The notes under the pieces were generated by a model. It was given only the letters and a program-made list of their open reading frames with translations. It searched no databases and had not been told where the DNA came from. 64,000 nucleotides of DNA from Firmicutes bacterium HGW-Firmicutes-14 (lineage in GTDB: Bacteria; Bacillota; Thermincolia; Thermincolales; UBA2595), in contig PHAB01000002.1 in assembly GCA_002840275.1 (NCBI GenBank), forward strand, positions 186,001-250,000. Direction: 5' to 3'. The position numbers and the translations under genes were made by a program. Below, one piece after another: positions 1 to 64,000 of this stretch (within the stretch, counting starts at the first letter, position 1; the number at the start of each line of letters is the position of its first letter).

Positions 1-1
1 C

Positions 2-1741
2 CTTTGCGGGATACTGGCAAAGGAAATGGAAATACTGGAACTTGAACGGAAGATTAACCTGAGGGTCAGGAAACAGATGGAAAAGACCCAGAAGGAATAC
101 TACCTCAGGGAACAGCTGAAGGCTATTCAGAAGGAGCTTGGTGAGAAGGATGAACGGGTAGCCGAAGGTGAGGAATACAGGGAGAAAATAGCCAAGGCCA
201 AACTTTCTAAAGAGGTAGAAGAAAAAGCGCTTAAGGAGGTTGAACGCCTGGAAAAAATGCCTCCCATGGCAGCTGAATCCGGGGTTATCCGGACATACCT
301 GGACTGGCTTCTGGTCCTCCCGTGGAACAAACAGACCAAGGACAGGCTTGATATCAATAAAGCTGAAGGTATCCTTAATGAGGACCACTACGGACTTGAT
401 AAGGTAAAAGAACGTATTTTGGAATACCTGGCTATCAGGAAGCTGGCCAAAAAGATGAAGGGGCCAATCCTTTGCTTTATCGGGCCTCCCGGGGTTGGTA
501 AGACATCCCTGGCCAAATCGGTAGCCCGGGCCCTGGAAAGGAAGTTTGTCCGCATGTCCCTGGGCGGCGTCCGGGATGAAGCCGAGATTCGGGGCCACAG
601 GAGGACATATGTGGGTGCCCTGCCCGGCAGGATTATACAGGGTATCAGGCAGGCGGGGTCGAAGAACCCGGTTTTCCTGCTGGACGAGATTGACAAGATG
701 AGTATGGATTTCCGGGGGGACCCCTCTGCTGCATTGCTGGAGGTTCTTGATCCCGAACAGAATAACTCGTTTAGTGACCATTATATCGAGGCACCTTTTG
801 ACCTTTCCCATGTAATGTTCATTACAACGGCCAATATTATGCATCCCATCCCCCGGCCGCTCCTTGACCGGATGGAAGTAATTTATATTTCCGGCTACAC
901 TGAGGAGGAGAAGGTAAACATAGCGATCAGATACCTGATTCCCAAGCAGATGAAAGAGCATGGCTTAAAGGGTAAGATGCTTTCTATCTCTGAGAACACG
1001 GTGCGTAAAATAATAAGGGAATATACCAGGGAAGCAGGGGTCCGGAACCTGGAGCGGCAGATTGCGGCCATCTGCCGCAAGGCTGCCAGGCAGATAGTCC
1101 AGGGCCAGACCAAACAGGTGAAGGCCACTGTTCAGAACCTGGAACAGTTCCTGGGCATTCCCCGTTTCCGCTACGGGATGGCGGAGAAAGAGGATGACGT
1201 TGGAATTGCCACCGGACTGGCCTGGACGGAAACCGGAGGTGATGTGCTGGCCATTGAAGTTACAGTTGTCAGGGGTACAGGCAAACTAACCCTGACCGGC
1301 AAGCTGGGAGATGTTATGAAGGAATCAGCCCAGGCCGGGTTCACATATATCCGTTCAAAGGCCGAAGAGCTGGGGATTTCCGAGGATTTTTACGAGAAAA
1401 ATGATATTCACATTCATGTACCTGAAGGGGCAATCCCCAAGGATGGCCCGTCGGCAGGCATAACCATGGCCACAGCTATCGCCTCGGCCATTACCAACAG
1501 GAAGACCAGGCGCGAGGTTGCCATGACCGGAGAAGTTACTTTACGCGGCCGGGTCCTTCCTATCGGAGGAGTCAAGGAAAAGGTTCTCGCCGCCCACCGG
1601 GCCGGTATCAAAACTGTCATCCTTCCGGATGAGAACCGAAAGGATCTGGAGGAAATCCCGCAAAAAGTCAAGAGCAAACTGGAGTTTATCTTTGTGGAAC
1701 ACATGGATCAGGTATTGCCAAGGGCCCTGGAGGAAGCGTAA
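2..1741 (+). CDS. lon: ATP-dependent protease Lon, 5'-truncated by window edge
   Basis: Homo-oligomeric AAA+ serine protease that degrades misfolded and regulatory proteins in the cytoplasm. The frame is open to the first base of the window, so the substrate-binding N domain (roughly the first 200 residues of a ~800-residue family) lies outside. Visible in order: the coiled-coil linker, Walker A GPPGVGKT (bases 483-506), Walker B FLLDEID (about 674-694), sensor regions, and the C-terminal protease domain. The Ser-Lys dyad is present: Ser in PKDGPSAG (codon 1451) and Lys in GGVKEK (codon 1574). Nothing in the visible part suggests inactivation. ysxC starts two bases after the stop, a common lon-ysxC pairing in Firmicutes, so the two are probably co-transcribed. 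Certain as to family. Confidence 0.97.
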
Positions 1742-1742
1742 A

Positions 1743-2327
1743 ATGCGGATCCTCTCTGCTGAATATATAATTAGCGCTCCGGGGCCAAAACAGTATCCGG
1801 AAGACAATCTTCCCGAAATTGCCTTTGCCGGGCGGTCAAATGTGGGTAAATCCTCATTGATAAACCGGCTGGTTAATCGCAAGGCGCTTGCCAGGACCAG
1901 TGGCAGCCCGGGGAAAACAAGGCTGCTGAACTTCTACAGGATTAATGACAACTTCTATTTCGTTGACCTGCCGGGGTATGGCTTTGCCAAGGTCCCCAGG
2001 GATGTAAAAGCCCAGTGGGGCAAGATGATTGAAGGCTACCTCCTGAACAGGGAAAATCTCAGGGCAGTCATACAGCTCATTGATATCAGGCATGCCCCCA
2101 GCCAGGAAGATGTTCAGATGCATGACTGGCTGAAACATTACGGGATTCCCGCCATACTGGCTGTTACCAAGGCGGACAAGCTGCCCAGAAGCAAAATCAA
2201 TAAACACGTCAAACTTATTATGGACAGCCTCAAGCCTTTTCCAGGTACTCCTGTGGTGGTATTTTCAGCCGAAACGGGCCAGGGCAAGGATGAACTGTGG
2301 GGTGCGATAAGAGGATATTTGAGTTAA
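1743..2327 (+). CDS. ysxC: Ribosome biogenesis GTPase YsxC/EngB
   Basis: TRAFAC-class GTPase needed for late assembly of the 50S subunit. The product is 194 residues, normal for the family. G1 is GRSNVGKSS near residue 30, G3 is DLPGYG near residue 78, and a G4-type TKAD follows. The ATG at 1743 is used because it gives the family-typical N terminus, and GGAGG inside the last codons of lon is correctly spaced. A longer in-frame extension back to 1629 would only overlap lon. It lies directly downstream of lon, as in many Firmicutes, and is followed by a hairpin that probably ends the transcript. Confidence 0.96.
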   Translation: MRILSAEYIISAPGPKQYPEDNLPEIAFAGRSNVGKSSLINRLVNRKALARTSGSPGKTRLLNFYRINDNFYFVDLPGYGFAKVPRDVKAQWGKMIEGYLLNRENLRAVIQLIDIRHAPSQEDVQMHDWLKHYGIPAILAVTKADKLPRSKINKHVKLIMDSLKPFPGTPVVVFSAETGQGKDELWGAIRGYLS

Positions 2328-2417
2328 TAAATAATGGGCTTTCAATAAGTGTAAATGGAGCGCTCAACTAGTTGAATGCCCTGTAAATAAGAGCCTGTTA
2401 ATAAACTGTTACTAAGA

Positions 2418-2486
2418 AAGCCGGCATATTTATTCATGTCTTCGTGCGCTAATGTCCGACTTAGAATAAATGTGCCGGCTTTTTAT
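2418..2486 (+). terminator. Probable terminator after ysxC
   Basis: An 18-bp inverted repeat with one mismatch (arms 2418-2435 and 2464-2481, core AAGCCGGCA) encloses a 28-base loop and is followed by TTTTTAT. The loop is long for an intrinsic terminator, but its place after lon-ysxC fits. Confidence 0.6.
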
Positions 2487-2707
2487 CATGCAGTTCATTC
2501 AACGGGCTCAAAATCAGTTGTGTATATCAACCCTAATAAAACAATATTTTAAGCACGACGATTAAGAAAAAAACAGGTCGATGTTACCTGAAGGAGCACT
2601 AGTTGTCCTTTGTCAACAAGCTCCTTATGGGGTCCCTTTTTTGTCGTGTCATTAAATTCCTCTTTTGCGCATACTGTTTAATGTGTGACAGGAAAGAGGT
2701 GTGAAGG
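2487..2707. other. Intergenic region before the cation exchanger gene
   Basis: Together with the hairpin at 2418-2486 this makes a 380-base stretch without a gene. It holds a second imperfect hairpin at 2591-2628 (AAGGAGC...GCTCCTT) followed by GGGGTCCC and a T-run at 2640-2645, so a terminator or attenuator is possible. No riboswitch family was recognised and no convincing ORF is present. Confidence 0.4.
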
Positions 2708-3706
2708 GTGGCAAACATAGGTACTCTGCTGATTGGCCTGGGAATAATACTGGTTAGTGCTGAACTGTTCACCAATGGAATTGAATGGATGGGCCGGAGG
2801 ATGAAACTGTCCGATGGAGCTGTGGGAAGCATCCTGGCTGCAGTTGGTACGGCCCTGCCCGAAACCCTGGTTCCTATTATCGCTATCGGGTTCGGCGCCA
2901 GTCAGGCGGCTACTGATATCGGAGTGGGCGCCATCCTCGGGGCGCCTTTTATGCTGGGGACTCTCGCCCTTTTTGTCACTGGGGCAGCTGCCCTGTTTTT
3001 AGCCCTGTTGGGCAAAAGAAGGGCTACCATGATGATTGATGAATGTGTAATGAAAAGGGACCTTAGGTTCTTTCTGGTGATTTATTCTCTGGCTATAATG
3101 GCTGCATTTATGCATATCCGGGAAATTAAGCTGGTGCTGGCAGCCGGGCTTGTAGGGGCATACATTTTTTATGCCTACCGGACCATCACAGGGGGGGAAT
3201 GTAATGCAGGTGAGGACCTTAATCCCCTGCTGCTGACCAGGGCAGCCAGGATACCCAGGCTGCGTTTCATATTTCTGCAGGTTTTATGTGCTGTGGCCGG
3301 TATAGTAGGCGGGGCTGAACTGTTTGTCCATTCCATGGAAAAGATAGCCCAGGCCATGAATATTTCTCCTTTTATCCTGTCGGTTATTATTACACCCGTG
3401 GCCACTGAACTGCCGGAAAAATTCAATAGTGTCATATGGATCAGCAGGGGCAAGGATACCCTTGCCCTGGGCAATATTACCGGGGCAATGGTATTTCAGA
3501 GTTCCATAATCCCGGCTATCGGGATTGCCATGACCCCCTGGGTCCTTAACCCCGCGGCCTTTGCCTGTGCCCTTGTGGCCTTATCTTCGGCAGGATTTAT
3601 ATACCTGTTACTGACGGTCAGGGGTTACCTGAGGGCATATAACCTTCTTTCGGGCGGCCTTTTTTATGCCCTGTTTCTGTTTGTGGTTATTGGGCAAATG
3701 GTCTGA
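2708..3706 (+). CDS. Sodium/calcium exchanger-family membrane protein
   Basis: Predicted CaCA-superfamily cation antiporter of 332 residues with about ten hydrophobic segments. The two internally repeated alpha motifs are visible: GTALPETLVP with a following acidic/Gly region near residues 46-85, and TPVATELPEKFNS near residues 228-240. The latter carries the Glu-Pro-type ion-binding signature. Family members exchange Ca2+ for Na+ or H+, but substrate and direction cannot be read from sequence. GTG 2708 is preceded by a purine-rich GAAAGAGGTG. The gene stands alone after a long non-coding stretch and is followed by a small membrane-protein gene 57 bases on. Family assignment is firm; substrate is inferred. 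Confidence 0.85.
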   Translation: MANIGTLLIGLGIILVSAELFTNGIEWMGRRMKLSDGAVGSILAAVGTALPETLVPIIAIGFGASQAATDIGVGAILGAPFMLGTLALFVTGAAALFLALLGKRRATMMIDECVMKRDLRFFLVIYSLAIMAAFMHIREIKLVLAAGLVGAYIFYAYRTITGGECNAGEDLNPLLLTRAARIPRLRFIFLQVLCAVAGIVGGAELFVHSMEKIAQAMNISPFILSVIITPVATELPEKFNSVIWISRGKDTLALGNITGAMVFQSSIIPAIGIAMTPWVLNPAAFACALVALSSAGFIYLLLTVRGYLRAYNLLSGGLFYALFLFVVIGQMV

Positions 3707-3763
3707 TCTGATTGATGACTTTATCAGGCCAAATGTAAATTTGAAATTAAAGGAGGTCAGGAA

Positions 3764-4180
3764 ATGAATAACAGGTCATTACTTTTAGCTGCTTTTTCCG
3801 GGGGTAAGACGGCGGTTTTAAGTTCTCTGGCAGGATGTACCGGACTCCTGATATACAGTCTTCTGGCCGGAGACAGGGTAATATACCTGTCTCCGTGGTT
3901 GATGGCAGTTGCCTTCGCAGGGGTCTTCCTGGGAGGAATCCGCGGAGGGATGGAATACTCTGCGATGGGCTGGCTGCATGGGGGTATGGTGGCACTCCTT
4001 TACTTGGTGATAATTTACATGATAAAACAGGCTGTTTTTCCGGCAGCAGGCTTCGGACCGGCCGGGCTGGCCACTGCCGCCGGGATCATGGCTGCCGGGG
4101 GAGCCGGAGGGGTGCTGGGAGTAAACTTAAGGTATGCCCATCGCCGCAGGTTGAAAAGAAGGTATATAAGAGGAATGTAA
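3764..4180 (+). CDS. Small multi-pass membrane protein, TIGR04086-like
   Basis: A 138-residue protein with four hydrophobic segments rich in Gly and Ala (around residues 15-33, 43-60, 68-88 and 95-120) and a basic C-terminal tail (RRRLKRR). It resembles the TIGR04086/YrzE family of small Firmicutes membrane proteins of unknown function in size, topology and the GGxxGG helix ends. The assignment is by resemblance only. A near-perfect AAAGGAGGTC ribosome binding site fixes the ATG at 3764. A terminator hairpin follows. Confidence 0.7.
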   Translation: MNNRSLLLAAFSGGKTAVLSSLAGCTGLLIYSLLAGDRVIYLSPWLMAVAFAGVFLGGIRGGMEYSAMGWLHGGMVALLYLVIIYMIKQAVFPAAGFGPAGLATAAGIMAAGGAGGVLGVNLRYAHRRRLKRRYIRGM

Positions 4181-4214
4181 AATCATGTGTGTGCAGTTAT
4201 GCAGGGTAAAATCA

Positions 4215-4248
4215 AACCGGCTGCCCGGTGTTCCGGAGCCGGTTTTTT
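4215..4248 (+). terminator. Intrinsic terminator
   Basis: Arms AACCGGCT (4215-4222) and AGCCGGTT (4237-4244) pair perfectly and run into six T's. It ends the small membrane-protein transcript just before the promoter at 4274. Confidence 0.85.
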
Positions 4249-4273
4249 GGTACCGTCAGACAACAAAGAAACA

Positions 4274-4301
4274 TTGACAATACGGGAGAGTTTAGTATAA
4301 T
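4274..4301 (+). promoter_or_regulatory. Sigma-A promoter of the valS T-box operon
   Basis: Perfect TTGACA (4274-4279), a 16-base spacer and perfect TATAAT (4296-4301), directly upstream of the T-box leader. This is the strongest-looking promoter in the window. Confidence 0.9.
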
Positions 4302-4309
4302 ATATAGTT

Positions 4310-4602
4310 CAGGTATAATTGGAGAAAAAATTTTTACACCGGATAAAATATCATATACAGGCTTGGAAGGAGAGGAGTAGGCAGTTTCCTGCCCGCAGAG
4401 AGGGGGACCCCCTGGCTGAAAGGTCCCCTGGAGTATGAGGAATGCCGAAGTCGCTCCGGAGCTGTGGGGCTGAAATCCAGTAAGCCGCACCGGGGACGCC
4501 CGTTACAGCAGTTAAGGGCCGGAAGCACAGGGAGGTGCATCCGGAATTAAGGTGGTACCGCGGAACTTCTTTCGTCCTTATGGGGATGATAGAAGTTTTT
4601 TG
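4310..4602 (+). promoter_or_regulatory. T-box leader, valine specifier (valS operon)
   Basis: tRNA-sensing transcription attenuator. Stem I features are visible: an AGTA S-turn near 4375, an AGAGAGGGG bulge and a GCTGAAAG distal loop. On the 3' side of the specifier loop, GAA is followed by GTC (4450-4452), a Val codon, with CTCC then pairing to GGAG upstream. The T-box sequence AAGGTGGTACCGCGG is at 4549-4563. The terminator (AACTTCT 4564-4570 with AGAAGTT 4591-4597, then T's) competes with the antiterminator. The specifier matches valS, but an Imm53-like gene lies between leader and valS. Confidence 0.92.
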
Positions 4603-4711
4603 TTATTGTTTTTTGGTTTTATGGGAAATTATCCGATAGCTAACCGCCGCTAAGGCTCCAGCCTTGCCGGGTGGGAGATCATCGGCGCAGATGGGAAGGG
4701 GCAGTTTAATC

Positions 4712-5026
4712 ATGAGTGTGCTGAAGAGGATAGAAGATTGGTTTAGCCGCAACTGCAACGGCCATTGGGAGGTATATTACGGAATCTCCATCGATACCCT
4801 GGATACTCCCGGATGGGTGGTAGATATCCCCCTGTTTGAAACCAAACTTGAATATGAGCAATTTGATAATGTGGATATTTTCAGGAGTGATTCCAACTGG
4901 GTCAGGTGTACCCTGAAAAAGGGAGTCTTCAGAGGGACCGGCGGCCCCCGCAACCTGGAAGAAATCCTGGAGATATTCTGTGACTGGGCCCACCGGAGCC
5001 AGGCAAGTTCTGCCCCGCAAATCTAA
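4712..5026 (+). CDS. Imm53-family (putative immunity) protein
   Basis: A 104-residue soluble protein resembling the immunity-53 family, named from polymorphic-toxin loci. Matching features are an N-terminal aromatic [12 protein letters not shown], then [13 protein letters not shown] and a LEYEQFDN-type segment. Biochemical function is unknown. No toxin gene, signal or secretion module lies nearby, so this is an orphan copy. ATG 4712 is chosen because it gives the family-typical start [11 protein letters not shown] and has an AAGGGGC-type site upstream; ATG 4691 is an alternative. It lies between the Val T-box terminator and valS and ends 34 bases before valS, so it should be read only when the T-box antiterminates. 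Family recognition is fairly good; role unknown. Confidence 0.75.
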
Positions 5027-5060
5027 GATTATTGAAATTAGTGAGATTAGGAGGAAAATC

Positions 5061-7706
5061 ATGGACCGGCAAAACATACCGACAACTTATGACCCTCGGG
5101 CGGTCGAAAAGAAACTGTATAAGTATTGGGAAGACAATGGGTTTTTCCATGCTGAGGTGGAAAGGGACAAAAAGCCTTTTACCATCGTCATGCCCCCGCC
5201 AAACGTGACGGGAGCCCTGCACATGGGGCACGCCATGGATAACACCCTTCAGGATATCCTGACCCGGTGGCGCCGGATGCAGGGATATAATACCCTGTGG
5301 ATGCCCGGCACAGACCATGCCGGTATTGCCACCCAGGCAAAGGTTGAAGAACAGCTGGCCAAAGAGGGTGTATCCAAATATGACCTGGGACGGGAGAAGT
5401 TCCTGGAGCGGGTCTGGGAGTGGAAAGAGCTTTATCACGGCAGGATAGCGGGCCAGCTGAGAGTCCTGGGCTCATCCTGTGACTGGGACCGGGAGCGTTT
5501 CACCATGGATGAGGGATGTTCCCTGGCAGTCCAGAAGGTTTTTGTTGACCTTTACCGGAAAGGGCTCATTTACCAGGATAATTACATTATCAATTGGTGC
5601 CCCAGGTGCCGGACAACTATTTCCGATATCGAGGTGGAACACGAGGAACAGGGAGGGCATTTTTATCACCTGAGATATCCGGTTAAACACAGTGATGAGT
5701 ATGTCTACCTGGCCACAACACGCCCGGAAACCATGCTGGGTGATACAGCTGTAGCGGTGCATCCCGATGATGACCGCTACAGGCACCTGGTTGGGAAATC
5801 GGTAATCCTGCCCCTTGTCGGCAGGGAAATACCGATCATAGCAGATGAGTATGTGGACCCCGAATTTGGGACCGGTGTGGTCAAAATAACACCTGCTCAT
5901 GACCCTAACGACTTTGAGGTCGGGCGCAGGCATAACCTGCCCCGGGTAAATGTCATGAACCTGGACGGGACCATGAACGATGAAGCCGGTAAATACAGGG
6001 ATATGGACAGGTATGAATGCCGTAAACAGATTCTGCAGGACCTGGAGGAAGGCGGATTCCTCCTTAAGGTTGAGGACCATGTCCATGCAGTCGGCCAGTG
6101 CTACAGGTGCTCAACGGTAATAGAACCGATAATATCCAAACAGTGGTTTGTTAAAATGAAACCCCTGGCAGAGCCGGCAATTCAGGCCGCCAGGGACGGC
6201 CGGGTCAGGTTCGTGCCGGAAAGGTTTACCAGGGTCTATCTGAACTGGATGGAAAATATCAGGGACTGGTGCATTTCGAGACAGCTCTGGTGGGGCCACA
6301 GGATTCCTGTCTGGTACTGCCGGGATTGCGGTGAGATTGTGTGTGATACTGAGACGCCCGCTGAGTGCCCCAAATGCGACAGTACCAATCTGGAGCAGGA
6401 CCCTGATGTATTGGATACGTGGTTCAGTTCCGGGCTGTGGCCGTTTTCCACCCTGGGCTGGCCGGAGAAGACCCCTGAACTGGAGCAGTTCTATCCCACA
6501 TCGGTGCTGGTAACCGGGAGAGACATAATATTTTTCTGGGTTGCCCGGATGATTTTTATGGGCCTGGAGTTTATGGATGACGTACCTTTCCGCGAAGTAT
6601 TCATCCATGGATTAATCCTGGATGCCCAGGGAAGAAAAATGAGCAAGTCCCTGAACAATGGGGTTGATCCCATAGAGGTTGTAGAGAAATACGGGGCTGA
6701 TACCCTGCGGTTCATGCTCATAACCGGAAACACCCCCGGAAACGACCTGAGGTTCCATTTCGAGCGGCTGGAAAACACCAGGAACTTTGCCAATAAAATC
6801 TGGAATGCCTCCCGGTTCGTTATGATGAACCTGGGTGACTTTAACCCGGAAGAACTGGGACAGGAGTACAGTGTTGCCGACAGGTGGATATTGAGCCGGT
6901 ATAACGAAACTGTCAGGGAAGTTACCGAATGCCTTGAGAAATATGACTTGGGTGAGGCTGCCCGGATACTCTACGAATTCATCTGGAACGAATATTGTGA
7001 CTGGTATATAGAGTTGGTCAAGCCGGCCCTTTACGGGAAAAAGGACGAGATCGGCCGCAAGACGGCCCAGTATGTCTTATGGTATGTCCTGTCCAATACG
7101 CTGAAACTGCTTCATCCGATGATGCCATTTATCACCGAGGAAATCTGGCAGCATCTGCCCCATGAGGGTGATACCATAATGCTCCGGAAGTGGCCGGAAT
7201 ATGACCCGGCTTTCAGTGACAGGGAGACTGAGGAAAAGATGGCTACCGTCATGGATACTATCAAAGCTATACGGAATATCAGGGGAGAGATGAATGTACC
7301 GCCGTCAAAGAAGGCGGAGGTCATAATTGCGGCAAATTCCGATACAAATTTTGATGCCCTGAAGGAAGGGCAGGAATATGTCACCCAGCTGGCGGCTGCT
7401 TCTGAGATAACCCTGGAACACTCCATTCCCGAAAAACCGGACAATGCCATGACCGCTATTACCCGGGGGATTGAGGTATATATGCCACTAAAAGGACTGG
7501 TTGATATCGACAGGGAGATTGCCCGGCTGGAGAAAGAGGCTGCTGTCCTTGACAAGGAACTTGCCCGGGTAAATGGAAAGCTCTCCAACAAAGGCTTTTT
7601 GGACAAAGCGCCTGCTGATGTGATTGAAAAGGAACGGGCTAAACAGCAAGAATGCCTGGAGAAAAAGAATACCATTGATGAGAGGTTGCTGGCCCTCAAA
7701 GGATAA
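5061..7706 (+). CDS. valS: Valyl-tRNA synthetase
   Basis: Class I aminoacyl-tRNA synthetase that charges tRNA-Val and edits misacylated Thr. The product is 881 residues, normal length. The HIGH-type motif is HMGH in [11 protein letters not shown] (around residue 54), the editing (CP1) domain follows, KMSKS is present as KMSKSLNNG (around residue 526), and a C-terminal coiled coil rich in Glu and Lys makes the tRNA-binding arm. A Cys-rich zinc-like segment (CRDCGE...CPKC) is also seen. ATG 5061 has AGGAGG seven bases upstream and matches family starts. Control is through the valine-specifier T-box at 4310-4602. folC follows after 12 bases, a conserved valS-folC pair. Confidence 0.98.
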
Positions 7707-7718
7707 GGGGATAGACCG

Positions 7719-9005
7719 ATGAATTATGAAGAAGCAATGGAATTCCTGCGCAACCTGACTAAGTTCGGTTTTAATTTCGGGCTGGGCCGGATCGAAGAAC
7801 TCCTCAAAAGGCTGGGCGACCCTCACCGGAAACTGCGGGTTATCCATGTGGGAGGCACCAACGGAAAGGGTTCCACCGTGGCTATGATTGCATCAATTTT
7901 ACAGGCCGGGGGATATAAGACAGGGGTATTTACCTCTCCCCATCTGCATTCATATTGTGAAAGGTACCGGATTAATGGGGTTGAAATTACGGGGGAGGCC
8001 ATCGCGAAGCTCCTGAACAGGCTCAGGCCCCACCTGGAAGATATGGTGGAAGAGGGTTTTGAGCACCCTACAGAATTTGAAGTAAGCACAGCTCTTGCCT
8101 TTGCCTATTTCCTGGAGCAACAGGTGGACTTCCTGGTACTGGAAGTGGGCCTTGGAGGGGCCATCGATTCTACCAATGTGGTTACCCCCCTGGTTTCGGT
8201 AATCACCAATGTGGCCATGGACCACATGGATTACCTGGGAAACAGCATCAGGGAAATTGCCACCATCAAGTCCGGGATTATTAAAGAAGGAGTTCCGGTG
8301 GTAACAGCTGCAGACTATGAGGACGCCCTGGAGGTAATCAGGAGGACAAGCCGGGAAAAAGGCTGTGAACTGGTTGAAGTAGGCCGGGACGTGACATGGA
8401 ATCCGGTCAGGGGTTCAGCGGAAGGCCAGGAGTTTGAGGTGACAACTCCCTCAAAGACCTATAGAGGCCTGTTTATCAGTCTGGCGGGGCAGCACCAGGT
8501 AATCAATGCGGCAACAGCGATAGCTGTTATAGAAGCCCTGGAGAGGTATAAATACTCGTTTCCGGAGGAAGCTGTGATTGATGGGCTGGCCCGGACATCA
8601 TGGCCGGCCAGGCTGGAGATGGTCAGCAGCAGCCCCAGGGTACTGCTGGACGGCGCCCACAACCTGCATGGCTCCCTGAGCCTGAAAAAAGCTTTGACCG
8701 AAGTGTTTTCATATCGAAACCTGATCCTGGTCTTCGGCATGCTGGGGGACAAAGAGAGGGAACGGGTGGTGGCTGAACTGGCGCCCCTGGCCAAAACCGT
8801 AATAGTCACTAAACCGAATTCCCCCAGGGCGGGGGACTGGGAGCGCATCGCCGATGAGGTGGCCAGGTACGTACCGGATGTCCACCTCATCGAAAACATC
8901 CGTCAGGCCGTGGAAAAAGGAATGAGCCTGGCCGGCCCGGAAGACCTGGTATGTGTCACCGGTTCCCTATATATGGTGGCAGAAGCCAGGGAGATGTTCC
9001 TGTGA
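7719..9005 (+). CDS. folC: Folylpolyglutamate synthase / dihydrofolate synthase
   Basis: Mur-ligase-family enzyme that adds glutamate to dihydropteroate and/or to tetrahydrofolates with ATP. The product is 428 residues. The P-loop GTNGKGST is at about residues 46-53, the family signature LEVGLGGAIDSTN near residue 141, and the C-terminal Mur-ligase domain contains LLDGAHN near residue 310. The ATG at 7719 is preceded by AAGGGGAT. It sits immediately after valS and is followed by a clear intrinsic terminator, so it probably closes the T-box operon. Confidence 0.97.
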   Translation: MNYEEAMEFLRNLTKFGFNFGLGRIEELLKRLGDPHRKLRVIHVGGTNGKGSTVAMIASILQAGGYKTGVFTSPHLHSYCERYRINGVEITGEAIAKLLNRLRPHLEDMVEEGFEHPTEFEVSTALAFAYFLEQQVDFLVLEVGLGGAIDSTNVVTPLVSVITNVAMDHMDYLGNSIREIATIKSGIIKEGVPVVTAADYEDALEVIRRTSREKGCELVEVGRDVTWNPVRGSAEGQEFEVTTPSKTYRGLFISLAGQHQVINAATAIAVIEALERYKYSFPEEAVIDGLARTSWPARLEMVSSSPRVLLDGAHNLHGSLSLKKALTEVFSYRNLILVFGMLGDKERERVVAELAPLAKTVIVTKPNSPRAGDWERIADEVARYVPDVHLIENIRQAVEKGMSLAGPEDLVCVTGSLYMVAEAREMFL

Positions 9006-9013
9006 CTGTAAAG

Positions 9014-9057
9014 AGGAGGGCTGTCCAGCTAGGAACGCAGCCCTCCTTGTTTTTTAT
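9014..9057 (+). terminator. Intrinsic terminator after folC
   Basis: A perfect 10-bp stem, AGGAGGGCTG (9014-9023) with CAGCCCTCCT (9038-9047), followed by TGTTTTTTAT. Confidence 0.88.
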
Positions 9058-9141
9058 GCTTTTCAGAGGTTCTTCACGATCGGAGGCTTGTTCTATTTTA
9101 AGTATACCCTCCATAAAATAGGTTTAAGGGGGGTGCAGGAT

Positions 9142-9969
9142 ATGAGAAAAATCAGGATAAAGGTGGGAATACTTATATGTACAGCGGCAATATTTGCTGC
9201 TGCAGTTGGGGGTGCATACCTGCTGGGGGAATTTTACCTGGATATAATAAAGAAAGGATATGTTCACCAGGGCACCCGGGTCAGTTCTGACGGTACTGAA
9301 TCCGTGGTGGCAGAGGAAGAAGAAAAAACCCTTTTCCTGAACCCCATACCGGTATATTATTTACAGGCCGGTGTGTACAGCGACATGGCAGGTGCGAGAC
9401 AGGCCGCCAAACCGCTCGAAGAAATGGGACTTGTCCCGTATATAACTAACGGCGCTCCGTACAGAATATGGATAGGAGTGTTTCAGAAGAGAAGCGATGC
9501 CGAACCTGTGAAACAGATCCTGAGGGAAAAGGGTATCAGCAGCTTTACCGGCTCAGTGGTCATTAACGGGTCAAACCTGAAATACAGTAAGGGAAGAGAG
9601 GTTTTTATCAGGCAGGTATCCCCCGTTTTGGAAGCACATACCAACTGGCTGAAGGAAAACCTTGACCTGTTCCATGCAGATTGTGCCGAACGGTTGAATA
9701 TGGAAGTTTTAAGGGAAAAACTGTCTGTTGTGGACAGTGTTTATAAAGATATTGAAAGCCTCGACAGGGAACTTGACACTAACAGTGGGAATATCAGCAG
9801 GCAACTGGAAAAACTACGGTCAAGTGTGACGGAATTCCATAAGCAGCTATTTGTTTTCAGGGATAAGGGGGACCAGGACAGCTATGCTCTTTTGCAATTC
9901 AAGATGCTAGCTTATATCGACAATTATCTTACTCTCTGGTGGGAAATCGATAATATTAGCAAAACTTAG
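9142..9969 (+). CDS. SPOR-domain membrane-anchored protein
   Basis: A 275-residue protein with a short basic cytoplasmic head, one transmembrane segment (about residues 9-30), a linker and a SPOR domain (about residues 68-140, from YYLQAGVYSD through the RIWIGVF strand). The remaining ~130 residues are mostly helical, with no recognised domain. SPOR domains bind denuded glycan strands at division septa or in sporulating envelopes, so a septal or cortex-related role is inferred. ATG 9142 is used because GGGGGGTGCAGGA precedes it; the frame is open further upstream but that part crosses the folC terminator. Its own promoter is not obvious. Confidence 0.8.
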   Translation: MRKIRIKVGILICTAAIFAAAVGGAYLLGEFYLDIIKKGYVHQGTRVSSDGTESVVAEEEEKTLFLNPIPVYYLQAGVYSDMAGARQAAKPLEEMGLVPYITNGAPYRIWIGVFQKRSDAEPVKQILREKGISSFTGSVVINGSNLKYSKGREVFIRQVSPVLEAHTNWLKENLDLFHADCAERLNMEVLREKLSVVDSVYKDIESLDRELDTNSGNISRQLEKLRSSVTEFHKQLFVFRDKGDQDSYALLQFKMLAYIDNYLTLWWEIDNISKT

Positions 9970-9971
9970 CG

Positions 9972-10000
9972 TTGTCCAAGTCCTCACATCGTGATATAAT
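9972..10000 (+). promoter_or_regulatory. Candidate promoter of rex
   Basis: TTGTCC (9972-9977), a 17-base spacer and TATAAT (9995-10000), 36 bases before the GTG start of rex. Confidence 0.65.
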
Positions 10001-10035
10001 TAACATTTAGGAGGGGGCAATAAGGAGGGGGAAAA

Positions 10036-10671
10036 GTGAAGGCGTTAAAAATCCCGGAAGCTACCATAGTAAGATTGTCAGTATATTCACGATTTCTTGA
10101 ACAGGTTGACAAAAAAGGTATTGTGACAATATCTTCGGGAGAGATAGCTGAAGGAGTCGGTGTGAGCCCCGCACAGGTCAGGAAAGACCTGGCATATTTC
10201 GGCGAATTCGGGACCCGGGGAGTGGGTTACAATGTAAAGGACCTGCTCCGGCATACCTTGAAAATCCTGGGCCTAAATGCCAGATGGCCAGCAGTTGTGG
10301 TTGGCGCCGGTAATTTGGGTTCAGCCCTTGTTTCATATCGCGGTTTCCGCGAGAGGGGTTTTGATATAGTCGGTGTCTTTGACAATGACCTGACCAAAAT
10401 AGGTAAGAGACTAATGGAACTGGAAGTAATGGCGACAGAAAAAATAGAACAAATTGTTAAACAGCACAATGTGAAAATAGGCATACTGACTGTTCCTGCA
10501 TCTTCAGCCAAGGATGCTGCTAACCTGCTGATAAATGCCGGTGTGAAGGCGATTCTTAATTTTGCTCCGATCGTACTGTCAGTACCTGCAGATGTAGAGG
10601 TAAGGGATATTGACCTGTCCACAAGGCTGGAAATCCTCACATTCCATCTTTGTCTGAAAGAAATGATGTAA
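10036..10671 (+). CDS. rex: Redox-sensing transcriptional repressor Rex
   Basis: Dimeric repressor that senses the NADH/NAD+ ratio and controls fermentation, hydrogenase and respiratory genes. The product is 211 residues. An N-terminal winged helix ([20 protein letters not shown]) is followed by a Rossmann fold with GAGNLGSAL near residue 90 and the C-terminal domain-swapped helix. The start is GTG 10036 with AAGGAGGGGGA upstream. It lies upstream of NuoE/NuoF-like genes, plausible Rex targets, but no exact Rex palindrome was found before them. A perfect 11-bp palindrome follows at 10677-10703. Confidence 0.96.
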
Positions 10672-10676
10672 CTTTA

Positions 10677-10703
10677 AGTTAATGAACTTATTGTTCATTA
10701 ACT
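10677..10703. repeat. Perfect palindrome after rex
   Basis: AGTTAATGAAC (10677-10687) and GTTCATTAACT (10693-10703) form a perfect 11-bp inverted repeat with a 5-base centre, starting five bases after the rex stop. It lacks a T-run. It could be an operator or an RNA hairpin. It does not match the clostridial Rex consensus. Confidence 0.6.
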
Positions 10704-10726
10704 GATTATCTTAATGACAGCATTTA

Positions 10727-10783
10727 AAAGGCCGTTAAAAACATTCCCTTTAAGGGTTTGTTTTTAACGGCCTTTATTTTTTT
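10727..10783 (+). terminator. Intrinsic terminator after rex
   Basis: A perfect 16-bp stem (10727-10742 with 10760-10775, core GGCCGTTAAAAAC) followed by ATTTTTTT. Confidence 0.92.
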
Positions 10784-10906
10784 GCATTCCGGTATTACCT
10801 TTCAGGAAACATCAGGGGTGATATGTAAATAAATATAAAAATATGTCTAAAATTTGGGAATCAAAGAGGAAAAATGGGAAAAATGTAGAACTTACGATTG
10901 TAGTAA

Positions 10907-12059
10907 GTGAAATATGTAACAAGAGAGAACCGGTATATTAATGGCCGGCACTGGGGTGGGTTCCGGGTTGCCCTTGGCATGACCAACATTGAAGCACATA
11001 TTGCTGCTAAAAGGAATAAGACAATAATATCTATGATTATTCTGACCGCAGTAGTTGGTCTGGTGGTTTTTGCAGTATCAAATATCATTATAAGGAAGCC
11101 CCTTACCAGGATGGTAAAGGAATTGGATGTTCAGAGCGGTGACCTTACCCAAAGGCTGACAGTGGATTCCCGGGATGAAATCGGCATAATGTCAGGACAC
11201 ATAAACACCTTTATAGAAAAGGTGCAGGACATGGTAAGAAGTGTGGTTGAAATGGTTGAGCAGGTCACCGCTACAAGTGAGGCACTGTCATCGAATTCTG
11301 AGGAAGCGTCAAGGGCGATTCAGCAGGTTGCCCGGACAATAGAGGAAGTGTCCAAGGGGTCAACTGAGCAGTGACGTGTCTGAAAACACCCAGACACTGA
11401 ACGAAACTGCAGAAAAAACCCGGGAAGCTGCCCGAAAAGGCGAAGGCGCCGTTGAACAAACTGTTAAAGGTATGGATAGTATTAAAATCAAAGTGTTTGA
11501 AACAGCAAAAAAAATCAGGGACCTGGGGGAACATTCCCAGCAGATTGGGGAGATAGTCCAGGTAATAGATGACATAGCGGAACAGACTAACCTGCTGGCT
11601 TTGAATGCGGCCATTGAGGCTGCCAGGGCGGGAGAACATGGCAAAGGGTTTGCTGTCGTGGCCGATGAAGTGCGTAAACTTGCTGAACGGAGCGGAAAAG
11701 CGACCAAGGAAATTGCTGAACTTATCGGCAATATTCAGAAAGTCACCGGTGAAGCCGTGGCTGAGATGGAAGCAGGGACCAGTGAAGTTGAACAGGGCGC
11801 CGGTCTGGCTGTTGATGCGGGTAATGCGCTGAAAGAGATCCTGCAAAATGTAGAAGACACCTACAGGCAGATACAAAACATATCGGCGGCATCAGAACAG
11901 ATATCGGCCAGCAGCCATGAAGTTGTTTCCACAGTTAATAATGTGAGCAGTGTAACAGAACAAAATACGGCGGCGACTGAGGAGATGTCGGCATCAGCTG
12001 ACCGGCTGGCAGGTATGGCCCGTGAACTCAAAGATATAGTTGCCCGGTTCAGAGTTTAA
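10907..12059 (+). pseudogene. Methyl-accepting chemotaxis protein remnant (frameshifted, 5' deleted)
   Basis: Chemoreceptor remains. What is left starts (GTG 10907) in the end of a periplasmic sensor (WGGFRVALGM), then a transmembrane helix, a HAMP domain (IRKPLTRM...) and the signalling domain with the conserved hairpin tip ([21 protein letters not shown]). The first transmembrane helix and nearly all of the sensor are missing. The frame breaks at 11366-11376: the first part ends at TGA 11372-11374, and the second continues in the +1 frame through [12 protein letters not shown] one-base insertion or two-base loss would explain this. The upstream 120 bases hold no recoverable N terminus. Most likely a decaying gene. 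A terminator follows. Confidence 0.85.
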
Positions 12060-12089
12060 TCAGAGTTTGGAAAAACTAAGATATATATC

Positions 12090-12125
12090 GGCGTAGCCCG
12101 TAAATTTCCGGGTTGCGCCTTTTTT
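12090..12125 (+). terminator. Intrinsic terminator after the chemoreceptor remnant
   Basis: GGCGTAGCCCG (12090-12100) pairs with CGGGTTGCGCC (12109-12119), with an internal mismatch, and runs into six T's. Confidence 0.8.
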
Positions 12126-12247
12126 ATGCCCAGCCTGTTATTTCCAGGCGAATAGAAGCCCTGCTTAATAGGTAAACTAGAACCTGGACTCCAAATATTT
12201 TCCGGGATTTTAACAACCGGGGATTTTAAAAACAAGGAGAGCTTGGT

Positions 12248-12715
12248 GTGGAAAGTCATGATGAAAAACTGGCTAAACTGGATGAAGTGATCAGCGAATT
12301 TGAAGGACAGCCGGGTGCTCTAATACCGGTGTTGCATAAAGCCCAGCAGATATACGGTTATCTGCCGGAGGAAGTCCAGTATCATATATCCCAGGGGCTG
12401 CGGGTCCCCCTTGCAGATGTATATGGGGTGGTCACCTTTTATTCCCTTTTTACCATGCAGCCGAGAGGGGAATACAATTTTGCGGTGTGTATGGGGACTG
12501 CCTGTTATGTTAAGGGGGCAGGTAAACTCGTGGATAAGATTGGGAATGAAATCGGTATCAAGATAGGTGAAATTAGTGAGGACCGGAAATTCAGGCTTGA
12601 AGCGACCAGGTGCATAGGCGCTTGCGGTATGGCCCCGGTACTGACGATTAATGAAGAAGTCCGCGGCAGACTGGATGCTGACCAGCTGGGGGAACTGTTG
12701 GACAAATACAAATAA
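12248..12715 (+). CDS. nuoE: NuoE-like [2Fe-2S] subunit
   Basis: Thioredoxin-fold [2Fe-2S] subunit of the kind found in complex I (NuoE) and in NAD-linked hydrogenases and formate dehydrogenases (HydC/HndA). The product is 155 residues. Cluster ligands are Cys in CMGTACYVKG near residue 80 and CIGACGMAP near residue 122, the C-x4-C and C-x3-C pairs of the family. The GTG at 12248 follows AAGGAGAGC. It is 21 bases upstream of the NuoF-like gene and surely co-transcribed. No other complex I gene is in the window, so a soluble NAD-dependent hydrogenase or formate dehydrogenase module is more likely than complex I. Confidence 0.9.
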   Translation: MESHDEKLAKLDEVISEFEGQPGALIPVLHKAQQIYGYLPEEVQYHISQGLRVPLADVYGVVTFYSLFTMQPRGEYNFAVCMGTACYVKGAGKLVDKIGNEIGIKIGEISEDRKFRLEATRCIGACGMAPVLTINEEVRGRLDADQLGELLDKYK

Positions 12716-12736
12716 AGTTAGGGAGGCTGTTATCAG

Positions 12737-14524
<1,788 letters not shown>

Positions 14525-14645
14525 GGTTGATTTCCAATAATAGGACTGCCTCTGGTTAGAGGAGTTTGCATATGTTTGTCGAACCATTGAGTATTGACAG
14601 CTATTATGTAAACCGGCTCAAATTCACCAGGGGGGAGAAGTGGAA

Positions 14646-15005
14646 ATGACACTACAGGAACTGGACCAGTTGAAGCATGAGATTTTATCAGAAAGGTTTA
14701 CGGGTCAGGATGAAAAATGTTACCGTGTTACGGTAGGTATGGGTACCTGCGGCATTAAAGCGGGGGCTGCCCGGATTTTAGAGGAGCTTAAAAATACAGC
14801 TGCAGCAAATGACGGTATAATGGTTGCACCGGCAGGCTGCCTTGGACTGTGTTCTTTTGAACCCATAATTGAGATCCGGTCTGCCGGAGGACAGGTATAT
14901 ACTTATGGCAGCATGACACCTGAAAAGGTCAGGAAGATTGCAGCAGAACATATTTTGGGTGGAAGGCCCGTGGAGGAATGGATAATCGCCACCCGGGAAG
15001 TGTAA
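14646..15005 (+). CDS. Thioredoxin-like [2Fe-2S] ferredoxin
   Basis: A 119-residue member of the thioredoxin-like [2Fe-2S] ferredoxin family. Ligands are Cys in MGTCGIKAGA and in PAGCLGLCSFEP. The second half resembles the N-terminal domain of the upstream NuoF-like protein (GGRPVEEWI against LGGEIVERL), so it looks like a free-standing copy of that domain. It would pass electrons between the NuoEF module and a partner. The start is decided by the ribosome binding site: AGGGGGGAG ends eight bases before ATG 14646 but only two bases before GTG 14640. It is followed by a terminator, so the operon ends without a catalytic subunit. Confidence 0.82.
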   Translation: MTLQELDQLKHEILSERFTGQDEKCYRVTVGMGTCGIKAGAARILEELKNTAAANDGIMVAPAGCLGLCSFEPIIEIRSAGGQVYTYGSMTPEKVRKIAAEHILGGRPVEEWIIATREV

Positions 15006-15017
15006 GCGGGACACCGC

Positions 15018-15046
15018 GCCAGGTAGTTATCTATCTGGCAATTTTT
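15018..15046 (+). terminator. Intrinsic terminator of the nuoEF module
   Basis: GCCAGGTAG (15018-15026) and CTATCTGGC (15031-15039), with a TTAT loop and one G-T pair, then AATTTTT. Confidence 0.82.
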
Positions 15047-15105
15047 CTGCGGAATTTACCGTACCGGGCTATATTAAAGGGTGTAATTTCGAAGGCCAAA
15101 TTAGC

Positions 15106-15134
15106 TTGTCATCAATTGTCAAAAATGATACACT
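15106..15134 (+). promoter_or_regulatory. Candidate promoter of maf-radC
   Basis: TTGTCA (15106-15111), a 17-base spacer and TACACT (15129-15134), 116 bases before maf. Confidence 0.6.
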
Positions 15135-15250
15135 GAAATGAGGAAGGAAACAGGTTGTTTTTGCCTGTGGACTGAGAATTTGGCGCATTTTTTATATGGG
15201 TAGGGGAAAAGCTACTCACAAAACGGATTGGGACAACTGGATGGGGCTTT

Positions 15251-15829
15251 ATGAAAAAAATAATTTTGGCTTCAGCTTCTCCGAGACGGCAGGAACTGCT
15301 CAGGCAAATAAAGGTCCCTTTTGAGACCGTTATCATACCGGCGGATGAAACCGTTCCTGAGGGGTTATCGCCCACAGAAGCGGTCAAAGAACTGGCATTC
15401 CGTAAGGCAAAGGCCGTGGCCGGACAGGTAAATGGAGGTATTATTATCGGCGCTGATACTGCGGTTATTTACCGGGACGAATTCCTGGGAAAGCCTTCCG
15501 GTACATCAGATGCCGTAGAAACCCTGCAAAAATTGAGTGGAAATGACCACCTGGTAATCACAGGCTTTTGTGTCATGGATTCCGCCACGGGAAAAGTTGT
15601 AAAAGCCAGTGAAACTACCCGGGTTTTTTTTCGCCGGCTCACCGGCAGGGAAATATATGCCTATGTCAAAAGCGGTGAACCTTTGGACAAGGCTGGGTCA
15701 TACGGCATTCAGGGGCTTGGCGCCGTTCTTGTGGAATATATAGAAGGCTGCTATTTCAATGTGGTTGGTCTGCCGCTGACCAGGCTGGCCCTGGTGTTGA
15801 AGGATTTTGGGATCCAGGTCCCGGGCTGA
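15251..15829 (+). CDS. maf: Maf-family nucleotide pyrophosphatase
   Basis: Hydrolyses dTTP, UTP and modified pyrimidine nucleoside triphosphates to monophosphates; in Bacillus it affects septation. The product is 192 residues, normal. Signatures are the N-terminal LASASPRRQELL (residues 5-16), ADETVPEG, GADTAV near residue 75, and the GSYGIQGLGA segment near residue 155. It begins the classic maf-radC-mreBCD block. ATG 15251 gives the canonical start. Confidence 0.96.
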   Translation: MKKIILASASPRRQELLRQIKVPFETVIIPADETVPEGLSPTEAVKELAFRKAKAVAGQVNGGIIIGADTAVIYRDEFLGKPSGTSDAVETLQKLSGNDHLVITGFCVMDSATGKVVKASETTRVFFRRLTGREIYAYVKSGEPLDKAGSYGIQGLGAVLVEYIEGCYFNVVGLPLTRLALVLKDFGIQVPG

Positions 15830-15882
15830 AATTTTTTTCAGGGTTAAAATTTGGATATCGGTTGTTTGGAAGGAATCAGAAA

Positions 15883-16578
15883 ATGAGTTCTTTGGAATAC
15901 CATATTACTATAAAGGAACTGCCGGAAGAGGCAAGGCCCCGGGAGAGGCTCTACAGGGAGGGTGCGGAAGCCCTGACCACGGTAGAACTTGTCGCCGTGC
16001 TTCTCAGGACGGGAAGCTGTTCTGCCAGCGCTGTTGACCTGGCTGCCATGCTGATGGGCAGGACCGGAGGTCTTAAGGGCATGGCTGAATGTTCAACAGA
16101 AGAACTGTGTACCGTCAAGGGTGTCGGGCCGGCCAAGGCAGCCCAGCTGAAGGCCGCAGTTGAACTGGGACGCAGGCTGTCTGCCGAGACCATGGGCCCC
16201 AGGCCGGTGATAAAAGCCCCTGTTGATGCATATAACCTGCTTAAGGAACGAATGCGCCATTACGACAGGGAACACTTCAAGGCGGTTTTTCTTAATACCA
16301 AACACCATGTGATTACAGTTGAAACAGTTTCGGTGGGAAGCCTCAATTCATCTCTTGTCCACCCGAGGGAATTGTTCCGGAATTCGATAAAGAGAAGCGC
16401 CGCAGCAATCATTCTGGCCCATAATCACCCGAGCGGCGACCCTGCCCCAAGTCCGGAGGATATTCAGATAACCTGCAGGCTTGCTGAAGTAGGAAATATT
16501 ATCGGGATTCAGGTTATAGACCATATCATTATCGGTGAAAACAGGTTTATCAGCTTGAAGGAACAGGGTATTATCTGA
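15883..16578 (+). CDS. radC: RadC-family JAB1/MPN-domain protein
   Basis: A 231-residue protein with an N-terminal helix-hairpin-helix region (ELCTVKGVGPAKAAQL) and a C-terminal JAMM metalloprotease-fold domain. The metal-binding motif HNHPSGDPAPSPED lies near residues 180-193. The historic link to DNA repair is doubtful and the real substrate is unknown. ATG 15883 is chosen because GGAAGGA precedes it and it matches family starts. It lies between maf and mreB in the conserved shape-gene block. Confidence 0.95.
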   Translation: MSSLEYHITIKELPEEARPRERLYREGAEALTTVELVAVLLRTGSCSASAVDLAAMLMGRTGGLKGMAECSTEELCTVKGVGPAKAAQLKAAVELGRRLSAETMGPRPVIKAPVDAYNLLKERMRHYDREHFKAVFLNTKHHVITVETVSVGSLNSSLVHPRELFRNSIKRSAAAIILAHNHPSGDPAPSPEDIQITCRLAEVGNIIGIQVIDHIIIGENRFISLKEQGII

Positions 16579-16639
16579 ATTGATTCAATTACCATAACAG
16601 CATTTTATCACATACTTAACTTTGAAAGGAGAGCACTGA

Positions 16640-17677
16640 ATGTTGGGCTTATTCGGAATATTTTCCAAGGATATGGGAATAGATCTTGGTACGGCAAACT
16701 CGTCTGTATATATGAAGGGCAAGGGTATTATTGTAAATGAACCGTCTGTTGTAGCCATTCAGAGGGACAGTGGACAAGTGCTTGCTGTCGGTGAGGAGGC
16801 CAAACAGATGATAGGCCGTACCCCGGGCAACATTGTTGCCATCAGGCCCATGAAGGACGGGGTTATAGCTGATTTTGACACTACCCAGAGCATGCTCAGG
16901 TATTTTATAACCAAAGCCCTTAAGAAAAGGCCTTACCTCATTAGGCCCAGGGTGGTTGTATGTGTGCCTTCAGGAGTGACAGCGGTTGAGGAGAGAGCCG
17001 TGAGGGAGGCTACACTTCAGGCCGGGGCCCGGGAAGCGTATCTTATTGAGGAACCTATGGCTGCAGCCATAGGTGCAGGACTGCCTGTCCATGAACCCAC
17101 GGGAAACATGATAGTGGATATCGGCGGCGGGACCAGTGAAGTTGCGGTGATTTCCCTGGGAGGAATTGTAACCAGCCGCTCAATCCGTGTGGCCGGTGAT
17201 GAGATGGATGAGGCCATCATGCAGCATATTAAAAGGACGTATAACCTTATGGTGGGAGAAAGGACGTCTGAAGAAATAAAAATCCAAATCGGTACGGCTT
17301 ATCCTGATAAAGAGGTCGAAAAATATGAAGTGCGTGGGCGTGACCTCCTTTCAGGGCTGCCCAAAACCGTGTCAATAACCTCTGAAGAAGTGTATAAAGC
17401 GCTGTCAGAGCCTGTGAGCAGCATCTTGGAAGCAATCAAGGTGACCCTGGAAAAAACCCCGCCCGAACTGGCTGCCGATGTGATGGACAGGGGAATAATT
17501 ATGGCCGGGGGAGGGTCACTCCTGAAGGGTCTGGACCGTCTTGTCAGCGAAGAGACCGGTATGCCCGTTTATGTCGCAGACGAGCCTCTCTTCTGTGTTG
17601 CCTTCGGCACAGGCAAAGTTCTTGAAAACCTTGATGTTTTGAAAAAAGTCCTTATTAACCCCAAAAAAATCAGTTAG
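16640..17677 (+). CDS. mreB: Rod shape-determining actin homolog MreB
   Basis: Membrane-associated bacterial actin that guides lateral wall synthesis with MreC, MreD, PBP2 and RodA. The product is 345 residues. Nucleotide-binding motifs of the actin fold are visible: DLGTANS near residue 16, GVTAVEERA, the phosphate-2 motif VDIGGGTSE near residue 158, and the adenosine motif AGGGSLLKG. The amphipathic N terminus is short ([11 protein letters not shown]). ATG 16640 follows AAAGGAGAG. First gene of the mreBCD-PBP2 operon. Confidence 0.98.
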
Positions 17678-17689
17678 AAAGGCGGAGTT

Positions 17690-18556
17690 GTGTTGTTCCG
17701 GTATATTGTCAATAAGTATGTCTTGGGCTTTGTTGCCCTGGTCGTACTGGCTTTGATTCTTATCAGCTATACCGGCCGGGACAGGGCAAACCTGACGCCT
17801 GTTGAGAGAATCATCAAGAACGTGGTGACTCCTGTTGAGCAGGGTGTCACTACTGTGGTTGAGGGATTAAGAGATACCTTCGGCTCTGTCTTTACTATAG
17901 GACAAATCAGGAATGAAAACGAGGATCTCAAACGACAGGTAGCTGTACTCGAATCAGAAAATATCCAGCTGAAGGAATATGAATACCAGAACCTGCGGTT
18001 CAGAGAGATGCTCAATTTCAAGGATACCCTCAGTGCCGATTATGATACTCTTTCAGCCTCAGTGGTTGCCAGGAACCCATCCAACTGGTTTAAAACAGTC
18101 ACCATAAACAAGGGTGAATCAGACGGAGTCAGGAAGGATATGGCTGTGGTGACCAGCAAAGGCCTGATCGGACATGTAATCAATGTCTCCGGGAATTCGG
18201 CTGAAGTGCTGTTGATAATAGACAACAGCAGCGCCGTGGGGGGGCTGGTCCAGGTTACCAGGACCCCGGGAGTGGTAGAGGGTATGGCCGACAACTCCGG
18301 CTACCTTAAGATGAACTATCTTCCCAAAGAAGCGAATGTCAGGGAGAAACAGCTGGTCATATCATCCGGCCTCGGGGGAATTTTCCCCAAAGGCCTGCCG
18401 ATTGGACGTATCACGGAGGTCGAGATAGAATCAAACGGCCTTGTGAAATATGCGATAGTTCGTCCGTTCGCCGACTTCAACCGGCTGGAGGAAGTGCTGG
18501 TTGTCAGGGAGGTCTTCGGGGAGGACATCCTGACCCCTTCCGGGGGAGGGGAATAA
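17690..18556 (+). CDS. mreC: Rod shape-determining protein MreC
   Basis: Bitopic scaffold protein of the elongasome, 288 residues. One transmembrane segment (about residues 8-27), a coiled coil (about residues 65-105, ENEDLKRQVAVLESEN), then the two beta domains, including the typical VVARNPSNWF near residue 125. The start is GTG 17690 with AAAGGCGGAG upstream; the next codon, TTG, is an alternative. Its stop overlaps the mreD start by one base. Confidence 0.96.
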   Translation: MLFRYIVNKYVLGFVALVVLALILISYTGRDRANLTPVERIIKNVVTPVEQGVTTVVEGLRDTFGSVFTIGQIRNENEDLKRQVAVLESENIQLKEYEYQNLRFREMLNFKDTLSADYDTLSASVVARNPSNWFKTVTINKGESDGVRKDMAVVTSKGLIGHVINVSGNSAEVLLIIDNSSAVGGLVQVTRTPGVVEGMADNSGYLKMNYLPKEANVREKQLVISSGLGGIFPKGLPIGRITEVEIESNGLVKYAIVRPFADFNRLEEVLVVREVFGEDILTPSGGGE

Positions 18557-19065
18557 TGATGAGATATGTTATAATGTCGGTAATTTTCATAATAAGTCTG
18601 GTTCTTCAATCCACCCTGTTTTCCCACCTTGCCGTTGCCGGTGTCAAACCTGATCTGCCGCTCATTATCATTATTTTTTATGCCTTGTTTAACGGTTCCA
18701 AAGAAGGAGCCCTGGTCGGTCTTTTAGGTGGTTTTCTTCAGGACCTGATGTTCGGACAAAACCTGGGTATGAACGCCCTGGCCAAATTCACGGTCGGGTA
18801 TCTGTTCGGGTCCCTGGAAAGGAAAATCTACAAGGAAAACCTTTTTATTCCCATGATTGTGGTCTTTTCCGGGACATTTTTGAACGAAACAATTCTTTAT
18901 GTTTTAAGACTGATTGACGGTGTACCATTGAACTACCTGACTTCACTTCAATCGGTGATCCTCTCTACCGCTGTTTACAATAGCTGCCTGGTCCCATTTG
19001 TTTATGGCAGGTTTTATAAGTCTTCCCAAAAAGGCTTGTTGAGCAGTGACCGGTGGCAGGTCTGA
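18556..19065 (+). CDS. mreD: Rod shape-determining membrane protein MreD
   Basis: Integral membrane component of the elongasome, 169 residues with five to six hydrophobic helices. It begins MMRYVIMSVIFIISLVLQST and has the family GLLGGFLQDLMFG segment near residue 55. The ATG at 18556 overlaps the mreC stop by one base (a second ATG is at 18559), so translation is probably coupled. Confidence 0.94.
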   Translation: MMRYVIMSVIFIISLVLQSTLFSHLAVAGVKPDLPLIIIIFYALFNGSKEGALVGLLGGFLQDLMFGQNLGMNALAKFTVGYLFGSLERKIYKENLFIPMIVVFSGTFLNETILYVLRLIDGVPLNYLTSLQSVILSTAVYNSCLVPFVYGRFYKSSQKGLLSSDRWQV

Positions 19066-19108
19066 GAGACCGATAAATAAATTTCTGAGAAGTTTTGGAG
19101 GGCTCTTG

Positions 19109-21139
19109 ATGACTGAAAAAGCTTTAAAAACGAAACTAAAGGTTTTCATGGCCCTTGTCACACTGATTTTTGTTATCCTTATATCACGGATAGGCTATCT
19201 CCAGCTGGTACAGGCCCAGGAGTTCAAAACCCTTTCTGAGCAGAACAGGATCAGGTTAGTCCCTATTCCCGCTAAAAGAGGTGAAATTCTGGATCGCTCA
19301 GGCCGGGTCATCCTTGCCAAAGACCGCCCTGTCTACAGTGTTTCGATAAGTTATCTGGGTATAAAGGACCAGGATCTGGACAAGATAGCTGCCAGGCTGT
19401 CATCTATCCTGGCGATTGATGAAAAAGACATCAAATCCGCTGTAAATGAAAAAGATGTCCGCAGGTTTGAACCCATAAAAATTGCCAAGGATGTCCCATT
19501 GGACGTAGTGACCAAAATTGAGGAAAACCGCAAAGAACTTCCGGGGGTCGAAATAGCCGTTGAACCTGTCCGTGAATATGTTTACAGGGATTTCATGCCC
19601 CATATCCTCGGTTATATGAGGGAAATCACTCCCCAGCAGCTCGAAGAGCACAAAGATGACGGTTACAGCATGGGAGACCGTTTTGGTCAGGCCGGCCTGG
19701 AAAAGATATATGAAAAGTACCTGAGGGGTGAAGACGGGGATAAACAGGTGGAAGTCGACAAGTCCCAGCACCCGGTCCGGGAACTGGATATAAGGCAGCC
19801 TACACCGGGCAACAACCTTATCCTTAATATAGACCACGATATCCAGAAAGTGGCCGAGGAGTCCCTGGACAGGACTATGGCCACACTGCAGGCAGGCAAA
19901 TATCCCATGGCCAAGGCAGGTGCGGTGGTACTGCTGGATGTTAATTCCGGAAAAGTGCTGGCAATGGCCAGCAAACCCGGTTTTGATCCAAACATTTTTA
20001 ACGGTAAAATTACCCCGGAACAGAGTGAAGCCCTATTCGGGGGCAAGGAGACGAACCCTTTCCCGGCCTTTAATAACCGGGCAATGATGGGGTATGCACC
20101 GGGTTCGACATTTAAAATGGTTGTGGGTACCGCGGTTCTGGAATCAAAAAAAGCAACCATCAAAGACACCTATTATGATTCCGGCTCAGTATATCTTTAC
20201 GGCCGGTCCTATAAGTGCTGGCGCCCTTCGGGGCATGGAAGGGTGGACCTTCTCAGAGCCATACAGGTTTCCTGTAACGTTTATTTTTACCAGATGGGCC
20301 TCAGGGCCGGGGTCGACAACCTGGCCAAGTATGCCCGGGAATTCGGGCTGGGACAGAAGACCGGTATAGACCTGCCAAATGAAAGCGCCGGTCGTGTGCC
20401 GGACCCCGAGTGGAAAAAAGACCTGAATGAAGAAAATCTGAAGAAGAAATATGATAAGATTTATCTAGGTATAAAAGATAAATATGGGGAACTGATAAAC
20501 AAGGCCGAAGATGAAAAAGAAAAAAAGAAGCTCGAGAGACAAAGGGATTATGAACTTAAACAGCAGGAGGCCTGGTATGATATTGAATACCGCTGGCAAG
20601 TGGAGTGGCAGCCTTTTGAGACCATCATAATGTCCATCGGGCAGGGGTACAATTATTACACCCCCCTGCAGATGGCCAATTATGTGGCAATTATTGCCAA
20701 CGGTGGAATCAGGTATAAGCCGTACCTGGTCGACCGGGTTATCGATTATAAGGGCAATGAAGTTGAAAAATTTAAACCGGAAATTGCCGACCGGGTGGAC
20801 ATCAGCCCTGAAACCTTAGCTGCCCTGAGGAAGGGGATGAGTATGGTGACAGATCCGGGAGGTACGGCCTATGGGATATATTCCGGGTTTCCTGTCAAGG
20901 TTTCGGGAAAGACGGGTACCGCCCAGACGGGAACCGACCAGTACGGCAATGAAAGGCCTACTCACGGATGGTTCGTGGGATTTGCTCCCTACGATAAACC
21001 GGAGGTGGCGGTTGCGGCTATAATTGAATATGGGGGCCATGGTGGAAGTACAGCTGGAATTGTTGCCAGGGATGTGCTGGCCGCTTATTTCGATATCGAC
21101 AAATCCCGAGTGGGGACCGGTGGTGTTTCGGACGAGTAG
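19109..21139 (+). CDS. mrdA: Penicillin-binding protein 2 (elongasome transpeptidase)
   Basis: Class B PBP that cross-links peptidoglycan during elongation, partner of RodA. The product is 676 residues. An N-terminal membrane anchor (about residues 11-31) is followed by the PBP dimerisation domain and the transpeptidase: Ser in PGSTFKM near residue 332, SCN near residue 388, KTG in VSGKTGTAQ near residue 601. A highly charged Lys/Glu insert of about 65 residues (around residues 435-502, bases 20410-20620) lies between SCN and KTG and looks like a coiled coil. ATG 19109 is chosen because GGAGGG precedes it; the longer frame overlaps mreD. A terminator follows. Confidence 0.96.
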   Translation: MTEKALKTKLKVFMALVTLIFVILISRIGYLQLVQAQEFKTLSEQNRIRLVPIPAKRGEILDRSGRVILAKDRPVYSVSISYLGIKDQDLDKIAARLSSILAIDEKDIKSAVNEKDVRRFEPIKIAKDVPLDVVTKIEENRKELPGVEIAVEPVREYVYRDFMPHILGYMREITPQQLEEHKDDGYSMGDRFGQAGLEKIYEKYLRGEDGDKQVEVDKSQHPVRELDIRQPTPGNNLILNIDHDIQKVAEESLDRTMATLQAGKYPMAKAGAVVLLDVNSGKVLAMASKPGFDPNIFNGKITPEQSEALFGGKETNPFPAFNNRAMMGYAPGSTFKMVVGTAVLESKKATIKDTYYDSGSVYLYGRSYKCWRPSGHGRVDLLRAIQVSCNVYFYQMGLRAGVDNLAKYAREFGLGQKTGIDLPNESAGRVPDPEWKKDLNEENLKKKYDKIYLGIKDKYGELINKAEDEKEKKKLERQRDYELKQQEAWYDIEYRWQVEWQPFETIIMSIGQGYNYYTPLQMANYVAIIANGGIRYKPYLVDRVIDYKGNEVEKFKPEIADRVDISPETLAALRKGMSMVTDPGGTAYGIYSGFPVKVSGKTGTAQTGTDQYGNERPTHGWFVGFAPYDKPEVAVAAIIEYGGHGGSTAGIVARDVLAAYFDIDKSRVGTGGVSDE

Positions 21140-21165
21140 GGGCCGGTTTTGTCTAATTCTTCGAG

Positions 21166-21197
21166 AAAAACGGGGTAAAAAGCCCTCGTTTTTTTTG
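21166..21197 (+). terminator. Intrinsic terminator of the mre-PBP2 operon
   Basis: AAAAACGGGG (21166-21175) pairs with CCCTCGTTTTT (21183-21193, one bulged base) and continues in T's. Confidence 0.8.
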
Positions 21198-21290
21198 TTG
21201 GGGCGGAAGGATTTGACTTCCTTTTGTAGAATTTAAAACCAATGATTTAGTGCAGTATTAAGCGATCTTTGATTCAGGGGGAGAACAGTC

Positions 21291-21905
21291 TTGAAAAAAG
21301 ACAAGGGTTCTAAAGGTAAGAAACTTTTTGTCAAGAAAGCAGATGACAGGCTGTCGGAAGACTCACCGGCTAAAAGTAAGGGGACCCCTGATGAAGGGGT
21401 TCCTAGTATGGCGGAAAAGAAAAAGCCGGAAAAATCCGCTGCACCTGATAAACCGGACAAGCTTCCGGAAAAACCGGATCACCTTCCCGAAAAGCCGGCC
21501 AGAAAGAATACGGTGGAATCAGACCCCTGGCAGCAGGCGTTTGCCGATGATAATACAATTTTGATTAAAAGGACGGTAAGGTCCGGCCAATGTATTCAGT
21601 TTGACGGGAACGTAGTCGTTATGGGAGATGTCAACCCCGGTTCGGAGATCATTGCAGCAGGCAATGTCGTGGTTATGGGGGCTTTGCGCGGAGTAGTCCA
21701 CGCCGGAGCCACAGGCAGGGAAGATGCAACAGTTTCGGCATTCAAGCTTCAGCCTACCCAGCTGCGGATTGCCAATCATATTACCAGGGCTCCCGATGGC
21801 GATTATGTAGCGCCGGAACACCCTGAAATAGCCAGAATAAAAGACGGTGTAGTGGTAATCGAGACTTATCAGATGGGACAGGACAGGCAATCTAAAATAG
21901 GTTAA
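21291..21905 (+). CDS. minC: Septum-site protein MinC with atypical N terminus
   Basis: Division inhibitor that blocks Z-ring assembly away from mid-cell, 204 residues. Residues from about 88 onward form the right-handed beta-helix MinC C domain that binds MinD (VRSGQCIQFDGNVVVMGDV, then GNVVVMGALRGVVHAGA). The first ~83 residues are not the usual globular MinC_N domain but a Lys/Asp/Pro-rich, probably disordered stretch with repeated KPDKLPEKPDHLPEKP. So the family's FtsZ-antagonising domain appears missing or replaced. The start is TTG 21291 with AGGGGGAGA upstream. minD follows after 27 bases. Family assignment is firm; activity of the altered N terminus is unknown. Confidence 0.9.
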   Translation: MKKDKGSKGKKLFVKKADDRLSEDSPAKSKGTPDEGVPSMAEKKKPEKSAAPDKPDKLPEKPDHLPEKPARKNTVESDPWQQAFADDNTILIKRTVRSGQCIQFDGNVVVMGDVNPGSEIIAAGNVVVMGALRGVVHAGATGREDATVSAFKLQPTQLRIANHITRAPDGDYVAPEHPEIARIKDGVVVIETYQMGQDRQSKIG

Positions 21906-21932
21906 AGTATTAACAAAAGAGGAGGACAAAAT

Positions 21933-22727
21933 ATGGGTGAAGTCATTGTAATTACCTCTGGAAAAGGAGGGGTTGGGAAAACCACCACTACCGCTAATAT
22001 AGGGACGGGCCTGGCAGCGCTGGGCCACAAGGTTGTTTTGGTGGATACCGATATAGGCCTGCGCAACCTGGACGTAGTTCTGGGACTTGAAAACAGGATA
22101 GTTTATGACATCGTTGACGTTACCCACGGAAACTGCCGGATGAAGCAGGCCCTTATTAAGGACAAGCGTTTCGAAGGCCTGCACCTGCTGCCAGCAGCCC
22201 AGACTAAGGATAAAACAGCGGTTACCCCCGACCAGATGCGTGAACTCTGTGACAACCTCAAAAAAGAGTTTGATTATGTAATAATTGACTGCCCTGCCGG
22301 GATAGAACAGGGTTTTAAAAATGCCATAGCCGGCGCTGAGAGGGCTGTTGTCGTCACAACCCCGGAAGTCTCGGCAGTAAGGGACGCCGACAGGATTATC
22401 GGGCTTTTGGAAGCTGCAGAACTTCGTGAACCAAAACTCATCATAAACAGGCTGAGACCCCTCATGGTCAAAAGAGGCGATATGATGAGCATTGATGACA
22501 TTATCGATATCCTTGCCGTTGACCTCTTGGGGGTTGTCCCGGAAGATGAATTAATTGTCGTGACAACCAATAAAGGAGAACCTGCCGTTTTGGACGGCAA
22601 TTGCCGTGCAGGACAGGCGTACAGGAACATGGCCCGGAGGATTGCAGGTGAAGATGTACCGTTAATGGACCTTGAAGCCAATGATGGTTTTGTCAGCAAA
22701 CTAAAGAAACTGATCGGTTTTAAATAA
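21933..22727 (+). CDS. minD: Septum-site ATPase MinD
   Basis: ParA/MinD-type ATPase that binds membranes when loaded with ATP and recruits MinC. The product is 264 residues. The deviant Walker A GKGGVGKTTT is at residues 10-19, switch I DTDIGLRNLD near residue 38, and Walker B VIIDCPAG near residue 117. The C-terminal amphipathic membrane-targeting helix is present (FVSKLKKLIGFK). ATG 21933 follows AGAGGAGGAC. Middle gene of minCDE. Confidence 0.98.
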   Translation: MGEVIVITSGKGGVGKTTTTANIGTGLAALGHKVVLVDTDIGLRNLDVVLGLENRIVYDIVDVTHGNCRMKQALIKDKRFEGLHLLPAAQTKDKTAVTPDQMRELCDNLKKEFDYVIIDCPAGIEQGFKNAIAGAERAVVVTTPEVSAVRDADRIIGLLEAAELREPKLIINRLRPLMVKRGDMMSIDDIIDILAVDLLGVVPEDELIVVTTNKGEPAVLDGNCRAGQAYRNMARRIAGEDVPLMDLEANDGFVSKLKKLIGFK

Positions 22728-22755
22728 TACGGGTTGATGAGAGGGGGAACGGGAC

Positions 22756-23043
22756 TTGTTGGATTTTTTACTTAGAGTGTTTGGAAAAGACAGTGGCTCA
22801 AGCAGAAACGTGGCCAAGGAAAGGCTGCGCTTGGTGCTGGTTCATGACAGGGCGGATGTATCTCCCCAGTTGCTTGATGATTTGAAAGAGGATTTAATTA
22901 AAGTAATTTCTAATTATATGGAAATTGATGAAAAAGCGCTGGAAGTAAACCTTGATACCTCGGACAAGACGGTGGCGCTGGTTGCCAATATTCCTGTTCT
23001 GAGGATGAAACGGACCGGTAAAAGAGCAGAAAAAATTGGGTAA
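22756..23043 (+). CDS. minE: Cell division topological specificity factor MinE
   Basis: Stimulates MinD ATPase and keeps MinC/MinD off mid-cell. The product is 95 residues, typical. The amphipathic N terminus (MLDFLLRVFGK) and anti-MinCD helix region (NVAKERLRLVLVHDRA) are followed by the dimerising beta domain. Start TTG 22756 with GAGGGGGAAC upstream. The stop codon lies inside the stem of the following terminator. Its presence means an oscillating MinCDE system rather than the DivIVA-only arrangement of Bacillus. Confidence 0.95.
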   Translation: MLDFLLRVFGKDSGSSRNVAKERLRLVLVHDRADVSPQLLDDLKEDLIKVISNYMEIDEKALEVNLDTSDKTVALVANIPVLRMKRTGKRAEKIG

Positions 23044-23057
23044 TACCCAATTTTTTT
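23031..23057 (+). terminator. Intrinsic terminator overlapping the minE stop
   Basis: A perfect 11-bp stem (23031-23041 with 23045-23055, core ATTGGGT) on a 3-base loop, continuing in T's. The minE stop lies in the stem and loop. Confidence 0.88.
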
Positions 23058-23077
23058 GCTTTTACTGAGGGGTGGAA

Positions 23078-23107
23078 TTGAGACGGCCGGTGTTATATAA
23101 TTATAAT
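23078..23107 (+). promoter_or_regulatory. Candidate promoter of rodA
   Basis: TTGAGA (23078-23083), an 18-base spacer and TATAAT (23102-23107), in a very AT-rich stretch that holds other possible -10 boxes. Confidence 0.5.
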
Positions 23108-23160
23108 ATATTTTTATAATTGAAACAGATTTTATAATTGTAAGGAGAAGGCCGGTAAGT

Positions 23161-24300
23161 ATGTTGATTGAACGAAGATTGATAAAAAATTTTGATTTCA
23201 CCCTTTTGGTCATAACAGTGCTCATTGTTGTTTTCGGTCTTGTTATTTTAAGCAGTGCAACCCATGCGACCATGGCCAGGGGGGATGATCCGTATGCTTT
23301 TGTCAAAAAACAGGGCCTTTCTTTTTTCCTTGGCCTGGTGGCTATTGCCCTGCTGCTCAAAATTGATTACTCATGGTTTACCAAATATGCCAAATTGATA
23401 TATGGGGTAAATATCCTGCTTCTCCTTGCCGTGAAAGTTATCGGCCAGGAACAGCACGGGGCCCAATCATGGATATCAATAGGGTCTTTTAACCTTCAGC
23501 CCTCGGAATTTGCCAAAATAGCCATGGTTATCACATTTGCCGTCTACCTGGCCGGACGGGAGGGAAAACTGTCCCGGTTCAGAGACCTGATTCCAACCTT
23601 TGTTTTTTTCGGGCTGCCCATGGGACTGATAATAATGCAGCCAGACCTGGGTACCGCCCTGGTTTTTATCGGCATCTATTTTGGAATGCTGTTTGTTGCC
23701 GGGGCAAGGCCTACCCATCTTATCATCCTGATTCTGACAGGCGCCCTGCTGGTGGGGGGAATTCTCACTGCACAGCTGGCCTTCGGGCTGGAAAAACCGC
23801 TGAAACCATACCAGCTTGACCGGCTGACCATCTTTACAGACCCTTATAAAGACCCGCGCGGTGCGGGCTACCATGTTATCCAGTCATTGGTTTCCCTGGG
23901 TTCCGGAGGGTTGTGGGGCAAAGGCCTTTACCAGGGGACCCAGACCAGGCTGAATTTCCTGCCTGAACAGAAAAATGACTTTATTTTTTCTGTCGTGGGT
24001 GAGGAACTCGGCTTTTTAGGGGTATCGGCCCTGCTGCTGCTTTTCTATCTTTTCGTATACCGGGGGATCGTCATAGCCATGAGGTCCAAGGATATGCTCG
24101 GCGCCCTCCTGGCTACCGGAATAGTGTCGATAATAGTGTTCCACCTGTTGGTTAATGTGGGAATGGCTGCTGGAATTATGCCTATAACCGGCATACCTCT
24201 GCCTTTTTTCAGCTACGGGGGAAGTTCTATGCTGGCCAATATGCTCGGTGTAGGGATTCTGCTGAATGTTTACATGAGGAGACAGGTTTTGACGTTCTAG
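23161..24300 (+). CDS. rodA: Peptidoglycan glycosyltransferase RodA
   Basis: SEDS-family polymerase that extends glycan strands from lipid II and works with PBP2. The product is 379 residues with about ten transmembrane helices. Family motifs: GAQSWISIGSFNLQPSEFAK near residue 105, the DRLTIFTDPYKDPRGAGYH loop with the catalytic-type Asp near residue 225, and the C-terminal PLPFFSYGGSSM. RodA rather than FtsW or SpoVE is inferred from the mre-PBP2-min neighbourhood. ATG 23161 follows AAGGAGAAGG. Confidence 0.93.
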   Translation: MLIERRLIKNFDFTLLVITVLIVVFGLVILSSATHATMARGDDPYAFVKKQGLSFFLGLVAIALLLKIDYSWFTKYAKLIYGVNILLLLAVKVIGQEQHGAQSWISIGSFNLQPSEFAKIAMVITFAVYLAGREGKLSRFRDLIPTFVFFGLPMGLIIMQPDLGTALVFIGIYFGMLFVAGARPTHLIILILTGALLVGGILTAQLAFGLEKPLKPYQLDRLTIFTDPYKDPRGAGYHVIQSLVSLGSGGLWGKGLYQGTQTRLNFLPEQKNDFIFSVVGEELGFLGVSALLLLFYLFVYRGIVIAMRSKDMLGALLATGIVSIIVFHLLVNVGMAAGIMPITGIPLPFFSYGGSSMLANMLGVGILLNVYMRRQVLTF

Positions 24301-24316
24301 AATAATATGATATAAT
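24289..24316 (+). promoter_or_regulatory. Candidate promoter of the HExxH-protein gene
   Basis: TTGACG (24289-24294), a 16-base spacer and TATAAT (24311-24316). It overlaps the end of rodA. Confidence 0.75.
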
Positions 24317-24350
24317 ATAGAAAAGTTATACATCTGAGGATGTGAACGAA

Positions 24351-24767
24351 ATGGTCGGTGGGGTTAAACTTGGTGCAGCTCAATATATGAGCAGGACCAT
24401 GGAGAAAAATGACCCTGTCTTAAGGGCCAGAAAACGGATGGGACTGGAGACCTGTGAAACTTGTGAGAGCAGGAAGTACCGGGATGTTTCCAACGACCCG
24501 GCGGTATCGTTCAAAACTCCTGCCCGTGTATCTCCCGAGGCATCGGCGTCAGCAGTGGCTGCCCATGAATCCCAGCATGTGCGCCATGAACAGGCTGAAG
24601 CCCTGGAAAAGGGAAGAAAAATTGTGGCTCAGCATGTGCAGTTTTCCTCAGATATCTGTCCTGAATGTGGACGGGCTTACATATCCGGGGGCAAGACAAC
24701 CACAGTGACCAAACCTGAATCTTCACCTGAACCGGGCAAAGGACAATATTTAGACAAGTATGTATAA
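24351..24767 (+). CDS. Small HExxH-containing protein with two CxxC pairs
   Basis: A 138-residue protein of no certain family. The middle carries AAHESQHVRHEQ, an HExxH motif like that of zinc metallopeptidases, around residues 72-83. One CETCESRKY pair precedes it and a CPECGRAYISGG pair follows, both able to bind a metal. The segment KYRDVSNDPAVSFKTP is also distinctive. It is similar in style to the SprA-related putative metallopeptidases, but this is resemblance only. There is no signal peptide or membrane segment. ATG 24351 is preferred over GTG 24342, which lies only two bases from the GAGG site. It has its own promoter and terminator, so it is monocistronic. Confidence 0.65.
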   Translation: MVGGVKLGAAQYMSRTMEKNDPVLRARKRMGLETCETCESRKYRDVSNDPAVSFKTPARVSPEASASAVAAHESQHVRHEQAEALEKGRKIVAQHVQFSSDICPECGRAYISGGKTTTVTKPESSPEPGKGQYLDKYV

Positions 24768-24770
24768 CGG

Positions 24771-24802
24771 AGCTGACTCTAAAAAAATGAGCCAGCTTTT
24801 TC
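24771..24802 (+). terminator. Intrinsic terminator after the HExxH-protein gene
   Basis: AGCTGACTC (24771-24779) pairs with GAGCCAGCT (24789-24797, one mismatch), followed by TTTTCT. Confidence 0.78.
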
Positions 24803-24942
24803 TGTTAGGTTTTTCTTGCCTGATAACATCTTTGGCTTGTCATACTTTCCCCCTTTCCCCAATATACATAGTTAAGAAACATAGTTGTCCCAGTGCCGGA
24901 GGTTACCTGCTTCCAAAAAATGAAGGTTCGGGGGGAAAGCGG

Positions 24943-25701
24943 ATGAAGATTAATATCGGGCAGAAAAATAATGAGGATAAACACGACCTGGATTACCTGT
25001 ACGAAAACTATCGCCCCACAAAAGGTCCGGTAGTGGATAAAACGGTTTTTTACAGGAGGAGGCTTAAAGAATATAAGTGGCTGATCCAGATAGCCGTTTC
25101 ATTTATGATTTTTTTGTTGGTCTTTGGGCTGTTCAAACTAAACATACCTTTTACCGGTTCACTGAAAAGCGGGTTAAGATATCTTTTCACCACGGAAACA
25201 GATGTGGCGCCGGTATTTTACAAGGCAGTCAGGGTAGCTACCCAGTTAGGAAACCTGGAATGGCCGGTAATTGAAGATGTATCCCCGCCGGCAAAAACGG
25301 CTGCCAGCAAGGCAGAGCCTGATTCTCTGGTGTCCCTGCCGGTTTCAGGCCGGGTAATTCTCCAATATGGCTGGGTAGAGTACCCCGGAGAAGATGTGCA
25401 GGTGTTCCATGAAGGGGTAGATATAGCAGTTTCTGAAGGGACGGAAGTTAAAGCTGCCGCTGGCGGGACGGTGACCACCGGGGAAAATGCCCGGCATGGG
25501 AAATATGTCATGGTAAAAAACGCCTCCGGAAAAATGATGAGATATGCAGGGCTGTCAGAAGTCCTTGTAGAGAACGAACAGGTTGTAAAGGAAGGGGATG
25601 TTCTGGGGAAAACCGGGCAGCCGGACGACCGGGAGCCCCACCTGCACTTTGAAGTCATAGTTGACGGTCAACCGGCAGACCCGGTCCAGACTCTGAAATG
25701 A
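24943..25701 (+). CDS. spoIVFA: SpoIVFA-like M23-domain protein
   Basis: A 252-residue membrane protein: cytoplasmic N terminus (about 45 residues), one transmembrane helix (about residues 47-65), a linker, and a C-terminal LytM/M23 domain with HEGVDIA near residue 156 and HLHFEVIVDG near residue 235. In Bacillus, SpoIVFA tethers and inhibits the SpoIVFB protease in the outer forespore membrane. The overlap with the M50 protease gene (ATGA) supports that role here. ATG 24943 has GGGGGAAAG upstream; the longer frame runs through a terminator and is rejected. Some zinc ligands seem kept, so residual hydrolase activity cannot be ruled out. Confidence 0.85.
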   Translation: MKINIGQKNNEDKHDLDYLYENYRPTKGPVVDKTVFYRRRLKEYKWLIQIAVSFMIFLLVFGLFKLNIPFTGSLKSGLRYLFTTETDVAPVFYKAVRVATQLGNLEWPVIEDVSPPAKTAASKAEPDSLVSLPVSGRVILQYGWVEYPGEDVQVFHEGVDIAVSEGTEVKAAAGGTVTTGENARHGKYVMVKNASGKMMRYAGLSEVLVENEQVVKEGDVLGKTGQPDDREPHLHFEVIVDGQPADPVQTLK

Positions 25702-26582
25702 GGCTTCTGACAGTATTTGGCGTTGAACTGCGGCTCAACGTGTTTTTTCTGCTGCTCATTTTCCTCTACTGGTACCTTGGCCAGTTGGTACAGGCTCTGA
25801 TAGTATTTTGTGTGGTATTCCTCCATGAAATGGGACATGTTGTGGCAGCGGCCGGATACGGTATCAAAGTGAAGGAAGTTGAACTGCTGCCTTTTGGCGG
25901 GGTGGCAAGGATAGAGGGTAACATTGAGATTGAACCGGCGGTTGAAACTTATGTGGCCATTGCAGGCCCGCTTACCAACTGTTTCCTGGCCCTCCTCGGT
26001 TATGTGCTCAAATGCTCAGGCATCGGAGACCCGCAGTGGCTTCCTTTTTTTATCCGCTGCAATCTTCTTCTGGGGGCCTTCAACCTTTTACCTGCCATGC
26101 CATTGGACGGCGGTCGTGTCTTCCGGGCCTTCACCTCCCTGCACATCGGGGTCAAGAGGGCCACTGAACGGGCTGCAGAGGTCTCTAAATACCTGGGTAT
26201 GGTCATGGCTGGAATCGGGGTATGGTCCCTGGGGTCAGGCCGGGGTTTAAGCCCGGGGTTTTTGATAATTGCAGTTTTTTTGATATATTCGGCGGTAAAG
26301 GAGAAAGGGACAGCCATGTACATTTTTATGAAATTTCTTGCCCGAAAAAAGGAAGAACTGTTCAGGGAGGGGGCACTGCTGTCCCGTCAGGTGGTTGCCC
26401 TTGAGACAATACACTTAAAAGATGTGGTGAAGTACTTTGTGCCAAAGAAATATCACTTGGTAGTAGTAGTGGGCAGGGACCAGAAGATTAAAGGGACTCT
26501 GACAGAGGGAGAGGTAATCGAAGAAATGCTTGCCCGGGGTCCTGAGGTTCCTGTGGGAGTCCTGGCCGGCCGGAAAAAATAA
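25698..26582 (+). CDS. spoIVFB: SpoIVFB-like M50 site-2 protease
   Basis: Intramembrane zinc protease that in spore formers cleaves pro-sigma-K in the mother cell. The product is 294 residues. The zinc motif HEMGH is near residue 49 and the third ligand is in NLLPAMPLDGGRV near residue 131. Several transmembrane helices and a C-terminal cytoplasmic CBS-like portion follow. It overlaps spoIVFA by four bases, so the two are translationally coupled. sigK itself is not in the window. Confidence 0.93.
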   Translation: MRLLTVFGVELRLNVFFLLLIFLYWYLGQLVQALIVFCVVFLHEMGHVVAAAGYGIKVKEVELLPFGGVARIEGNIEIEPAVETYVAIAGPLTNCFLALLGYVLKCSGIGDPQWLPFFIRCNLLLGAFNLLPAMPLDGGRVFRAFTSLHIGVKRATERAAEVSKYLGMVMAGIGVWSLGSGRGLSPGFLIIAVFLIYSAVKEKGTAMYIFMKFLARKKEELFREGALLSRQVVALETIHLKDVVKYFVPKKYHLVVVVGRDQKIKGTLTEGEVIEEMLARGPEVPVGVLAGRKK

Positions 26583-26607
26583 GAGGATTTTTTATGACTT
26601 TGTAGAA

Positions 26608-26635
26608 TTGAATAATACCATCCTTTGGGTATAAT
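26608..26635 (+). promoter_or_regulatory. Candidate promoter of the radical SAM operon
   Basis: TTGAAT (26608-26613), a 16-base spacer and TATAAT (26630-26635). GGGTATAATAA is repeated 20 bases downstream, so a second start is possible. Confidence 0.6.
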
Positions 26636-26711
26636 AACAGATGTGGGTATAATAAGATCATTAACAATAAGACGAGTAACAATGAGAACGACTGGGAGGA
26701 AACGGGCTAAG

Positions 26712-28571
26712 ATGAGACAGTTTATAGAGAACAGGATTTTGCCCAAAGTGATTAAACCTGCCCGCTACCAGGGCAATGAACTGAATTCGGTGCATAAGGA
26801 CTGGGACACGGTTTCAGTCAGGATTGCCTTTGCGTTTCCTGATGTATATGAGATAGGCATGTCCCACCTGGGACTCCGGATATTGTATCACACTGTGAAT
26901 TCAAGGGAAGACACCCTGATGGAGAGGGTGTTCGCCCCATGGGTCGATATGGAGGAAAAGCTAAGGGAGAACCGGCTGTCCCTGTTTTCTCTTGAATCTT
27001 ACAGGCCCATAATTGACTTTGATGTGGTGGCCTTTACGCTTCAATATGAAATGAGCTTTACCAATGTATTAAATATGCTTGACCTTGCGGGTATACCCTT
27101 AAGGGCGGCTGAACGTGATGATAGGTGGCCTCTTGTCCTGGCGGGAGGGCCAACGGCATATAACCCCGAGCCAATTGCCCCTTTTATTGATGTGTTTCTT
27201 ATAGGCGAAGGGGAAGAAGGCATACATGACATAATAGATATAATCAAAACCCACAAGGGTTTTTCCAGCGTCGCCGGAAAAAGGGGTTTACTGAAAGAGC
27301 TTGCCGGGATCCCCGGGGTATATGTACCGGGTTTCTATGATTTTGGTTACCACTCCGACGGGACCATCAAAGAGGTGGTCCCCAATGTGTCTTTCACCCC
27401 TGCTAAAATAACTAAAAGGATCGTACAAGACCTGGACAGGACGGACTTTCCCACAAAACCTATTGTACCTTACATGGAGATTGTCCATGACCGGATTATG
27501 CTGGAGGTGCTCCGCGGGTGCAGCAGGGGGTGCCGGTTCTGCCAGGCCGGCATGATTTACCGGCCTGTTAGGGAGAAACACCCCGAGACTATCCTGCAAC
27601 AGGCCGGGGAACAGGTAAGGAACACGGGATATGATGAGATATCCCTGACTTCACTAAGTACCAGTGATTATTCGTGTGTCCGGGGCATTATTGAATCATT
27701 AATGGACAGGTACGGCGGGCAGGGAATCGGGGTTTCCCTGCCTTCACTGAGGGCTGATTCTTTTTCCGTGGACTTGGCCAAACAGGTCCAGAGGGTTAGA
27801 AAGACAACCCTTACCTTTGCGCCGGAAGCAGGTACTCAGAGGCTGAGAGATGTTATTAACAAGGGAGTCACGGAGAATGACCTCCTGGGAGCGGTGGAAG
27901 GTGCATTTAAAGCCGGATGGACTTCTGTGAAACTGTATTTCATGATTGGACTGCCCACTGAGACCAATGAGGACCTGGACGGTATAGCAGCCCTGGCCCA
28001 CAGGGTGGTAGCCCTGGGCCGGGATATCCTGGGCAGCCGGGCAGGCCGGCTGAAGGTAACAGTAAGTGCATCGTCTTTTGTGCCGAAAGCCCATACACCC
28101 TTTCAATGGGTGGGCCAGGACAGCATGGAGACACTGCTGGAAAAACAGCAGTACCTTGCCGGAAAACTTAAGAACAGGCGAATTACTTTTAACTGGCACG
28201 ATGCTCGCCTGAGTTTTATTGAGGCTGTATTTGCCCGGGGAGGACGCAGGGTTGCTGAAATCCTTGAAAAAGCATGGGAATTGGGCTGCCGGTTTGACAG
28301 CTGGACTGACCGGTTTCAGTTTGAGACATGGCTGCAGGCCTTCCGGGAAACAGGGACAGACCCCTGGTTTTATGCGAACAGGCCTTTCGGCATGGAGGAA
28401 ACCCTTCCGTGGAGCCACATTGATACGGGTGTAACCCATGAATTCCTGGTATCAGAATATAATAATGCTTTTACCGGAAAGACTACAGGGGATTGCAGGT
28501 TTGGGGAATGTACAGTCTGCGGGGTGTGCCAGAATCTTCCTGCCGGCCTTGATATAAAGGGGGTGGGGTAA
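26712..28571 (+). CDS. TIGR03960-family B12-binding-type radical SAM protein
   Basis: A 619-residue radical SAM protein of the TIGR03960 type. An N-terminal cobalamin-binding-like fold (IAFAFPDVYEIGMSHLGLRI) precedes the radical SAM core with the iron-sulfur motif CSRGCRFC near residue 270. The C terminus has a Cys cluster (CRFGECTVCGVC). Members occur next to TIGR03936 proteins and rng in many Clostridia, suggesting an RNA- or ribosome-modification role, not proven. ATG 26712 is used because it matches family starts (MRQFIENRILPKV); GGAGGA is 11 bases upstream. ATG 26682 is an alternative. Confidence 0.9.
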   Translation: MRQFIENRILPKVIKPARYQGNELNSVHKDWDTVSVRIAFAFPDVYEIGMSHLGLRILYHTVNSREDTLMERVFAPWVDMEEKLRENRLSLFSLESYRPIIDFDVVAFTLQYEMSFTNVLNMLDLAGIPLRAAERDDRWPLVLAGGPTAYNPEPIAPFIDVFLIGEGEEGIHDIIDIIKTHKGFSSVAGKRGLLKELAGIPGVYVPGFYDFGYHSDGTIKEVVPNVSFTPAKITKRIVQDLDRTDFPTKPIVPYMEIVHDRIMLEVLRGCSRGCRFCQAGMIYRPVREKHPETILQQAGEQVRNTGYDEISLTSLSTSDYSCVRGIIESLMDRYGGQGIGVSLPSLRADSFSVDLAKQVQRVRKTTLTFAPEAGTQRLRDVINKGVTENDLLGAVEGAFKAGWTSVKLYFMIGLPTETNEDLDGIAALAHRVVALGRDILGSRAGRLKVTVSASSFVPKAHTPFQWVGQDSMETLLEKQQYLAGKLKNRRITFNWHDARLSFIEAVFARGGRRVAEILEKAWELGCRFDSWTDRFQFETWLQAFRETGTDPWFYANRPFGMEETLPWSHIDTGVTHEFLVSEYNNAFTGKTTGDCRFGECTVCGVCQNLPAGLDIKGVG

Positions 28572-29291
28572 ATGGCGCGGGTCAGAATAGAATTTGCCAA
28601 AGGTGACCCGGTCAGGTTCCTGTCCCACCTGGATCTGATGAAGGCGTTTGAACGGGCTATCCGCAGGGCTCAAATCCCCATAGCCTTCTCGGAAGGGTTT
28701 AACCCCCATCCCAGGATGAATTTTGCCTCGGCCCTGGCAGTGGGAGTGACCAGCGAAAAGGAGTACCTGGATATTGACCTGAAGAACGATATGGAGCTTA
28801 AAGAATTGGCCGCCCGGCTGGACAAAGCCTTGCCGCCGGGAATAGTCATGAAATCGGTGCGGTCAGTCCCGGATAAGGCGCCTCCGCTGATGGCTGTGGT
28901 CAACCGGGCAGAATACGTTGTTACTGCCGAACTGGAGGGACTCCTGGATACCGGTGAAATGAAAAGAAAGATAACGGATTTCATGGACCGTTCTGAGGTG
29001 AATATCACCAAAAGAACCAAAAAAGGCCCCAGGCAAAAAAATATCCGTCCCGGAATCCTTAAGTTTGAGGCAGATATTTTTGACACCAAGATAGATTTTT
29101 TTATCTCGACAGTAACCGGGAATGAAGGTAATGTCAGGCCTGAGGAGGTTATCTGCGCTTTTGTGGGCAGCACAGGCCTGCCTGTTGATTGTGAAACCCT
29201 GTATATAAAACGCATAGCATTGTACGTGGATGAAGGCGGAGAAATGCTGGACCCCATGGATTACTACACTATATCCGGCAGTAGGAGGTGA
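28572..29291 (+). CDS. TIGR03936-family radical SAM-associated protein
   Basis: A 239-residue protein of the DUF2344/TIGR03936 family, always found with or fused to the preceding radical SAM type. The N terminus RIEFAKGDPVRFLSHLDL and the segment SEGFNPHPRMNFASALAVG are the family signature. The ATG directly follows the upstream stop, so the pair is coupled. Function unknown; the partnership suggests joint action on one substrate. Confidence 0.92.
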   Translation: MARVRIEFAKGDPVRFLSHLDLMKAFERAIRRAQIPIAFSEGFNPHPRMNFASALAVGVTSEKEYLDIDLKNDMELKELAARLDKALPPGIVMKSVRSVPDKAPPLMAVVNRAEYVVTAELEGLLDTGEMKRKITDFMDRSEVNITKRTKKGPRQKNIRPGILKFEADIFDTKIDFFISTVTGNEGNVRPEEVICAFVGSTGLPVDCETLYIKRIALYVDEGGEMLDPMDYYTISGSRR

Positions 29292-29297
29292 AACTGA

Positions 29298-30989
29298 TTG
29301 TTGAAGGAAATTCTGGTAAATGTCAGGGAAGAAGAAACCAGGGTTGCCGTTATCGAAGATAAAGTGGTAGTTGAGATATATATTGAACGCTCACTGAACC
29401 AGAGACTGGTGGGCAATATTTATAAGGGAAAGGTCGAAAACGTCCTGCCCGGCATGCAGGCGGCTTTTGTAGACATTGGCCTGGATAAGAATGCTTTCCT
29501 GTTTGTCGAGGACGCCCTGGCACCGAGAAGCGGTGAAGAGGGGTTTGAACCCGGTGCCGGACACAATATTACTGATGTACTGAAAGAAGGCCAGGAGGTG
29601 CTGGTCCAGATAGCCAAGGAACCCATAGGTACCAAGGGGGCCAGGGTTACTACCAATATGACCCTGCCGGGGAGATACCTGGTTCTGATGCCCAATGTGG
29701 ATTACATTGGCATATCAAGACGCATCGAGGATGAAAAAGAGCGTGAACGGCTCAGGAATGTGGTGGAAAAGTTTAAGCCTCCCAACATGGGCCTGATCGT
29801 CCGGACCATTGCCGAAGGCCTTAGTGAAGAAGACTTCCGCCAGGACATTTTGCTGCTTACCAAACTGTGGAAGAAGATTCAGAACAAGGCCTGTCATGGT
29901 CCCTGCCCGAACCTTATCCACAAGGACCTGGAACTGGTGCAGAGGATACTCAGGGACCTCTTTACCGAAGATATCGACAGCCTGATTATAGATTCCCGGT
30001 ATGAATATGAAAAGGTTATGGAACTGATGGAGCTGACATCCCCGGAACTTAAGGGCCGGGTCACCCTTTATGAGCAGGAAAACCTTTTTGAGAAATATGG
30101 AGTAGAGGAAGAGATAGAGAAGATTCTGAAGCCCCGGGTCTGGCTTAAAAGCGGCGGCTATATTGTTATTGACCGCACTGAAGCTCTGACAGCTATTGAT
30201 GTAAATACCGGCAAATATGTCGGCAGCACAAACCTGGCCGACACTGTTCTGAAGACAAACCTGGAGGCCTGCACGGAGATATGCAGGCAGCTAAGGCTCA
30301 GAAATATAGGTGGAATCATTATCATCGACTTTATCGATATGCTGAGCCAGAGTCACCAAAACCTGGTGCTGCAGAAACTGGAAGAGGAAACAAGAAAGGA
30401 CAAGACCAAGACCAACATCCTGGGACTTACCCAGTTGGGTCTTGTTGAAATAACCAGAAAGAAGGTGCGCCAGGGTCTGGAAAATGTATTGCTAAAACCA
30501 TGCCCCTATTGTGAGGGGAAAGGGAAGGTCCTGTCCGAGGAAACCATCAGTATCAGGGCAAAAAACGAGATCCTCAAACTGGCCCAGCATACCAGCGCCG
30601 AGGCTATCCTTGTGGAGGTCCATCCGACCGTTGCCTCACTGTTGATTGGCGGCAGCGGTATAAACCTGAGAGACATGGAATCTAAGACCCGCAAACATAT
30701 CCTGGTCAGGGGATGTGAGCATTACCACCAGGAGGTTATAAATATCCGGGCCCTCCATTCCCAGTCGGAAATTGATGCTATCGGTGTTCCGGTCCGTCCC
30801 GGCCAGATTCTCGAGGTAAAAGTGGAGGAACCCCACGCCACAAATATCTATGATGGGATAGGAAGGGTTAACGGATTCATAGTGGATATCGAGGCAGCCA
30901 GCTCTTTAATCGGAGAGACAGTCCCGGTGGAAATAACCAAAGTATTCCGTACCTATTGTAAAGCCAGGATGGTCGATGTGGGCAAATAA
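29298..30989 (+). CDS. rng: Ribonuclease E/G family endoribonuclease
   Basis: RNase E/G endonuclease acting in rRNA maturation and mRNA decay, 563 residues. It has an N-terminal S1 domain (LVGNIYKGKVENVLPGMQAA), the RNase H-like and DNase I-like catalytic parts with catalytic Asp in LTAIDVNTGK and IIIIDFIDM, and the zinc-link CPYCEGKGK near residue 401. The start is TTG 29298 with TAGGAGGTG at good spacing (TTG 29301 is possible). It lacks the long C-terminal scaffold of E. coli RNase E. In related bacteria rplU follows directly; here a minus-strand cassette intervenes. Confidence 0.95.
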   Translation: MLKEILVNVREEETRVAVIEDKVVVEIYIERSLNQRLVGNIYKGKVENVLPGMQAAFVDIGLDKNAFLFVEDALAPRSGEEGFEPGAGHNITDVLKEGQEVLVQIAKEPIGTKGARVTTNMTLPGRYLVLMPNVDYIGISRRIEDEKERERLRNVVEKFKPPNMGLIVRTIAEGLSEEDFRQDILLLTKLWKKIQNKACHGPCPNLIHKDLELVQRILRDLFTEDIDSLIIDSRYEYEKVMELMELTSPELKGRVTLYEQENLFEKYGVEEEIEKILKPRVWLKSGGYIVIDRTEALTAIDVNTGKYVGSTNLADTVLKTNLEACTEICRQLRLRNIGGIIIIDFIDMLSQSHQNLVLQKLEEETRKDKTKTNILGLTQLGLVEITRKKVRQGLENVLLKPCPYCEGKGKVLSEETISIRAKNEILKLAQHTSAEAILVEVHPTVASLLIGGSGINLRDMESKTRKHILVRGCEHYHQEVINIRALHSQSEIDAIGVPVRPGQILEVKVEEPHATNIYDGIGRVNGFIVDIEAASSLIGETVPVEITKVFRTYCKARMVDVGK

Positions 30990-31031
30990 GAAAGAAGTCT
31001 TGACCGCATTCATATATGGGAAGTAAGCGGG

Positions 31032-31475
31032 TTATACTTCTTCTCTGTACCGGTAACGATTTATAATCCATACTGTAATGACTCCAAACAGGACATGAAC
31101 CAGGAGAAGCAATACAGAATCGACGAATTTGTCTGCCATATTCAGGTTAAGAATTCTGGCCAGGACACCACATAACGCAAACCAGGCAACAGCACCGAAT
31201 CCCAGACCTTTTAAGAACGAGTGGCTGTAACCGGTATAATCGAGTAGCATTATAGCAATAAATCCTACCAGAGCACTGCAAAATAAATGCCCTATAAACC
31301 CGATAATATTGCTCTGCACCGGCCCACTAACAGCTGAAGGAGAAAACAGCAGGGCAACCCGGGTTATCATATGTATACTGATACCCGGAATCAGATTCAG
31401 AAGGTAAATAGACAGCCCCATAACCACTCCACCGGCCATGCCTGCTGTTCCCCCAAGGATAAATTTGTCTTTCAA
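31032..31475 (-). CDS. Tandem paralogous membrane protein, copy 1
   Basis: A 147-residue protein with four predicted transmembrane helices, clearly homologous to the two genes upstream of it (31535-31984, 32065-32532). Shared features: an initial MKD-[KN]-F/M, AG-rich helix 1, the NLIPGI turn, a GHLFCS/HLVCG segment in helix 2, GYS/GYD-x3-KG, an LCGV/LCGI helix, then M.D.F.D and a terminal NRYR/DRFR. Family not recognised; no enzyme motif. The start is placed at TTG 31475 because AAGGAGGT stands six bases upstream and it aligns with the other copies. It is the last gene of the cassette and converges on rng. Confidence 0.7.
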   Translation of the reverse strand: MKDKFILGGTAGMAGGVVMGLSIYLLNLIPGISIHMITRVALLFSPSAVSGPVQSNIIGFIGHLFCSALVGFIAIMLLDYTGYSHSFLKGLGFGAVAWFALCGVLARILNLNMADKFVDSVLLLLVHVLFGVITVWIINRYRYREEV

Positions 31476-31534
31476 AGATTGTACCTCCTTTGTGATACAG
31501 GAGCCGTAGCTTATGGGCAGGCCTTTTACTAAGT

Positions 31535-31984
31535 TTAACCCGTAACCTCCGGTTTGGGGCGGAAACGATCCAGGAACCATACAACAGTGAGACCAAAGGG
31601 GATATGAATAAGCATAATCAGTAAATTATCAATAAACCTGTCCTGCATCCTGAGCCCGAGCGCCTTACCCAGGATCCCGCACAACAGGAACCATGAGGCC
31701 AAACCCATAATAGCGCCTTTTGCCAACAGGTAATCATACCCGGCTATTTCCAGGATAACCAGCATTACCAGGCCTACCAGGATTCCGCAAACCAGATGTG
31801 ATATAAGGCCCACGGTGCTTCCTGCAAGGGTTCCGGTCATTGACCGGGGAACGAATAATTTTGATATGCCGAAGATAAGTTCTATATTGATACCGGGAAT
31901 CAAATTAAGAATAAAATCAAATACACTCATCACCACAGCCCCGGTGAAACCTGCCGCTGTACCGCGCAGGAAATTATCTTTCAT
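31535..31984 (-). CDS. Tandem paralogous membrane protein, copy 2
   Basis: A 149-residue, four-helix membrane protein, paralog of the genes on each side. It begins MKDNFLRGTAAGF and carries NLIPGIN, HLVCGILVG, GYDYLLAKG, FLLCGILG and DRFIDN. The C-terminal tail is basic (RFRPKPEV). ATG 31984 has GGAGGCG upstream. The copies differ most in the loop after helix 1 and least in the turns, as expected for duplicated genes under constraint. No function can be read. Confidence 0.72.
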   Translation of the reverse strand: MKDNFLRGTAAGFTGAVVMSVFDFILNLIPGINIELIFGISKLFVPRSMTGTLAGSTVGLISHLVCGILVGLVMLVILEIAGYDYLLAKGAIMGLASWFLLCGILGKALGLRMQDRFIDNLLIMLIHIPFGLTVVWFLDRFRPKPEVTG

Positions 31985-32064
31985 AAAACACGCCTCCATA
32001 GTACCAGTTTCGGCAGCAGATGGCTGCCGTTCTTTTATCCCGTGGCTAACCGCCAATCCGGTGA

Positions 32065-32532
32065 TTAACCGCGGCTATTTTCTCCGGTGACCTCTTGAGG
32101 CCGGGGCCGGAACCTGTTAATCAACCATGCTCCGGTGAGGCCGTAACCCAGGTGGATGATTATCATAACCATATTATCGATAAACGTGTCCTCCATGTTT
32201 AAGCCAAGGACAGTACCTGTAATTCCACAGAGCAGCAACCAGAGCAGCAAACCTGTTATTGAACCCTTCAGGAAGAGGTAATCGTATCCGGTTGTTTCGA
32301 ACACCAGAATGAATGACAGACCCGCCAGAGTACCACAGACAAGGCTTGCCGTTAATCCCATAAAAAATCCGTAAGGGCTTTCTGCTAAGGTTATCGGGGT
32401 AAACAACTGGGAAACTCCATATATGAATTTTGTATTTATTCCAGGAAGCAAGTTAAATAAAATATCCAGTATCCCCATTATGACTGCCCCGCCGAAACCG
32501 GCTATAAGTCCCAGAATCATCTTATCCTTCAA
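32065..32532 (-). CDS. Tandem paralogous membrane protein, copy 3
   Basis: A 155-residue, four-helix membrane protein, first copy of the triplet in transcription order. It has MKDKMILGLIAGF, NLLPGIN, SLVCGTLAG, GYDYLFLKG, WLLLCGITG and DTFIDN, ending in a basic, polar tail (RFRPRPQEV). Start TTG 32532 with TAAGGAGGTCC upstream, the same TTG-AAG-GAT-AAG opening as copy 1. About 120 bases separate it from the hydrolase gene, with a perfect hairpin between them, so it may have its own promoter. Confidence 0.72.
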   Translation of the reverse strand: MKDKMILGLIAGFGGAVIMGILDILFNLLPGINTKFIYGVSQLFTPITLAESPYGFFMGLTASLVCGTLAGLSFILVFETTGYDYLFLKGSITGLLLWLLLCGITGTVLGLNMEDTFIDNMVMIIIHLGYGLTGAWLINRFRPRPQEVTGENSRG

Positions 32533-32596
32533 AGCGGACCTCCTTATTGATTCTCATACTATTTTTTGTCAAACTCATATACTATATTCCCAATTC

Positions 32597-32628
32597 AAAA
32601 GGAAGGTTTTATGTAAAACCTTCCTTTT
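32597..32628. terminator. Perfect hairpin between hydrolase and paralog genes
   Basis: A perfect 15-bp stem (32597-32611 with 32614-32628, AAAAGGAAGGTTTTA) on a 2-base loop. The T-run falls inside the stem. It probably ends the minus-strand hydrolase transcript, whose stop is 24 bases away. Confidence 0.65.
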
Positions 32629-32651
32629 ATCTAATAAACGTTTAATATTTT

Positions 32652-33308
32652 TTATCCGCAAATAAAATCCTTCACCTTTTCAATGATTTCAGAGTTTACT
32701 TCAATGGTCCGCCGGTAGTTTCCATCCATTTGCAGGCCATGGTCGAATCCTTCATAGAAACTTATCAATTCATCCGGGAAGACCATGCCGGCCGTTTCAG
32801 GGTCACAATAAGGGTCATCACTTCCGAAAACCAGGTATGATTTCCTGACCTTGGCTTTATAGTTGTCCCAAACAGGGATAATTTCCTTTTCGGTGTTATA
32901 GTAAAGGACAGGTGTCAGGAGGACAGCCCTGTTAAATGTAATGTCCCTGTTAAGAAGCAGCATCGCCAGGGCCATTGTCCCCAGGGATTTGGCACAGACA
33001 GTTATATCCTGCGGACCGTACCCTGTATCCTCAAGGTAATCTAATATGTATCCGGTATCTATGCCGGTAGTTTTGTGGTCATAAGGTTCTCCCATGTACC
33101 GGTAGGTATAGCCCCTGTATTCAGCCTTCACGGAGTAAAAACCGCTCTCCGCAGCCATCCTCCACAGGTAATCCAAAAGGAAGTGGTTTACGGTATAGCC
33201 CCTGCCGGGAAGAACCAGGAATGCCTTACCCGGTTTTTCCTCCTGATGCATCACCGAAGCTTCAATCGGCCTGCCGTCAGTGGGTATTTTAATTTCCTGC
33301 TCCGTCAA
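32652..33308 (-). CDS. Alpha/beta hydrolase family protein
   Basis: A 218-residue cytoplasmic alpha/beta hydrolase. The oxyanion-type LPGRGY is near residue 40, the nucleophile elbow is CAKSLG near residue 115 (Ser), the acid lies in FGSDDPYCD near residue 170, and the His in GFDHGLQ near residue 195, so the triad is complete. Substrate unknown. TTG 33308 is chosen because AGGAGG stands nine bases upstream; ATG 33314 is only three bases from that site and ATG 33332 lies upstream of it. A candidate promoter faces it at 33350-33378. It heads the minus-strand cassette inserted between rng and rplU. Confidence 0.8.
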   Translation of the reverse strand: MTEQEIKIPTDGRPIEASVMHQEEKPGKAFLVLPGRGYTVNHFLLDYLWRMAAESGFYSVKAEYRGYTYRYMGEPYDHKTTGIDTGYILDYLEDTGYGPQDITVCAKSLGTMALAMLLLNRDITFNRAVLLTPVLYYNTEKEIIPVWDNYKAKVRKSYLVFGSDDPYCDPETAGMVFPDELISFYEGFDHGLQMDGNYRRTIEVNSEIIEKVKDFICG

Positions 33309-33349
33309 TATCATCTCCCTCCTTGCTAACATTATTCTACGTGGCAAAG

Positions 33350-33378
33350 GATATACCTTCATAGAATATATGAATCAA
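33350..33378 (-). promoter_or_regulatory. Candidate promoter of the hydrolase gene
   Basis: On the minus strand TTGATT (33378-33373), a 17-base spacer and TATATC (33355-33350). Confidence 0.45.
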
Positions 33379-33419
33379 CAAAAAACCGGAGTAATTCATG
33401 ATTGCAATACTAATCAATC

Positions 33420-33448
33420 TTGACAAAGGCCATCCTGTGCTATAGAAT
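33420..33448 (+). promoter_or_regulatory. Promoter of rplU-prp-rpmA
   Basis: TTGACA (33420-33425), a 17-base spacer and TAGAAT (33443-33448), upstream of a structured leader. Confidence 0.8.
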
Positions 33449-33454
33449 ATTGTA

Positions 33455-33585
33455 TTGTAGGCAGAGTCTGCGGCTCTGCTGAAAACCGCTCAAAAAGGGC
33501 GGGCTGCCGGACTCGGCGCCGAAAGGCCCTAACCGGAAGCCCACAAACCAAAGGTGCCCGGATTGGCGAGTTCAGAGAGGGAGGT
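33455..33585 (+). promoter_or_regulatory. rplU leader: Structured leader, probable L21 leader
   Basis: About 130 GC-rich bases between the promoter and rplU contain several short complementary blocks (for example GCAGAGTC...GGCTCTGC near 33461-33480 and GGGCGGGC...GGCCC). The position matches the ribosomal protein L21 leader of Firmicutes, which is thought to let L21 regulate its own operon. Assigned by position and base pairing only. Confidence 0.5.
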
Positions 33586-33591
33586 GTATTT

Positions 33592-33903
33592 ATGTACGCC
33601 GTTATCGCCACAGGAGGCAAGCAGTACCGGGTCAAAGAAGGTGATGTCATCTTCGTTGAGAAACTGAATGCCGGTGAAGGTGAAACTGTCGAAGTTACTG
33701 ATGTGCTTGCTGTAGAAAAAGAGGGAGACTTTAGGATAGGTTCTCCCCTGGTTGACGGGGCTAAAGTGGTGCTTAAGGTTCTTGGCCAGGGCAAAGGTAA
33801 GAAGATAGTTGTCTTCAAATATAAGGCCAAGAAAAATTACCGTCGTAAGACCGGCCACCGCCAGCCTTATACCAGGGTAGCTGTGGAAAAAATCGAAGCC
33901 TAG
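33592..33903 (+). CDS. rplU: 50S ribosomal protein L21
   Basis: Ribosomal protein of the large subunit that binds 23S rRNA, 103 residues. Opens [18 protein letters not shown] and ends with the conserved [17 protein letters not shown] region. ATG 33592 follows GAGGGAGGTG. First gene of the conserved rplU-prp-rpmA trio. Confidence 0.98.
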
Positions 33904-33914
33904 GATTGAAGGCC

Positions 33915-34256
33915 ATGATTATTGTTTCGGTTAACAGGTCAAACGGAATGCTAAAGGGTTACAGTGTTAAGGGCCATGCCGGGTATAAGCCCCCCGGTGA
34001 GGATATCGTCTGTGCGGCGGTTTCCGTATTGGCACAGACAGCCCTGCTCGGTCTGGGGAATTACGTCAAAAAAGGACTGGATTATCAGATTGACGATTCG
34101 GGAGTTTTAAGATGCAGCCTGCCTGATAAGCTTGCTGAAACAGAAAGTATTCAGGCTGAAGCTATCCTGGAGACAATGGTCATAGGGCTTAAAAATCTGC
34201 AAAAGAATTATTCCAAATATATAAGAGTTTTTAGGAGGAGGTGGACCTCATGCTGA
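33915..34256 (+). CDS. prp: Ribosomal-processing cysteine protease Prp
   Basis: Protease that removes the N-terminal extension of L27, essential where L27 is extended (shown in Staphylococcus). The product is 113 residues. The catalytic dyad is visible: His in [19 protein letters not shown] near residue 22 and Cys in the same segment near residue 34. ATG 33915 is preferred: TAGGA lies nine bases upstream, while TTG 33906 directly abuts it. The end overlaps the start of rpmA by seven bases, so enzyme and substrate are coupled. Confidence 0.93.
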
Positions 34257-34543
34257 ATATTAATCTTCAATTATTTGCTCATAAAAAAGGGGTGGGCAGT
34301 TCCCGGAACGGCCGTGATTCCAACCCCAAATACCTTGGTGTCAAACGCAGCGACGGTATGGTTGTTGCCGCAGGAAATATCCTTGTCCGCCAGCGCGGTA
34401 CCAAAATTCATCCGGGCAACAATGTGGGCATCGGCAGGGATGATACCCTTTTTGCACTGGTAGACGGTGTTGTTAAGTTTGAAAGAAAAGGCAAGGACAA
34501 AAAACAGGTAAGTGTATATGCCGAAGCCGGAGCTGCCGTCTAA
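34250..34543 (+). CDS. rpmA: 50S ribosomal protein L27 with Prp-cleavable N-terminal extension
   Basis: Large-subunit protein whose N terminus reaches the peptidyl-transferase centre, 97 residues. It starts [18 protein letters not shown]. The LQLF-A junction is the Prp cleavage motif, so the mature protein should begin AHKKG. ATG 34250 has AGGAGGAGGT upstream at seven bases; GTG 34241 is part of that site. A strong terminator follows 57 bases after the stop. Confidence 0.98.
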
Positions 34544-34600
34544 ACCGGTAACGTATAGGATTTGGCCGGCTAAAAATTCTCATTGAAATATCGAATTTTC

Positions 34601-34645
34601 CAGGGGAGTGTTCATAAGTGAACTTATGAACACTCCCCTGATTTA
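34601..34645 (+). terminator. Strong hairpin terminator after rpmA
   Basis: A perfect 18-bp stem (34601-34618 with 34623-34640, core GGGGAGTGTTCATAAG) on a 4-base loop, then ATTTATT. Confidence 0.85.
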
Positions 34646-34657
34646 TTACCCAACTGA

Positions 34658-34723
34658 AATGGTGTTGTCAATTATAAGAAAAACGATACTGAATCAAGTT
34701 TTTCGTTGACTGACAACACCATT
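34658..34723. repeat. Long imperfect inverted repeat upstream of fixC
   Basis: Outer arms AATGGTGTTGTCA (34658-34670) and TGACAACACCATT (34711-34723) pair perfectly. Inner arms GAAAAAC (34678-34684) and GTTTTTC (34698-34704) extend the structure. There is no downstream T-run. It could be an operator, a leader hairpin or a small repetitive element. Confidence 0.7.
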
Positions 34724-34786
34724 CTTGGATAAGTAACCGGTTCAGGGAAATAATAACTGTATAGTTCAGAAAAGGAGTGGCCGGTC

Positions 34787-36124
34787 ATTCAGAACGAGAC
34801 AAAAATTGGTTATTCAGAAACAGTACCTGCTGATAAACAGTACTGGCCGGTAGTTGTCATTGGGGCCGGTGTTGCCGGTATAACGGCAGCACATACCGTG
34901 GCTTTGACGGGTACCGGTGTACTGCTCCTTGAGCGCGGACCTTACCCAGGCTCCAAGAATATGAGCGGGGGAGCGGTATATTCTCTTCCCACCCGTGAAC
35001 TTGTTCCGGACTTCTGGCAGGACGCACCGGTGGAACGCACCCTGGTGAACCAGCAATACTGGCTTTTGACCGAGAATTCAGCCGTTAAACTGGGTTACAC
35101 AGGGTATAATTTTGACAATCCGCCTTATAACAAGTTTTCTATTATGAGGGCGACCTTTGATCGGTGGTATGCCGCGAAAGCGGAAGAGGCCGGAGTCACC
35201 CTCTGGACAGGGTGCAAAGCAGACAGCCTGATCCTCAAGAAGGGACGGATCACCGGGGTCAGGGTAAGCGGTTCCCGGGAAGGGGATATTTATTCCGGTA
35301 TTATAATTCTTGCCCAGGGTGTAAACCCGATACTGGCTGAGGAGGCAGGATTAATCAGGAAAGGCGCAGCAAAAAACTATTCTCTGTACATGAAAGAAAT
35401 GATAGCCCTGCCTGAAGAGGTCATAAACCAGCGTTTAATGCTGAAAGAAAGGCAGGGAGCGGTTATAGGACTCCTTGGTGACGCTACGGCCGGACTTATC
35501 GGCGCCGGTTCATTATATACCTTTAAAGAACACCTGGGAATCAATGCAGGTGTCAGTGTCAGGACCCTGGCTCAGAAGAAGGTTAATATTGCTTTTATCC
35601 TGGACAGACTTAAGAAGAATCCGGCCATTGAACCACTGATTGATGGCGGAACTGTCGTAGAGCGTACTGCCCACATGATTCCCGAAGGCGGTTTTAATGC
35701 TATACCGCCCCTTGTATTTGACGGAATGCTGATAGCGGGTGATTCGGCCGGTCTGGTAAACGGCACTCACGGGTTAAACCTGGCCATGTATTCAGGCAAT
35801 TTTGCCGCCCAAACGGCACTGGAGGCCCTGGAGAAAAAAGACTTTTCCCGGAGCACGCTTTACAGGTACAGGGAGAGGCTTGAAAACAGCTTTGTGCTGA
35901 AGGATATGCGGGCCAACAGGAGGGTTCCGGGCTGGTTTTCCCGGAATCCGACCCTGGTAGCCGATTATATAAGTCTGATAAACCATGTTTCAATGCAGGT
36001 TTCAACGGTTTACCCCATATCCCGAAAGGAAAAGAGAAGATTAATAAGGAGGGAAGTACTGGACAGGCAGCCCCCGGGAAAACTGCTGGCTGACCTGGTG
36101 CAGGCCATATGGTCGTCAAAATAG
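34787..36124 (+). CDS. fixC: FixC-like FAD-dependent oxidoreductase (ETF-quinone oxidoreductase family), unusual start
   Basis: Flavoprotein of the FixC/ETF dehydrogenase family, about 445 residues, expected to take electrons from an electron-transfer flavoprotein. The N-terminal dinucleotide motif VVVIGAGVAGITAAH is near residue 23 and GDSAGLVNGTHG near residue 318. No in-frame ATG, GTG or TTG lies between the upstream stop (TAA 34754-34756) and this motif. The only well-placed start is ATT 34787, nine bases after AAAGGAG. Using GTG 34898 would delete the FAD motif. fixX overlaps its end. fixA and fixB are not in the window. An upstream indel is the alternative explanation. Confidence 0.8.
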   Translation: MQNETKIGYSETVPADKQYWPVVVIGAGVAGITAAHTVALTGTGVLLLERGPYPGSKNMSGGAVYSLPTRELVPDFWQDAPVERTLVNQQYWLLTENSAVKLGYTGYNFDNPPYNKFSIMRATFDRWYAAKAEEAGVTLWTGCKADSLILKKGRITGVRVSGSREGDIYSGIIILAQGVNPILAEEAGLIRKGAAKNYSLYMKEMIALPEEVINQRLMLKERQGAVIGLLGDATAGLIGAGSLYTFKEHLGINAGVSVRTLAQKKVNIAFILDRLKKNPAIEPLIDGGTVVERTAHMIPEGGFNAIPPLVFDGMLIAGDSAGLVNGTHGLNLAMYSGNFAAQTALEALEKKDFSRSTLYRYRERLENSFVLKDMRANRRVPGWFSRNPTLVADYISLINHVSMQVSTVYPISRKEKRRLIRREVLDRQPPGKLLADLVQAIWSSK

Positions 36125-36345
36125 GAGAGCAAAAAATAATTGATCCAGACAGGTGCAGTGGGGAATGTGATGAAATGACTTGTCGTTATGTCTGTCCTGC
36201 CGGTCTTTTCACAGTTATCGACGGTAAAATCACTTTTAACCTGCACGGGTTTTGTCTGGAATGCGGGGCATGCCGCCTGGTCTGTGATAACATTTCTTTT
36301 CACTACCCGTCGGCAGGTGAAGGGATTATTCACCGGTTTGGATAG
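36109..36345 (+). CDS. fixX: FixX-like ferredoxin
   Basis: A 78-residue ferredoxin-like protein, the usual electron-transfer partner of FixC. Cys-rich segments are CSGECDEMTCRYVCPAG and CLECGACRLVCDN; the second is a standard C-x2-C-x2-C-x3-C cluster motif, while the first is less regular. ATG 36109 overlaps the end of fixC by 16 bases, so the two are coupled. ATPase or ETF genes that normally complete fixABCX are missing nearby. Confidence 0.88.
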   Translation: MVVKIGEQKIIDPDRCSGECDEMTCRYVCPAGLFTVIDGKITFNLHGFCLECGACRLVCDNISFHYPSAGEGIIHRFG

Positions 36346-36359
36346 GGGGTGGGTTACTA

Positions 36360-37454
36360 ATGCAGCAAAAAATCAGCAGCCGGCAGGCTGTGGTTATAAC
36401 AGTAATGGTGCTTACACCTCCAATCATCTGAAGTGTGCCCATCTTAACTGTCGGTGACAGGTACCAGGATGTATGGATAGCCGGGATACTGGCTACTTTA
36501 ATGGGAGCGGCCAATGCACTGTTTTTGTCATGGATTGCCTCCCTGTTTGACGGCAGGACAGTGGTGGAGTTCCTGGAAGCCCTTGGCAGCAGTCTGTTGG
36601 CAAAAATAACCGGGCTGATTTTTGTTATATTTACAATGCATGTTGCCAGTATTACTTTACGGGATTTTGGGGAACTGATGGTAACGTCCTTTTATGGTGA
36701 GACACCCCTTATTGTTTTTCTTGTGGTTTTTGCTTTACTTACTGCATGGTCGGCCTATGCCGGCCTGGAGGTTATTGTCCGGGCGGCCCAGTTCCTGATA
36801 CCATTAACAGTTTTGGGAATCCTGATAAGCAGCACTCTGACATTTAGAGTGGATGGCCTGGAGAATTTCTTTCCCCTGCTGGAGAAGGGGATTTCTCCGG
36901 TTGTCCGGGGAGGGATTACCCAGTGGGCTTTTTACGGTGATGTGGCAATCTGGTTTATGCTTCTGCCCCATCTGAACAGGAGTGTGAGACATTACCTGTT
37001 CATGCCCTTAAGTGTGCTGCTGGCGGGGGGGTTACTGGTGACAGTGCTGTTATTTATAGTCATCAGCCTGGGGGCACGGTTGGCGGCTATACAGACCTAT
37101 CCATTTTTATTGGCGGTAGAAACAGTATCGGTAGCTGATTTTATCGAAAGGGTGGAAGGCGGTTTTCTTATAGTCTGGGTAGCAGCGAATTTCATAAAAA
37201 TTGTTGTGTTTTTCTATACGGCAGTTTTTACCATGGGCAAAATTCTGAAATTAAATGATTACCGGCCCCTGGTTCTGCCTTTAACAGTAATAATGGTATC
37301 CCTGTCAATTCTGCTATTTGAAAACTATGATCAGTTGAGGAATTTCTTCCGGCCGGAGGTTTATGCCGCCTATGTGTCAATCATACAGGTATTCATCCCC
37401 CTGATGTTAATCGTTGTCTGGCTGGCGCGAAAAAAGCGGGGCCGGGCTCAATAA
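36360..37454 (+). pseudogene. Spore germination permease (GerAB/GerB family) with in-frame TGA
   Basis: APC-superfamily germinant-receptor permease. The frame opens at ATG 36360 (GGGGGTGGG upstream) as MQQKISSRQAVVITVMVLTP, the family-typical N terminus, but meets TGA at 36429-36431 inside the first transmembrane helix. It then continues in the same frame for 340 codons through YQDVWIAGILATLMG and the remaining helices. A restart at GTG 36435 would give 339 residues without helix 1. A nonsense mutation is most likely. A 5-bp hairpin (CTGTC-GGT-GACAG, 36448-36460) lies 16 bases after the TGA. An intact permease gene follows gerA, so the loss may be tolerated. Confidence 0.8.
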
Positions 37455-37469
37455 CCTGCTTAAGGCAAT

Positions 37470-39101
37470 ATGACTATAATAGTTGGTGATATTATGCTGA
37501 ACCAATGGAAAAAGCTGCTGAAAAAAGTCTTTCATAAACCTTCAAATACCCAGGGGACAGGTGCGGATCGGGGCCAGGATATCCCCGTATCTGCCGACCT
37601 GGCCCAAAACGTGGCCTGCCTCCGGTCTGTTTTCGACCGGTGCAGTGACATTATTGTCCGGGAATTCGATGTGGGCCCCGGCATTTCCCTTAGGGCAGCG
37701 ATTATATATGTTGACGGACTTGTCAACAAAAAGATGCTTTCCGATGACCTGGTCAAAACTCTGATGTATGAAGCCGGAAAACTGAAGGAAAAAGCGTCCG
37801 GAAAGAATGCCGCAGACTTTTTTAGTGAAAAGCTGATTGCGTTTACGGAAGTCAAACATCAGAGAAGCATGAATGACCTGGTGGATTCGGTGCTGACAGG
37901 GGAAACAATCCTGCTTGTGGATGGGATTAACAGCGGGTTTGCCCTGTCTGCCCAGGACTGGGTCCAGCGGGGACTCCAGGAGCCGGATACCGAGACTGTG
38001 GTAAAAGGACCCAGGGAAGGGTTCAATGAAAACCTGCAGACCAATATCATGCTTATAAGAAGAAGAATTAAATCTTCCGGGTTAAAGTTTGAGACTGTGA
38101 AAATAGGCGAATATACTAAAACCGCAGTAAGTATCTGTTATCTGGAAGGGGTGGTAAACCCCAAAACAGTCGGGGAAGTAAAAAAACGCCTGGAAGGCAT
38201 TAAGGTCGACGGAATACTGGAGAGCGGATACATTGAGGAACTGATTGAAGATGCCCCCCTGTCCCTCTTCCCTACAGTCCAGTCTTCTGAAAGGCCGGAT
38301 AAGGTTGCCGGAGGTCTGCTTGAAGGGCAGGTGGCTATTATGGTTGATACCACACCCTTCATGCTGCTGGTGCCGGTAACCTTTCCCCAGCTGCTGCAGG
38401 CCAGTGAAGATTACTACCTCAGATGGCCTTTTGCCAGCTTTATCAGGGGCATCAGGTTTGTGACCCTTAATATTGCCCTGCTTCTGCCGCCCCTATACAT
38501 AGCTGTGACCACATACCACCAGGAGATGCTCCCCACACCGCTGCTGATATCTATCGCTGCGGCCAGGGAAGGGGTGCCTTTCCCCGCTTTTGTTGAGGCA
38601 TTGATAATGGAAACCACCTTTGAGGTCCTCAGGGAAGCCGGGGTCAGGCTGCCGAGAAATATCGGCCAGGCAGTCAGTATCGTGGGAGCGCTGGTAATCG
38701 GGCAATCGGCGGTTACTGCCGGGCTTGTTTCACCTGCCATGGTCATCGTGGTAGCCCTTACCGCCATCGCATCATTTACCCTGCCATCTTATTCAGGGGC
38801 TTTTGCCCTGAGGGTTCTCAGGTTTCCCCTGATGGCCCTGGCCGCGGGGCTTGGGCTGTTTGGGATAATGGTGGGGCTGCTGGCGGTACTGATTCACCTT
38901 TCTTCTTTGCGCTCCTTCGGGATGTCGTATTTGCAGCCACTGACACCTACCGTCTGGCGTGATTTTAAGGACATGTTTCTGCGCCTGCCCTGGTGGATGA
39001 TGGATACCAGGCCGAAACTGATGGGTAAGATGAATACTGTCCGGGAGGAACCCGGACAGAAGCCAAAAGCCCCCAAAAGGGTCAGGAGGACAATGAAATA
39101 A
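37470..39101 (+). CDS. GerA-family spore germination protein (subunit A)
   Basis: A-subunit of a GerA-type germinant receptor, 543 residues. A soluble N-terminal domain of ~290 residues (with SDIIVREFDVG and LLEGQVAIMVDTTPF near residue 285) is followed by about five transmembrane helices (VTLNIALLLPPLYIAVTTYH; REAGVRLPRNIGQAVSIVGA) and a basic tail. Located in the inner spore membrane and needed to respond to nutrients. ATG 37470 follows AAGG; ATG 37494 is an alternative. It lies between the broken and the intact permease genes. Confidence 0.94.
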   Translation: MTIIVGDIMLNQWKKLLKKVFHKPSNTQGTGADRGQDIPVSADLAQNVACLRSVFDRCSDIIVREFDVGPGISLRAAIIYVDGLVNKKMLSDDLVKTLMYEAGKLKEKASGKNAADFFSEKLIAFTEVKHQRSMNDLVDSVLTGETILLVDGINSGFALSAQDWVQRGLQEPDTETVVKGPREGFNENLQTNIMLIRRRIKSSGLKFETVKIGEYTKTAVSICYLEGVVNPKTVGEVKKRLEGIKVDGILESGYIEELIEDAPLSLFPTVQSSERPDKVAGGLLEGQVAIMVDTTPFMLLVPVTFPQLLQASEDYYLRWPFASFIRGIRFVTLNIALLLPPLYIAVTTYHQEMLPTPLLISIAAAREGVPFPAFVEALIMETTFEVLREAGVRLPRNIGQAVSIVGALVIGQSAVTAGLVSPAMVIVVALTAIASFTLPSYSGAFALRVLRFPLMALAAGLGLFGIMVGLLAVLIHLSSLRSFGMSYLQPLTPTVWRDFKDMFLRLPWWMMDTRPKLMGKMNTVREEPGQKPKAPKRVRRTMK

Positions 39102-40237
39102 TGTCTCAGAACGAAAAAGTGGCCGGTACCCAGATGATGTTTCTGCTGGTTACCACCGTAGCTGCCACCGGGTTTCTTTTTCTGCCTGCCATTACAGCCG
39201 AAGTGGCCGGGCACGATGGCTGGATGTCTGCTCTTTTAGGGGCAACGGCTTTCGGACTGCTGGTAGGGCTGGTTTGCACAAAGCTAGGAGGGTATTTCCC
39301 AGACAAGTCATTTGTTGAATATGCACCTGTCCTGGTGGGTAAATACCCGGGGAAACTGGTGGGGTTGGCATATCTTCTTTTCTTTATCCATATCAATTCG
39401 ATAATAATCAGGGAATTTGGCGATTTTTTGGTGTCAGCCTTCCTGCCGGAGACGCCAATACTGGTTTTCAATATCATGGTTTTAACTCTGGCAGCCATGG
39501 CTGTGCGGGGGGGCATAGAAGTGATTGCCCGGGTCAACCAGTTCGTTTTTCCCCAGTTTTTCCTTGTGCTGGCTGCTCTTGTCTTTTTGACTATCGAAGA
39601 ATGGGAATTCGGTAACCTGCTGCCATTGCTGGAATATGGGATTAAGCCTGTCCTGGCAGGATCCGTGACTCCAAGCGCCTGGCGCGGTGAAGTCGTCGTC
39701 ATCCTGATGTTCCTGCCTTACCTGAACAAGCCGGCCGAGGCAGCGAAATCGGTAGCAGCAGCCGTCTTAATAATTGCCGTTTTTCTGACTCTTCCCATCC
39801 TGGCCGGGGTTCTGGTCTTTGGGTCAGAACAGGAAGCCCATTTTGTCTTTCCCACCCTGGAATTGGCCCGTTATGTCAATGTGGGAGATTTCCTTCAAAG
39901 GCTAGAAGCAATAATCATTATTGTTTGGGTTGCAGGGATAACCGTCAAGGTTGCCGTCTTTTACCTGGCTTCCGTGCTTTCAGCATCCCACCTGGTGGGT
40001 CTCAGTGATTACAGGCCCCTGGTGTACCCGGTGGGTATCATCACCCTGGTTTATTCAATAGTACTGTTTGACAACTCACGGGAACTGGTAAAGTTCCTGG
40101 CGGAATATGTCCCGTATTATGCGTATATATTTGAACTTGGGATTCCCATGGTCCTGTTGGTTATAGCAATTATTCGAAGGAAAGGAGGAAAATTGAGTGG
40201 ACAAACAAAATTTTTTCAAAAGGACCGGGGCTCTTAG
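39101..40237 (+). CDS. Spore germination permease (GerAB/GerB family), intact
   Basis: B-subunit of the germinant receptor, 378 residues with ten transmembrane helices and an APC-type fold. It begins MSQNEKVAGTQMMFLLVTTV and has FGDFLVSAFLPETP near residue 106 and a C-terminal cytoplasmic tail. It aligns along its length with the interrupted paralog at 36360-37454 (for instance YRPLVYPVGIITLVYSIVLF against YRPLVLPLTVIMVSLSILLF). The ATG overlaps the gerA stop by one base and its end overlaps the C-subunit gene by 41 bases. Confidence 0.94.
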   Translation: MSQNEKVAGTQMMFLLVTTVAATGFLFLPAITAEVAGHDGWMSALLGATAFGLLVGLVCTKLGGYFPDKSFVEYAPVLVGKYPGKLVGLAYLLFFIHINSIIIREFGDFLVSAFLPETPILVFNIMVLTLAAMAVRGGIEVIARVNQFVFPQFFLVLAALVFLTIEEWEFGNLLPLLEYGIKPVLAGSVTPSAWRGEVVVILMFLPYLNKPAEAAKSVAAAVLIIAVFLTLPILAGVLVFGSEQEAHFVFPTLELARYVNVGDFLQRLEAIIIIVWVAGITVKVAVFYLASVLSASHLVGLSDYRPLVYPVGIITLVYSIVLFDNSRELVKFLAEYVPYYAYIFELGIPMVLLVIAIIRRKGGKLSGQTKFFQKDRGS

Positions 40238-41435
40238 AATAACAACTACAATTATAATTATTATTACCATGATTTTTCTTGAGGGATGCTGGAGCAGGAA
40301 AGAGATTGAGGATCTGGCAATTGTATCGGCAGCCGGTTTTGATAAGATAGAGGTCATGGGGCAGGAAAAATACAGGCTCAGTTTCCTTGTGGTCAGGCCC
40401 CGGCAGCTGGGTGGAGGTCAGCAGGGAGGAGGAGCCGTTGAATATAACCCTGACTGGCTGATTTCAGAAATTGGAGATTCCTGGTTTGATGCCGGGAGAA
40501 ATGTTTCCCAGAGGTCTCCCAGGGTTATAGTCATGTACCATAATGAGGTGACTTTTATCGGACAGGAAACTGCGAAAAAAGGGATAAATGATATTGTTGA
40601 CTATATGCAGCGCCATAAGGATGTCAGGCTCCGGTCAATGGTCATTGTGGCCAAACAGTCTGCCCAGAGTATTATGCAGACCCTGCCGGAGGTTGAGCAG
40701 ATATTATCGAACGAAGTGACAGAACTCCTGTCCAAGGGCAATAACCGGGTGTCAAAATCATATGCGGTCGATCTGAAGGAGTTCTCCGAAACCCTGATAA
40801 CCCCGGGGCAGGATGCTGTGGCTCCGGCCATAAAAGCCATTATTCCGGTAGAGTCAGCCGGAGGCCAGAGGGGGGCTAAGGAAACCCAGCAGACAGTTAT
40901 CCTGGATGGGCTGGCCGTATTTAAGCAGGATCGGCTGGCCGGTTACCTGACTCCATCAGAAACGAAAGGGTTTCTTTTTATGATGGGAAAAGCTCAGGGA
41001 GGCATAGTTCCGGTAGAATTTCAAGGGCCCGAAAAAGGCAGGGTTTCCCTGTCCATGTCCCGCAGTTCCAGTGAATATAAACCCACGATAAGAAATGGCA
41101 GACTGATCATGGAAATTAATATAAAAACAGAAGCCGATGTGGTTGAAGTTGACGGCGGTGTGCCTGTGGGTGACCCGGCAGTCATAAAGGAACTGAGCAG
41201 GGCATACAGTGAGTCAGTGAGGATTCTTGCCCAGGCTTCCCTTGATAAGGCCAGGAAAGAGTTAAAGGCTGATATTTTTGGGATGGGCATACATGTCCAC
41301 AAAAAATATCCTAAATACTGGCACGAAATTGAGCAGGTATGGTATGACATTTATGCCGAACTCCCGGTAACTATTAAAGTGGACGGACAGGTCAGGAGGA
41401 CTACCATGATTTCCGACCCGTTGACCATACAATAG
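40197..41435 (+). CDS. Ger(x)C-family spore germination lipoprotein (subunit C)
   Basis: C-subunit of the germinant receptor, 412 residues. A lipoprotein signal peptide (ITTTIIIIITMIFLEGC) puts the lipidated Cys near residue 31, followed by WSRKEIEDLAIVSAAGFD, the family signature. The C-terminal domain has the KARKELKADIFGMG segment. GTG 40197 follows AAAGGAGG. It completes an A-B-C germinant receptor operon. Confidence 0.94.
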   Translation: MDKQNFFKRTGALRITTTIIIIITMIFLEGCWSRKEIEDLAIVSAAGFDKIEVMGQEKYRLSFLVVRPRQLGGGQQGGGAVEYNPDWLISEIGDSWFDAGRNVSQRSPRVIVMYHNEVTFIGQETAKKGINDIVDYMQRHKDVRLRSMVIVAKQSAQSIMQTLPEVEQILSNEVTELLSKGNNRVSKSYAVDLKEFSETLITPGQDAVAPAIKAIIPVESAGGQRGAKETQQTVILDGLAVFKQDRLAGYLTPSETKGFLFMMGKAQGGIVPVEFQGPEKGRVSLSMSRSSSEYKPTIRNGRLIMEINIKTEADVVEVDGGVPVGDPAVIKELSRAYSESVRILAQASLDKARKELKADIFGMGIHVHKKYPKYWHEIEQVWYDIYAELPVTIKVDGQVRRTTMISDPLTIQ

Positions 41436-41449
41436 TGAGGTGGAAAAGA

Positions 41450-41677
41450 ATGATTGTTTTGCTGGGGCTTGTCTTTCTGGCCATAATAGCCTTTGAAGTT
41501 CCCGGAATGTTAAAAAAGCAGCAGTGGCGGGAGCTGGCTGCCTTCAGTGTCCTGATGCTGATAGCCATGGCCCTGAGTTTTGCCCAGTTGCTGGGCTTGC
41601 CGGTACCTAACCCCACACCGGTAATTGAGGCTATTTTTGAACCTGTCTCAGAAGCGGTGAAAAAACTGCTTAGTTGA
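41450..41677 (+). CDS. Small membrane protein at the end of the ger operon
   Basis: A 75-residue protein with two hydrophobic segments (about residues 1-17 and 27-47), a Pro-rich loop (LPVPNPTPVIE) and an amphipathic C-terminal helix. Family not recognised. ATG 41450 is preferred because GAGGTGG lies six bases upstream; GTG 41435 overlaps the preceding stop and has no site. Its tight linkage suggests an accessory role in the germinant receptor. This is inference. Confidence 0.7.
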   Translation: MIVLLGLVFLAIIAFEVPGMLKKQQWRELAAFSVLMLIAMALSFAQLLGLPVPNPTPVIEAIFEPVSEAVKKLLS

Positions 41678-41703
41678 CTTGCTGCCGGACATGCGGTTAT
41701 GAT
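41674..41703 (+). promoter_or_regulatory. Candidate promoter of spo0B-obgE
   Basis: TTGACT (41674-41679), an 18-base spacer and TATGAT (41698-41703), overlapping the end of the preceding gene. Confidence 0.6.
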
Positions 41704-41771
41704 GTATGAGAAGGAAATATTAAACATGAGGAGAATAACCTTAGCAATACCGGGTTAAGCGGAGGTTTCAG

Positions 41772-42332
41772 ATGAAGGATTTGCTTGAAGTATTAAGGGT
41801 TCAGAGACATGATTTTATGAATCACCTGCAGGTCATTTCAGGCCTGCTCCAGTTAAAGAGATATGACCGGGCTTACGAGTATATCGGACAGGTGGCTGAG
41901 GAACTGGGACAGGCCGGTATGCTGGCCCGGCTGGAAGTGCCTGAAATAACTGCCGCGGTCCTGGTTTCCGGCCTCAGGGCGGCAGAGAGAGGTATCGTTC
42001 TCCATCACGAGGTTTCAACCGGGATGGAGAAAGGAATACATAACGGGCCGGCAGCTGCAGAGATTGTCGGGGGAATGCTGGAGACAGCCATACATTCTGC
42101 TGAAACATCCCCCTGCCTGGCTGGGAAAATTAACCTGGAAATAAGAGAACAGGACGGGGAATATATTTTCAGGACATCCTACAGGTGCAGGGAGGATTCG
42201 GCGATTCGCGGAACAGGTGCCGCTTCGCTGGAAGAGGCAGCCAAAAGGATTAACGGGAGGCTGGCGGTGGCCCATTCGGCTGACGGGATTATAGCCGTGA
42301 CCCTTTCACTTCCTGTGGCGGCGGGGGAATAG
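41772..42332 (+). CDS. spo0B: Spo0B-like phosphotransferase
   Basis: A 186-residue protein with an N-terminal Spo0B-type helical hairpin carrying the phospho-acceptor box RHDFMNHLQVISGLLQL (His near residue 13), then a degenerate kinase-like C-terminal fold. In Bacillus, Spo0B passes phosphate from Spo0F to Spo0A. Position immediately before obgE is the same as in Bacillus and supports the assignment. ATG 41772 follows GCGGAGG. Many Clostridia lack a full phosphorelay, so the partner here is uncertain. The same helical domain also occurs in DcuS/CitA-type kinases. Confidence 0.75.
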   Translation: MKDLLEVLRVQRHDFMNHLQVISGLLQLKRYDRAYEYIGQVAEELGQAGMLARLEVPEITAAVLVSGLRAAERGIVLHHEVSTGMEKGIHNGPAAAEIVGGMLETAIHSAETSPCLAGKINLEIREQDGEYIFRTSYRCREDSAIRGTGAASLEEAAKRINGRLAVAHSADGIIAVTLSLPVAAGE

Positions 42333-42336
42333 TTAA

Positions 42337-43655
<1,319 letters not shown>

Positions 43656-43686
43656 TAAGTTTAACAGTTGGGAGGATTTGTGTTTT

Positions 43687-43995
43687 ATGCTAAAGGAAAT
43701 CAGTTTGACCGGCAAACAGAAACGATACCTGCGGGCCCTGGGTAATACTATGGACCCGGTAATACAGGTTGGCAAGGATGGCATTGTGCCCGGAACAGTC
43801 CAGCAGGCTGATGATGCGCTGGAAGCGAGGGAATTGATCAAAATCCGGGTTTTGAACAACTGTGCGGAGGACAAAAAAGAAGTGGCTATAGCCCTTTCCG
43901 AACAGTCCGGGGCAGCCATGGTCCAGGTAGTGGGAAATACTTTTTTGCTGTACAGGCCGTCAGCCAAGAATCCTCGTATCGAGCTTCCTTCCTGA
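43687..43995 (+). CDS. yhbY: YhbY-family CRM-domain RNA-binding protein
   Basis: A 102-residue CRM-domain protein that associates with pre-50S particles. The GxxG loop lies in VIQVGKDGIVPGT near residue 28. ATG 43687 is preferred because GGAGGA is correctly spaced; TTG 43678 abuts it. Conserved neighbour of obgE and proB. Confidence 0.95.
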   Translation: MLKEISLTGKQKRYLRALGNTMDPVIQVGKDGIVPGTVQQADDALEARELIKIRVLNNCAEDKKEVAIALSEQSGAAMVQVVGNTFLLYRPSAKNPRIELPS

Positions 43996-44085
43996 TTGCT
44001 GCTTGTTAAACGTGTTCATTCTATTTTCCCCATCCCGGATAACCTTTCAGCAGATCAGATATCTACAGAAAAGGGGGCCATTAAC

Positions 44086-45222
44086 TTGGCTTTCGATTTA
44101 AAAGAATTACGAAATTTCCAAAATGCCAGCCGGCTTGTTGTCAAAGTGGGGTCAACCACCATCAGTTATCCCAACGGAAAACTGGATATAGGGCACATGG
44201 AACAACTGGTCAGGGAACTGGCCGACCTGCAGAATAGCGGTAAAGAAGTTGTCCTCGTTACTTCCGGCGCCCAGGGTGCCGGGATAGGGAAACTGGGCCT
44301 GAGCTGCAAACCCAGGACCATTCCTGAGAAACAAGCCCTGGCTGCCATCGGCCAGGGACTGTTGATGCACATGTATGAGAAGCTTTTCTCTGAATATGGA
44401 ATAATGGTGGCCCAGGTGCTGCTGACCAGGGAAGACATTATGGACCGGAAAAGGTTCCTGAATGCCCGGAATGCAATAAATGCCCTGCTGCAGATGGGAG
44501 CGCTGCCGATTATCAATGAAAACGATACCATTGCCGTAGAGGAAATCAGATTTGGGGATAATGACACCCTGTCCGCCCTGGTGGCCAGCCTGATTGATGC
44601 CGAGCTGCTGCTTATGTTATCAGATATCGATGGGCTGTATACAGGGAATCCATCTGTTGACCGGGAAGCCAGCCTGATTCCCCTGGTGACTGATATTGAC
44701 AGGGAAGTTGAGCACCTGGCCGGAGGCTCGGGATCCAGCCTGGGTACCGGCGGGATGGTTACCAAGATACAGGCTGCCAGGGTAGCTATGAATTCAGGCT
44801 GTCCCATGGTTATCGCTCACGGCCGGGAACATAAGGTTATCAAGAGAATTTTACAGGGGGAACAACTGGGAACCCTGTTTTTACCCAGGGAAACCAGGCT
44901 CCATTCAAAAAAACGCTGGATAGCTTTTGGTGCCGGAATGCAGGGGAAAATCTTCATTGATGAAGGGGCCAAAAAAGCCCTGACGGAAAAAGGGAAGAGC
45001 CTGCTCCCTTCAGGGATAACCGGTGTGGAAGGAAGTTTTGGCATTGGCAATATGGTAGGGGTCTTTTTCAATGATGAGGAAGTAGGCAGGGGGATGGTCA
45101 ATTACCCTTCCGGCGATATAGAGAAAATAAAGGGCAGGAAGACCAAGGATATTGACAAGGTCTTAGGATATAAGGATTTTGATGAAGTAATTCACAGGGA
45201 TAATTTTGTACTAAATATCTAG
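44086..45222 (+). CDS. proB: Glutamate 5-kinase
   Basis: First step of proline synthesis, phosphorylating glutamate with ATP. The product is 378 residues with an amino-acid kinase domain (VVKVGSTTIS near residue 17; VTSGAQGAGIGKL near residue 60) and a C-terminal PUA domain (from about residue 285). TTG 44086 is chosen because AAGGGGG stands upstream and the length fits the family; the frame is open back to 43996. It forms an operon with proA, 12 bases downstream. Confidence 0.96.
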   Translation: MAFDLKELRNFQNASRLVVKVGSTTISYPNGKLDIGHMEQLVRELADLQNSGKEVVLVTSGAQGAGIGKLGLSCKPRTIPEKQALAAIGQGLLMHMYEKLFSEYGIMVAQVLLTREDIMDRKRFLNARNAINALLQMGALPIINENDTIAVEEIRFGDNDTLSALVASLIDAELLLMLSDIDGLYTGNPSVDREASLIPLVTDIDREVEHLAGGSGSSLGTGGMVTKIQAARVAMNSGCPMVIAHGREHKVIKRILQGEQLGTLFLPRETRLHSKKRWIAFGAGMQGKIFIDEGAKKALTEKGKSLLPSGITGVEGSFGIGNMVGVFFNDEEVGRGMVNYPSGDIEKIKGRKTKDIDKVLGYKDFDEVIHRDNFVLNI

Positions 45223-45234
45223 GGGGAGATAGTA

Positions 45235-46491
45235 ATGGTAAGAGAAGAGGTAATGAGCAAAGCCGCAAAAGCCAGGGAGGCTTCCCGGGTGATGGGTTCC
45301 CTTTCCACTGCTGTCAGGGACCAGGCCCTGCTGGTCATGGCTGAGGAACTGGTAGACCGGTCTGATGAGATTATTGAAGCCAATAAGATGGACATGAGCA
45401 AAGGGAGGGAACGGGGGTTGTCAACAGCCCTGCTGGACCGCCTGCTGCTTACCGAAGGCCGGATAAATGAGATGGCCGAGGGACTGCGGGCTATTGCCAT
45501 GCTCCCTGACCCGGTAGGTGAGGTTATCTCAATGTGGAAACGCCCTAACGGCTTACAGATTGGTAAAATGAGGGTCCCTGTCGGGGTTATCGGGATAATT
45601 TACGAGGCCCGGCCCAATGTGACCGTAGATGCCGCCGGCCTGTGCCTGAAGACCGGTAATGCAGTTGTCCTGAGAGGCGGTTCAGAGGCCATCTGCTCCA
45701 ATAAAGCGATTGCCGCCATCATCTCAGAGGCGGCTGTCAGGGCAGGGGCGCCGGAAGGGGCAATCCAGCTGATTGAGACAACAGACCGGGAGGCTGTGAA
45801 TATCCTCATGAAACTCAACCAGTACATTGACATCCTGATTCCCCGCGGAGGGGCAGGATTGATCCAGACAGTGGTCAGAAATGCCACTGTCCCGGTAATT
45901 GAAACGGGAGTCGGAAACTGCCACGTTTATGTGGATAATGAAGCTGACCTGGAAATGGCCAAGGCGATAGTTATCAATGCTAAGACCCAGCGGCCCGGGG
46001 TATGTAATGCCATGGAAACCCTTCTGGTGAACAAGGATGTAGCCGGACTCCTGCTTCCCGACCTGCTGGACACCCTGAGAAAAGATTACGGGGTTGAAGT
46101 CCGGGGCTGTCCCGCTACCAAGGCCCTTATCAGCTGGGTCAATGAAGCATCTGACGAGGATTATTTTACTGAATTTCTTGACCTTATCCTGGCTGTCCGG
46201 GTCGTAGATAATATTGATGAAGCCATGGACCATATTTATAAGTATGGAACCAAACATTCCGAAGCAATTGTCACAACCAATTATAATAAGGCCAGGCGTT
46301 TCCTGAACGAAGTAGATGCAGCGGCTGTTTATGTGAACGCTTCCACCAGGTTTACTGATGGTTTCCAGTACGGTTTCGGGGCAGAGATAGGAATCAGCAC
46401 CCAAAAGCTCCATGCCCGCGGACCTATGGGCTTGGCAGAGCTGACAACCACCAAATATATAGTTTTCGGTGAAGGACAGATTCGGAAATAG
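45235..46491 (+). CDS. proA: Glutamate-5-semialdehyde dehydrogenase (gamma-glutamyl phosphate reductase)
   Basis: Second step of proline synthesis, reducing gamma-glutamyl phosphate with NADPH. The product is 418 residues. The aldehyde-dehydrogenase-fold motifs VIGIIYEARPNVTVDAAGL near residue 115 and the catalytic Cys in RPGVCNAMETLL near residue 258 are present. ATG 45235 follows GGGGGAGA. Normal length and complete. Confidence 0.98.
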   Translation: MVREEVMSKAAKAREASRVMGSLSTAVRDQALLVMAEELVDRSDEIIEANKMDMSKGRERGLSTALLDRLLLTEGRINEMAEGLRAIAMLPDPVGEVISMWKRPNGLQIGKMRVPVGVIGIIYEARPNVTVDAAGLCLKTGNAVVLRGGSEAICSNKAIAAIISEAAVRAGAPEGAIQLIETTDREAVNILMKLNQYIDILIPRGGAGLIQTVVRNATVPVIETGVGNCHVYVDNEADLEMAKAIVINAKTQRPGVCNAMETLLVNKDVAGLLLPDLLDTLRKDYGVEVRGCPATKALISWVNEASDEDYFTEFLDLILAVRVVDNIDEAMDHIYKYGTKHSEAIVTTNYNKARRFLNEVDAAAVYVNASTRFTDGFQYGFGAEIGISTQKLHARGPMGLAELTTTKYIVFGEGQIRK

Positions 46492-46505
46492 TCTCAATGC
46501 TTATT

Positions 46506-46736
46506 TTAGTGCAGGGGGTCATCGGACATATTGTTTAAATGCCATTCAATGAGTGGCAGGACTTCTTTCTCCAGTTGGAAAAGATATTGCTTCAGTGCAG
46601 CCCGGTCAAACCGGAGAAGGGTTTGCAGGCTGGGATTTTCATTCCTGTAGCGGAGGACAAACATCCTGAGCTGGGCGGGGCTTTTCACTTGAATAATATG
46701 ACGCATGTCTTCGAGGTAACTCCTGACATCCAGCAT
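46506..46736 (-). CDS. Small helical hypothetical protein
   Basis: A 76-residue, probably all-helical soluble protein (MLDVRSYLEDMRHIIQ... ending SDDPLH), rich in Leu, Arg and Glu. Family not recognised. The ATG is preceded at good spacing by AAGGGTGA, and an AT-rich region with TATAAT-like boxes on both strands lies beyond, fitting divergent expression with nadD. It interrupts the usual proA-nadD order. Presence of a ribosome binding site and the antisense-free location support a real gene; no other evidence. Confidence 0.6.
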   Translation of the reverse strand: MLDVRSYLEDMRHIIQVKSPAQLRMFVLRYRNENPSLQTLLRFDRAALKQYLFQLEKEVLPLIEWHLNNMSDDPLH

Positions 46737-46846
46737 ATTTAATCACCCTTAATATATATCGTATAATATTATATGATTCTTTAAGGGTGGCTGTTAACAT
46801 AAAGTTTGATGATATAATTATAGTGTTTTTCGCAAGGTGGCGATAT

Positions 46847-47491
46847 ATGATGGCAGACAGCAGAAAAAACAGGACCGGTATCATGGGAGGGACTTTTGAC
46901 CCTATTCATTACGGTCATTTATATATTGCCGAGTGTTCCCGCTACAGGTTTGATCTGCAGAGAGTTTACTTTCTGCCCTCCGGCAGGCCGGTCCATAAAA
47001 AGAGGGACGACATCCTCGACGCTGTGCACAGGCTGCAGATGACAAGACTGGCCGTTGAATCAAATCCCTTTTTCGGGGTGTCCGGCGTGGAAGTGGAACG
47101 TGAGGGACCTACTTATGCGGTTGATACGCTGGAATATTTTCGGGAAAACAGGGGTGACCGGGAAGAATATTTTTTTATCACGGGAGCAGATGCAATCCTG
47201 GAAATAATGTCATGGAAGGATGTTTCCAGGCTATTTGAGTTATGTGAATTTATTGCAGTTACCAGGCCGGGGTACTGTTTTGACCGGCTTGACAGGGTTT
47301 TTAAGCGCCTTAAACCAGAACAGAGAGACCGTATTCATGTTCACGAGACCGGCGGGATTCTTATTTCTTCCACCGAAATCAGGGAGAAAGCAGCAAAGGG
47401 CGAGCCCATCAAATACCTGGTCCCAGAGCCGGTAGAGGAGTACATAAAAATCCATAATCTTTATCAGCCGGTATATTGCAATCAGCAATAA
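46847..47491 (+). CDS. nadD: Nicotinate-nucleotide adenylyltransferase
   Basis: Makes deamido-NAD from nicotinate mononucleotide and ATP. The product is 214 residues. Nucleotidyltransferase motifs: GIMGGTFDPIHYGHL near residue 10 (with the HxGH-type His) and ISSTEIREK near residue 176. The start is placed at ATG 46847 (AAGGTGG six bases upstream); the longer frame to 46787 adds an unrelated extension. It is followed by a ~290-base non-coding stretch. Confidence 0.96.
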   Translation: MMADSRKNRTGIMGGTFDPIHYGHLYIAECSRYRFDLQRVYFLPSGRPVHKKRDDILDAVHRLQMTRLAVESNPFFGVSGVEVEREGPTYAVDTLEYFRENRGDREEYFFITGADAILEIMSWKDVSRLFELCEFIAVTRPGYCFDRLDRVFKRLKPEQRDRIHVHETGGILISSTEIREKAAKGEPIKYLVPEPVEEYIKIHNLYQPVYCNQQ

Positions 47492-47783
47492 TAGCAGCCT
47501 GCAGAATGCATTTAAACGGAGGGCAGCCTATGCTGTAATGAATCAAAGTGATAATTATTCCCAAATTTAAACTGAATAGAAAGGCTGCATTTGAACATAA
47601 TACTATTAGAATCTGAACCAAAGAAATAGCTGCAGAGATTGGCAGGTTCCCGTATCCAGAAAGTTATCCAGACAGCTGTCTGTTTAAGAAGCGCCCGGGT
47701 GTTCTGATGGAACCTCGGGCGCCGTTATATTGGGCAGCTAAACAGCAGTGACCGTACTTATGGAAAGAGAGGTGAAGGGGAAG
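47492..47783 (+). other. Long leader/intergenic region before the RRM gene
   Basis: It holds a GC-rich hairpin (GCGCCCG 47691-47697 with CGGGCGC 47716-47722) followed by CGTTATATT, and weaker dyads. The hairpin may end nadD transcription or form part of an RRM-gene leader. No other gene or RNA was recognised. Confidence 0.4.
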
Positions 47784-48038
47784 TTGGTCCGTACACTATA
47801 TGTAGGTAACTTGCCGTGGGGAACGAAGCCGGAGGATTTGGAGGAGGCATTCAGACAGCACGGGGAAGTTGTTGGCAGCAGAATTATTACTGACCGGGAA
47901 ACCGGTCGTTCCAGAGGATTTGGTTTCGTGGAGGTTAATGACGGGGACGCGGAAAAGATGATTGAAGCTATGAACGGGGTTGAGTTTCAGGGAAGGGTCC
48001 TTACCGTAAATGAAGCGAAACCCAGGGGTGATGAATAA
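47784..48038 (+). CDS. RRM-domain RNA-binding protein
   Basis: A single RNA-recognition-motif protein, 84 residues if started at TTG 47784. RNP2 is LYVGNL (residues 5-10) and RNP1 is RGFGFVEV (about residues 44-51), followed by a short acidic tail. Bacterial RRM proteins of this size are often cold-regulated RNA chaperones; role here is inferred. TTG 47784 is favoured: AGAGGTGA lies eight bases upstream and MVRTLYVGNLPW is the usual start. GTG 47748 and ATG 47760 are longer alternatives. A terminator follows. Confidence 0.88.
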   Translation: MVRTLYVGNLPWGTKPEDLEEAFRQHGEVVGSRIITDRETGRSRGFGFVEVNDGDAEKMIEAMNGVEFQGRVLTVNEAKPRGDE

Positions 48039-48052
48039 ATAAAGCGATGCAG

Positions 48053-48077
48053 CCTCCTCTTTATGAGGAGGTTTTTA
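48053..48077 (+). terminator. Intrinsic terminator after the RRM gene
   Basis: A perfect CCTCCTC (48053-48059) and GAGGAGG (48065-48071) stem followed by TTTTTA. Confidence 0.85.
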
Positions 48078-48113
48078 TTGTAAACGGAAAAAACTTGTTG
48101 TTGGGAGAGCGGC

Positions 48114-48677
48114 ATGAAAAGAGATGTTTTGTTAAAATACCTGAAAGGCATGATGAGTGAAAAGAGGTTCAGACACACCCTTGGAGTAGCTGAAACTGCA
48201 GTAAAACTTGCGGTACTTTACGGAGCAGACCGGGATAAGGCCGAAACTGCCGGTTTACTTCACGACATTGCCAGAGACCTCAGTACTGACCGTGTTCTGG
48301 AGGTGTGTAAAAAACACAGTATTGTTCCGGATGAGGTGGAAAAAAAAGTTCCGGAACTGCTGCATGGTCCCGCAGGGGCTTGCCTGGCGAAGGAACTGTT
48401 TGATGTTTCAGACCGGGAAATACTTGATTCAATAACATTTCACACAACAGGACGCAAGAATATGACAGTTTTGGATAAGATAATATTTATAGCAGACATG
48501 ACAGAGCCGGGCCGGGACTATCCAGGGGTGGATTTACTTCGGCAGGAATCATACAGAGACCTGAATTCAGCCGTGCTGGCCGGGCTCAATTCAACTATAT
48601 TATATGTCCTGGGCAGGGACCTGCTGATTCACCAAGCCAGCATTGAGGCCAGGAACAGCCTGCTGGTTAACAGATGA
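48114..48677 (+). CDS. yqeK: YqeK-family HD-domain diadenosine tetraphosphatase
   Basis: HD-domain hydrolase that cleaves Ap4A symmetrically to ADP, 187 residues. Metal ligands: RHTLGVAETA near residue 20, GLLHDIARD near residue 49 (the HD pair), and IIFIADMTEPGR near residue 125. ATG 48114 gives MKRDVLLKYL. Second gene of the conserved nadD-yqeK-rsfS series. Confidence 0.95.
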   Translation: MKRDVLLKYLKGMMSEKRFRHTLGVAETAVKLAVLYGADRDKAETAGLLHDIARDLSTDRVLEVCKKHSIVPDEVEKKVPELLHGPAGACLAKELFDVSDREILDSITFHTTGRKNMTVLDKIIFIADMTEPGRDYPGVDLLRQESYRDLNSAVLAGLNSTILYVLGRDLLIHQASIEARNSLLVNR

Positions 48678-48759
48678 TTATAGCAGAGGTTTGAAGGAAC
48701 AAATCAATTTAAAGAGAATATATAGATAAAAAGGCTAAAATATTGGGAGGGAAACCGAT

Positions 48760-49104
48760 TTGACCTTGTCTCCGGAAAAGGTTGCTGCAGGTGCCGCCAG
48801 GGCGGCCGAAGAAAAAAAAGCAAAAGATGTTATCCTTCTGGATATCCACGACATTTCAACGGTATGTGACTATTTCGTGATATGTAGTGGTATGTCTTCT
48901 ACCCAGGTCAAGGCCATCGCCGAAAATATCGAAAAAAAACTTAAGGAACACGGTGTAATGAAGCTCAGGATGGAAGGCTTTAAGGATGCCCACTGGGTGC
49001 TCCTGGATTATGGTTCAGTCGTGGTTCACGTATTCCGCGAAGATGACCGGGAATTTTATAATCTTGAACACTTATGGGGAGATGCCAGGGTGGTGCATTT
49101 GTAA
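48760..49104 (+). CDS. rsfS: Ribosomal silencing factor RsfS
   Basis: Binds ribosomal protein L14 and blocks subunit joining when nutrients are scarce. The product is 114 residues. Family segments are DYFVICSGMSSTQVKAIAEN near residue 37, KDAHWVLLDYGSVVVHVF and YNLEHLWGDA. TTG 48760 has GGGAGGGAAA upstream. Normal length. Confidence 0.96.
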   Translation: MTLSPEKVAAGAARAAEEKKAKDVILLDIHDISTVCDYFVICSGMSSTQVKAIAENIEKKLKEHGVMKLRMEGFKDAHWVLLDYGSVVVHVFREDDREFYNLEHLWGDARVVHL

Positions 49105-49160
49105 CCACCCTTTTTTGAGCCGGGTTTTTAATCAGTGTTGAAAGAAAGGGCTGAGTACCT

Positions 49161-49646
49161 TTGAGGGAAAGGAAAAGGGTTTCTCCACGGGAGAGGGATC
49201 TGAAAAAACAGTTATTTGAAAAGGAGAGGCCTGCGCTAAACGTCAAAAGAGGTGACTTGCTGAAGGGCCGGATTTATAATGTCACCGATGAAGGGGCTTT
49301 TGTGTTTACCGAGGAAAACCATGTCGGTTACATCCATCCCCTTGAACAGGACGGGCCCCTGAAAAAAGGGATGGTTGTGGAAGCGAGGGTGACTTTCGTC
49401 CGGGCTGACGGGAGGGTCAACCTGTCCCTCAGACCGTTAAAGGAAACCGCCCGGGTTGTGGATGCCGAAAAAATCGTAGAATACATGAAAAAGAGAAATG
49501 GCTCCATGCCCTTTAATGATTCCACACCGCCTGAGGTTATAAAAGAGAAGTTCGGGATCAGCAAGGCTGCGTTTAAGAGGGCCCTGGGCAAACTTTTCCG
49601 CGAAGGGCTGATAGAAGACAGGGAAGGATGGATAACCCTGAAATGA
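49161..49646 (+). CDS. S1-like / winged-helix protein resembling the C-terminal half of CvfB
   Basis: A 161-residue protein: a basic N terminus (RKRVSPRERDLKK), an S1-like domain (about residues 28-95, DLLKGRIYNVTDEGAFVF; RVNLSLRP) and a winged helix (MPFNDSTPPEVIKEKFGISK, then FKRALGKLFREGLI). This order and the FKRALG helix are those of the C-terminal half of CvfB (about 290 residues), so it is a shortened relative. RNA binding is inferred. Start TTG 49161. It overlaps yqeM by four bases (ATGA), so the two are coupled. Confidence 0.78.
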   Translation: MRERKRVSPRERDLKKQLFEKERPALNVKRGDLLKGRIYNVTDEGAFVFTEENHVGYIHPLEQDGPLKKGMVVEARVTFVRADGRVNLSLRPLKETARVVDAEKIVEYMKKRNGSMPFNDSTPPEVIKEKFGISKAAFKRALGKLFREGLIEDREGWITLK

Positions 49647-50392
49647 TTTATTCAGGTTTTGCCTCAATATACGACCGGCTTATGCAGGATATCCCTTATC
49701 AAGGGTGGGTGGATTACCTTGGCCGGTTATTTGAGAGGCATGAAATCAGGCCTGGGGATATCCTGGACATCGGATGTGGCACAGGGAATGTCACAATCCC
49801 CCTGGCTGAGATGGGATATAACCTGACAGGTATTGATATCTCCCCGGAAATGCTGGCTGTTGCAGAGGAAAAGGCCAGGAGCAAAGGCCTGAAAATTAAA
49901 TGGATTCAGCAGGATATGAAGGAAATGGACCTTGGGAGCCTTCAGTTTGACCTGGTGGTATCCATGACAGACAGCTTAAATTACCTGCAGGGTGAACAGG
50001 AACTCCGGCAGGTGTTCACAGGGGTAAAAGCCTTGCTCCGGTCAGGCGGGTGGTTCGTTTTTGACCTTAATTCATATTATAAGATACAGGAAGTATTCGG
50101 GAACCATGTCTTTACACTCCTTGAAGATGATATTGCTTATATCTGGGAAAATACCTTTGACCATGATACAAATGCCTGCCTGATAAACCTCACCTTTTTT
50201 GTCAGGGAAAGGGATGGGAAATACCGCAGGTTCAGTGAACAGCACCGGGAAATGGGATATGAAACGGATAAGGTCTGTGATCTGCTGGCAGAATCCGGTT
50301 TCCGGGTGGAGGCAGTTTATGCTGAAGGGACTTTTAAAGGACCCGGGGGAAAAACCGAGCGGATTTATTTTGTTGCCCGGAGATCTGTTTGA
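49643..50392 (+). CDS. yqeM: Class I SAM-dependent methyltransferase, YqeM-like
   Basis: A 249-residue methyltransferase. SAM-binding motif I is ILDIGCGTGN near residue 40, with the acidic end of strand 2 in GIDISPEML. Substrate unknown. It occupies the yqeM position after yqeK and rsfS as in Bacillus, and the start MIYSGFASIYDRLM is typical. ATG 49643 overlaps the preceding stop (ATGA); ATG 49628 is an in-frame alternative. Confidence 0.85.
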   Translation: MIYSGFASIYDRLMQDIPYQGWVDYLGRLFERHEIRPGDILDIGCGTGNVTIPLAEMGYNLTGIDISPEMLAVAEEKARSKGLKIKWIQQDMKEMDLGSLQFDLVVSMTDSLNYLQGEQELRQVFTGVKALLRSGGWFVFDLNSYYKIQEVFGNHVFTLLEDDIAYIWENTFDHDTNACLINLTFFVRERDGKYRRFSEQHREMGYETDKVCDLLAESGFRVEAVYAEGTFKGPGGKTERIYFVARRSV

Positions 50393-50431
50393 TCAGCATA
50401 TTCATCTTCTGTAACCCCGCCATACAATGGG

Positions 50432-50460
50432 TTGACTTTTTTAAGGGATTTTCGTATAAT
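50432..50460 (+). promoter_or_regulatory. Sigma-A promoter of the leucine T-box operon
   Basis: TTGACT (50432-50437), a 17-base spacer and TATAAT (50455-50460). Confidence 0.85.
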
Positions 50461-50466
50461 AACATA

Positions 50467-50742
50467 CATGTAAATACGGAATAAACCTAAACAGAGTTAC
50501 TACGATGATGGGAGCCAGTAGAGGATTGAATCCCCCAAGAGAGCCGCCGGCCGGTGCGAGGCGGTGGGGACAGATCTTTGAACTCATCCCGGAGGAGCGG
50601 GTGCGAATGAACAGTAGTCCCCGCCGGGCAGTCCGTTATCCTGCGAGAGAGTGGACAGATGGGGGATATCCCTTGCCGTCTGTCAATATGGGTGGTACCA
50701 CGGAAGCAGTCTTTCGTCCCTTTACGGGCGGAAGATTTTTTT
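50467..50742 (+). promoter_or_regulatory. T-box leader, leucine specifier (acyl-CoA ligase-leuS operon)
   Basis: tRNA-sensing attenuator. The S-turn AGTA (50517-50520) faces GAA followed by CTC (50583-50585), a Leu codon, then ATCCC pairing with GGGA upstream. The AAGAGAG bulge and GTGCGAGGCGG distal region of Stem I are visible. The T-box sequence ATGGGTGGTACCACGG is at 50688-50703. The terminator (TCTTTCGTCCC 50710-50720 with CGGGCGGAAGA 50725-50735, then T's) follows. The specifier agrees with leuS, yet the first gene downstream is an acyl-CoA ligase. Confidence 0.92.
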
Positions 50743-50803
50743 ATGCGGTTGTCCCAGGACAAGACACGGTTGATGCAATTTCGATGAAAGAGAGGGTATA
50801 GAA

Positions 50804-52504
50804 ATGCCAATGGCAGATGAAACCAAAGAAATTAACCAGAGGGATGGTGTCCAGGAAATAACCCTGGGAGAGCTTTTGGACATCCAGGCCCGCAGCCATC
50901 CGGATAATGATGCTCTGGTTTACGTTGACAGGGGTTTGAGATATACATATGAACAGTTTAACGAAGTGTGCCGGACCGCTGCCCGGGGATTTATGAGGTT
51001 AAATATCAAAAAGGGTGACCATGTTGCCATCTGGGCCACCAATGTGCCGGAATGGGTTATTACCCAGTTTGCCACCGGCAAGATGGGAGCTGTCATGGTC
51101 ACAGTGAATACCAGTTATAAGCTGTTTGAGCTGGAATACCTGCTAAAACAGTCAGATGCAACCACACTGGTCCTGATTGACGGCTGGCGGGATTCAAGCT
51201 ATACGGGAATGTTAAATGACCTCTGTCCTGAGCTAAAGGATTCGGAACCGGGAAAGCTCAATTCCAAGAGACTGCCTATGTTGAAGAACGTTATATACAT
51301 TGGTGATAACTGCCCTCCCGGTATGTTTACCTGGGAGCAGGTCATGGAAACAGGGAGAGAGGTCCCTGATTCAGAGCTGGATGAACGGCAGGCTTCCCTA
51401 GACCCTGATGATGTTATCAATATGCAGTATACTTCAGGGACAACGGGTTTCCCTAAGGGGGTTATGCTGACCCATAAGAATATTATAAACAATGCCATTG
51501 CAGTAGCCAACTGCATGGATTTTTGCTATAAAGACAGGCTCTGTATACCGGTCCCCTTTTTCCACTGTTTCGGGTGTGTCCTCGGTACCCTGACATGTGT
51601 GGTTTCTGCTGCCACCATGGTTCCGCTGGTATCGTACAACCCGGTTCAGGTGCTGGAAGCTGTGGAGAAAGAACGGTGCACTGCGGTCCATGGAGTACCG
51701 ACGATGTTTATCGCAGAGCTTAACCTGCCTGAGTTTGACAGTTACAACCTGTCAACCCTGAGGACAGGAATCATGGCCGGGTCACCCTGCCCTATTGAGA
51801 CCATGAAACAAGTTGTCGAGAGGATGGGGGCAAGGGAAATAACCATCACCTACGGCCAGACCGAGAGTTCACCGGCCATCACCATGACCAGGACAGATGA
51901 CCCCATCGAACTTAGGGTAGCCTCGGTAGGACGCAATATTCCCGGAGTTGAAGTTAAGATAGTTGACCCGGAAACAGGGCGAGAAGTTCCCCGGGGGATC
52001 CAGGGTGAACTCTGTGCCAGGGGCTATAATGTGATGAAGGGTTATTACAAAATGCCGGAAGCCACCCATGGAGCCATCGATAAAGATGACTGGCTCCACA
52101 CCGGTGACCTGGCGACCATGGATGAGAACGGGTACTGCAAGATTACCGGCCGGGTCAAGGATATGATAATCCGCGGAGGGGAGAACATATATCCCCGGGA
52201 AATAGAAGAGTTCTTATATACCCACACGGCCATAGTGGATGTCCAGGTTGTGGGTGTGCCCGACACCAAGTATGGTGAGGAAGTCATGGCATATATCCGC
52301 CTCCGGGAAGGAGAGGAGCTGACAGGTGAGGATATCAGGGGATACTGTGAGGGGAAAATCGCACGTTATAAAATCCCCCGGTATATCCGTTTTGTTCAGG
52401 AATTCCCGATGACAGCCAGTGGTAAAATACAGAAATACAAGCTCAGGGAGATGGCAATTGAGCTTCTGGGGCTGCAGGATGCGGCTTCTATCCGGACAGC
52501 ATAG
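50804..52504 (+). CDS. AMP-forming fatty acyl-CoA ligase
   Basis: ANL-superfamily enzyme that activates a carboxylic acid through an acyl-AMP and transfers it to CoA. The product is 566 residues. Motifs: P-loop YTSGTTGFPKGVMLTH near residue 212, the aromatic/acyl-pocket VPFFHCFGC, YGQTESSP, the hinge region DWLHTGDLATMDENGYCKI near residue 427, and the C-terminal catalytic Lys in TASGKIQKYK near residue 542. Medium- to long-chain acids are most likely, but the substrate cannot be read. It lies 60 bases after the leucine T-box terminator and 49 before leuS, so its expression should depend on uncharged tRNA-Leu. Branched acids from leucine breakdown are a speculative substrate. Confidence 0.92.
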   Translation: MPMADETKEINQRDGVQEITLGELLDIQARSHPDNDALVYVDRGLRYTYEQFNEVCRTAARGFMRLNIKKGDHVAIWATNVPEWVITQFATGKMGAVMVTVNTSYKLFELEYLLKQSDATTLVLIDGWRDSSYTGMLNDLCPELKDSEPGKLNSKRLPMLKNVIYIGDNCPPGMFTWEQVMETGREVPDSELDERQASLDPDDVINMQYTSGTTGFPKGVMLTHKNIINNAIAVANCMDFCYKDRLCIPVPFFHCFGCVLGTLTCVVSAATMVPLVSYNPVQVLEAVEKERCTAVHGVPTMFIAELNLPEFDSYNLSTLRTGIMAGSPCPIETMKQVVERMGAREITITYGQTESSPAITMTRTDDPIELRVASVGRNIPGVEVKIVDPETGREVPRGIQGELCARGYNVMKGYYKMPEATHGAIDKDDWLHTGDLATMDENGYCKITGRVKDMIIRGGENIYPREIEEFLYTHTAIVDVQVVGVPDTKYGEEVMAYIRLREGEELTGEDIRGYCEGKIARYKIPRYIRFVQEFPMTASGKIQKYKLREMAIELLGLQDAASIRTA

Positions 52505-52553
52505 ATCAACATTAACTGTCTTTCGGACAATAAATCATTAGGAGAGGATATCA

Positions 52554-55028
52554 GTGAAGGAACGTTATGACTTTAATGAGATTGAGGTTAAATGGCAGGC
52601 GGTATGGGAAGAAACGGGATTATATAAAATACAGCATAATGACCCATCCAGGGAGAAATATTACTGCCTTGAGATGTTCCCATATCCCTCAGGGAACCTG
52701 CACATGGGCCATGTCCGGAACTATTCAATCGGTGACGTGGTAGCGCGGTTCAAGACTATGCAGGGGTATAACGTCCTCCACCCGATGGGCTGGGACGCTT
52801 TTGGCCTGCCAGCCGAAAACGCGGCCATCAAACGCGGCATCCATCCGTATAAATGGACCATCAGCAATATCGAAAACATGAGAAAACAGCTTTCCCGACT
52901 GGGATTTGCTTATGACTGGTCAGGGGAGGTAACCACGTGCCGGCCTGATTATTACAAGTGGACCCAGTGGCTTTTCCTGCAATTCTACAAGAATGGGCTT
53001 GCTTATAAGAAGGAAGCGGCTGTCAACTGGTGCCCCGGTTGTATGACAGTACTGGCCAATGAACAGGTGGTCAGCGGGGAATGTGAGCGTTGCGGGACCG
53101 AGGTGACCAGGAAAAACCTGGCCCAGTGGTTCCTGAAAATCACTGATTACGCTGACCGGCTCCTGGCAGACATCGAAAAACTAAAAGGATGGCCCGATAA
53201 AGTCAAGATAATGCAGGAAAACTGGATCGGACGCAGTGAAGGGGCAGAGGTGGATTTTCAGATCGAAGGCACTGATGAAACCATTACTGTTTTCACTACC
53301 AGACCTGACACTATTTTCGGAGTCACTTTTATGGTCCTGGCTCCTGAACACCCGCTGGTCGAAAAGCTTACCGAGGGCACTCCCTATGAGGCAAGTGTAC
53401 AGGACTTTGTCCGCCGCATGAGAAACCTGAGTGAGATTGAGCGGACATCTGCCGATACGGAAAAAGAAGGCCTTTTTATAGGAGCCCATGTAATCAACCC
53501 CATGAACGGGGAGAAGATTCCCCTGTTTATCGCCAACTATGTCCTGATGGATTATGGCACTGGGGCGGTTATGGGTGTGCCCGCCCATGACCAGCGGGAT
53601 TTTGATTTTGCCACAAAATACGGCCTGCAGATCAGGGTTGTCATCCTGCCTGAGGGAGTTCCCGACAAATATGTCCAGCTGACCCAGGCTTATGACGCCG
53701 AGGGTATTATGGTCAATTCAGGTGTTTTCGACGGCCAGGACAATGAAACTGCCATCAAAAACATTACCACATATATGGATAAAAAGGGAGTGGGCAGGCC
53801 ATATGTGAACTTCCGTCTCAGGGACTGGCTGATTTCGCGTCAGCGATACTGGGGAGCGCCCATACCCATAGTGTATTGTGACAGGTGTGGAGAGGTGGCA
53901 GTGCCGGATGAACAGCTTCCGGTATATCTGCCGACAGATGTGGAATTTAAGCCAACCGGCCAGTCCCCCCTGGTAGAATGCGACTCTTTTGTCAATATCA
54001 CATGCCCTAAATGTGGCGGCCCGGCCAGGAGAGAGACTGACACCATGGACACCTTTATCTGTTCATCCTGGTATTTTCTCAGGTATTGCAGCCCCCATGA
54101 TGACAAAAACGCCTTCACCCGGGAAAACATTGATTACTGGATGCCTGTTGACCAATACATCGGCGGGGTTGAACATGCTATTCTCCACCTGCTCTATTCC
54201 CGGTTCTTTACCAAGGCGCTGCAGGACCAGGGATTGGTTGGCATTGATGAACCGTTTACAAAACTCCTGACCCAGGGGATGGTCCTCAAAGACGGGGCCA
54301 AGATGTCTAAATCCAAGGGGAACACGGTAAGCCCGGAAGAAACAGTGGCCAAGTACGGCGCAGATACGGCCCGGCTGTTTATTCTCTTTGCAGCGCCGCC
54401 GGAGCGCGATCTGGAGTGGAGTGATGCCGGCGTGGAAGGTGCATACCGTTTCCTGAACCGGGTATGGCGGTTTGTTTTTGCTTATACAGACAAGCTGAAC
54501 GAGTCACCGAAGGTTGAGGACGTTTCAGATGCTGACAGGGAAACCAGGCGGCTGACCCACCATACCATTAAAAAGGTCACCGATGATGTCAGCCTCAGGT
54601 TCAATTTCAATACAGCCATCAGTTCTATTATGGAATTTGTCAACTGGCTTTACCTGTACCGGGATAAAAACCCTGTCCGCAACAGCGCCATAGAGGCAGA
54701 GGCTATGAATTCCCTGGTAATCCTGCTGGCACCCTTTGCACCTCATATTGCCGAGGAACTCTGGCATGAGCTGGGTTATACCGGCAGTGTGCATAAACAG
54801 CCGTGGCCCCATTACGACCCGGCCGCCCTGGTGCAGAATGAGGTGGAAATAGTAATCCAGATTAACGGCAAGGTCAAGGCGCGGATGATGGTCCCGGCTG
54901 ATGCCGGCCGGGAAGACCTGGAAAAATTCGTCCTGGAAAAGGAAAACGTGAAAGGCCTGACCGATGAGAAATCGGTGGTCAAAGTTATTGCGGTCCCCGG
55001 GAAACTTGTAAATATAGTGGTGAAGTAA
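52554..55028 (+). CDS. leuS: Leucyl-tRNA synthetase
   Basis: Class I synthetase charging tRNA-Leu, with post-transfer editing. The product is 824 residues, normal. HIGH-type HMGH lies in [15 protein letters not shown] near residue 50, the editing domain is in the middle ([19 protein letters not shown]), and KMSKS is present as AKMSKSKGN near residue 583. Starts at GTG 52554 with TAGGAGAGG upstream. Controlled with the acyl-CoA ligase by the leucine T-box; a terminator follows. Confidence 0.98.
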
Positions 55029-55037
55029 AAAGGTCAG

Positions 55038-55068
55038 GGGAGTGCTCTTTGAAGGCACTCCCTCTTAT
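55038..55068 (+). terminator. Intrinsic terminator after leuS
   Basis: A perfect GGGAGTGC (55038-55045) and GCACTCCC (55055-55062) stem followed by TCTTATTATTT. Confidence 0.8.
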
Positions 55069-55086
55069 TATTTATGAAAACCAAGA

Positions 55087-55199
55087 GAGAGGCAGGTATG
55101 TTCCTTCATGACGGCAACGATTCAGTTTGTTACCCAACAAGGCAGCTCTAAGCACTAAAATGCTTAGAGCCTAGTCATGAAGGAACATACCTGCCTCTC
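55087..55199. repeat. 113-bp nested palindrome
   Basis: A perfect 26-bp outer inverted repeat (55087-55112 and 55174-55199; GAGAGGCAGGTATG...) encloses a second perfect 10-bp inverted repeat (GCTCTAAGCA 55145-55154 and TGCTTAGAGC 55161-55170). There is no ORF inside and no T-run. It could be a miniature mobile element, a REP-like unit or a structured RNA. It lies between two convergent terminators in a 284-base gap. Confidence 0.85.
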
Positions 55200-55274
55200 C
55201 CGAATTTATAAATAATAACCTGAATTGCCAACCTTCAAAGAACCTTCCATGATAACTCATTTTCACTTAGAAAT

Positions 55275-55304
55275 AAAAAACGGAGGCCTTTTTGAAGGCA
55301 CTCC
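55275..55304 (-). terminator. Terminator of the minus-strand gene at 55313
   Basis: On the minus strand GGAGTGCC and GGCCTCC form a stem (55304-55282, one bulge) followed by GTTTTTT. Confidence 0.75.
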
Positions 55305-55312
55305 TATGACTT

Positions 55313-55630
55313 TTAGTGCAGGTATCTATAGATTTCGGGTTTTAGGAATACGACCCATCCCCCGGTAAGGTTGTTCCGGTGGAAAAGTTTATGGATACGG
55401 TTGGCCATTTCCTCTCTTTCCCGGTAATCATGTACACGGGACTGAATGTTAACCCACACGTATTTCTGTTTTGGGCCCCGGACGGAAATATCAAACACAG
55501 CCTCTTCATCAATTGTTTCCAGGAGGTTTATGACTCTTATAAAATCTGTTCTGAGAATATTTTTCAGAAGTGTTCCGTAAACAAAGTAGTAAGCATCATC
55601 CTGGGGTTTTGGGGGATTAAGGAGTTTCAC
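55313..55630 (-). CDS. Hypothetical protein
   Basis: A 105-residue soluble protein with a mixed alpha/beta pattern (DAYYFVYGTLLKN; EEAVFDISVRGPKQKYVWVN; TGGWVVFLKPEIY). Not recognised; no catalytic motif or signal peptide. GTG 55630 is preferred because GGCGGTGA lies five bases upstream; GTG 55639 overlaps that site. It has its own terminator and stands opposite to its neighbours. Codon pattern looks like that of the surrounding genes. Confidence 0.65.
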   Translation of the reverse strand: MKLLNPPKPQDDAYYFVYGTLLKNILRTDFIRVINLLETIDEEAVFDISVRGPKQKYVWVNIQSRVHDYREREEMANRIHKLFHRNNLTGGWVVFLKPEIYRYLH

Positions 55631-55833
55631 ATTAATCACCGCCTTAATATAAAAAGTTAAATCAGGGTGCGCTTACAATTTATAAGTCATTAATTACCAT
55701 TATTATAACATAGGATATCCCTCACTGCATCCCTAAAATCACGGCATTTTTCTGAAAATTTATGAAAATCAGCAGGAAAAAAAACATTAATAGAGAAATT
55801 TTGTACAAAGTCCAATTTTGGGAGATGACAGCT

Positions 55834-56133
55834 ATGCCGAAAAAGTACACTTACCTGATTGACATCATGGAACTGACGGGCCTTGACGAAAAACAGGCAT
55901 ATGAAAAGGGTTTCGGCACCGGCCTGAGCCTGGATTACCGGTCAGAAAAGACTATAGCGAAGGCTCGCAGTGAAGTGGTGGCAGCCGGGCTCCTGGCCCA
56001 CGAGCGATGGGAAAAAACCGGGGATTTCAAGTATGTCCTGCTTCATGAATATATAAGGGGACTCAATCACGGTTTGGAGAAGAAATCACAAGATATCATT
56101 GAACGGAAAATGGCCAGGGCTAATACCCGGTAA
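55834..56133 (+). CDS. Hypothetical protein
   Basis: A 99-residue, helical, charged protein (MPKKYTYLIDIMELTGLDEK...; KYVLLHEYIRGLNHGLEKK). Family not recognised. No membrane segment. ATG 55834 has GGGAGATGA upstream; the longer frame to 55762 is AT-rich and has no site. A GC-rich hairpin (GAGCGGGAGAACCGCTC) lies downstream, before the next gene. Confidence 0.6.
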   Translation: MPKKYTYLIDIMELTGLDEKQAYEKGFGTGLSLDYRSEKTIAKARSEVVAAGLLAHERWEKTGDFKYVLLHEYIRGLNHGLEKKSQDIIERKMARANTR

Positions 56134-56193
56134 TACAATCCGCCGGGAGCGGGAGAACCGCTCAGCGGCTTTAATCCTTGGGGGGTGCTGTAC

Positions 56194-57330
56194 ATGGGCC
56201 GCATTGACCGCGGCATAAGGTTTGTTTGGGCGATTACCGCTGTTTTGGTTGTTGTCCTGACCGGATGTGGAAACACTGAAAACTATGAGAAACTAACAGC
56301 CGATATACTTGGTGATACCAGGCTGATTGCCCTTAAACCAATTACCGGGGAAGCGGCCGTGAAGACACTGGTATCTGTTAAGGCTGACGGTGATAACCTG
56401 GCCTTTGTTGACCTGGCAGAGGCATATGGGTTTGAGGTTTCCCCAGGCGGGCAGGAGATTGCCTATGTGGCTGATGATGGGATTTACCTGGTAAATGCGG
56501 CAGGAGGTGAGGGCCGGAAACTTACCGGGATGTCGCCCAGGTTTGACATGTTCGCTGAACAGAAAACCCTGATCGGCAAAACCATGGCCTGGTCTGCAGA
56601 CGGTAAACAACTGGCTTTTGTCTGCGGTGGGGACCTTTATGTAGTCCCTCTGGAAGGTGACGGAAGGCCACAGCCGGTAGCCAAGACAGACCCTGATATT
56701 ATTAAAATTGCCGATGGGGCGCCTGCCATGGCACCGAAGATCCGCGGGATAACCTGCCCGAATTGGATAGACAACGGAACCCTGGTCTACCAGGATTATT
56801 ATGCAAAATTCGACGGGCAGCTCACTGACCATTACAATATCATGCAGGTTAACACCGACGGCAGCGATAGGAAGGTACTTGTTGCGGGGGGTAAGGAACC
56901 ACTGGTTTCTCCTGACGGGACCAGGCTTTTATTTCACATGGAGACCAACCTGGGTGGAGATATCATGACAGCAAAAATAGACGGCACTGGGGCCCGTGTT
57001 CTGACGGGACTGCTCGATGCTGACCGTGAAACTATGCCCTATTCATGGTCCTTTGACGGTACATATGTGCTGTTTGACGGATTTGCAGCTGACCCGGGGA
57101 CGGGAAAACATAAAGCATTTTCAGGAAGGCCGGGTCCGGACAGCCAGGGTATCGACAGAGGGATAGCCACAGGACTTCCGTCTTGTTCTCCTGATGGTAA
57201 ATGGATTATTTATCCTGCGGCCGGGGGGCCCAAGCTGGTCAGGACCGGTGACGGCGGGTTTGCCTATGATACATCAAAGGCCTTTGCACCTTTGAAGGGT
57301 TTAAGCAGTATCTGCTGGGTTAAAGGATGA
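56194..57330 (+). CDS. TolB-like beta-propeller lipoprotein
   Basis: A 378-residue exported lipoprotein. The signal peptide (about residues 9-25) ends in LTGC, putting the lipidated Cys near residue 26. Behind it are repeated WD40/PD40-like blades with the SPGG.EIAYVADDGIYLV, SADGKQLAFVCGGDLYVV and SPDGKWIIYP patterns, as in TolB and DPP-IV propellers. No protease domain follows. Probably a cell-surface binding protein; the ligand is unknown. ATG 56194 follows GGGGGGTG at six bases; GTG 56185 overlaps the site. A terminator follows. Confidence 0.82.
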   Translation: MGRIDRGIRFVWAITAVLVVVLTGCGNTENYEKLTADILGDTRLIALKPITGEAAVKTLVSVKADGDNLAFVDLAEAYGFEVSPGGQEIAYVADDGIYLVNAAGGEGRKLTGMSPRFDMFAEQKTLIGKTMAWSADGKQLAFVCGGDLYVVPLEGDGRPQPVAKTDPDIIKIADGAPAMAPKIRGITCPNWIDNGTLVYQDYYAKFDGQLTDHYNIMQVNTDGSDRKVLVAGGKEPLVSPDGTRLLFHMETNLGGDIMTAKIDGTGARVLTGLLDADRETMPYSWSFDGTYVLFDGFAADPGTGKHKAFSGRPGPDSQGIDRGIATGLPSCSPDGKWIIYPAAGGPKLVRTGDGGFAYDTSKAFAPLKGLSSICWVKG

Positions 57331-57353
57331 TAACAATGTGAGGAATATCACAT

Positions 57354-57398
57354 CTGGGTGGAATCTGCTTCGCAGAGGAAACCCGGATTTTCTTTTAT
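57354..57398 (+). terminator. Terminator after the propeller lipoprotein
   Basis: CTGGGT (57354-57359) with ACCCGG (57381-57386) and an inner CTGC/GCAG stem (57365-57368 with 57372-57375), followed by ATTTTCTTTTA. Confidence 0.7.
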
Positions 57399-57472
57399 CA
57401 TTAAGAAAAGGAAATTGACCATAATAAGATAAAAGAGTTAAACATCCTGCAATTTAAGGAAGTGAATCTCAT

Positions 57473-58255
57473 ATGACTATAAACGGACATGGCAAAGACA
57501 ACATATTTTTGGATTTCGCTGAAGATTATGACCGTATGATAGATTGGGAAAAAAGGCTTAAGCGGGAAGAACCCTTCTTCAGAGAACTGTTTTCCGGTTC
57601 AGGTGCGGCCAGTGTCCTGGATGCTGCCTGTGGCACGGGGAAACATGCCATTATGTTTCGCTCATGGGGAATGCAGGCGGCGGGGGCTGATGTAAGCCGG
57701 GAGATGATCAGAAAGGCCCGGGAAAATGCCCGGAAGGAAGGCCTGGAAATAGATTTCCGGATTTCGGGGCTGGAAGAACTGGATTCGGTTTTTTCTGCAA
57801 GGTTTGATGCCGTGACCTGTATGGGCAATTCCCTGCCTCATATCAAGAACCAAGAGGGGCTGAGCCGGGCTTTTTCGGCAGTTTGCCGGGTTCTGGAGGA
57901 CGGTGGTATCTTTGCCCTCCAAATGAGGAATTACCGGAGGACATATGATATTAATGAGAGGTTTATGCCTCTCAATACTTACCAAGATGAAGGCAGGGAA
58001 TACCTTTATCTCAGGATGAATGACCTGGGTCCTGAACTGGTAAATTTTAATATCATAACTTTAGTCAGGGATGAAGGGGGAAAATGGTCTTACCGGGTCG
58101 AATCAGAAGAACTGAAGCCCTGGATGTCTGAAGACATAGAAATGAATTTGAGAAGGACGGGATTTACCGTGTCAGGTATATTCGGGGATTTGGCTTTTGG
58201 GCCTTTTAACCCCGCCGGATCGGTTGACCTGGTCATAACTGCCCGGAAGAAGTGA
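57473..58255 (+). CDS. Class I SAM-dependent methyltransferase
   Basis: A 260-residue methyltransferase. Motif I is VLDAACGTGKHA near residue 44, GADVSREMI ends strand 2, and DAVTCMGNSLPHI near residue 114 is motif IV-like. The latter resembles glycine/sarcosine N-methyltransferase-type enzymes, but the substrate is not known. It is unlike YqeM in the window except for the fold. ATG 57473. The CGGC gene follows after 25 bases, so they may be co-transcribed. Confidence 0.85.
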   Translation: MTINGHGKDNIFLDFAEDYDRMIDWEKRLKREEPFFRELFSGSGAASVLDAACGTGKHAIMFRSWGMQAAGADVSREMIRKARENARKEGLEIDFRISGLEELDSVFSARFDAVTCMGNSLPHIKNQEGLSRAFSAVCRVLEDGGIFALQMRNYRRTYDINERFMPLNTYQDEGREYLYLRMNDLGPELVNFNIITLVRDEGGKWSYRVESEELKPWMSEDIEMNLRRTGFTVSGIFGDLAFGPFNPAGSVDLVITARKK

Positions 58256-58280
58256 TCCGGGCATCTAAGGAGGAATTGAG

Positions 58281-58799
58281 ATGGATTGGACAAAGGAGGC
58301 CTTGTCTGAACTTGAAAAGGTACCGCGTTTTGTCCGGCACATGGCCAAAAGGGCCGTTGAAAAGGCGGCCCGGGAAGAAGGCGTGGAACCGGTTACACCG
58401 GAAATAGTACTGAAGACCAGGGAGAAGTACTTTTCCCTGGTGGGCAAGGATAAAGAAGGGGAAAAAAAAGTCACCAGGATTGCAGTTGTAAGGTGCCATA
58501 CTGTGGCTGAAGTGTGCCCTGGAGTGGGATGCCTCAAGGCCTTCAGCCACCGCAAACTTAATTTTGAAGAATATGGTCCTGATACCGAGCTTATAGGGTT
58601 TTTCACCTGTGGAGGATGTTCGGGCAGGAGAGTATCCCGACTGGTGGAGAAGCTGCTGGACCACGGGCTGGATATGGTTCACCTGAGTTCATGCATGTGT
58701 ATGAATGATGATGACTACCCCAGGTGCCCCTTCAAAAACCAGATTAAAAAGGCTGTTGAGGCCAAGGGAGTTAAAGTAGTGGAAGGGACCCACCACTAG
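58281..58799 (+). CDS. PCP_red-like domain fused to a CGGC-domain protein
   Basis: A 172-residue protein with two parts. Residues 1-50 (MDWTKEALSELEKVPRFVRH, then EKAAREEGVEPVTPEIV) match the small PCP_red-type helical domain first named from light-independent protochlorophyllide reductase. Residues 65-170 are a CGGC domain: CHTVAEVCPGVGC, FFTCGGCSGRR, SSCMCMNDDD and a final CPF. The eight or more Cys suggest metal or iron-sulfur binding. Function unknown. It lies 55 bases upstream of the siroheme reductase fusion, whose ferredoxin-like chemistry it might serve. Confidence 0.8.
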   Translation: MDWTKEALSELEKVPRFVRHMAKRAVEKAAREEGVEPVTPEIVLKTREKYFSLVGKDKEGEKKVTRIAVVRCHTVAEVCPGVGCLKAFSHRKLNFEEYGPDTELIGFFTCGGCSGRRVSRLVEKLLDHGLDMVHLSSCMCMNDDDYPRCPFKNQIKKAVEAKGVKVVEGTHH

Positions 58800-58854
58800 A
58801 CATAATTTTGGCCTGCCGGGTAAGAATATTATTGATGGAAGGAGGAGTAATATT

Positions 58855-59754
58855 ATGACAATTACCAGGGAAATGACTGTTGGTGATGTATTGAAGGCAA
58901 ACCCCAAGACCGCTGATGTGTTCCGTTCCATGGGCATGCACTGCCTGGGCTGTCCTTCCGCAACGGGGGAATCCATTGCCGGGGCAGCCAGGACCCATGG
59001 CTTGCCGGAGGAAGAACTGCTGAAAAAACTCAATGCCGTTGAACAAGGTGACATGTCTGATGATACCAGGAACCTTGCCCAACCGAGAGGGGCGGTACTG
59101 CAGAGGGATAAAACCACTTATGCCATTGTCCCTCATATGCCGGGAGGAATCACAAATTCTGCAACCCTGAGAAAAATCGCTGATGTGGCTGACAAGTTTA
59201 ATGCCGCGGCGCTGAAATGCACATCTGCCCAGAGGATTGCCATAGTGGGACTGAAGCATGAAGATGTGGAAAAGGCCTGGGATGAGCTGGAGATGGAACC
59301 TGCAGCAGCGGTCGGGCTCTGTATCAGGAGCATTAAAATATGTCCGGCTACAACCTTTTGTAAGCGTGGCCAGCAGGATGCCGTGGGCCTCGGGCTGGAA
59401 CTCGATAAGAGATACCACGGGATGGAACTGCCCAGCAAATTCAAAATGGCTGTCAGCGGGTGCCAGAACTCCTGCTCTGAACCGGCCGTCAGGGACATCG
59501 GGATTATGGGTACTCCCAAGGGCTATGTGGTCATGGTGGGTGGAAATGCCGGCCTGAAACCAAGGCTTGGCGATAAAATAGCTGCCCAGCTGGAACCAGA
59601 TGAGGTACTGGAACTGGTGGATAAGATAATCAACTGGTACCGGGAAAACGGTAAACGCAACGAACGGGTCGGTGAACTCATCGACCGGGTCGGATTGGAA
59701 AAATTCAGGCAGGATGTCCTGGGTTCAGCACAGCCTGTAAGGGCAGAAGTATAA
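58855..59754 (+). CDS. DUF1858 domain fused to a half-size sulfite/nitrite reductase
   Basis: A 299-residue fusion. Residues 1-65 are a DUF1858 domain (MTVGDVLKANP; GMHCLGCPSATGESI, with the C-x2-C pair). Residues 85-290 are a single nitrite/sulfite reductase repeat. The siroheme-[4Fe-4S] ligand set is complete: CPATTFC (C-x5-C) near residue 163 and SGCQNSC (C-x3-C) near residue 203. The half length resembles small assimilatory-type, low-spin siroheme proteins. Reaction unknown; six-electron reduction of sulfite or nitrite is possible. No siroheme or sulfate genes are nearby. ATG 58855 follows GGAAGGAGGAG. A terminator follows. Confidence 0.88.
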   Translation: MTITREMTVGDVLKANPKTADVFRSMGMHCLGCPSATGESIAGAARTHGLPEEELLKKLNAVEQGDMSDDTRNLAQPRGAVLQRDKTTYAIVPHMPGGITNSATLRKIADVADKFNAAALKCTSAQRIAIVGLKHEDVEKAWDELEMEPAAAVGLCIRSIKICPATTFCKRGQQDAVGLGLELDKRYHGMELPSKFKMAVSGCQNSCSEPAVRDIGIMGTPKGYVVMVGGNAGLKPRLGDKIAAQLEPDEVLELVDKIINWYRENGKRNERVGELIDRVGLEKFRQDVLGSAQPVRAEV

Positions 59755-59805
59755 GATATAACAACGCCTATTTATAGTACGATTAAACAATGAAAATCAT
59801 GTTGG

Positions 59806-59843
59806 GTGACTTATAACTTAAATAGTTATTGGTCACTTTTTTT
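59806..59843 (+). terminator. Terminator after the siroheme reductase fusion
   Basis: GTGACTTATAACT (59806-59818) pairs with AGTTATTGGTCAC (59824-59836) apart from two bases, then seven T's. Confidence 0.8.
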
Positions 59844-59870
59844 GTGCTTGGTAAACATCATTTATATATC

Positions 59871-59901
59871 AAAAAAAAGGAACCAACTCTTACGAGCCGG
59901 C
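59871..59901 (-). terminator. Terminator of the small minus-strand gene
   Basis: On the minus strand a G-T-rich stem (GGCCGGCTC with GAGTTGGTT) is followed by CC and eight T's. Confidence 0.6.
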
Positions 59902-59902
59902 C

Positions 59903-60016
59903 CTATTTCGGTTTCTTATCTTTAGAGGGGGATTTCTTCTTTTTCAGTGAATCCAGGTATCTCTGGTAAAGTTTCAGGTTGGATTCCACCTGTTTAAGCA
60001 AAGCCGGTTTATTCAT
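59903..60016 (-). CDS. Very small Lys-rich protein
   Basis: A 37-residue protein (MNKPALLKQVESNLKLYQ..., then a tail of Lys, Ser and Pro). It is helical in the first two thirds and strongly basic at the end. The start is fixed by GGAGGTAAAACA in front of ATG 60016, one of the best ribosome binding sites in the window, and a terminator follows. A longer frame to 60085 has no site. Family not recognised. Nucleic-acid binding is a guess from charge only. Confidence 0.6.
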   Translation of the reverse strand: MNKPALLKQVESNLKLYQRYLDSLKKKKSPSKDKKPK

Positions 60017-60159
60017 TGTTTTACCTCCGCTTTGGTTTTCATTACCAGTATAACCGGAAAATGATTTTTTATTCATGTATGACAAATTATGACAAAAAAA
60101 TTAATAGTTGTAAGTTATAATGTATAAGGTTAAGAAAATTTGCAGGTGAGGTGGAACCG

Positions 60160-60834
60160 GTGGTTGGGTATGAGAGGAAACATGTCGTTTTAGGGGTAAT
60201 CCTGGTTTGTGCGATTCTATTCGGCGCAGGGTACAAGGTTTCTGAGGTAAGGATCAGGAGCACCCTAAAACCCGTCATTTCCCAAGAAAGTACAAACCCA
60301 CTGAAAGAAGAAAAACCCCGGGAGGTGACGGTCCACGTCACCGGGGCTGTTGAAAAGCCCGGGGTATACACCTTTCCCGAAGGAAGCCGGGTCATGGATA
60401 GCATATACAAGGCTGTTCCCCTTAAAGAGGCTGACCTGTCATATATTAATCTTGCGGAAGTACTGGCAGACCAACAACAGGTTACTGTGCCGGCCAGGGC
60501 AGAAGAAGACCCTGCCAGCGGCAGCTCCGGCGCTGGTTCAGGGGGGACTTCGGGAGGAAGTTCAGTGGCAAGTTCCAGTGCAAATTCCGGGGCCAAACCG
60601 GCGGTCCCTGCCGGCCGGGGGCCCGAATACGGCTGGACGAATGGCAAAATTAATATCAATACCGCAGGGGCGGAGCTGCTGGAAACCCTGCCGGGCATAG
60701 GCCCGGCAACGGCCCGGAAGATTATTGACTACAGGAATGAAAACGGCAGGTTCGGAAATATCTCGGAGATAGTCCGGGTTCCTGGGATTGGAGAAAAGAA
60801 GTTTGCCCAGATAAAAGAGAAAATTTCTGTTTGA
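60160..60834 (+). CDS. comEA: Competence protein ComEA
   Basis: Membrane-anchored DNA receptor for transformation, 224 residues. Basic head and one transmembrane helix (about residues 8-26), an SLBB domain (VHVTGAVEKPGVYTFPEGSR near residue 65), a Ser/Gly-rich linker (about residues 120-150) and a C-terminal helix-hairpin-helix domain (INTAGAELLETLPGIGPATA). GTG 60160 is preferred because GAGGTGG stands five bases upstream; GTG 60151 overlaps it. Followed directly by comEC. Confidence 0.94.
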   Translation: MVGYERKHVVLGVILVCAILFGAGYKVSEVRIRSTLKPVISQESTNPLKEEKPREVTVHVTGAVEKPGVYTFPEGSRVMDSIYKAVPLKEADLSYINLAEVLADQQQVTVPARAEEDPASGSSGAGSGGTSGGSSVASSSANSGAKPAVPAGRGPEYGWTNGKININTAGAELLETLPGIGPATARKIIDYRNENGRFGNISEIVRVPGIGEKKFAQIKEKISV

Positions 60835-60842
60835 GGTGGGAC

Positions 60843-63278
60843 ATGTCCAGGCCTTTGGTTGTCGCCCTGTTTGCTTATATTTCCGGGATAATTATCGGCC
60901 GTTTCTGTCAGCCTCCGGTGGTTATCACGGTGTTGGCAGGGATAGCGGCGCTCTTGGCCGGGTTATATAATGCATTCAGGGCATGGAGAAAAGAAAGTAT
61001 CTATTTTTATATCGTCATTGCTGTCCTGGGCATATTAATGTTCCAGTGGGAAGCAGTGAGGGACAGGGGAACAATCGGCTGCCTGGCAGGCAAAAAAATT
61101 GTCCTGGCGGGGACTGTATGCCGGGAACCGGATGTCAGGTCCTATGGGGTCAATTACGTGGTAAGGGTAGAGGAAATTATAGGGGGCGGATTTGAAGATG
61201 AACCCGGTGAAGAGCCTGAGGAAGGGTCTGAGAAAGGGCCTGAGGATGAACTAAAAGGCCGTGTTCTGTTAACCATATACAGACCGGAAGCGGAATACTC
61301 CTACGGGGACCGGCTGCAGATCAAGGGTGTGCCGGAGAAACCGGGAGAGCCAGGCAACCCAGGGGATTTTGATTACAGGGAATACCTGGAGGATAAGGGA
61401 ATCCAGCTTGTCATAAAGGACAGGTATGGCGCCGGGATACGGAAAATAGGCACCGGGGATAAGAATCCCCTTCTGGATTTCAGTATCAGGTTTAAACAGA
61501 GGCTGGTGTCAGTTATCCGGGCTACCATGCCTGAACCGGAAGCCGGATTGCTGGAAGGGGTGCTTTTTGGTTCCCGCGGCCGGATTGACCGGCAGTCCCG
61601 TGAAGACTTTGCTCTGACCGGGACGGTGCATGTGATGTCGGTTTCAGGATACCATGCCGGCCTTGTGGCAGGACTCTGCCTGCTTATGGCCGAACTTGCG
61701 GGGCTTGGCCGGCCGGCTGTAACCATCCTGACTGCGGCAGTGACAGGATTTTATGCCCTGATGGCAGGGGCAGGTTTGCCGGTTGTAAGGGCGGTGGTTA
61801 TGATATGGGTACTGCTCCTGGCCCGGTGCCTGAAGAGAAATTATGACTGGCCCAGTTCTTTAGGCCTGGCAGCCCTGGTAATACTCTCCTTTAATCCCGG
61901 TGCGCTCTTTAGCGCCGGGTTGCAGCTGTCTTTTGCCGCTACGTGGGGGATTTTTTACCTGGCCCCTTTGTTCAGAAAACCCTTTTCTTTTTGCTCCGGC
62001 TTTGCACCGGGTATGGCCGCAAGTGTGGCTGCCCAGGCGGCGGTACTGCCCCTGGCGGTATATTACTTTAACTTTTTTTCCCTCATCTCCCTTCCGGCCA
62101 ACTTGGTAATTGTGCCTCTGATCAGCCTGGCCATGCTCCTGGGAGGAACTGCCGCCCTGGCCGGATTGTTGTGGCTCCCCCCGGCAGAATTAATCAACAT
62201 CACCACCGGAATTATCATCCGGTTGGCCCTCGAAACCGCCCGCATCCTTTCAGACCTTCCGTATGCCGCGGTTTCTGTCCGGTCGCCGCCGGTTTACCTG
62301 ATTGCCTGTTACTACCTGTTAGTTATTGTTATTGTTGAATTTTTCAGGAACCGGAGGGTCAACCTAACGGTCAGGAGGTTCTGGACGGTGAACCGGCGCC
62401 GCCTGGTCCTGGCAGCATTGACGGTTACTGCTGCCCTGATATGGACCGGTATAGTATACGGCGGGGATAATGACCTTGAAGTGACTTTTCTCGATGTGGG
62501 GCAGGGGGATGCCGCCGTGATGGAGATTAGCGGCGGGTATCATATTGTTATTGATACAGGCGGTATTCAGGACGGTTTACCATCCGGCAGCGGCCCGGGT
62601 GAGCGGGTCCTTGTGCCGTTTTTAAGACGGAAGGGAATTAACAGCATTGACCTTCTGCTGCTGAGTCACCCCCATGCGGACCATATCCAGGGTGCAGATG
62701 CACTATTGAAGAATTTCCCGGTGAATATGGTTGTTGTGAGCCCATTATTTGATGAAAACCCTGACGGGGCGCGGCTGCTAAAAAGTTTTGCAGATGAAGG
62801 GAGCCAAATCAGGGAAATCAGTAGAGGAGAAAGAGTGCTTTTCGGCGAAAATACTTACATTGAGATATTGAGCCCTGCCGGAGACCGGGTTATTGGAAAC
62901 GGGGATTACAGCGAAAATGACGGTTCCCTTGTGATTAGGTTCTGTTACGGGGATTTCCGCTTGCTCTTCACCGGTGATGCCGAGCAGGGGCCATTGGGGG
63001 AACTGTCCCGGTTTCCCGGTTCTGTAGAGGCAGATATTGTCAAGGTCCCCCATCATGGGAGCAGGAATGGGTGGACAGAGAGTTTTTACCGGGCTGCCGG
63101 GCCAAGACTGGCAGTTATCAGTGTCGGTCCCAACAAATTCGGGCATCCTTCGCCGGAAGTGCTGAACGGATTCTCGCGCCTCGGTATCCCTGTATTGAGG
63201 ACAGATCTGAACGGCGCGGTAATTATAAAATCCAACGGGCGTGGTTATACGACAGAAACTGTTAAAGGGATTGATTAG
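60843..63278 (+). CDS. comEC: DNA uptake channel protein ComEC/Rec2
   Basis: Integral membrane protein that carries single-stranded DNA into the cell, 811 residues. An N-terminal OB-type region carries a Glu-rich insert (EDEPGEEPEEGSEKGPEDE near residue 120), a multi-helix competence domain is in the middle (VMSVSGYHAGLVAGL), and a C-terminal metallo-beta-lactamase fold has LLSHPHADHIQGAD near residue 610, a possible nuclease. ATG 60843 lies close after AGGTGG; TTG 60831 is an alternative start. The gene is intact, so DNA uptake is plausible, though no pilus genes are in view. Confidence 0.95.
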   Translation: MSRPLVVALFAYISGIIIGRFCQPPVVITVLAGIAALLAGLYNAFRAWRKESIYFYIVIAVLGILMFQWEAVRDRGTIGCLAGKKIVLAGTVCREPDVRSYGVNYVVRVEEIIGGGFEDEPGEEPEEGSEKGPEDELKGRVLLTIYRPEAEYSYGDRLQIKGVPEKPGEPGNPGDFDYREYLEDKGIQLVIKDRYGAGIRKIGTGDKNPLLDFSIRFKQRLVSVIRATMPEPEAGLLEGVLFGSRGRIDRQSREDFALTGTVHVMSVSGYHAGLVAGLCLLMAELAGLGRPAVTILTAAVTGFYALMAGAGLPVVRAVVMIWVLLLARCLKRNYDWPSSLGLAALVILSFNPGALFSAGLQLSFAATWGIFYLAPLFRKPFSFCSGFAPGMAASVAAQAAVLPLAVYYFNFFSLISLPANLVIVPLISLAMLLGGTAALAGLLWLPPAELINITTGIIIRLALETARILSDLPYAAVSVRSPPVYLIACYYLLVIVIVEFFRNRRVNLTVRRFWTVNRRRLVLAALTVTAALIWTGIVYGGDNDLEVTFLDVGQGDAAVMEISGGYHIVIDTGGIQDGLPSGSGPGERVLVPFLRRKGINSIDLLLLSHPHADHIQGADALLKNFPVNMVVVSPLFDENPDGARLLKSFADEGSQIREISRGERVLFGENTYIEILSPAGDRVIGNGDYSENDGSLVIRFCYGDFRLLFTGDAEQGPLGELSRFPGSVEADIVKVPHHGSRNGWTESFYRAAGPRLAVISVGPNKFGHPSPEVLNGFSRLGIPVLRTDLNGAVIIKSNGRGYTTETVKGID

Positions 63279-63279
63279 A

Positions 63280-64000
63280 TTGGATTACACTGCACTGGAT
63301 AAAAGCCTGCAAAGGCAGGTCATATCACCTGTTTATCTCTTTTACGGGGAAGAGACATATATGAGGGATTTTTACCTGAACCGGTTCAAACTCCTAATCC
63401 CCGAAGAATACAGGGATTTCAACCTGGATATCCTGGATGGACGGGAGACCGGGATTGAAACCATTGTCAATATAGCCGGTACCCTGCCTTTTCTGAGTGA
63501 TAAGAGGCTGGTTATCGTGAAGAACGCGGATTTTTTCAAAGCCAGGCGCAAAGGCCAGGGAAAGAATACAGGCAAGAGTGAGGAAGGTACCGGAAACGGG
63601 GACAAGGTCCCTGATACCGATAACAGTGAAGAGAGCGGGGAGGACAGGAGCGGGGAAGATTCAGGCATGAAAGTCCTGGAAGCGTACCTGGCAGATCCGT
63701 CAATCTCAACATGCCTGATTTTCTGCAGTGATTCTGTGGACAAAAAACGCAGAATATATAAGAACATTGAAAAGTGCGGCCAGGTGGTCCAGTTTTCTTC
63801 CCTCCGAAACAGGGAGCTGAACCAGTGGATTGACAGCAGGGCCAGAAAACTGGGAATGATCATCGAACCCCAGGCATCTGCGGGGTTAATTGCGGCGGTG
63901 GGCAACAACCTGCGCCAGCTCAGCTCCGAACTGAAAAAACTGGCGTGCTACACATCAGGGGCCAAGATTACTGCTTCCGATGTAAAACTGATGGTAAGCA
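63280..64000 (+). CDS. holA: DNA polymerase III subunit delta, 3'-truncated by window edge
   Basis: Clamp-loader subunit that opens the beta sliding clamp. The frame starts at TTG 63280 (AAGGGA nine bases upstream), two bases after the comEC stop, and is open to the window end: 240 residues of an expected ~340. The N-terminal YLFYGEETYMRDFYL and the AAA+-like segments FCSDSVDKKRR and GNNLRQLSSELKKL are typical. An acidic, low-complexity insert of about 35 residues (bases 63558-63665, rich in Glu, Ser, Gly and Asp) breaks the first domain. The comEC-holA order is conserved in Firmicutes. Confidence 0.93.
   Translation, partial: MDYTALDKSLQRQVISPVYLFYGEETYMRDFYLNRFKLLIPEEYRDFNLDILDGRETGIETIVNIAGTLPFLSDKRLVIVKNADFFKARRKGQGKNTGKSEEGTGNGDKVPDTDNSEESGEDRSGEDSGMKVLEAYLADPSISTCLIFCSDSVDKKRRIYKNIEKCGQVVQFSSLRNRELNQWIDSRARKLGMIIEPQASAGLIAAVGNNLRQLSSELKKLACYTSGAKITASDVKLMVS

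Follow-up and report, generated by a model that had tools for sequence, protein, structure and literature searches.

A long-hairpin repeat family in Thermincola and its relatives, with a probable deletion derivative downstream of leuS

We consider it rather probable that the perfect palindrome located between leuS and a convergent open reading frame in the 64-kb stretch of DNA analysed here (the window) is an internally deleted copy of a non-coding long-hairpin repeat family of Thermincola and relatives. The family has many copies with a common hairpin, its stem pairs covary, its copies prefer the 3' ends of genes, its orthologous sites are filled in some genomes and empty in others, and it is absent from the other sampled genomes of the phylum. 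These observations are best accounted for by a non-autonomous long-hairpin repeat of the YPAL/ERIC kind that is confined to this lineage and old at some sites, with the window copy as a deletion derivative.

The palindrome in the window and the anatomy of a full copy

The inverted-repeat search revealed two perfect arms of 26 bp on the plus strand at 55087-55112 and 55174-55199 (0 mismatches, 61 nt apart), which enclose a second pair of perfect 10-bp arms at 55145-55154 and 55161-55170 (0 mismatches, loop of 6 nt), as the preliminary description of this locus had stated. With a minimum arm length of 12 nt and a spacer limited to 150 nt, the window has six perfect inverted repeats, of which the 26-bp palindrome is the longest; in 30 first-order Markov surrogates the arms reached 14 at most. 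For the region 55060-55230 the RNA folding energy is -79.1 kcal/mol, compared to a shuffle mean of -30 (z -14.3). Outside the perfect arms weaker complementarity continues, at 80% between 55068-55112 and 55174-55218, at 76% between 55054-55078 and 55205-55229, and at 82% between the outermost arms 55039-55055 and 55232-55248. Thus, the element is larger than first described: its inner arms are perfect and its outer ones imperfect, and it extends from approximately 55039 to 55248 (plus strand). The covariance model R1, which was built from 31 copies taken from the present genome and its relatives, has its only match in the window at 55076-55210 (64.9 bits); by this model, other perfect inverted repeats at 34601-34640, 10727-10775 and 32597-32628 (arms of 19, 17 and 15 bp) do not belong to the family.

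The left neighbour of the element is leuS (52554-55028, plus strand; Pfam leucyl-tRNA synthetase editing and anticodon-binding domains), the 3' end of which points towards the element, and the right neighbour is a convergent ORF of 108 aa without a Pfam match (55313-55639, minus strand). This neighbourhood appears to be kept in three Thermincola genomes, where the start of a gene resembling the 108-aa ORF comes after the element (by eye). Both genes had been proposed to have terminators of their own, separate from the palindrome. Terminator-like structures were indeed seen for both, and that of the 108-aa ORF lies outside the element (55286-55299, minus strand, terminator-like site search), but the leuS hairpin with its T-rich tail (55037-55063, plus strand) sits in the outer left arm and forms the left outer end of the element.

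Full copies form a single long, imperfect hairpin, in which two asymmetric internal-loop strands are conserved while the tip varies. Such a copy comprises the left core GGCWACRAYTCAGYTTGTTACC and the right core GGACAARCGGAYRTCAGACTCG, together with an inner stem around GGCAGATATATTCC, outer arms that are weaker, and one of several tip types; a second core variant GGCAACGTCTCCGCC occurs together with CGGATGACAGACTCG. Orientation is set by the core motif, and for the window copy the plus strand is the better-scoring of the two with R1. In most full copies the core together with the inner stem measures 131 to 192 nt. Changes on both sides were found in 26 of 36 stem pairs when 31 copies were compared, and in 31 of 58 pairs in 13 copies with long tips. 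Type D tips carry extra hairpins; judged by eye, the type-A tip resembles the 3' half of the type-D tip in inverted form, and the type-B tip resembles type D with a deletion. The motif GTGYCCCATAAGTAAATGGGRC was considered as the terminal motif of the element and rejected, since its seven places, six beside copies and one (C57) without a copy, do not suffice to mark the end of an element.

The window copy retains the left core strand GGCAACGATTCAGTTTGTTACC, a conserved internal-loop motif which matches the family pattern exactly at 55113-55134 (plus strand) and, with up to three mismatches allowed, nowhere else in the window. It also retains an apical hairpin at 55145-55170 (plus strand), which according to inverted repeats and alignment is equivalent to the type-A tip. 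Alignment with four copies places a deletion junction at 55171-55173 (plus strand), between this hairpin and the right arm, where 27 nt of the type-A copies are absent, including most of the right core strand; the right core motif was not found in the window, the pattern search giving one distant match at chance level. Because of this loss the copy reads as two nested palindromes, so that the nested arrangement of 26 and 10 bp is not the native design of the element, which in full copies is one continuous hairpin. The 64.9 bits of the window copy are well under the values of intact copies of the same genome (up to 144). In line with the deletion, the window copy is one of 7 among 33 exact left cores for which no right core was found within 6 kb, while the other 26 have one at a distance of 30-260 nt. 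With most of one core strand gone, it has probably ceased to be mobile, and its role could at most be that of an additional barrier to transcription between the two neighbouring genes.

Copies, relatives and orthologous sites

Comparison of the window sequence with its own genome gave 22 other places at E < 1e-3, which proved to be hairpins with a common core; the further copies for which the preliminary description suggested a search thus exist. With R1 we obtained 92 rows corresponding to 64 distinct places in this genome at E <=0.01, a number that is based on scoring 150 of 734 first-look candidates and on rough E-values (shortened calibration), so that the weakest rows may be chance matches. 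A DNA search with one copy matched 10 of 41 relatives, namely nine genomes of one family, including the present one, and one genome of the same order; the remaining 31, all labelled as the same phylum, gave no DNA match to the copy used. The genus Thermincola itself belongs to Thermincolaceae (Bacillota). The same ten genomes (this one, eight of the family and one of the order) were the only ones matched by R1 among 398 genomes of the phylum, scanned under stricter filters and with scoring limited to eight candidates in each. A two-motif pattern search of 84,980 species genomes yielded 20 stretches, all from five assemblies named Thermincola ferriacetica or Bacillota/Firmicutes bacterium. The exact two-motif pattern was not found in viral contigs, and one 266-base copy from the genome G009 used as query had no match in phages and plasmids. 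In the literature searched, mostly without subscription papers, we found no report on such a repeat in Thermincola.

To compare orthologous sites, the joined flanks of six copies of the Thermincola genome G004 were searched in G002, G004, G007 and G008. At two sites (L060 and L063) the flanks join without an element in G008, while G004 and G007 are filled. R1 had no match in three G008 loci (the L060, L062 and L063 sites), but each of the four G007 loci tested gave a match, that at L173 being weak (40 bits). At the L062 site of G008 only a short outer-arm-like stretch is left. A short palindrome with outer-arm similarity only (L170, G008:C13, at about 81060-81193 of the contig) lies where G004 has a full element and is a possible excision remnant. 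No clear target-site duplication was seen at the one well-aligned empty site, where the flanks are too diverged for a firm reading. The occurrence of filled and empty sites is compatible with insertion and loss alike.

At the 3' end of leuS, R1 detected an element in G004, G005, G007, G008 and the present genome but not in G001, G002 and G009, which makes five of the eight genomes with an identified leuS; G003 and G006 are outside this comparison, since only a synthetase of 31% identity was matched there. As the site is occupied in two genera, some copies must be old or sites must have been re-used. In G004 and G008 the element points the same way as leuS, and the opposite way in G007, where the left flank resembles the reversed right flank of G004, with the reservation that these are metagenome assemblies and an assembly error is possible.

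Of the three candidates named in the preliminary description, a non-autonomous mobile element fits best, considering that the repeat is multicopy, limited to relatives, non-coding, and present or absent at orthologous sites; a mover could not be linked to it. No full-length partner with the same ends and a transposase was found, and no copy carried a gene (33 exact left cores examined, 6 kb). Integron attC sites, which are marked by R and L boxes and accompany a cassette gene, were also considered, and no cassette context was noticed. The two matches to Y1 transposase and the four matches to reverse transcriptase (one below the cut-off) are each at least 11 kb from any copy or on other contigs, so that neither enzyme is adjacent to a copy. 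A MITE driven by a known insertion sequence is not supported by the examination of the left cores and the searches for these two enzymes. Nested insertion was dismissed as proof of mobility, because at L020 and L127 the interrupted copy is without its second half and a fusion of neighbouring copies fits equally. Copies paired at short distance, some of them oppositely oriented, were noticed at L018, L022, L024 and L039. The two other candidates, a protein-bound cruciform and a small RNA, may still be considered.

Strand asymmetry and gene context

An unlikely alternative is that the family represents a structured non-coding RNA transcribed from the strand opposite to the core orientation (the minus strand), the copies being RNA genes or domains under selection and not mobile debris. 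The covarying stem pairs and the fixed loop strands agree with such an RNA, and so does a column-wise count in the 16 inner stem columns of 89 copies, which gave 120 would-be G-U mismatches for the minus strand and 19 for the plus strand (superseding a first wobble count of 170 versus 98). However, five columns next to TTCC contribute 88 versus 1 to this asymmetry, which may be one inherited feature, and the other eleven columns show 32 versus 18 (p 0.065); moreover, a folded minus strand of DNA predicts the same asymmetry. The orientation of the copies to genes is not fixed and flips at leuS, copies are absent at orthologous sites in G008, and four copies had no Rfam match at the gathering cut-off. 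At relaxed E, the window and three further loci gave nothing near gathering, and the weak matches (microRNA and other families) were judged to be chance. The asymmetry is an indication, though not a decisive one, that the minus strand is functional as RNA or as DNA. Compensatory changes in the stem of a repeat are by themselves no proof of a selected RNA.

The copies are mostly located at the 3' ends of genes. According to crude ORF calling, 26 of 68 copies lie between convergent ORFs, 31 between tandem and 4 between divergent ones, while 7 have no ORF on one side (61 have one on both). Among 66 outer flank segments on each side, 18 left and 12 right ones had inward-facing terminator-like sites, together 30 of 132, as compared to 12 of 132 in the outward direction and 16 of 490 controls, part of which are coding DNA. 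This distribution, together with the occupied leuS 3' ends of five of eight genomes, would suit a host element for termination or insulation, in which long hairpins are kept at gene 3' ends and stop transcription from both sides. We nevertheless regard this explanation as quite improbable: a terminator does not need fixed 13-nt internal-loop strands, 102 of the 132 flank segments are without a terminator-like site in this test (the controls of which included coding DNA), and three genomes (G001, G002 and G009) do without the element at leuS. Finally, a functionless chance duplication-inversion at one place, corresponding to the case of a single copy without relatives that the preliminary description had allowed for, has a negligible probability and is already refuted by the multicopy family with a common core in this genome and its presence in relatives.

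Arm homogenisation and comparison with known repeats

Returning to the non-autonomous repeat as the preferred explanation, we analyzed how the two arms of a copy relate to each other. The similarity of an arm to its own partner is 13.7 on average and that to the arms of other copies 5.9; in a rank test no more than 25 of 57 left arms had their own right arm as the top-ranking partner. Next to TTCC, the two arms usually differ in their 4-nt spacer (TCCA left, GGAA right). Both arms carry the same spacer in 9 of 51 copies, with 2.8 expected from pairing different copies, and all nine are among the 22 copies of this genome, as compared to 0 of 29 elsewhere (Fisher p 1.6e-4; one row, among the 13 non-identical ones of this genome, joins the left half of the interrupted L020 copy to the right half of the copy beside it). 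The inner stems have on average 5.05 defects here (n=41) and 5.5 to 7.5 in the other eight genomes (n=57; p 8.5e-7), stems with at most two defects being not significantly commoner here (2/41 versus 0/57, p 0.17); in all these tests related copies count as independent, which makes the p values optimistic. Since arm sequences homogenise within copies of this genome, and arms also become identical inside old copies, perfect arms are no proof of youth, and the earlier proposal that they mean recent origin or selection does not name the only options.

Template switching between inverted repeats has two known products, arm homogenisation and spacer inversion, according to the accessible part of one source (PMC8604942). 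The inverted orientation of the leuS-site element in one of three Thermincola genomes is what template switching during replication predicts. We propose that the family once spread as a non-autonomous element, and that a folded single strand, RNA or DNA, may be recognised by a putative protein via the two internal-loop strands. Copies would persist best at gene 3' ends, where promoters stay unbroken and a hairpin acting as barrier or terminator would be harmless or even useful. Template switching in DNA replication could copy one arm from the other and so partly keep the arms complementary, and the perfect arms in the window may have arisen in this way. In its full form, with the element moving or acting as a folded minus strand of RNA or DNA, a putative protein of its own reading the two loop strands, and template switching rewriting the arms and flipping the element in place, this scheme is doubtful, and we put it forward tentatively. 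If true, it would mean that the arms evolve fast and yet stay complementary, and that the element can flip in place. Template switching in replication is usually inferred from single cases; with dozens of long hairpins in each genome, at sites that may be filled, empty, inverted or deleted, the family provides a natural set in which the process could be followed directly.

Several known repeats can be compared with the family. YPAL/RU-2 of Yersinia is described, in the available part of PMC2229807, as an intergenic non-autonomous repeat of approximately 168 bp which folds into a long hairpin, has targets spanning or adjoining dyad symmetry, and is known from filled and empty sites. By this description it resembles our elements, which are likewise long intergenic multicopy palindromes with filled and empty orthologous sites (two, here). 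It differs in belonging to another phylum and in target-site duplications of 3 to 26 bp (same partial source), none of which are evident here, while in our family the stems diverge strongly between copies and the two internal-loop strands are fixed. ERIC and Correia/NEMIS, in the same portion of PMC2229807, are also small mobile repeats with long stem-loop transcripts and size variants by internal segments, but possess target duplications and terminal inverted repeats ending in TA; ends of this sort are not established here. The template-switch homogenised inverted repeats, as far as the accessible parts of PMC8604942 and PMC8794818 go, share arm homogenisation, blockwise compensatory change and spacer inversion with our copies; there the pattern concerns short repeats within yeast genes, and also RNA genes, whereas ours is a multicopy bacterial repeat. 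REPs are palindromic, extragenic and multicopy as well; with approximately 20 to 50 nt (available parts of PMC3733652 and PMC12306157) they are shorter than the elements described here, which at about 140 to more than 200 nt are outside the REP length range.

A minor observation concerns the right flank of L049 (about 155-300 of the query), where another repeat has dozens of matches in the Thermincola genomes G004, G007 and G008; judged by eye, its sequence is unlike that of the hairpin element.
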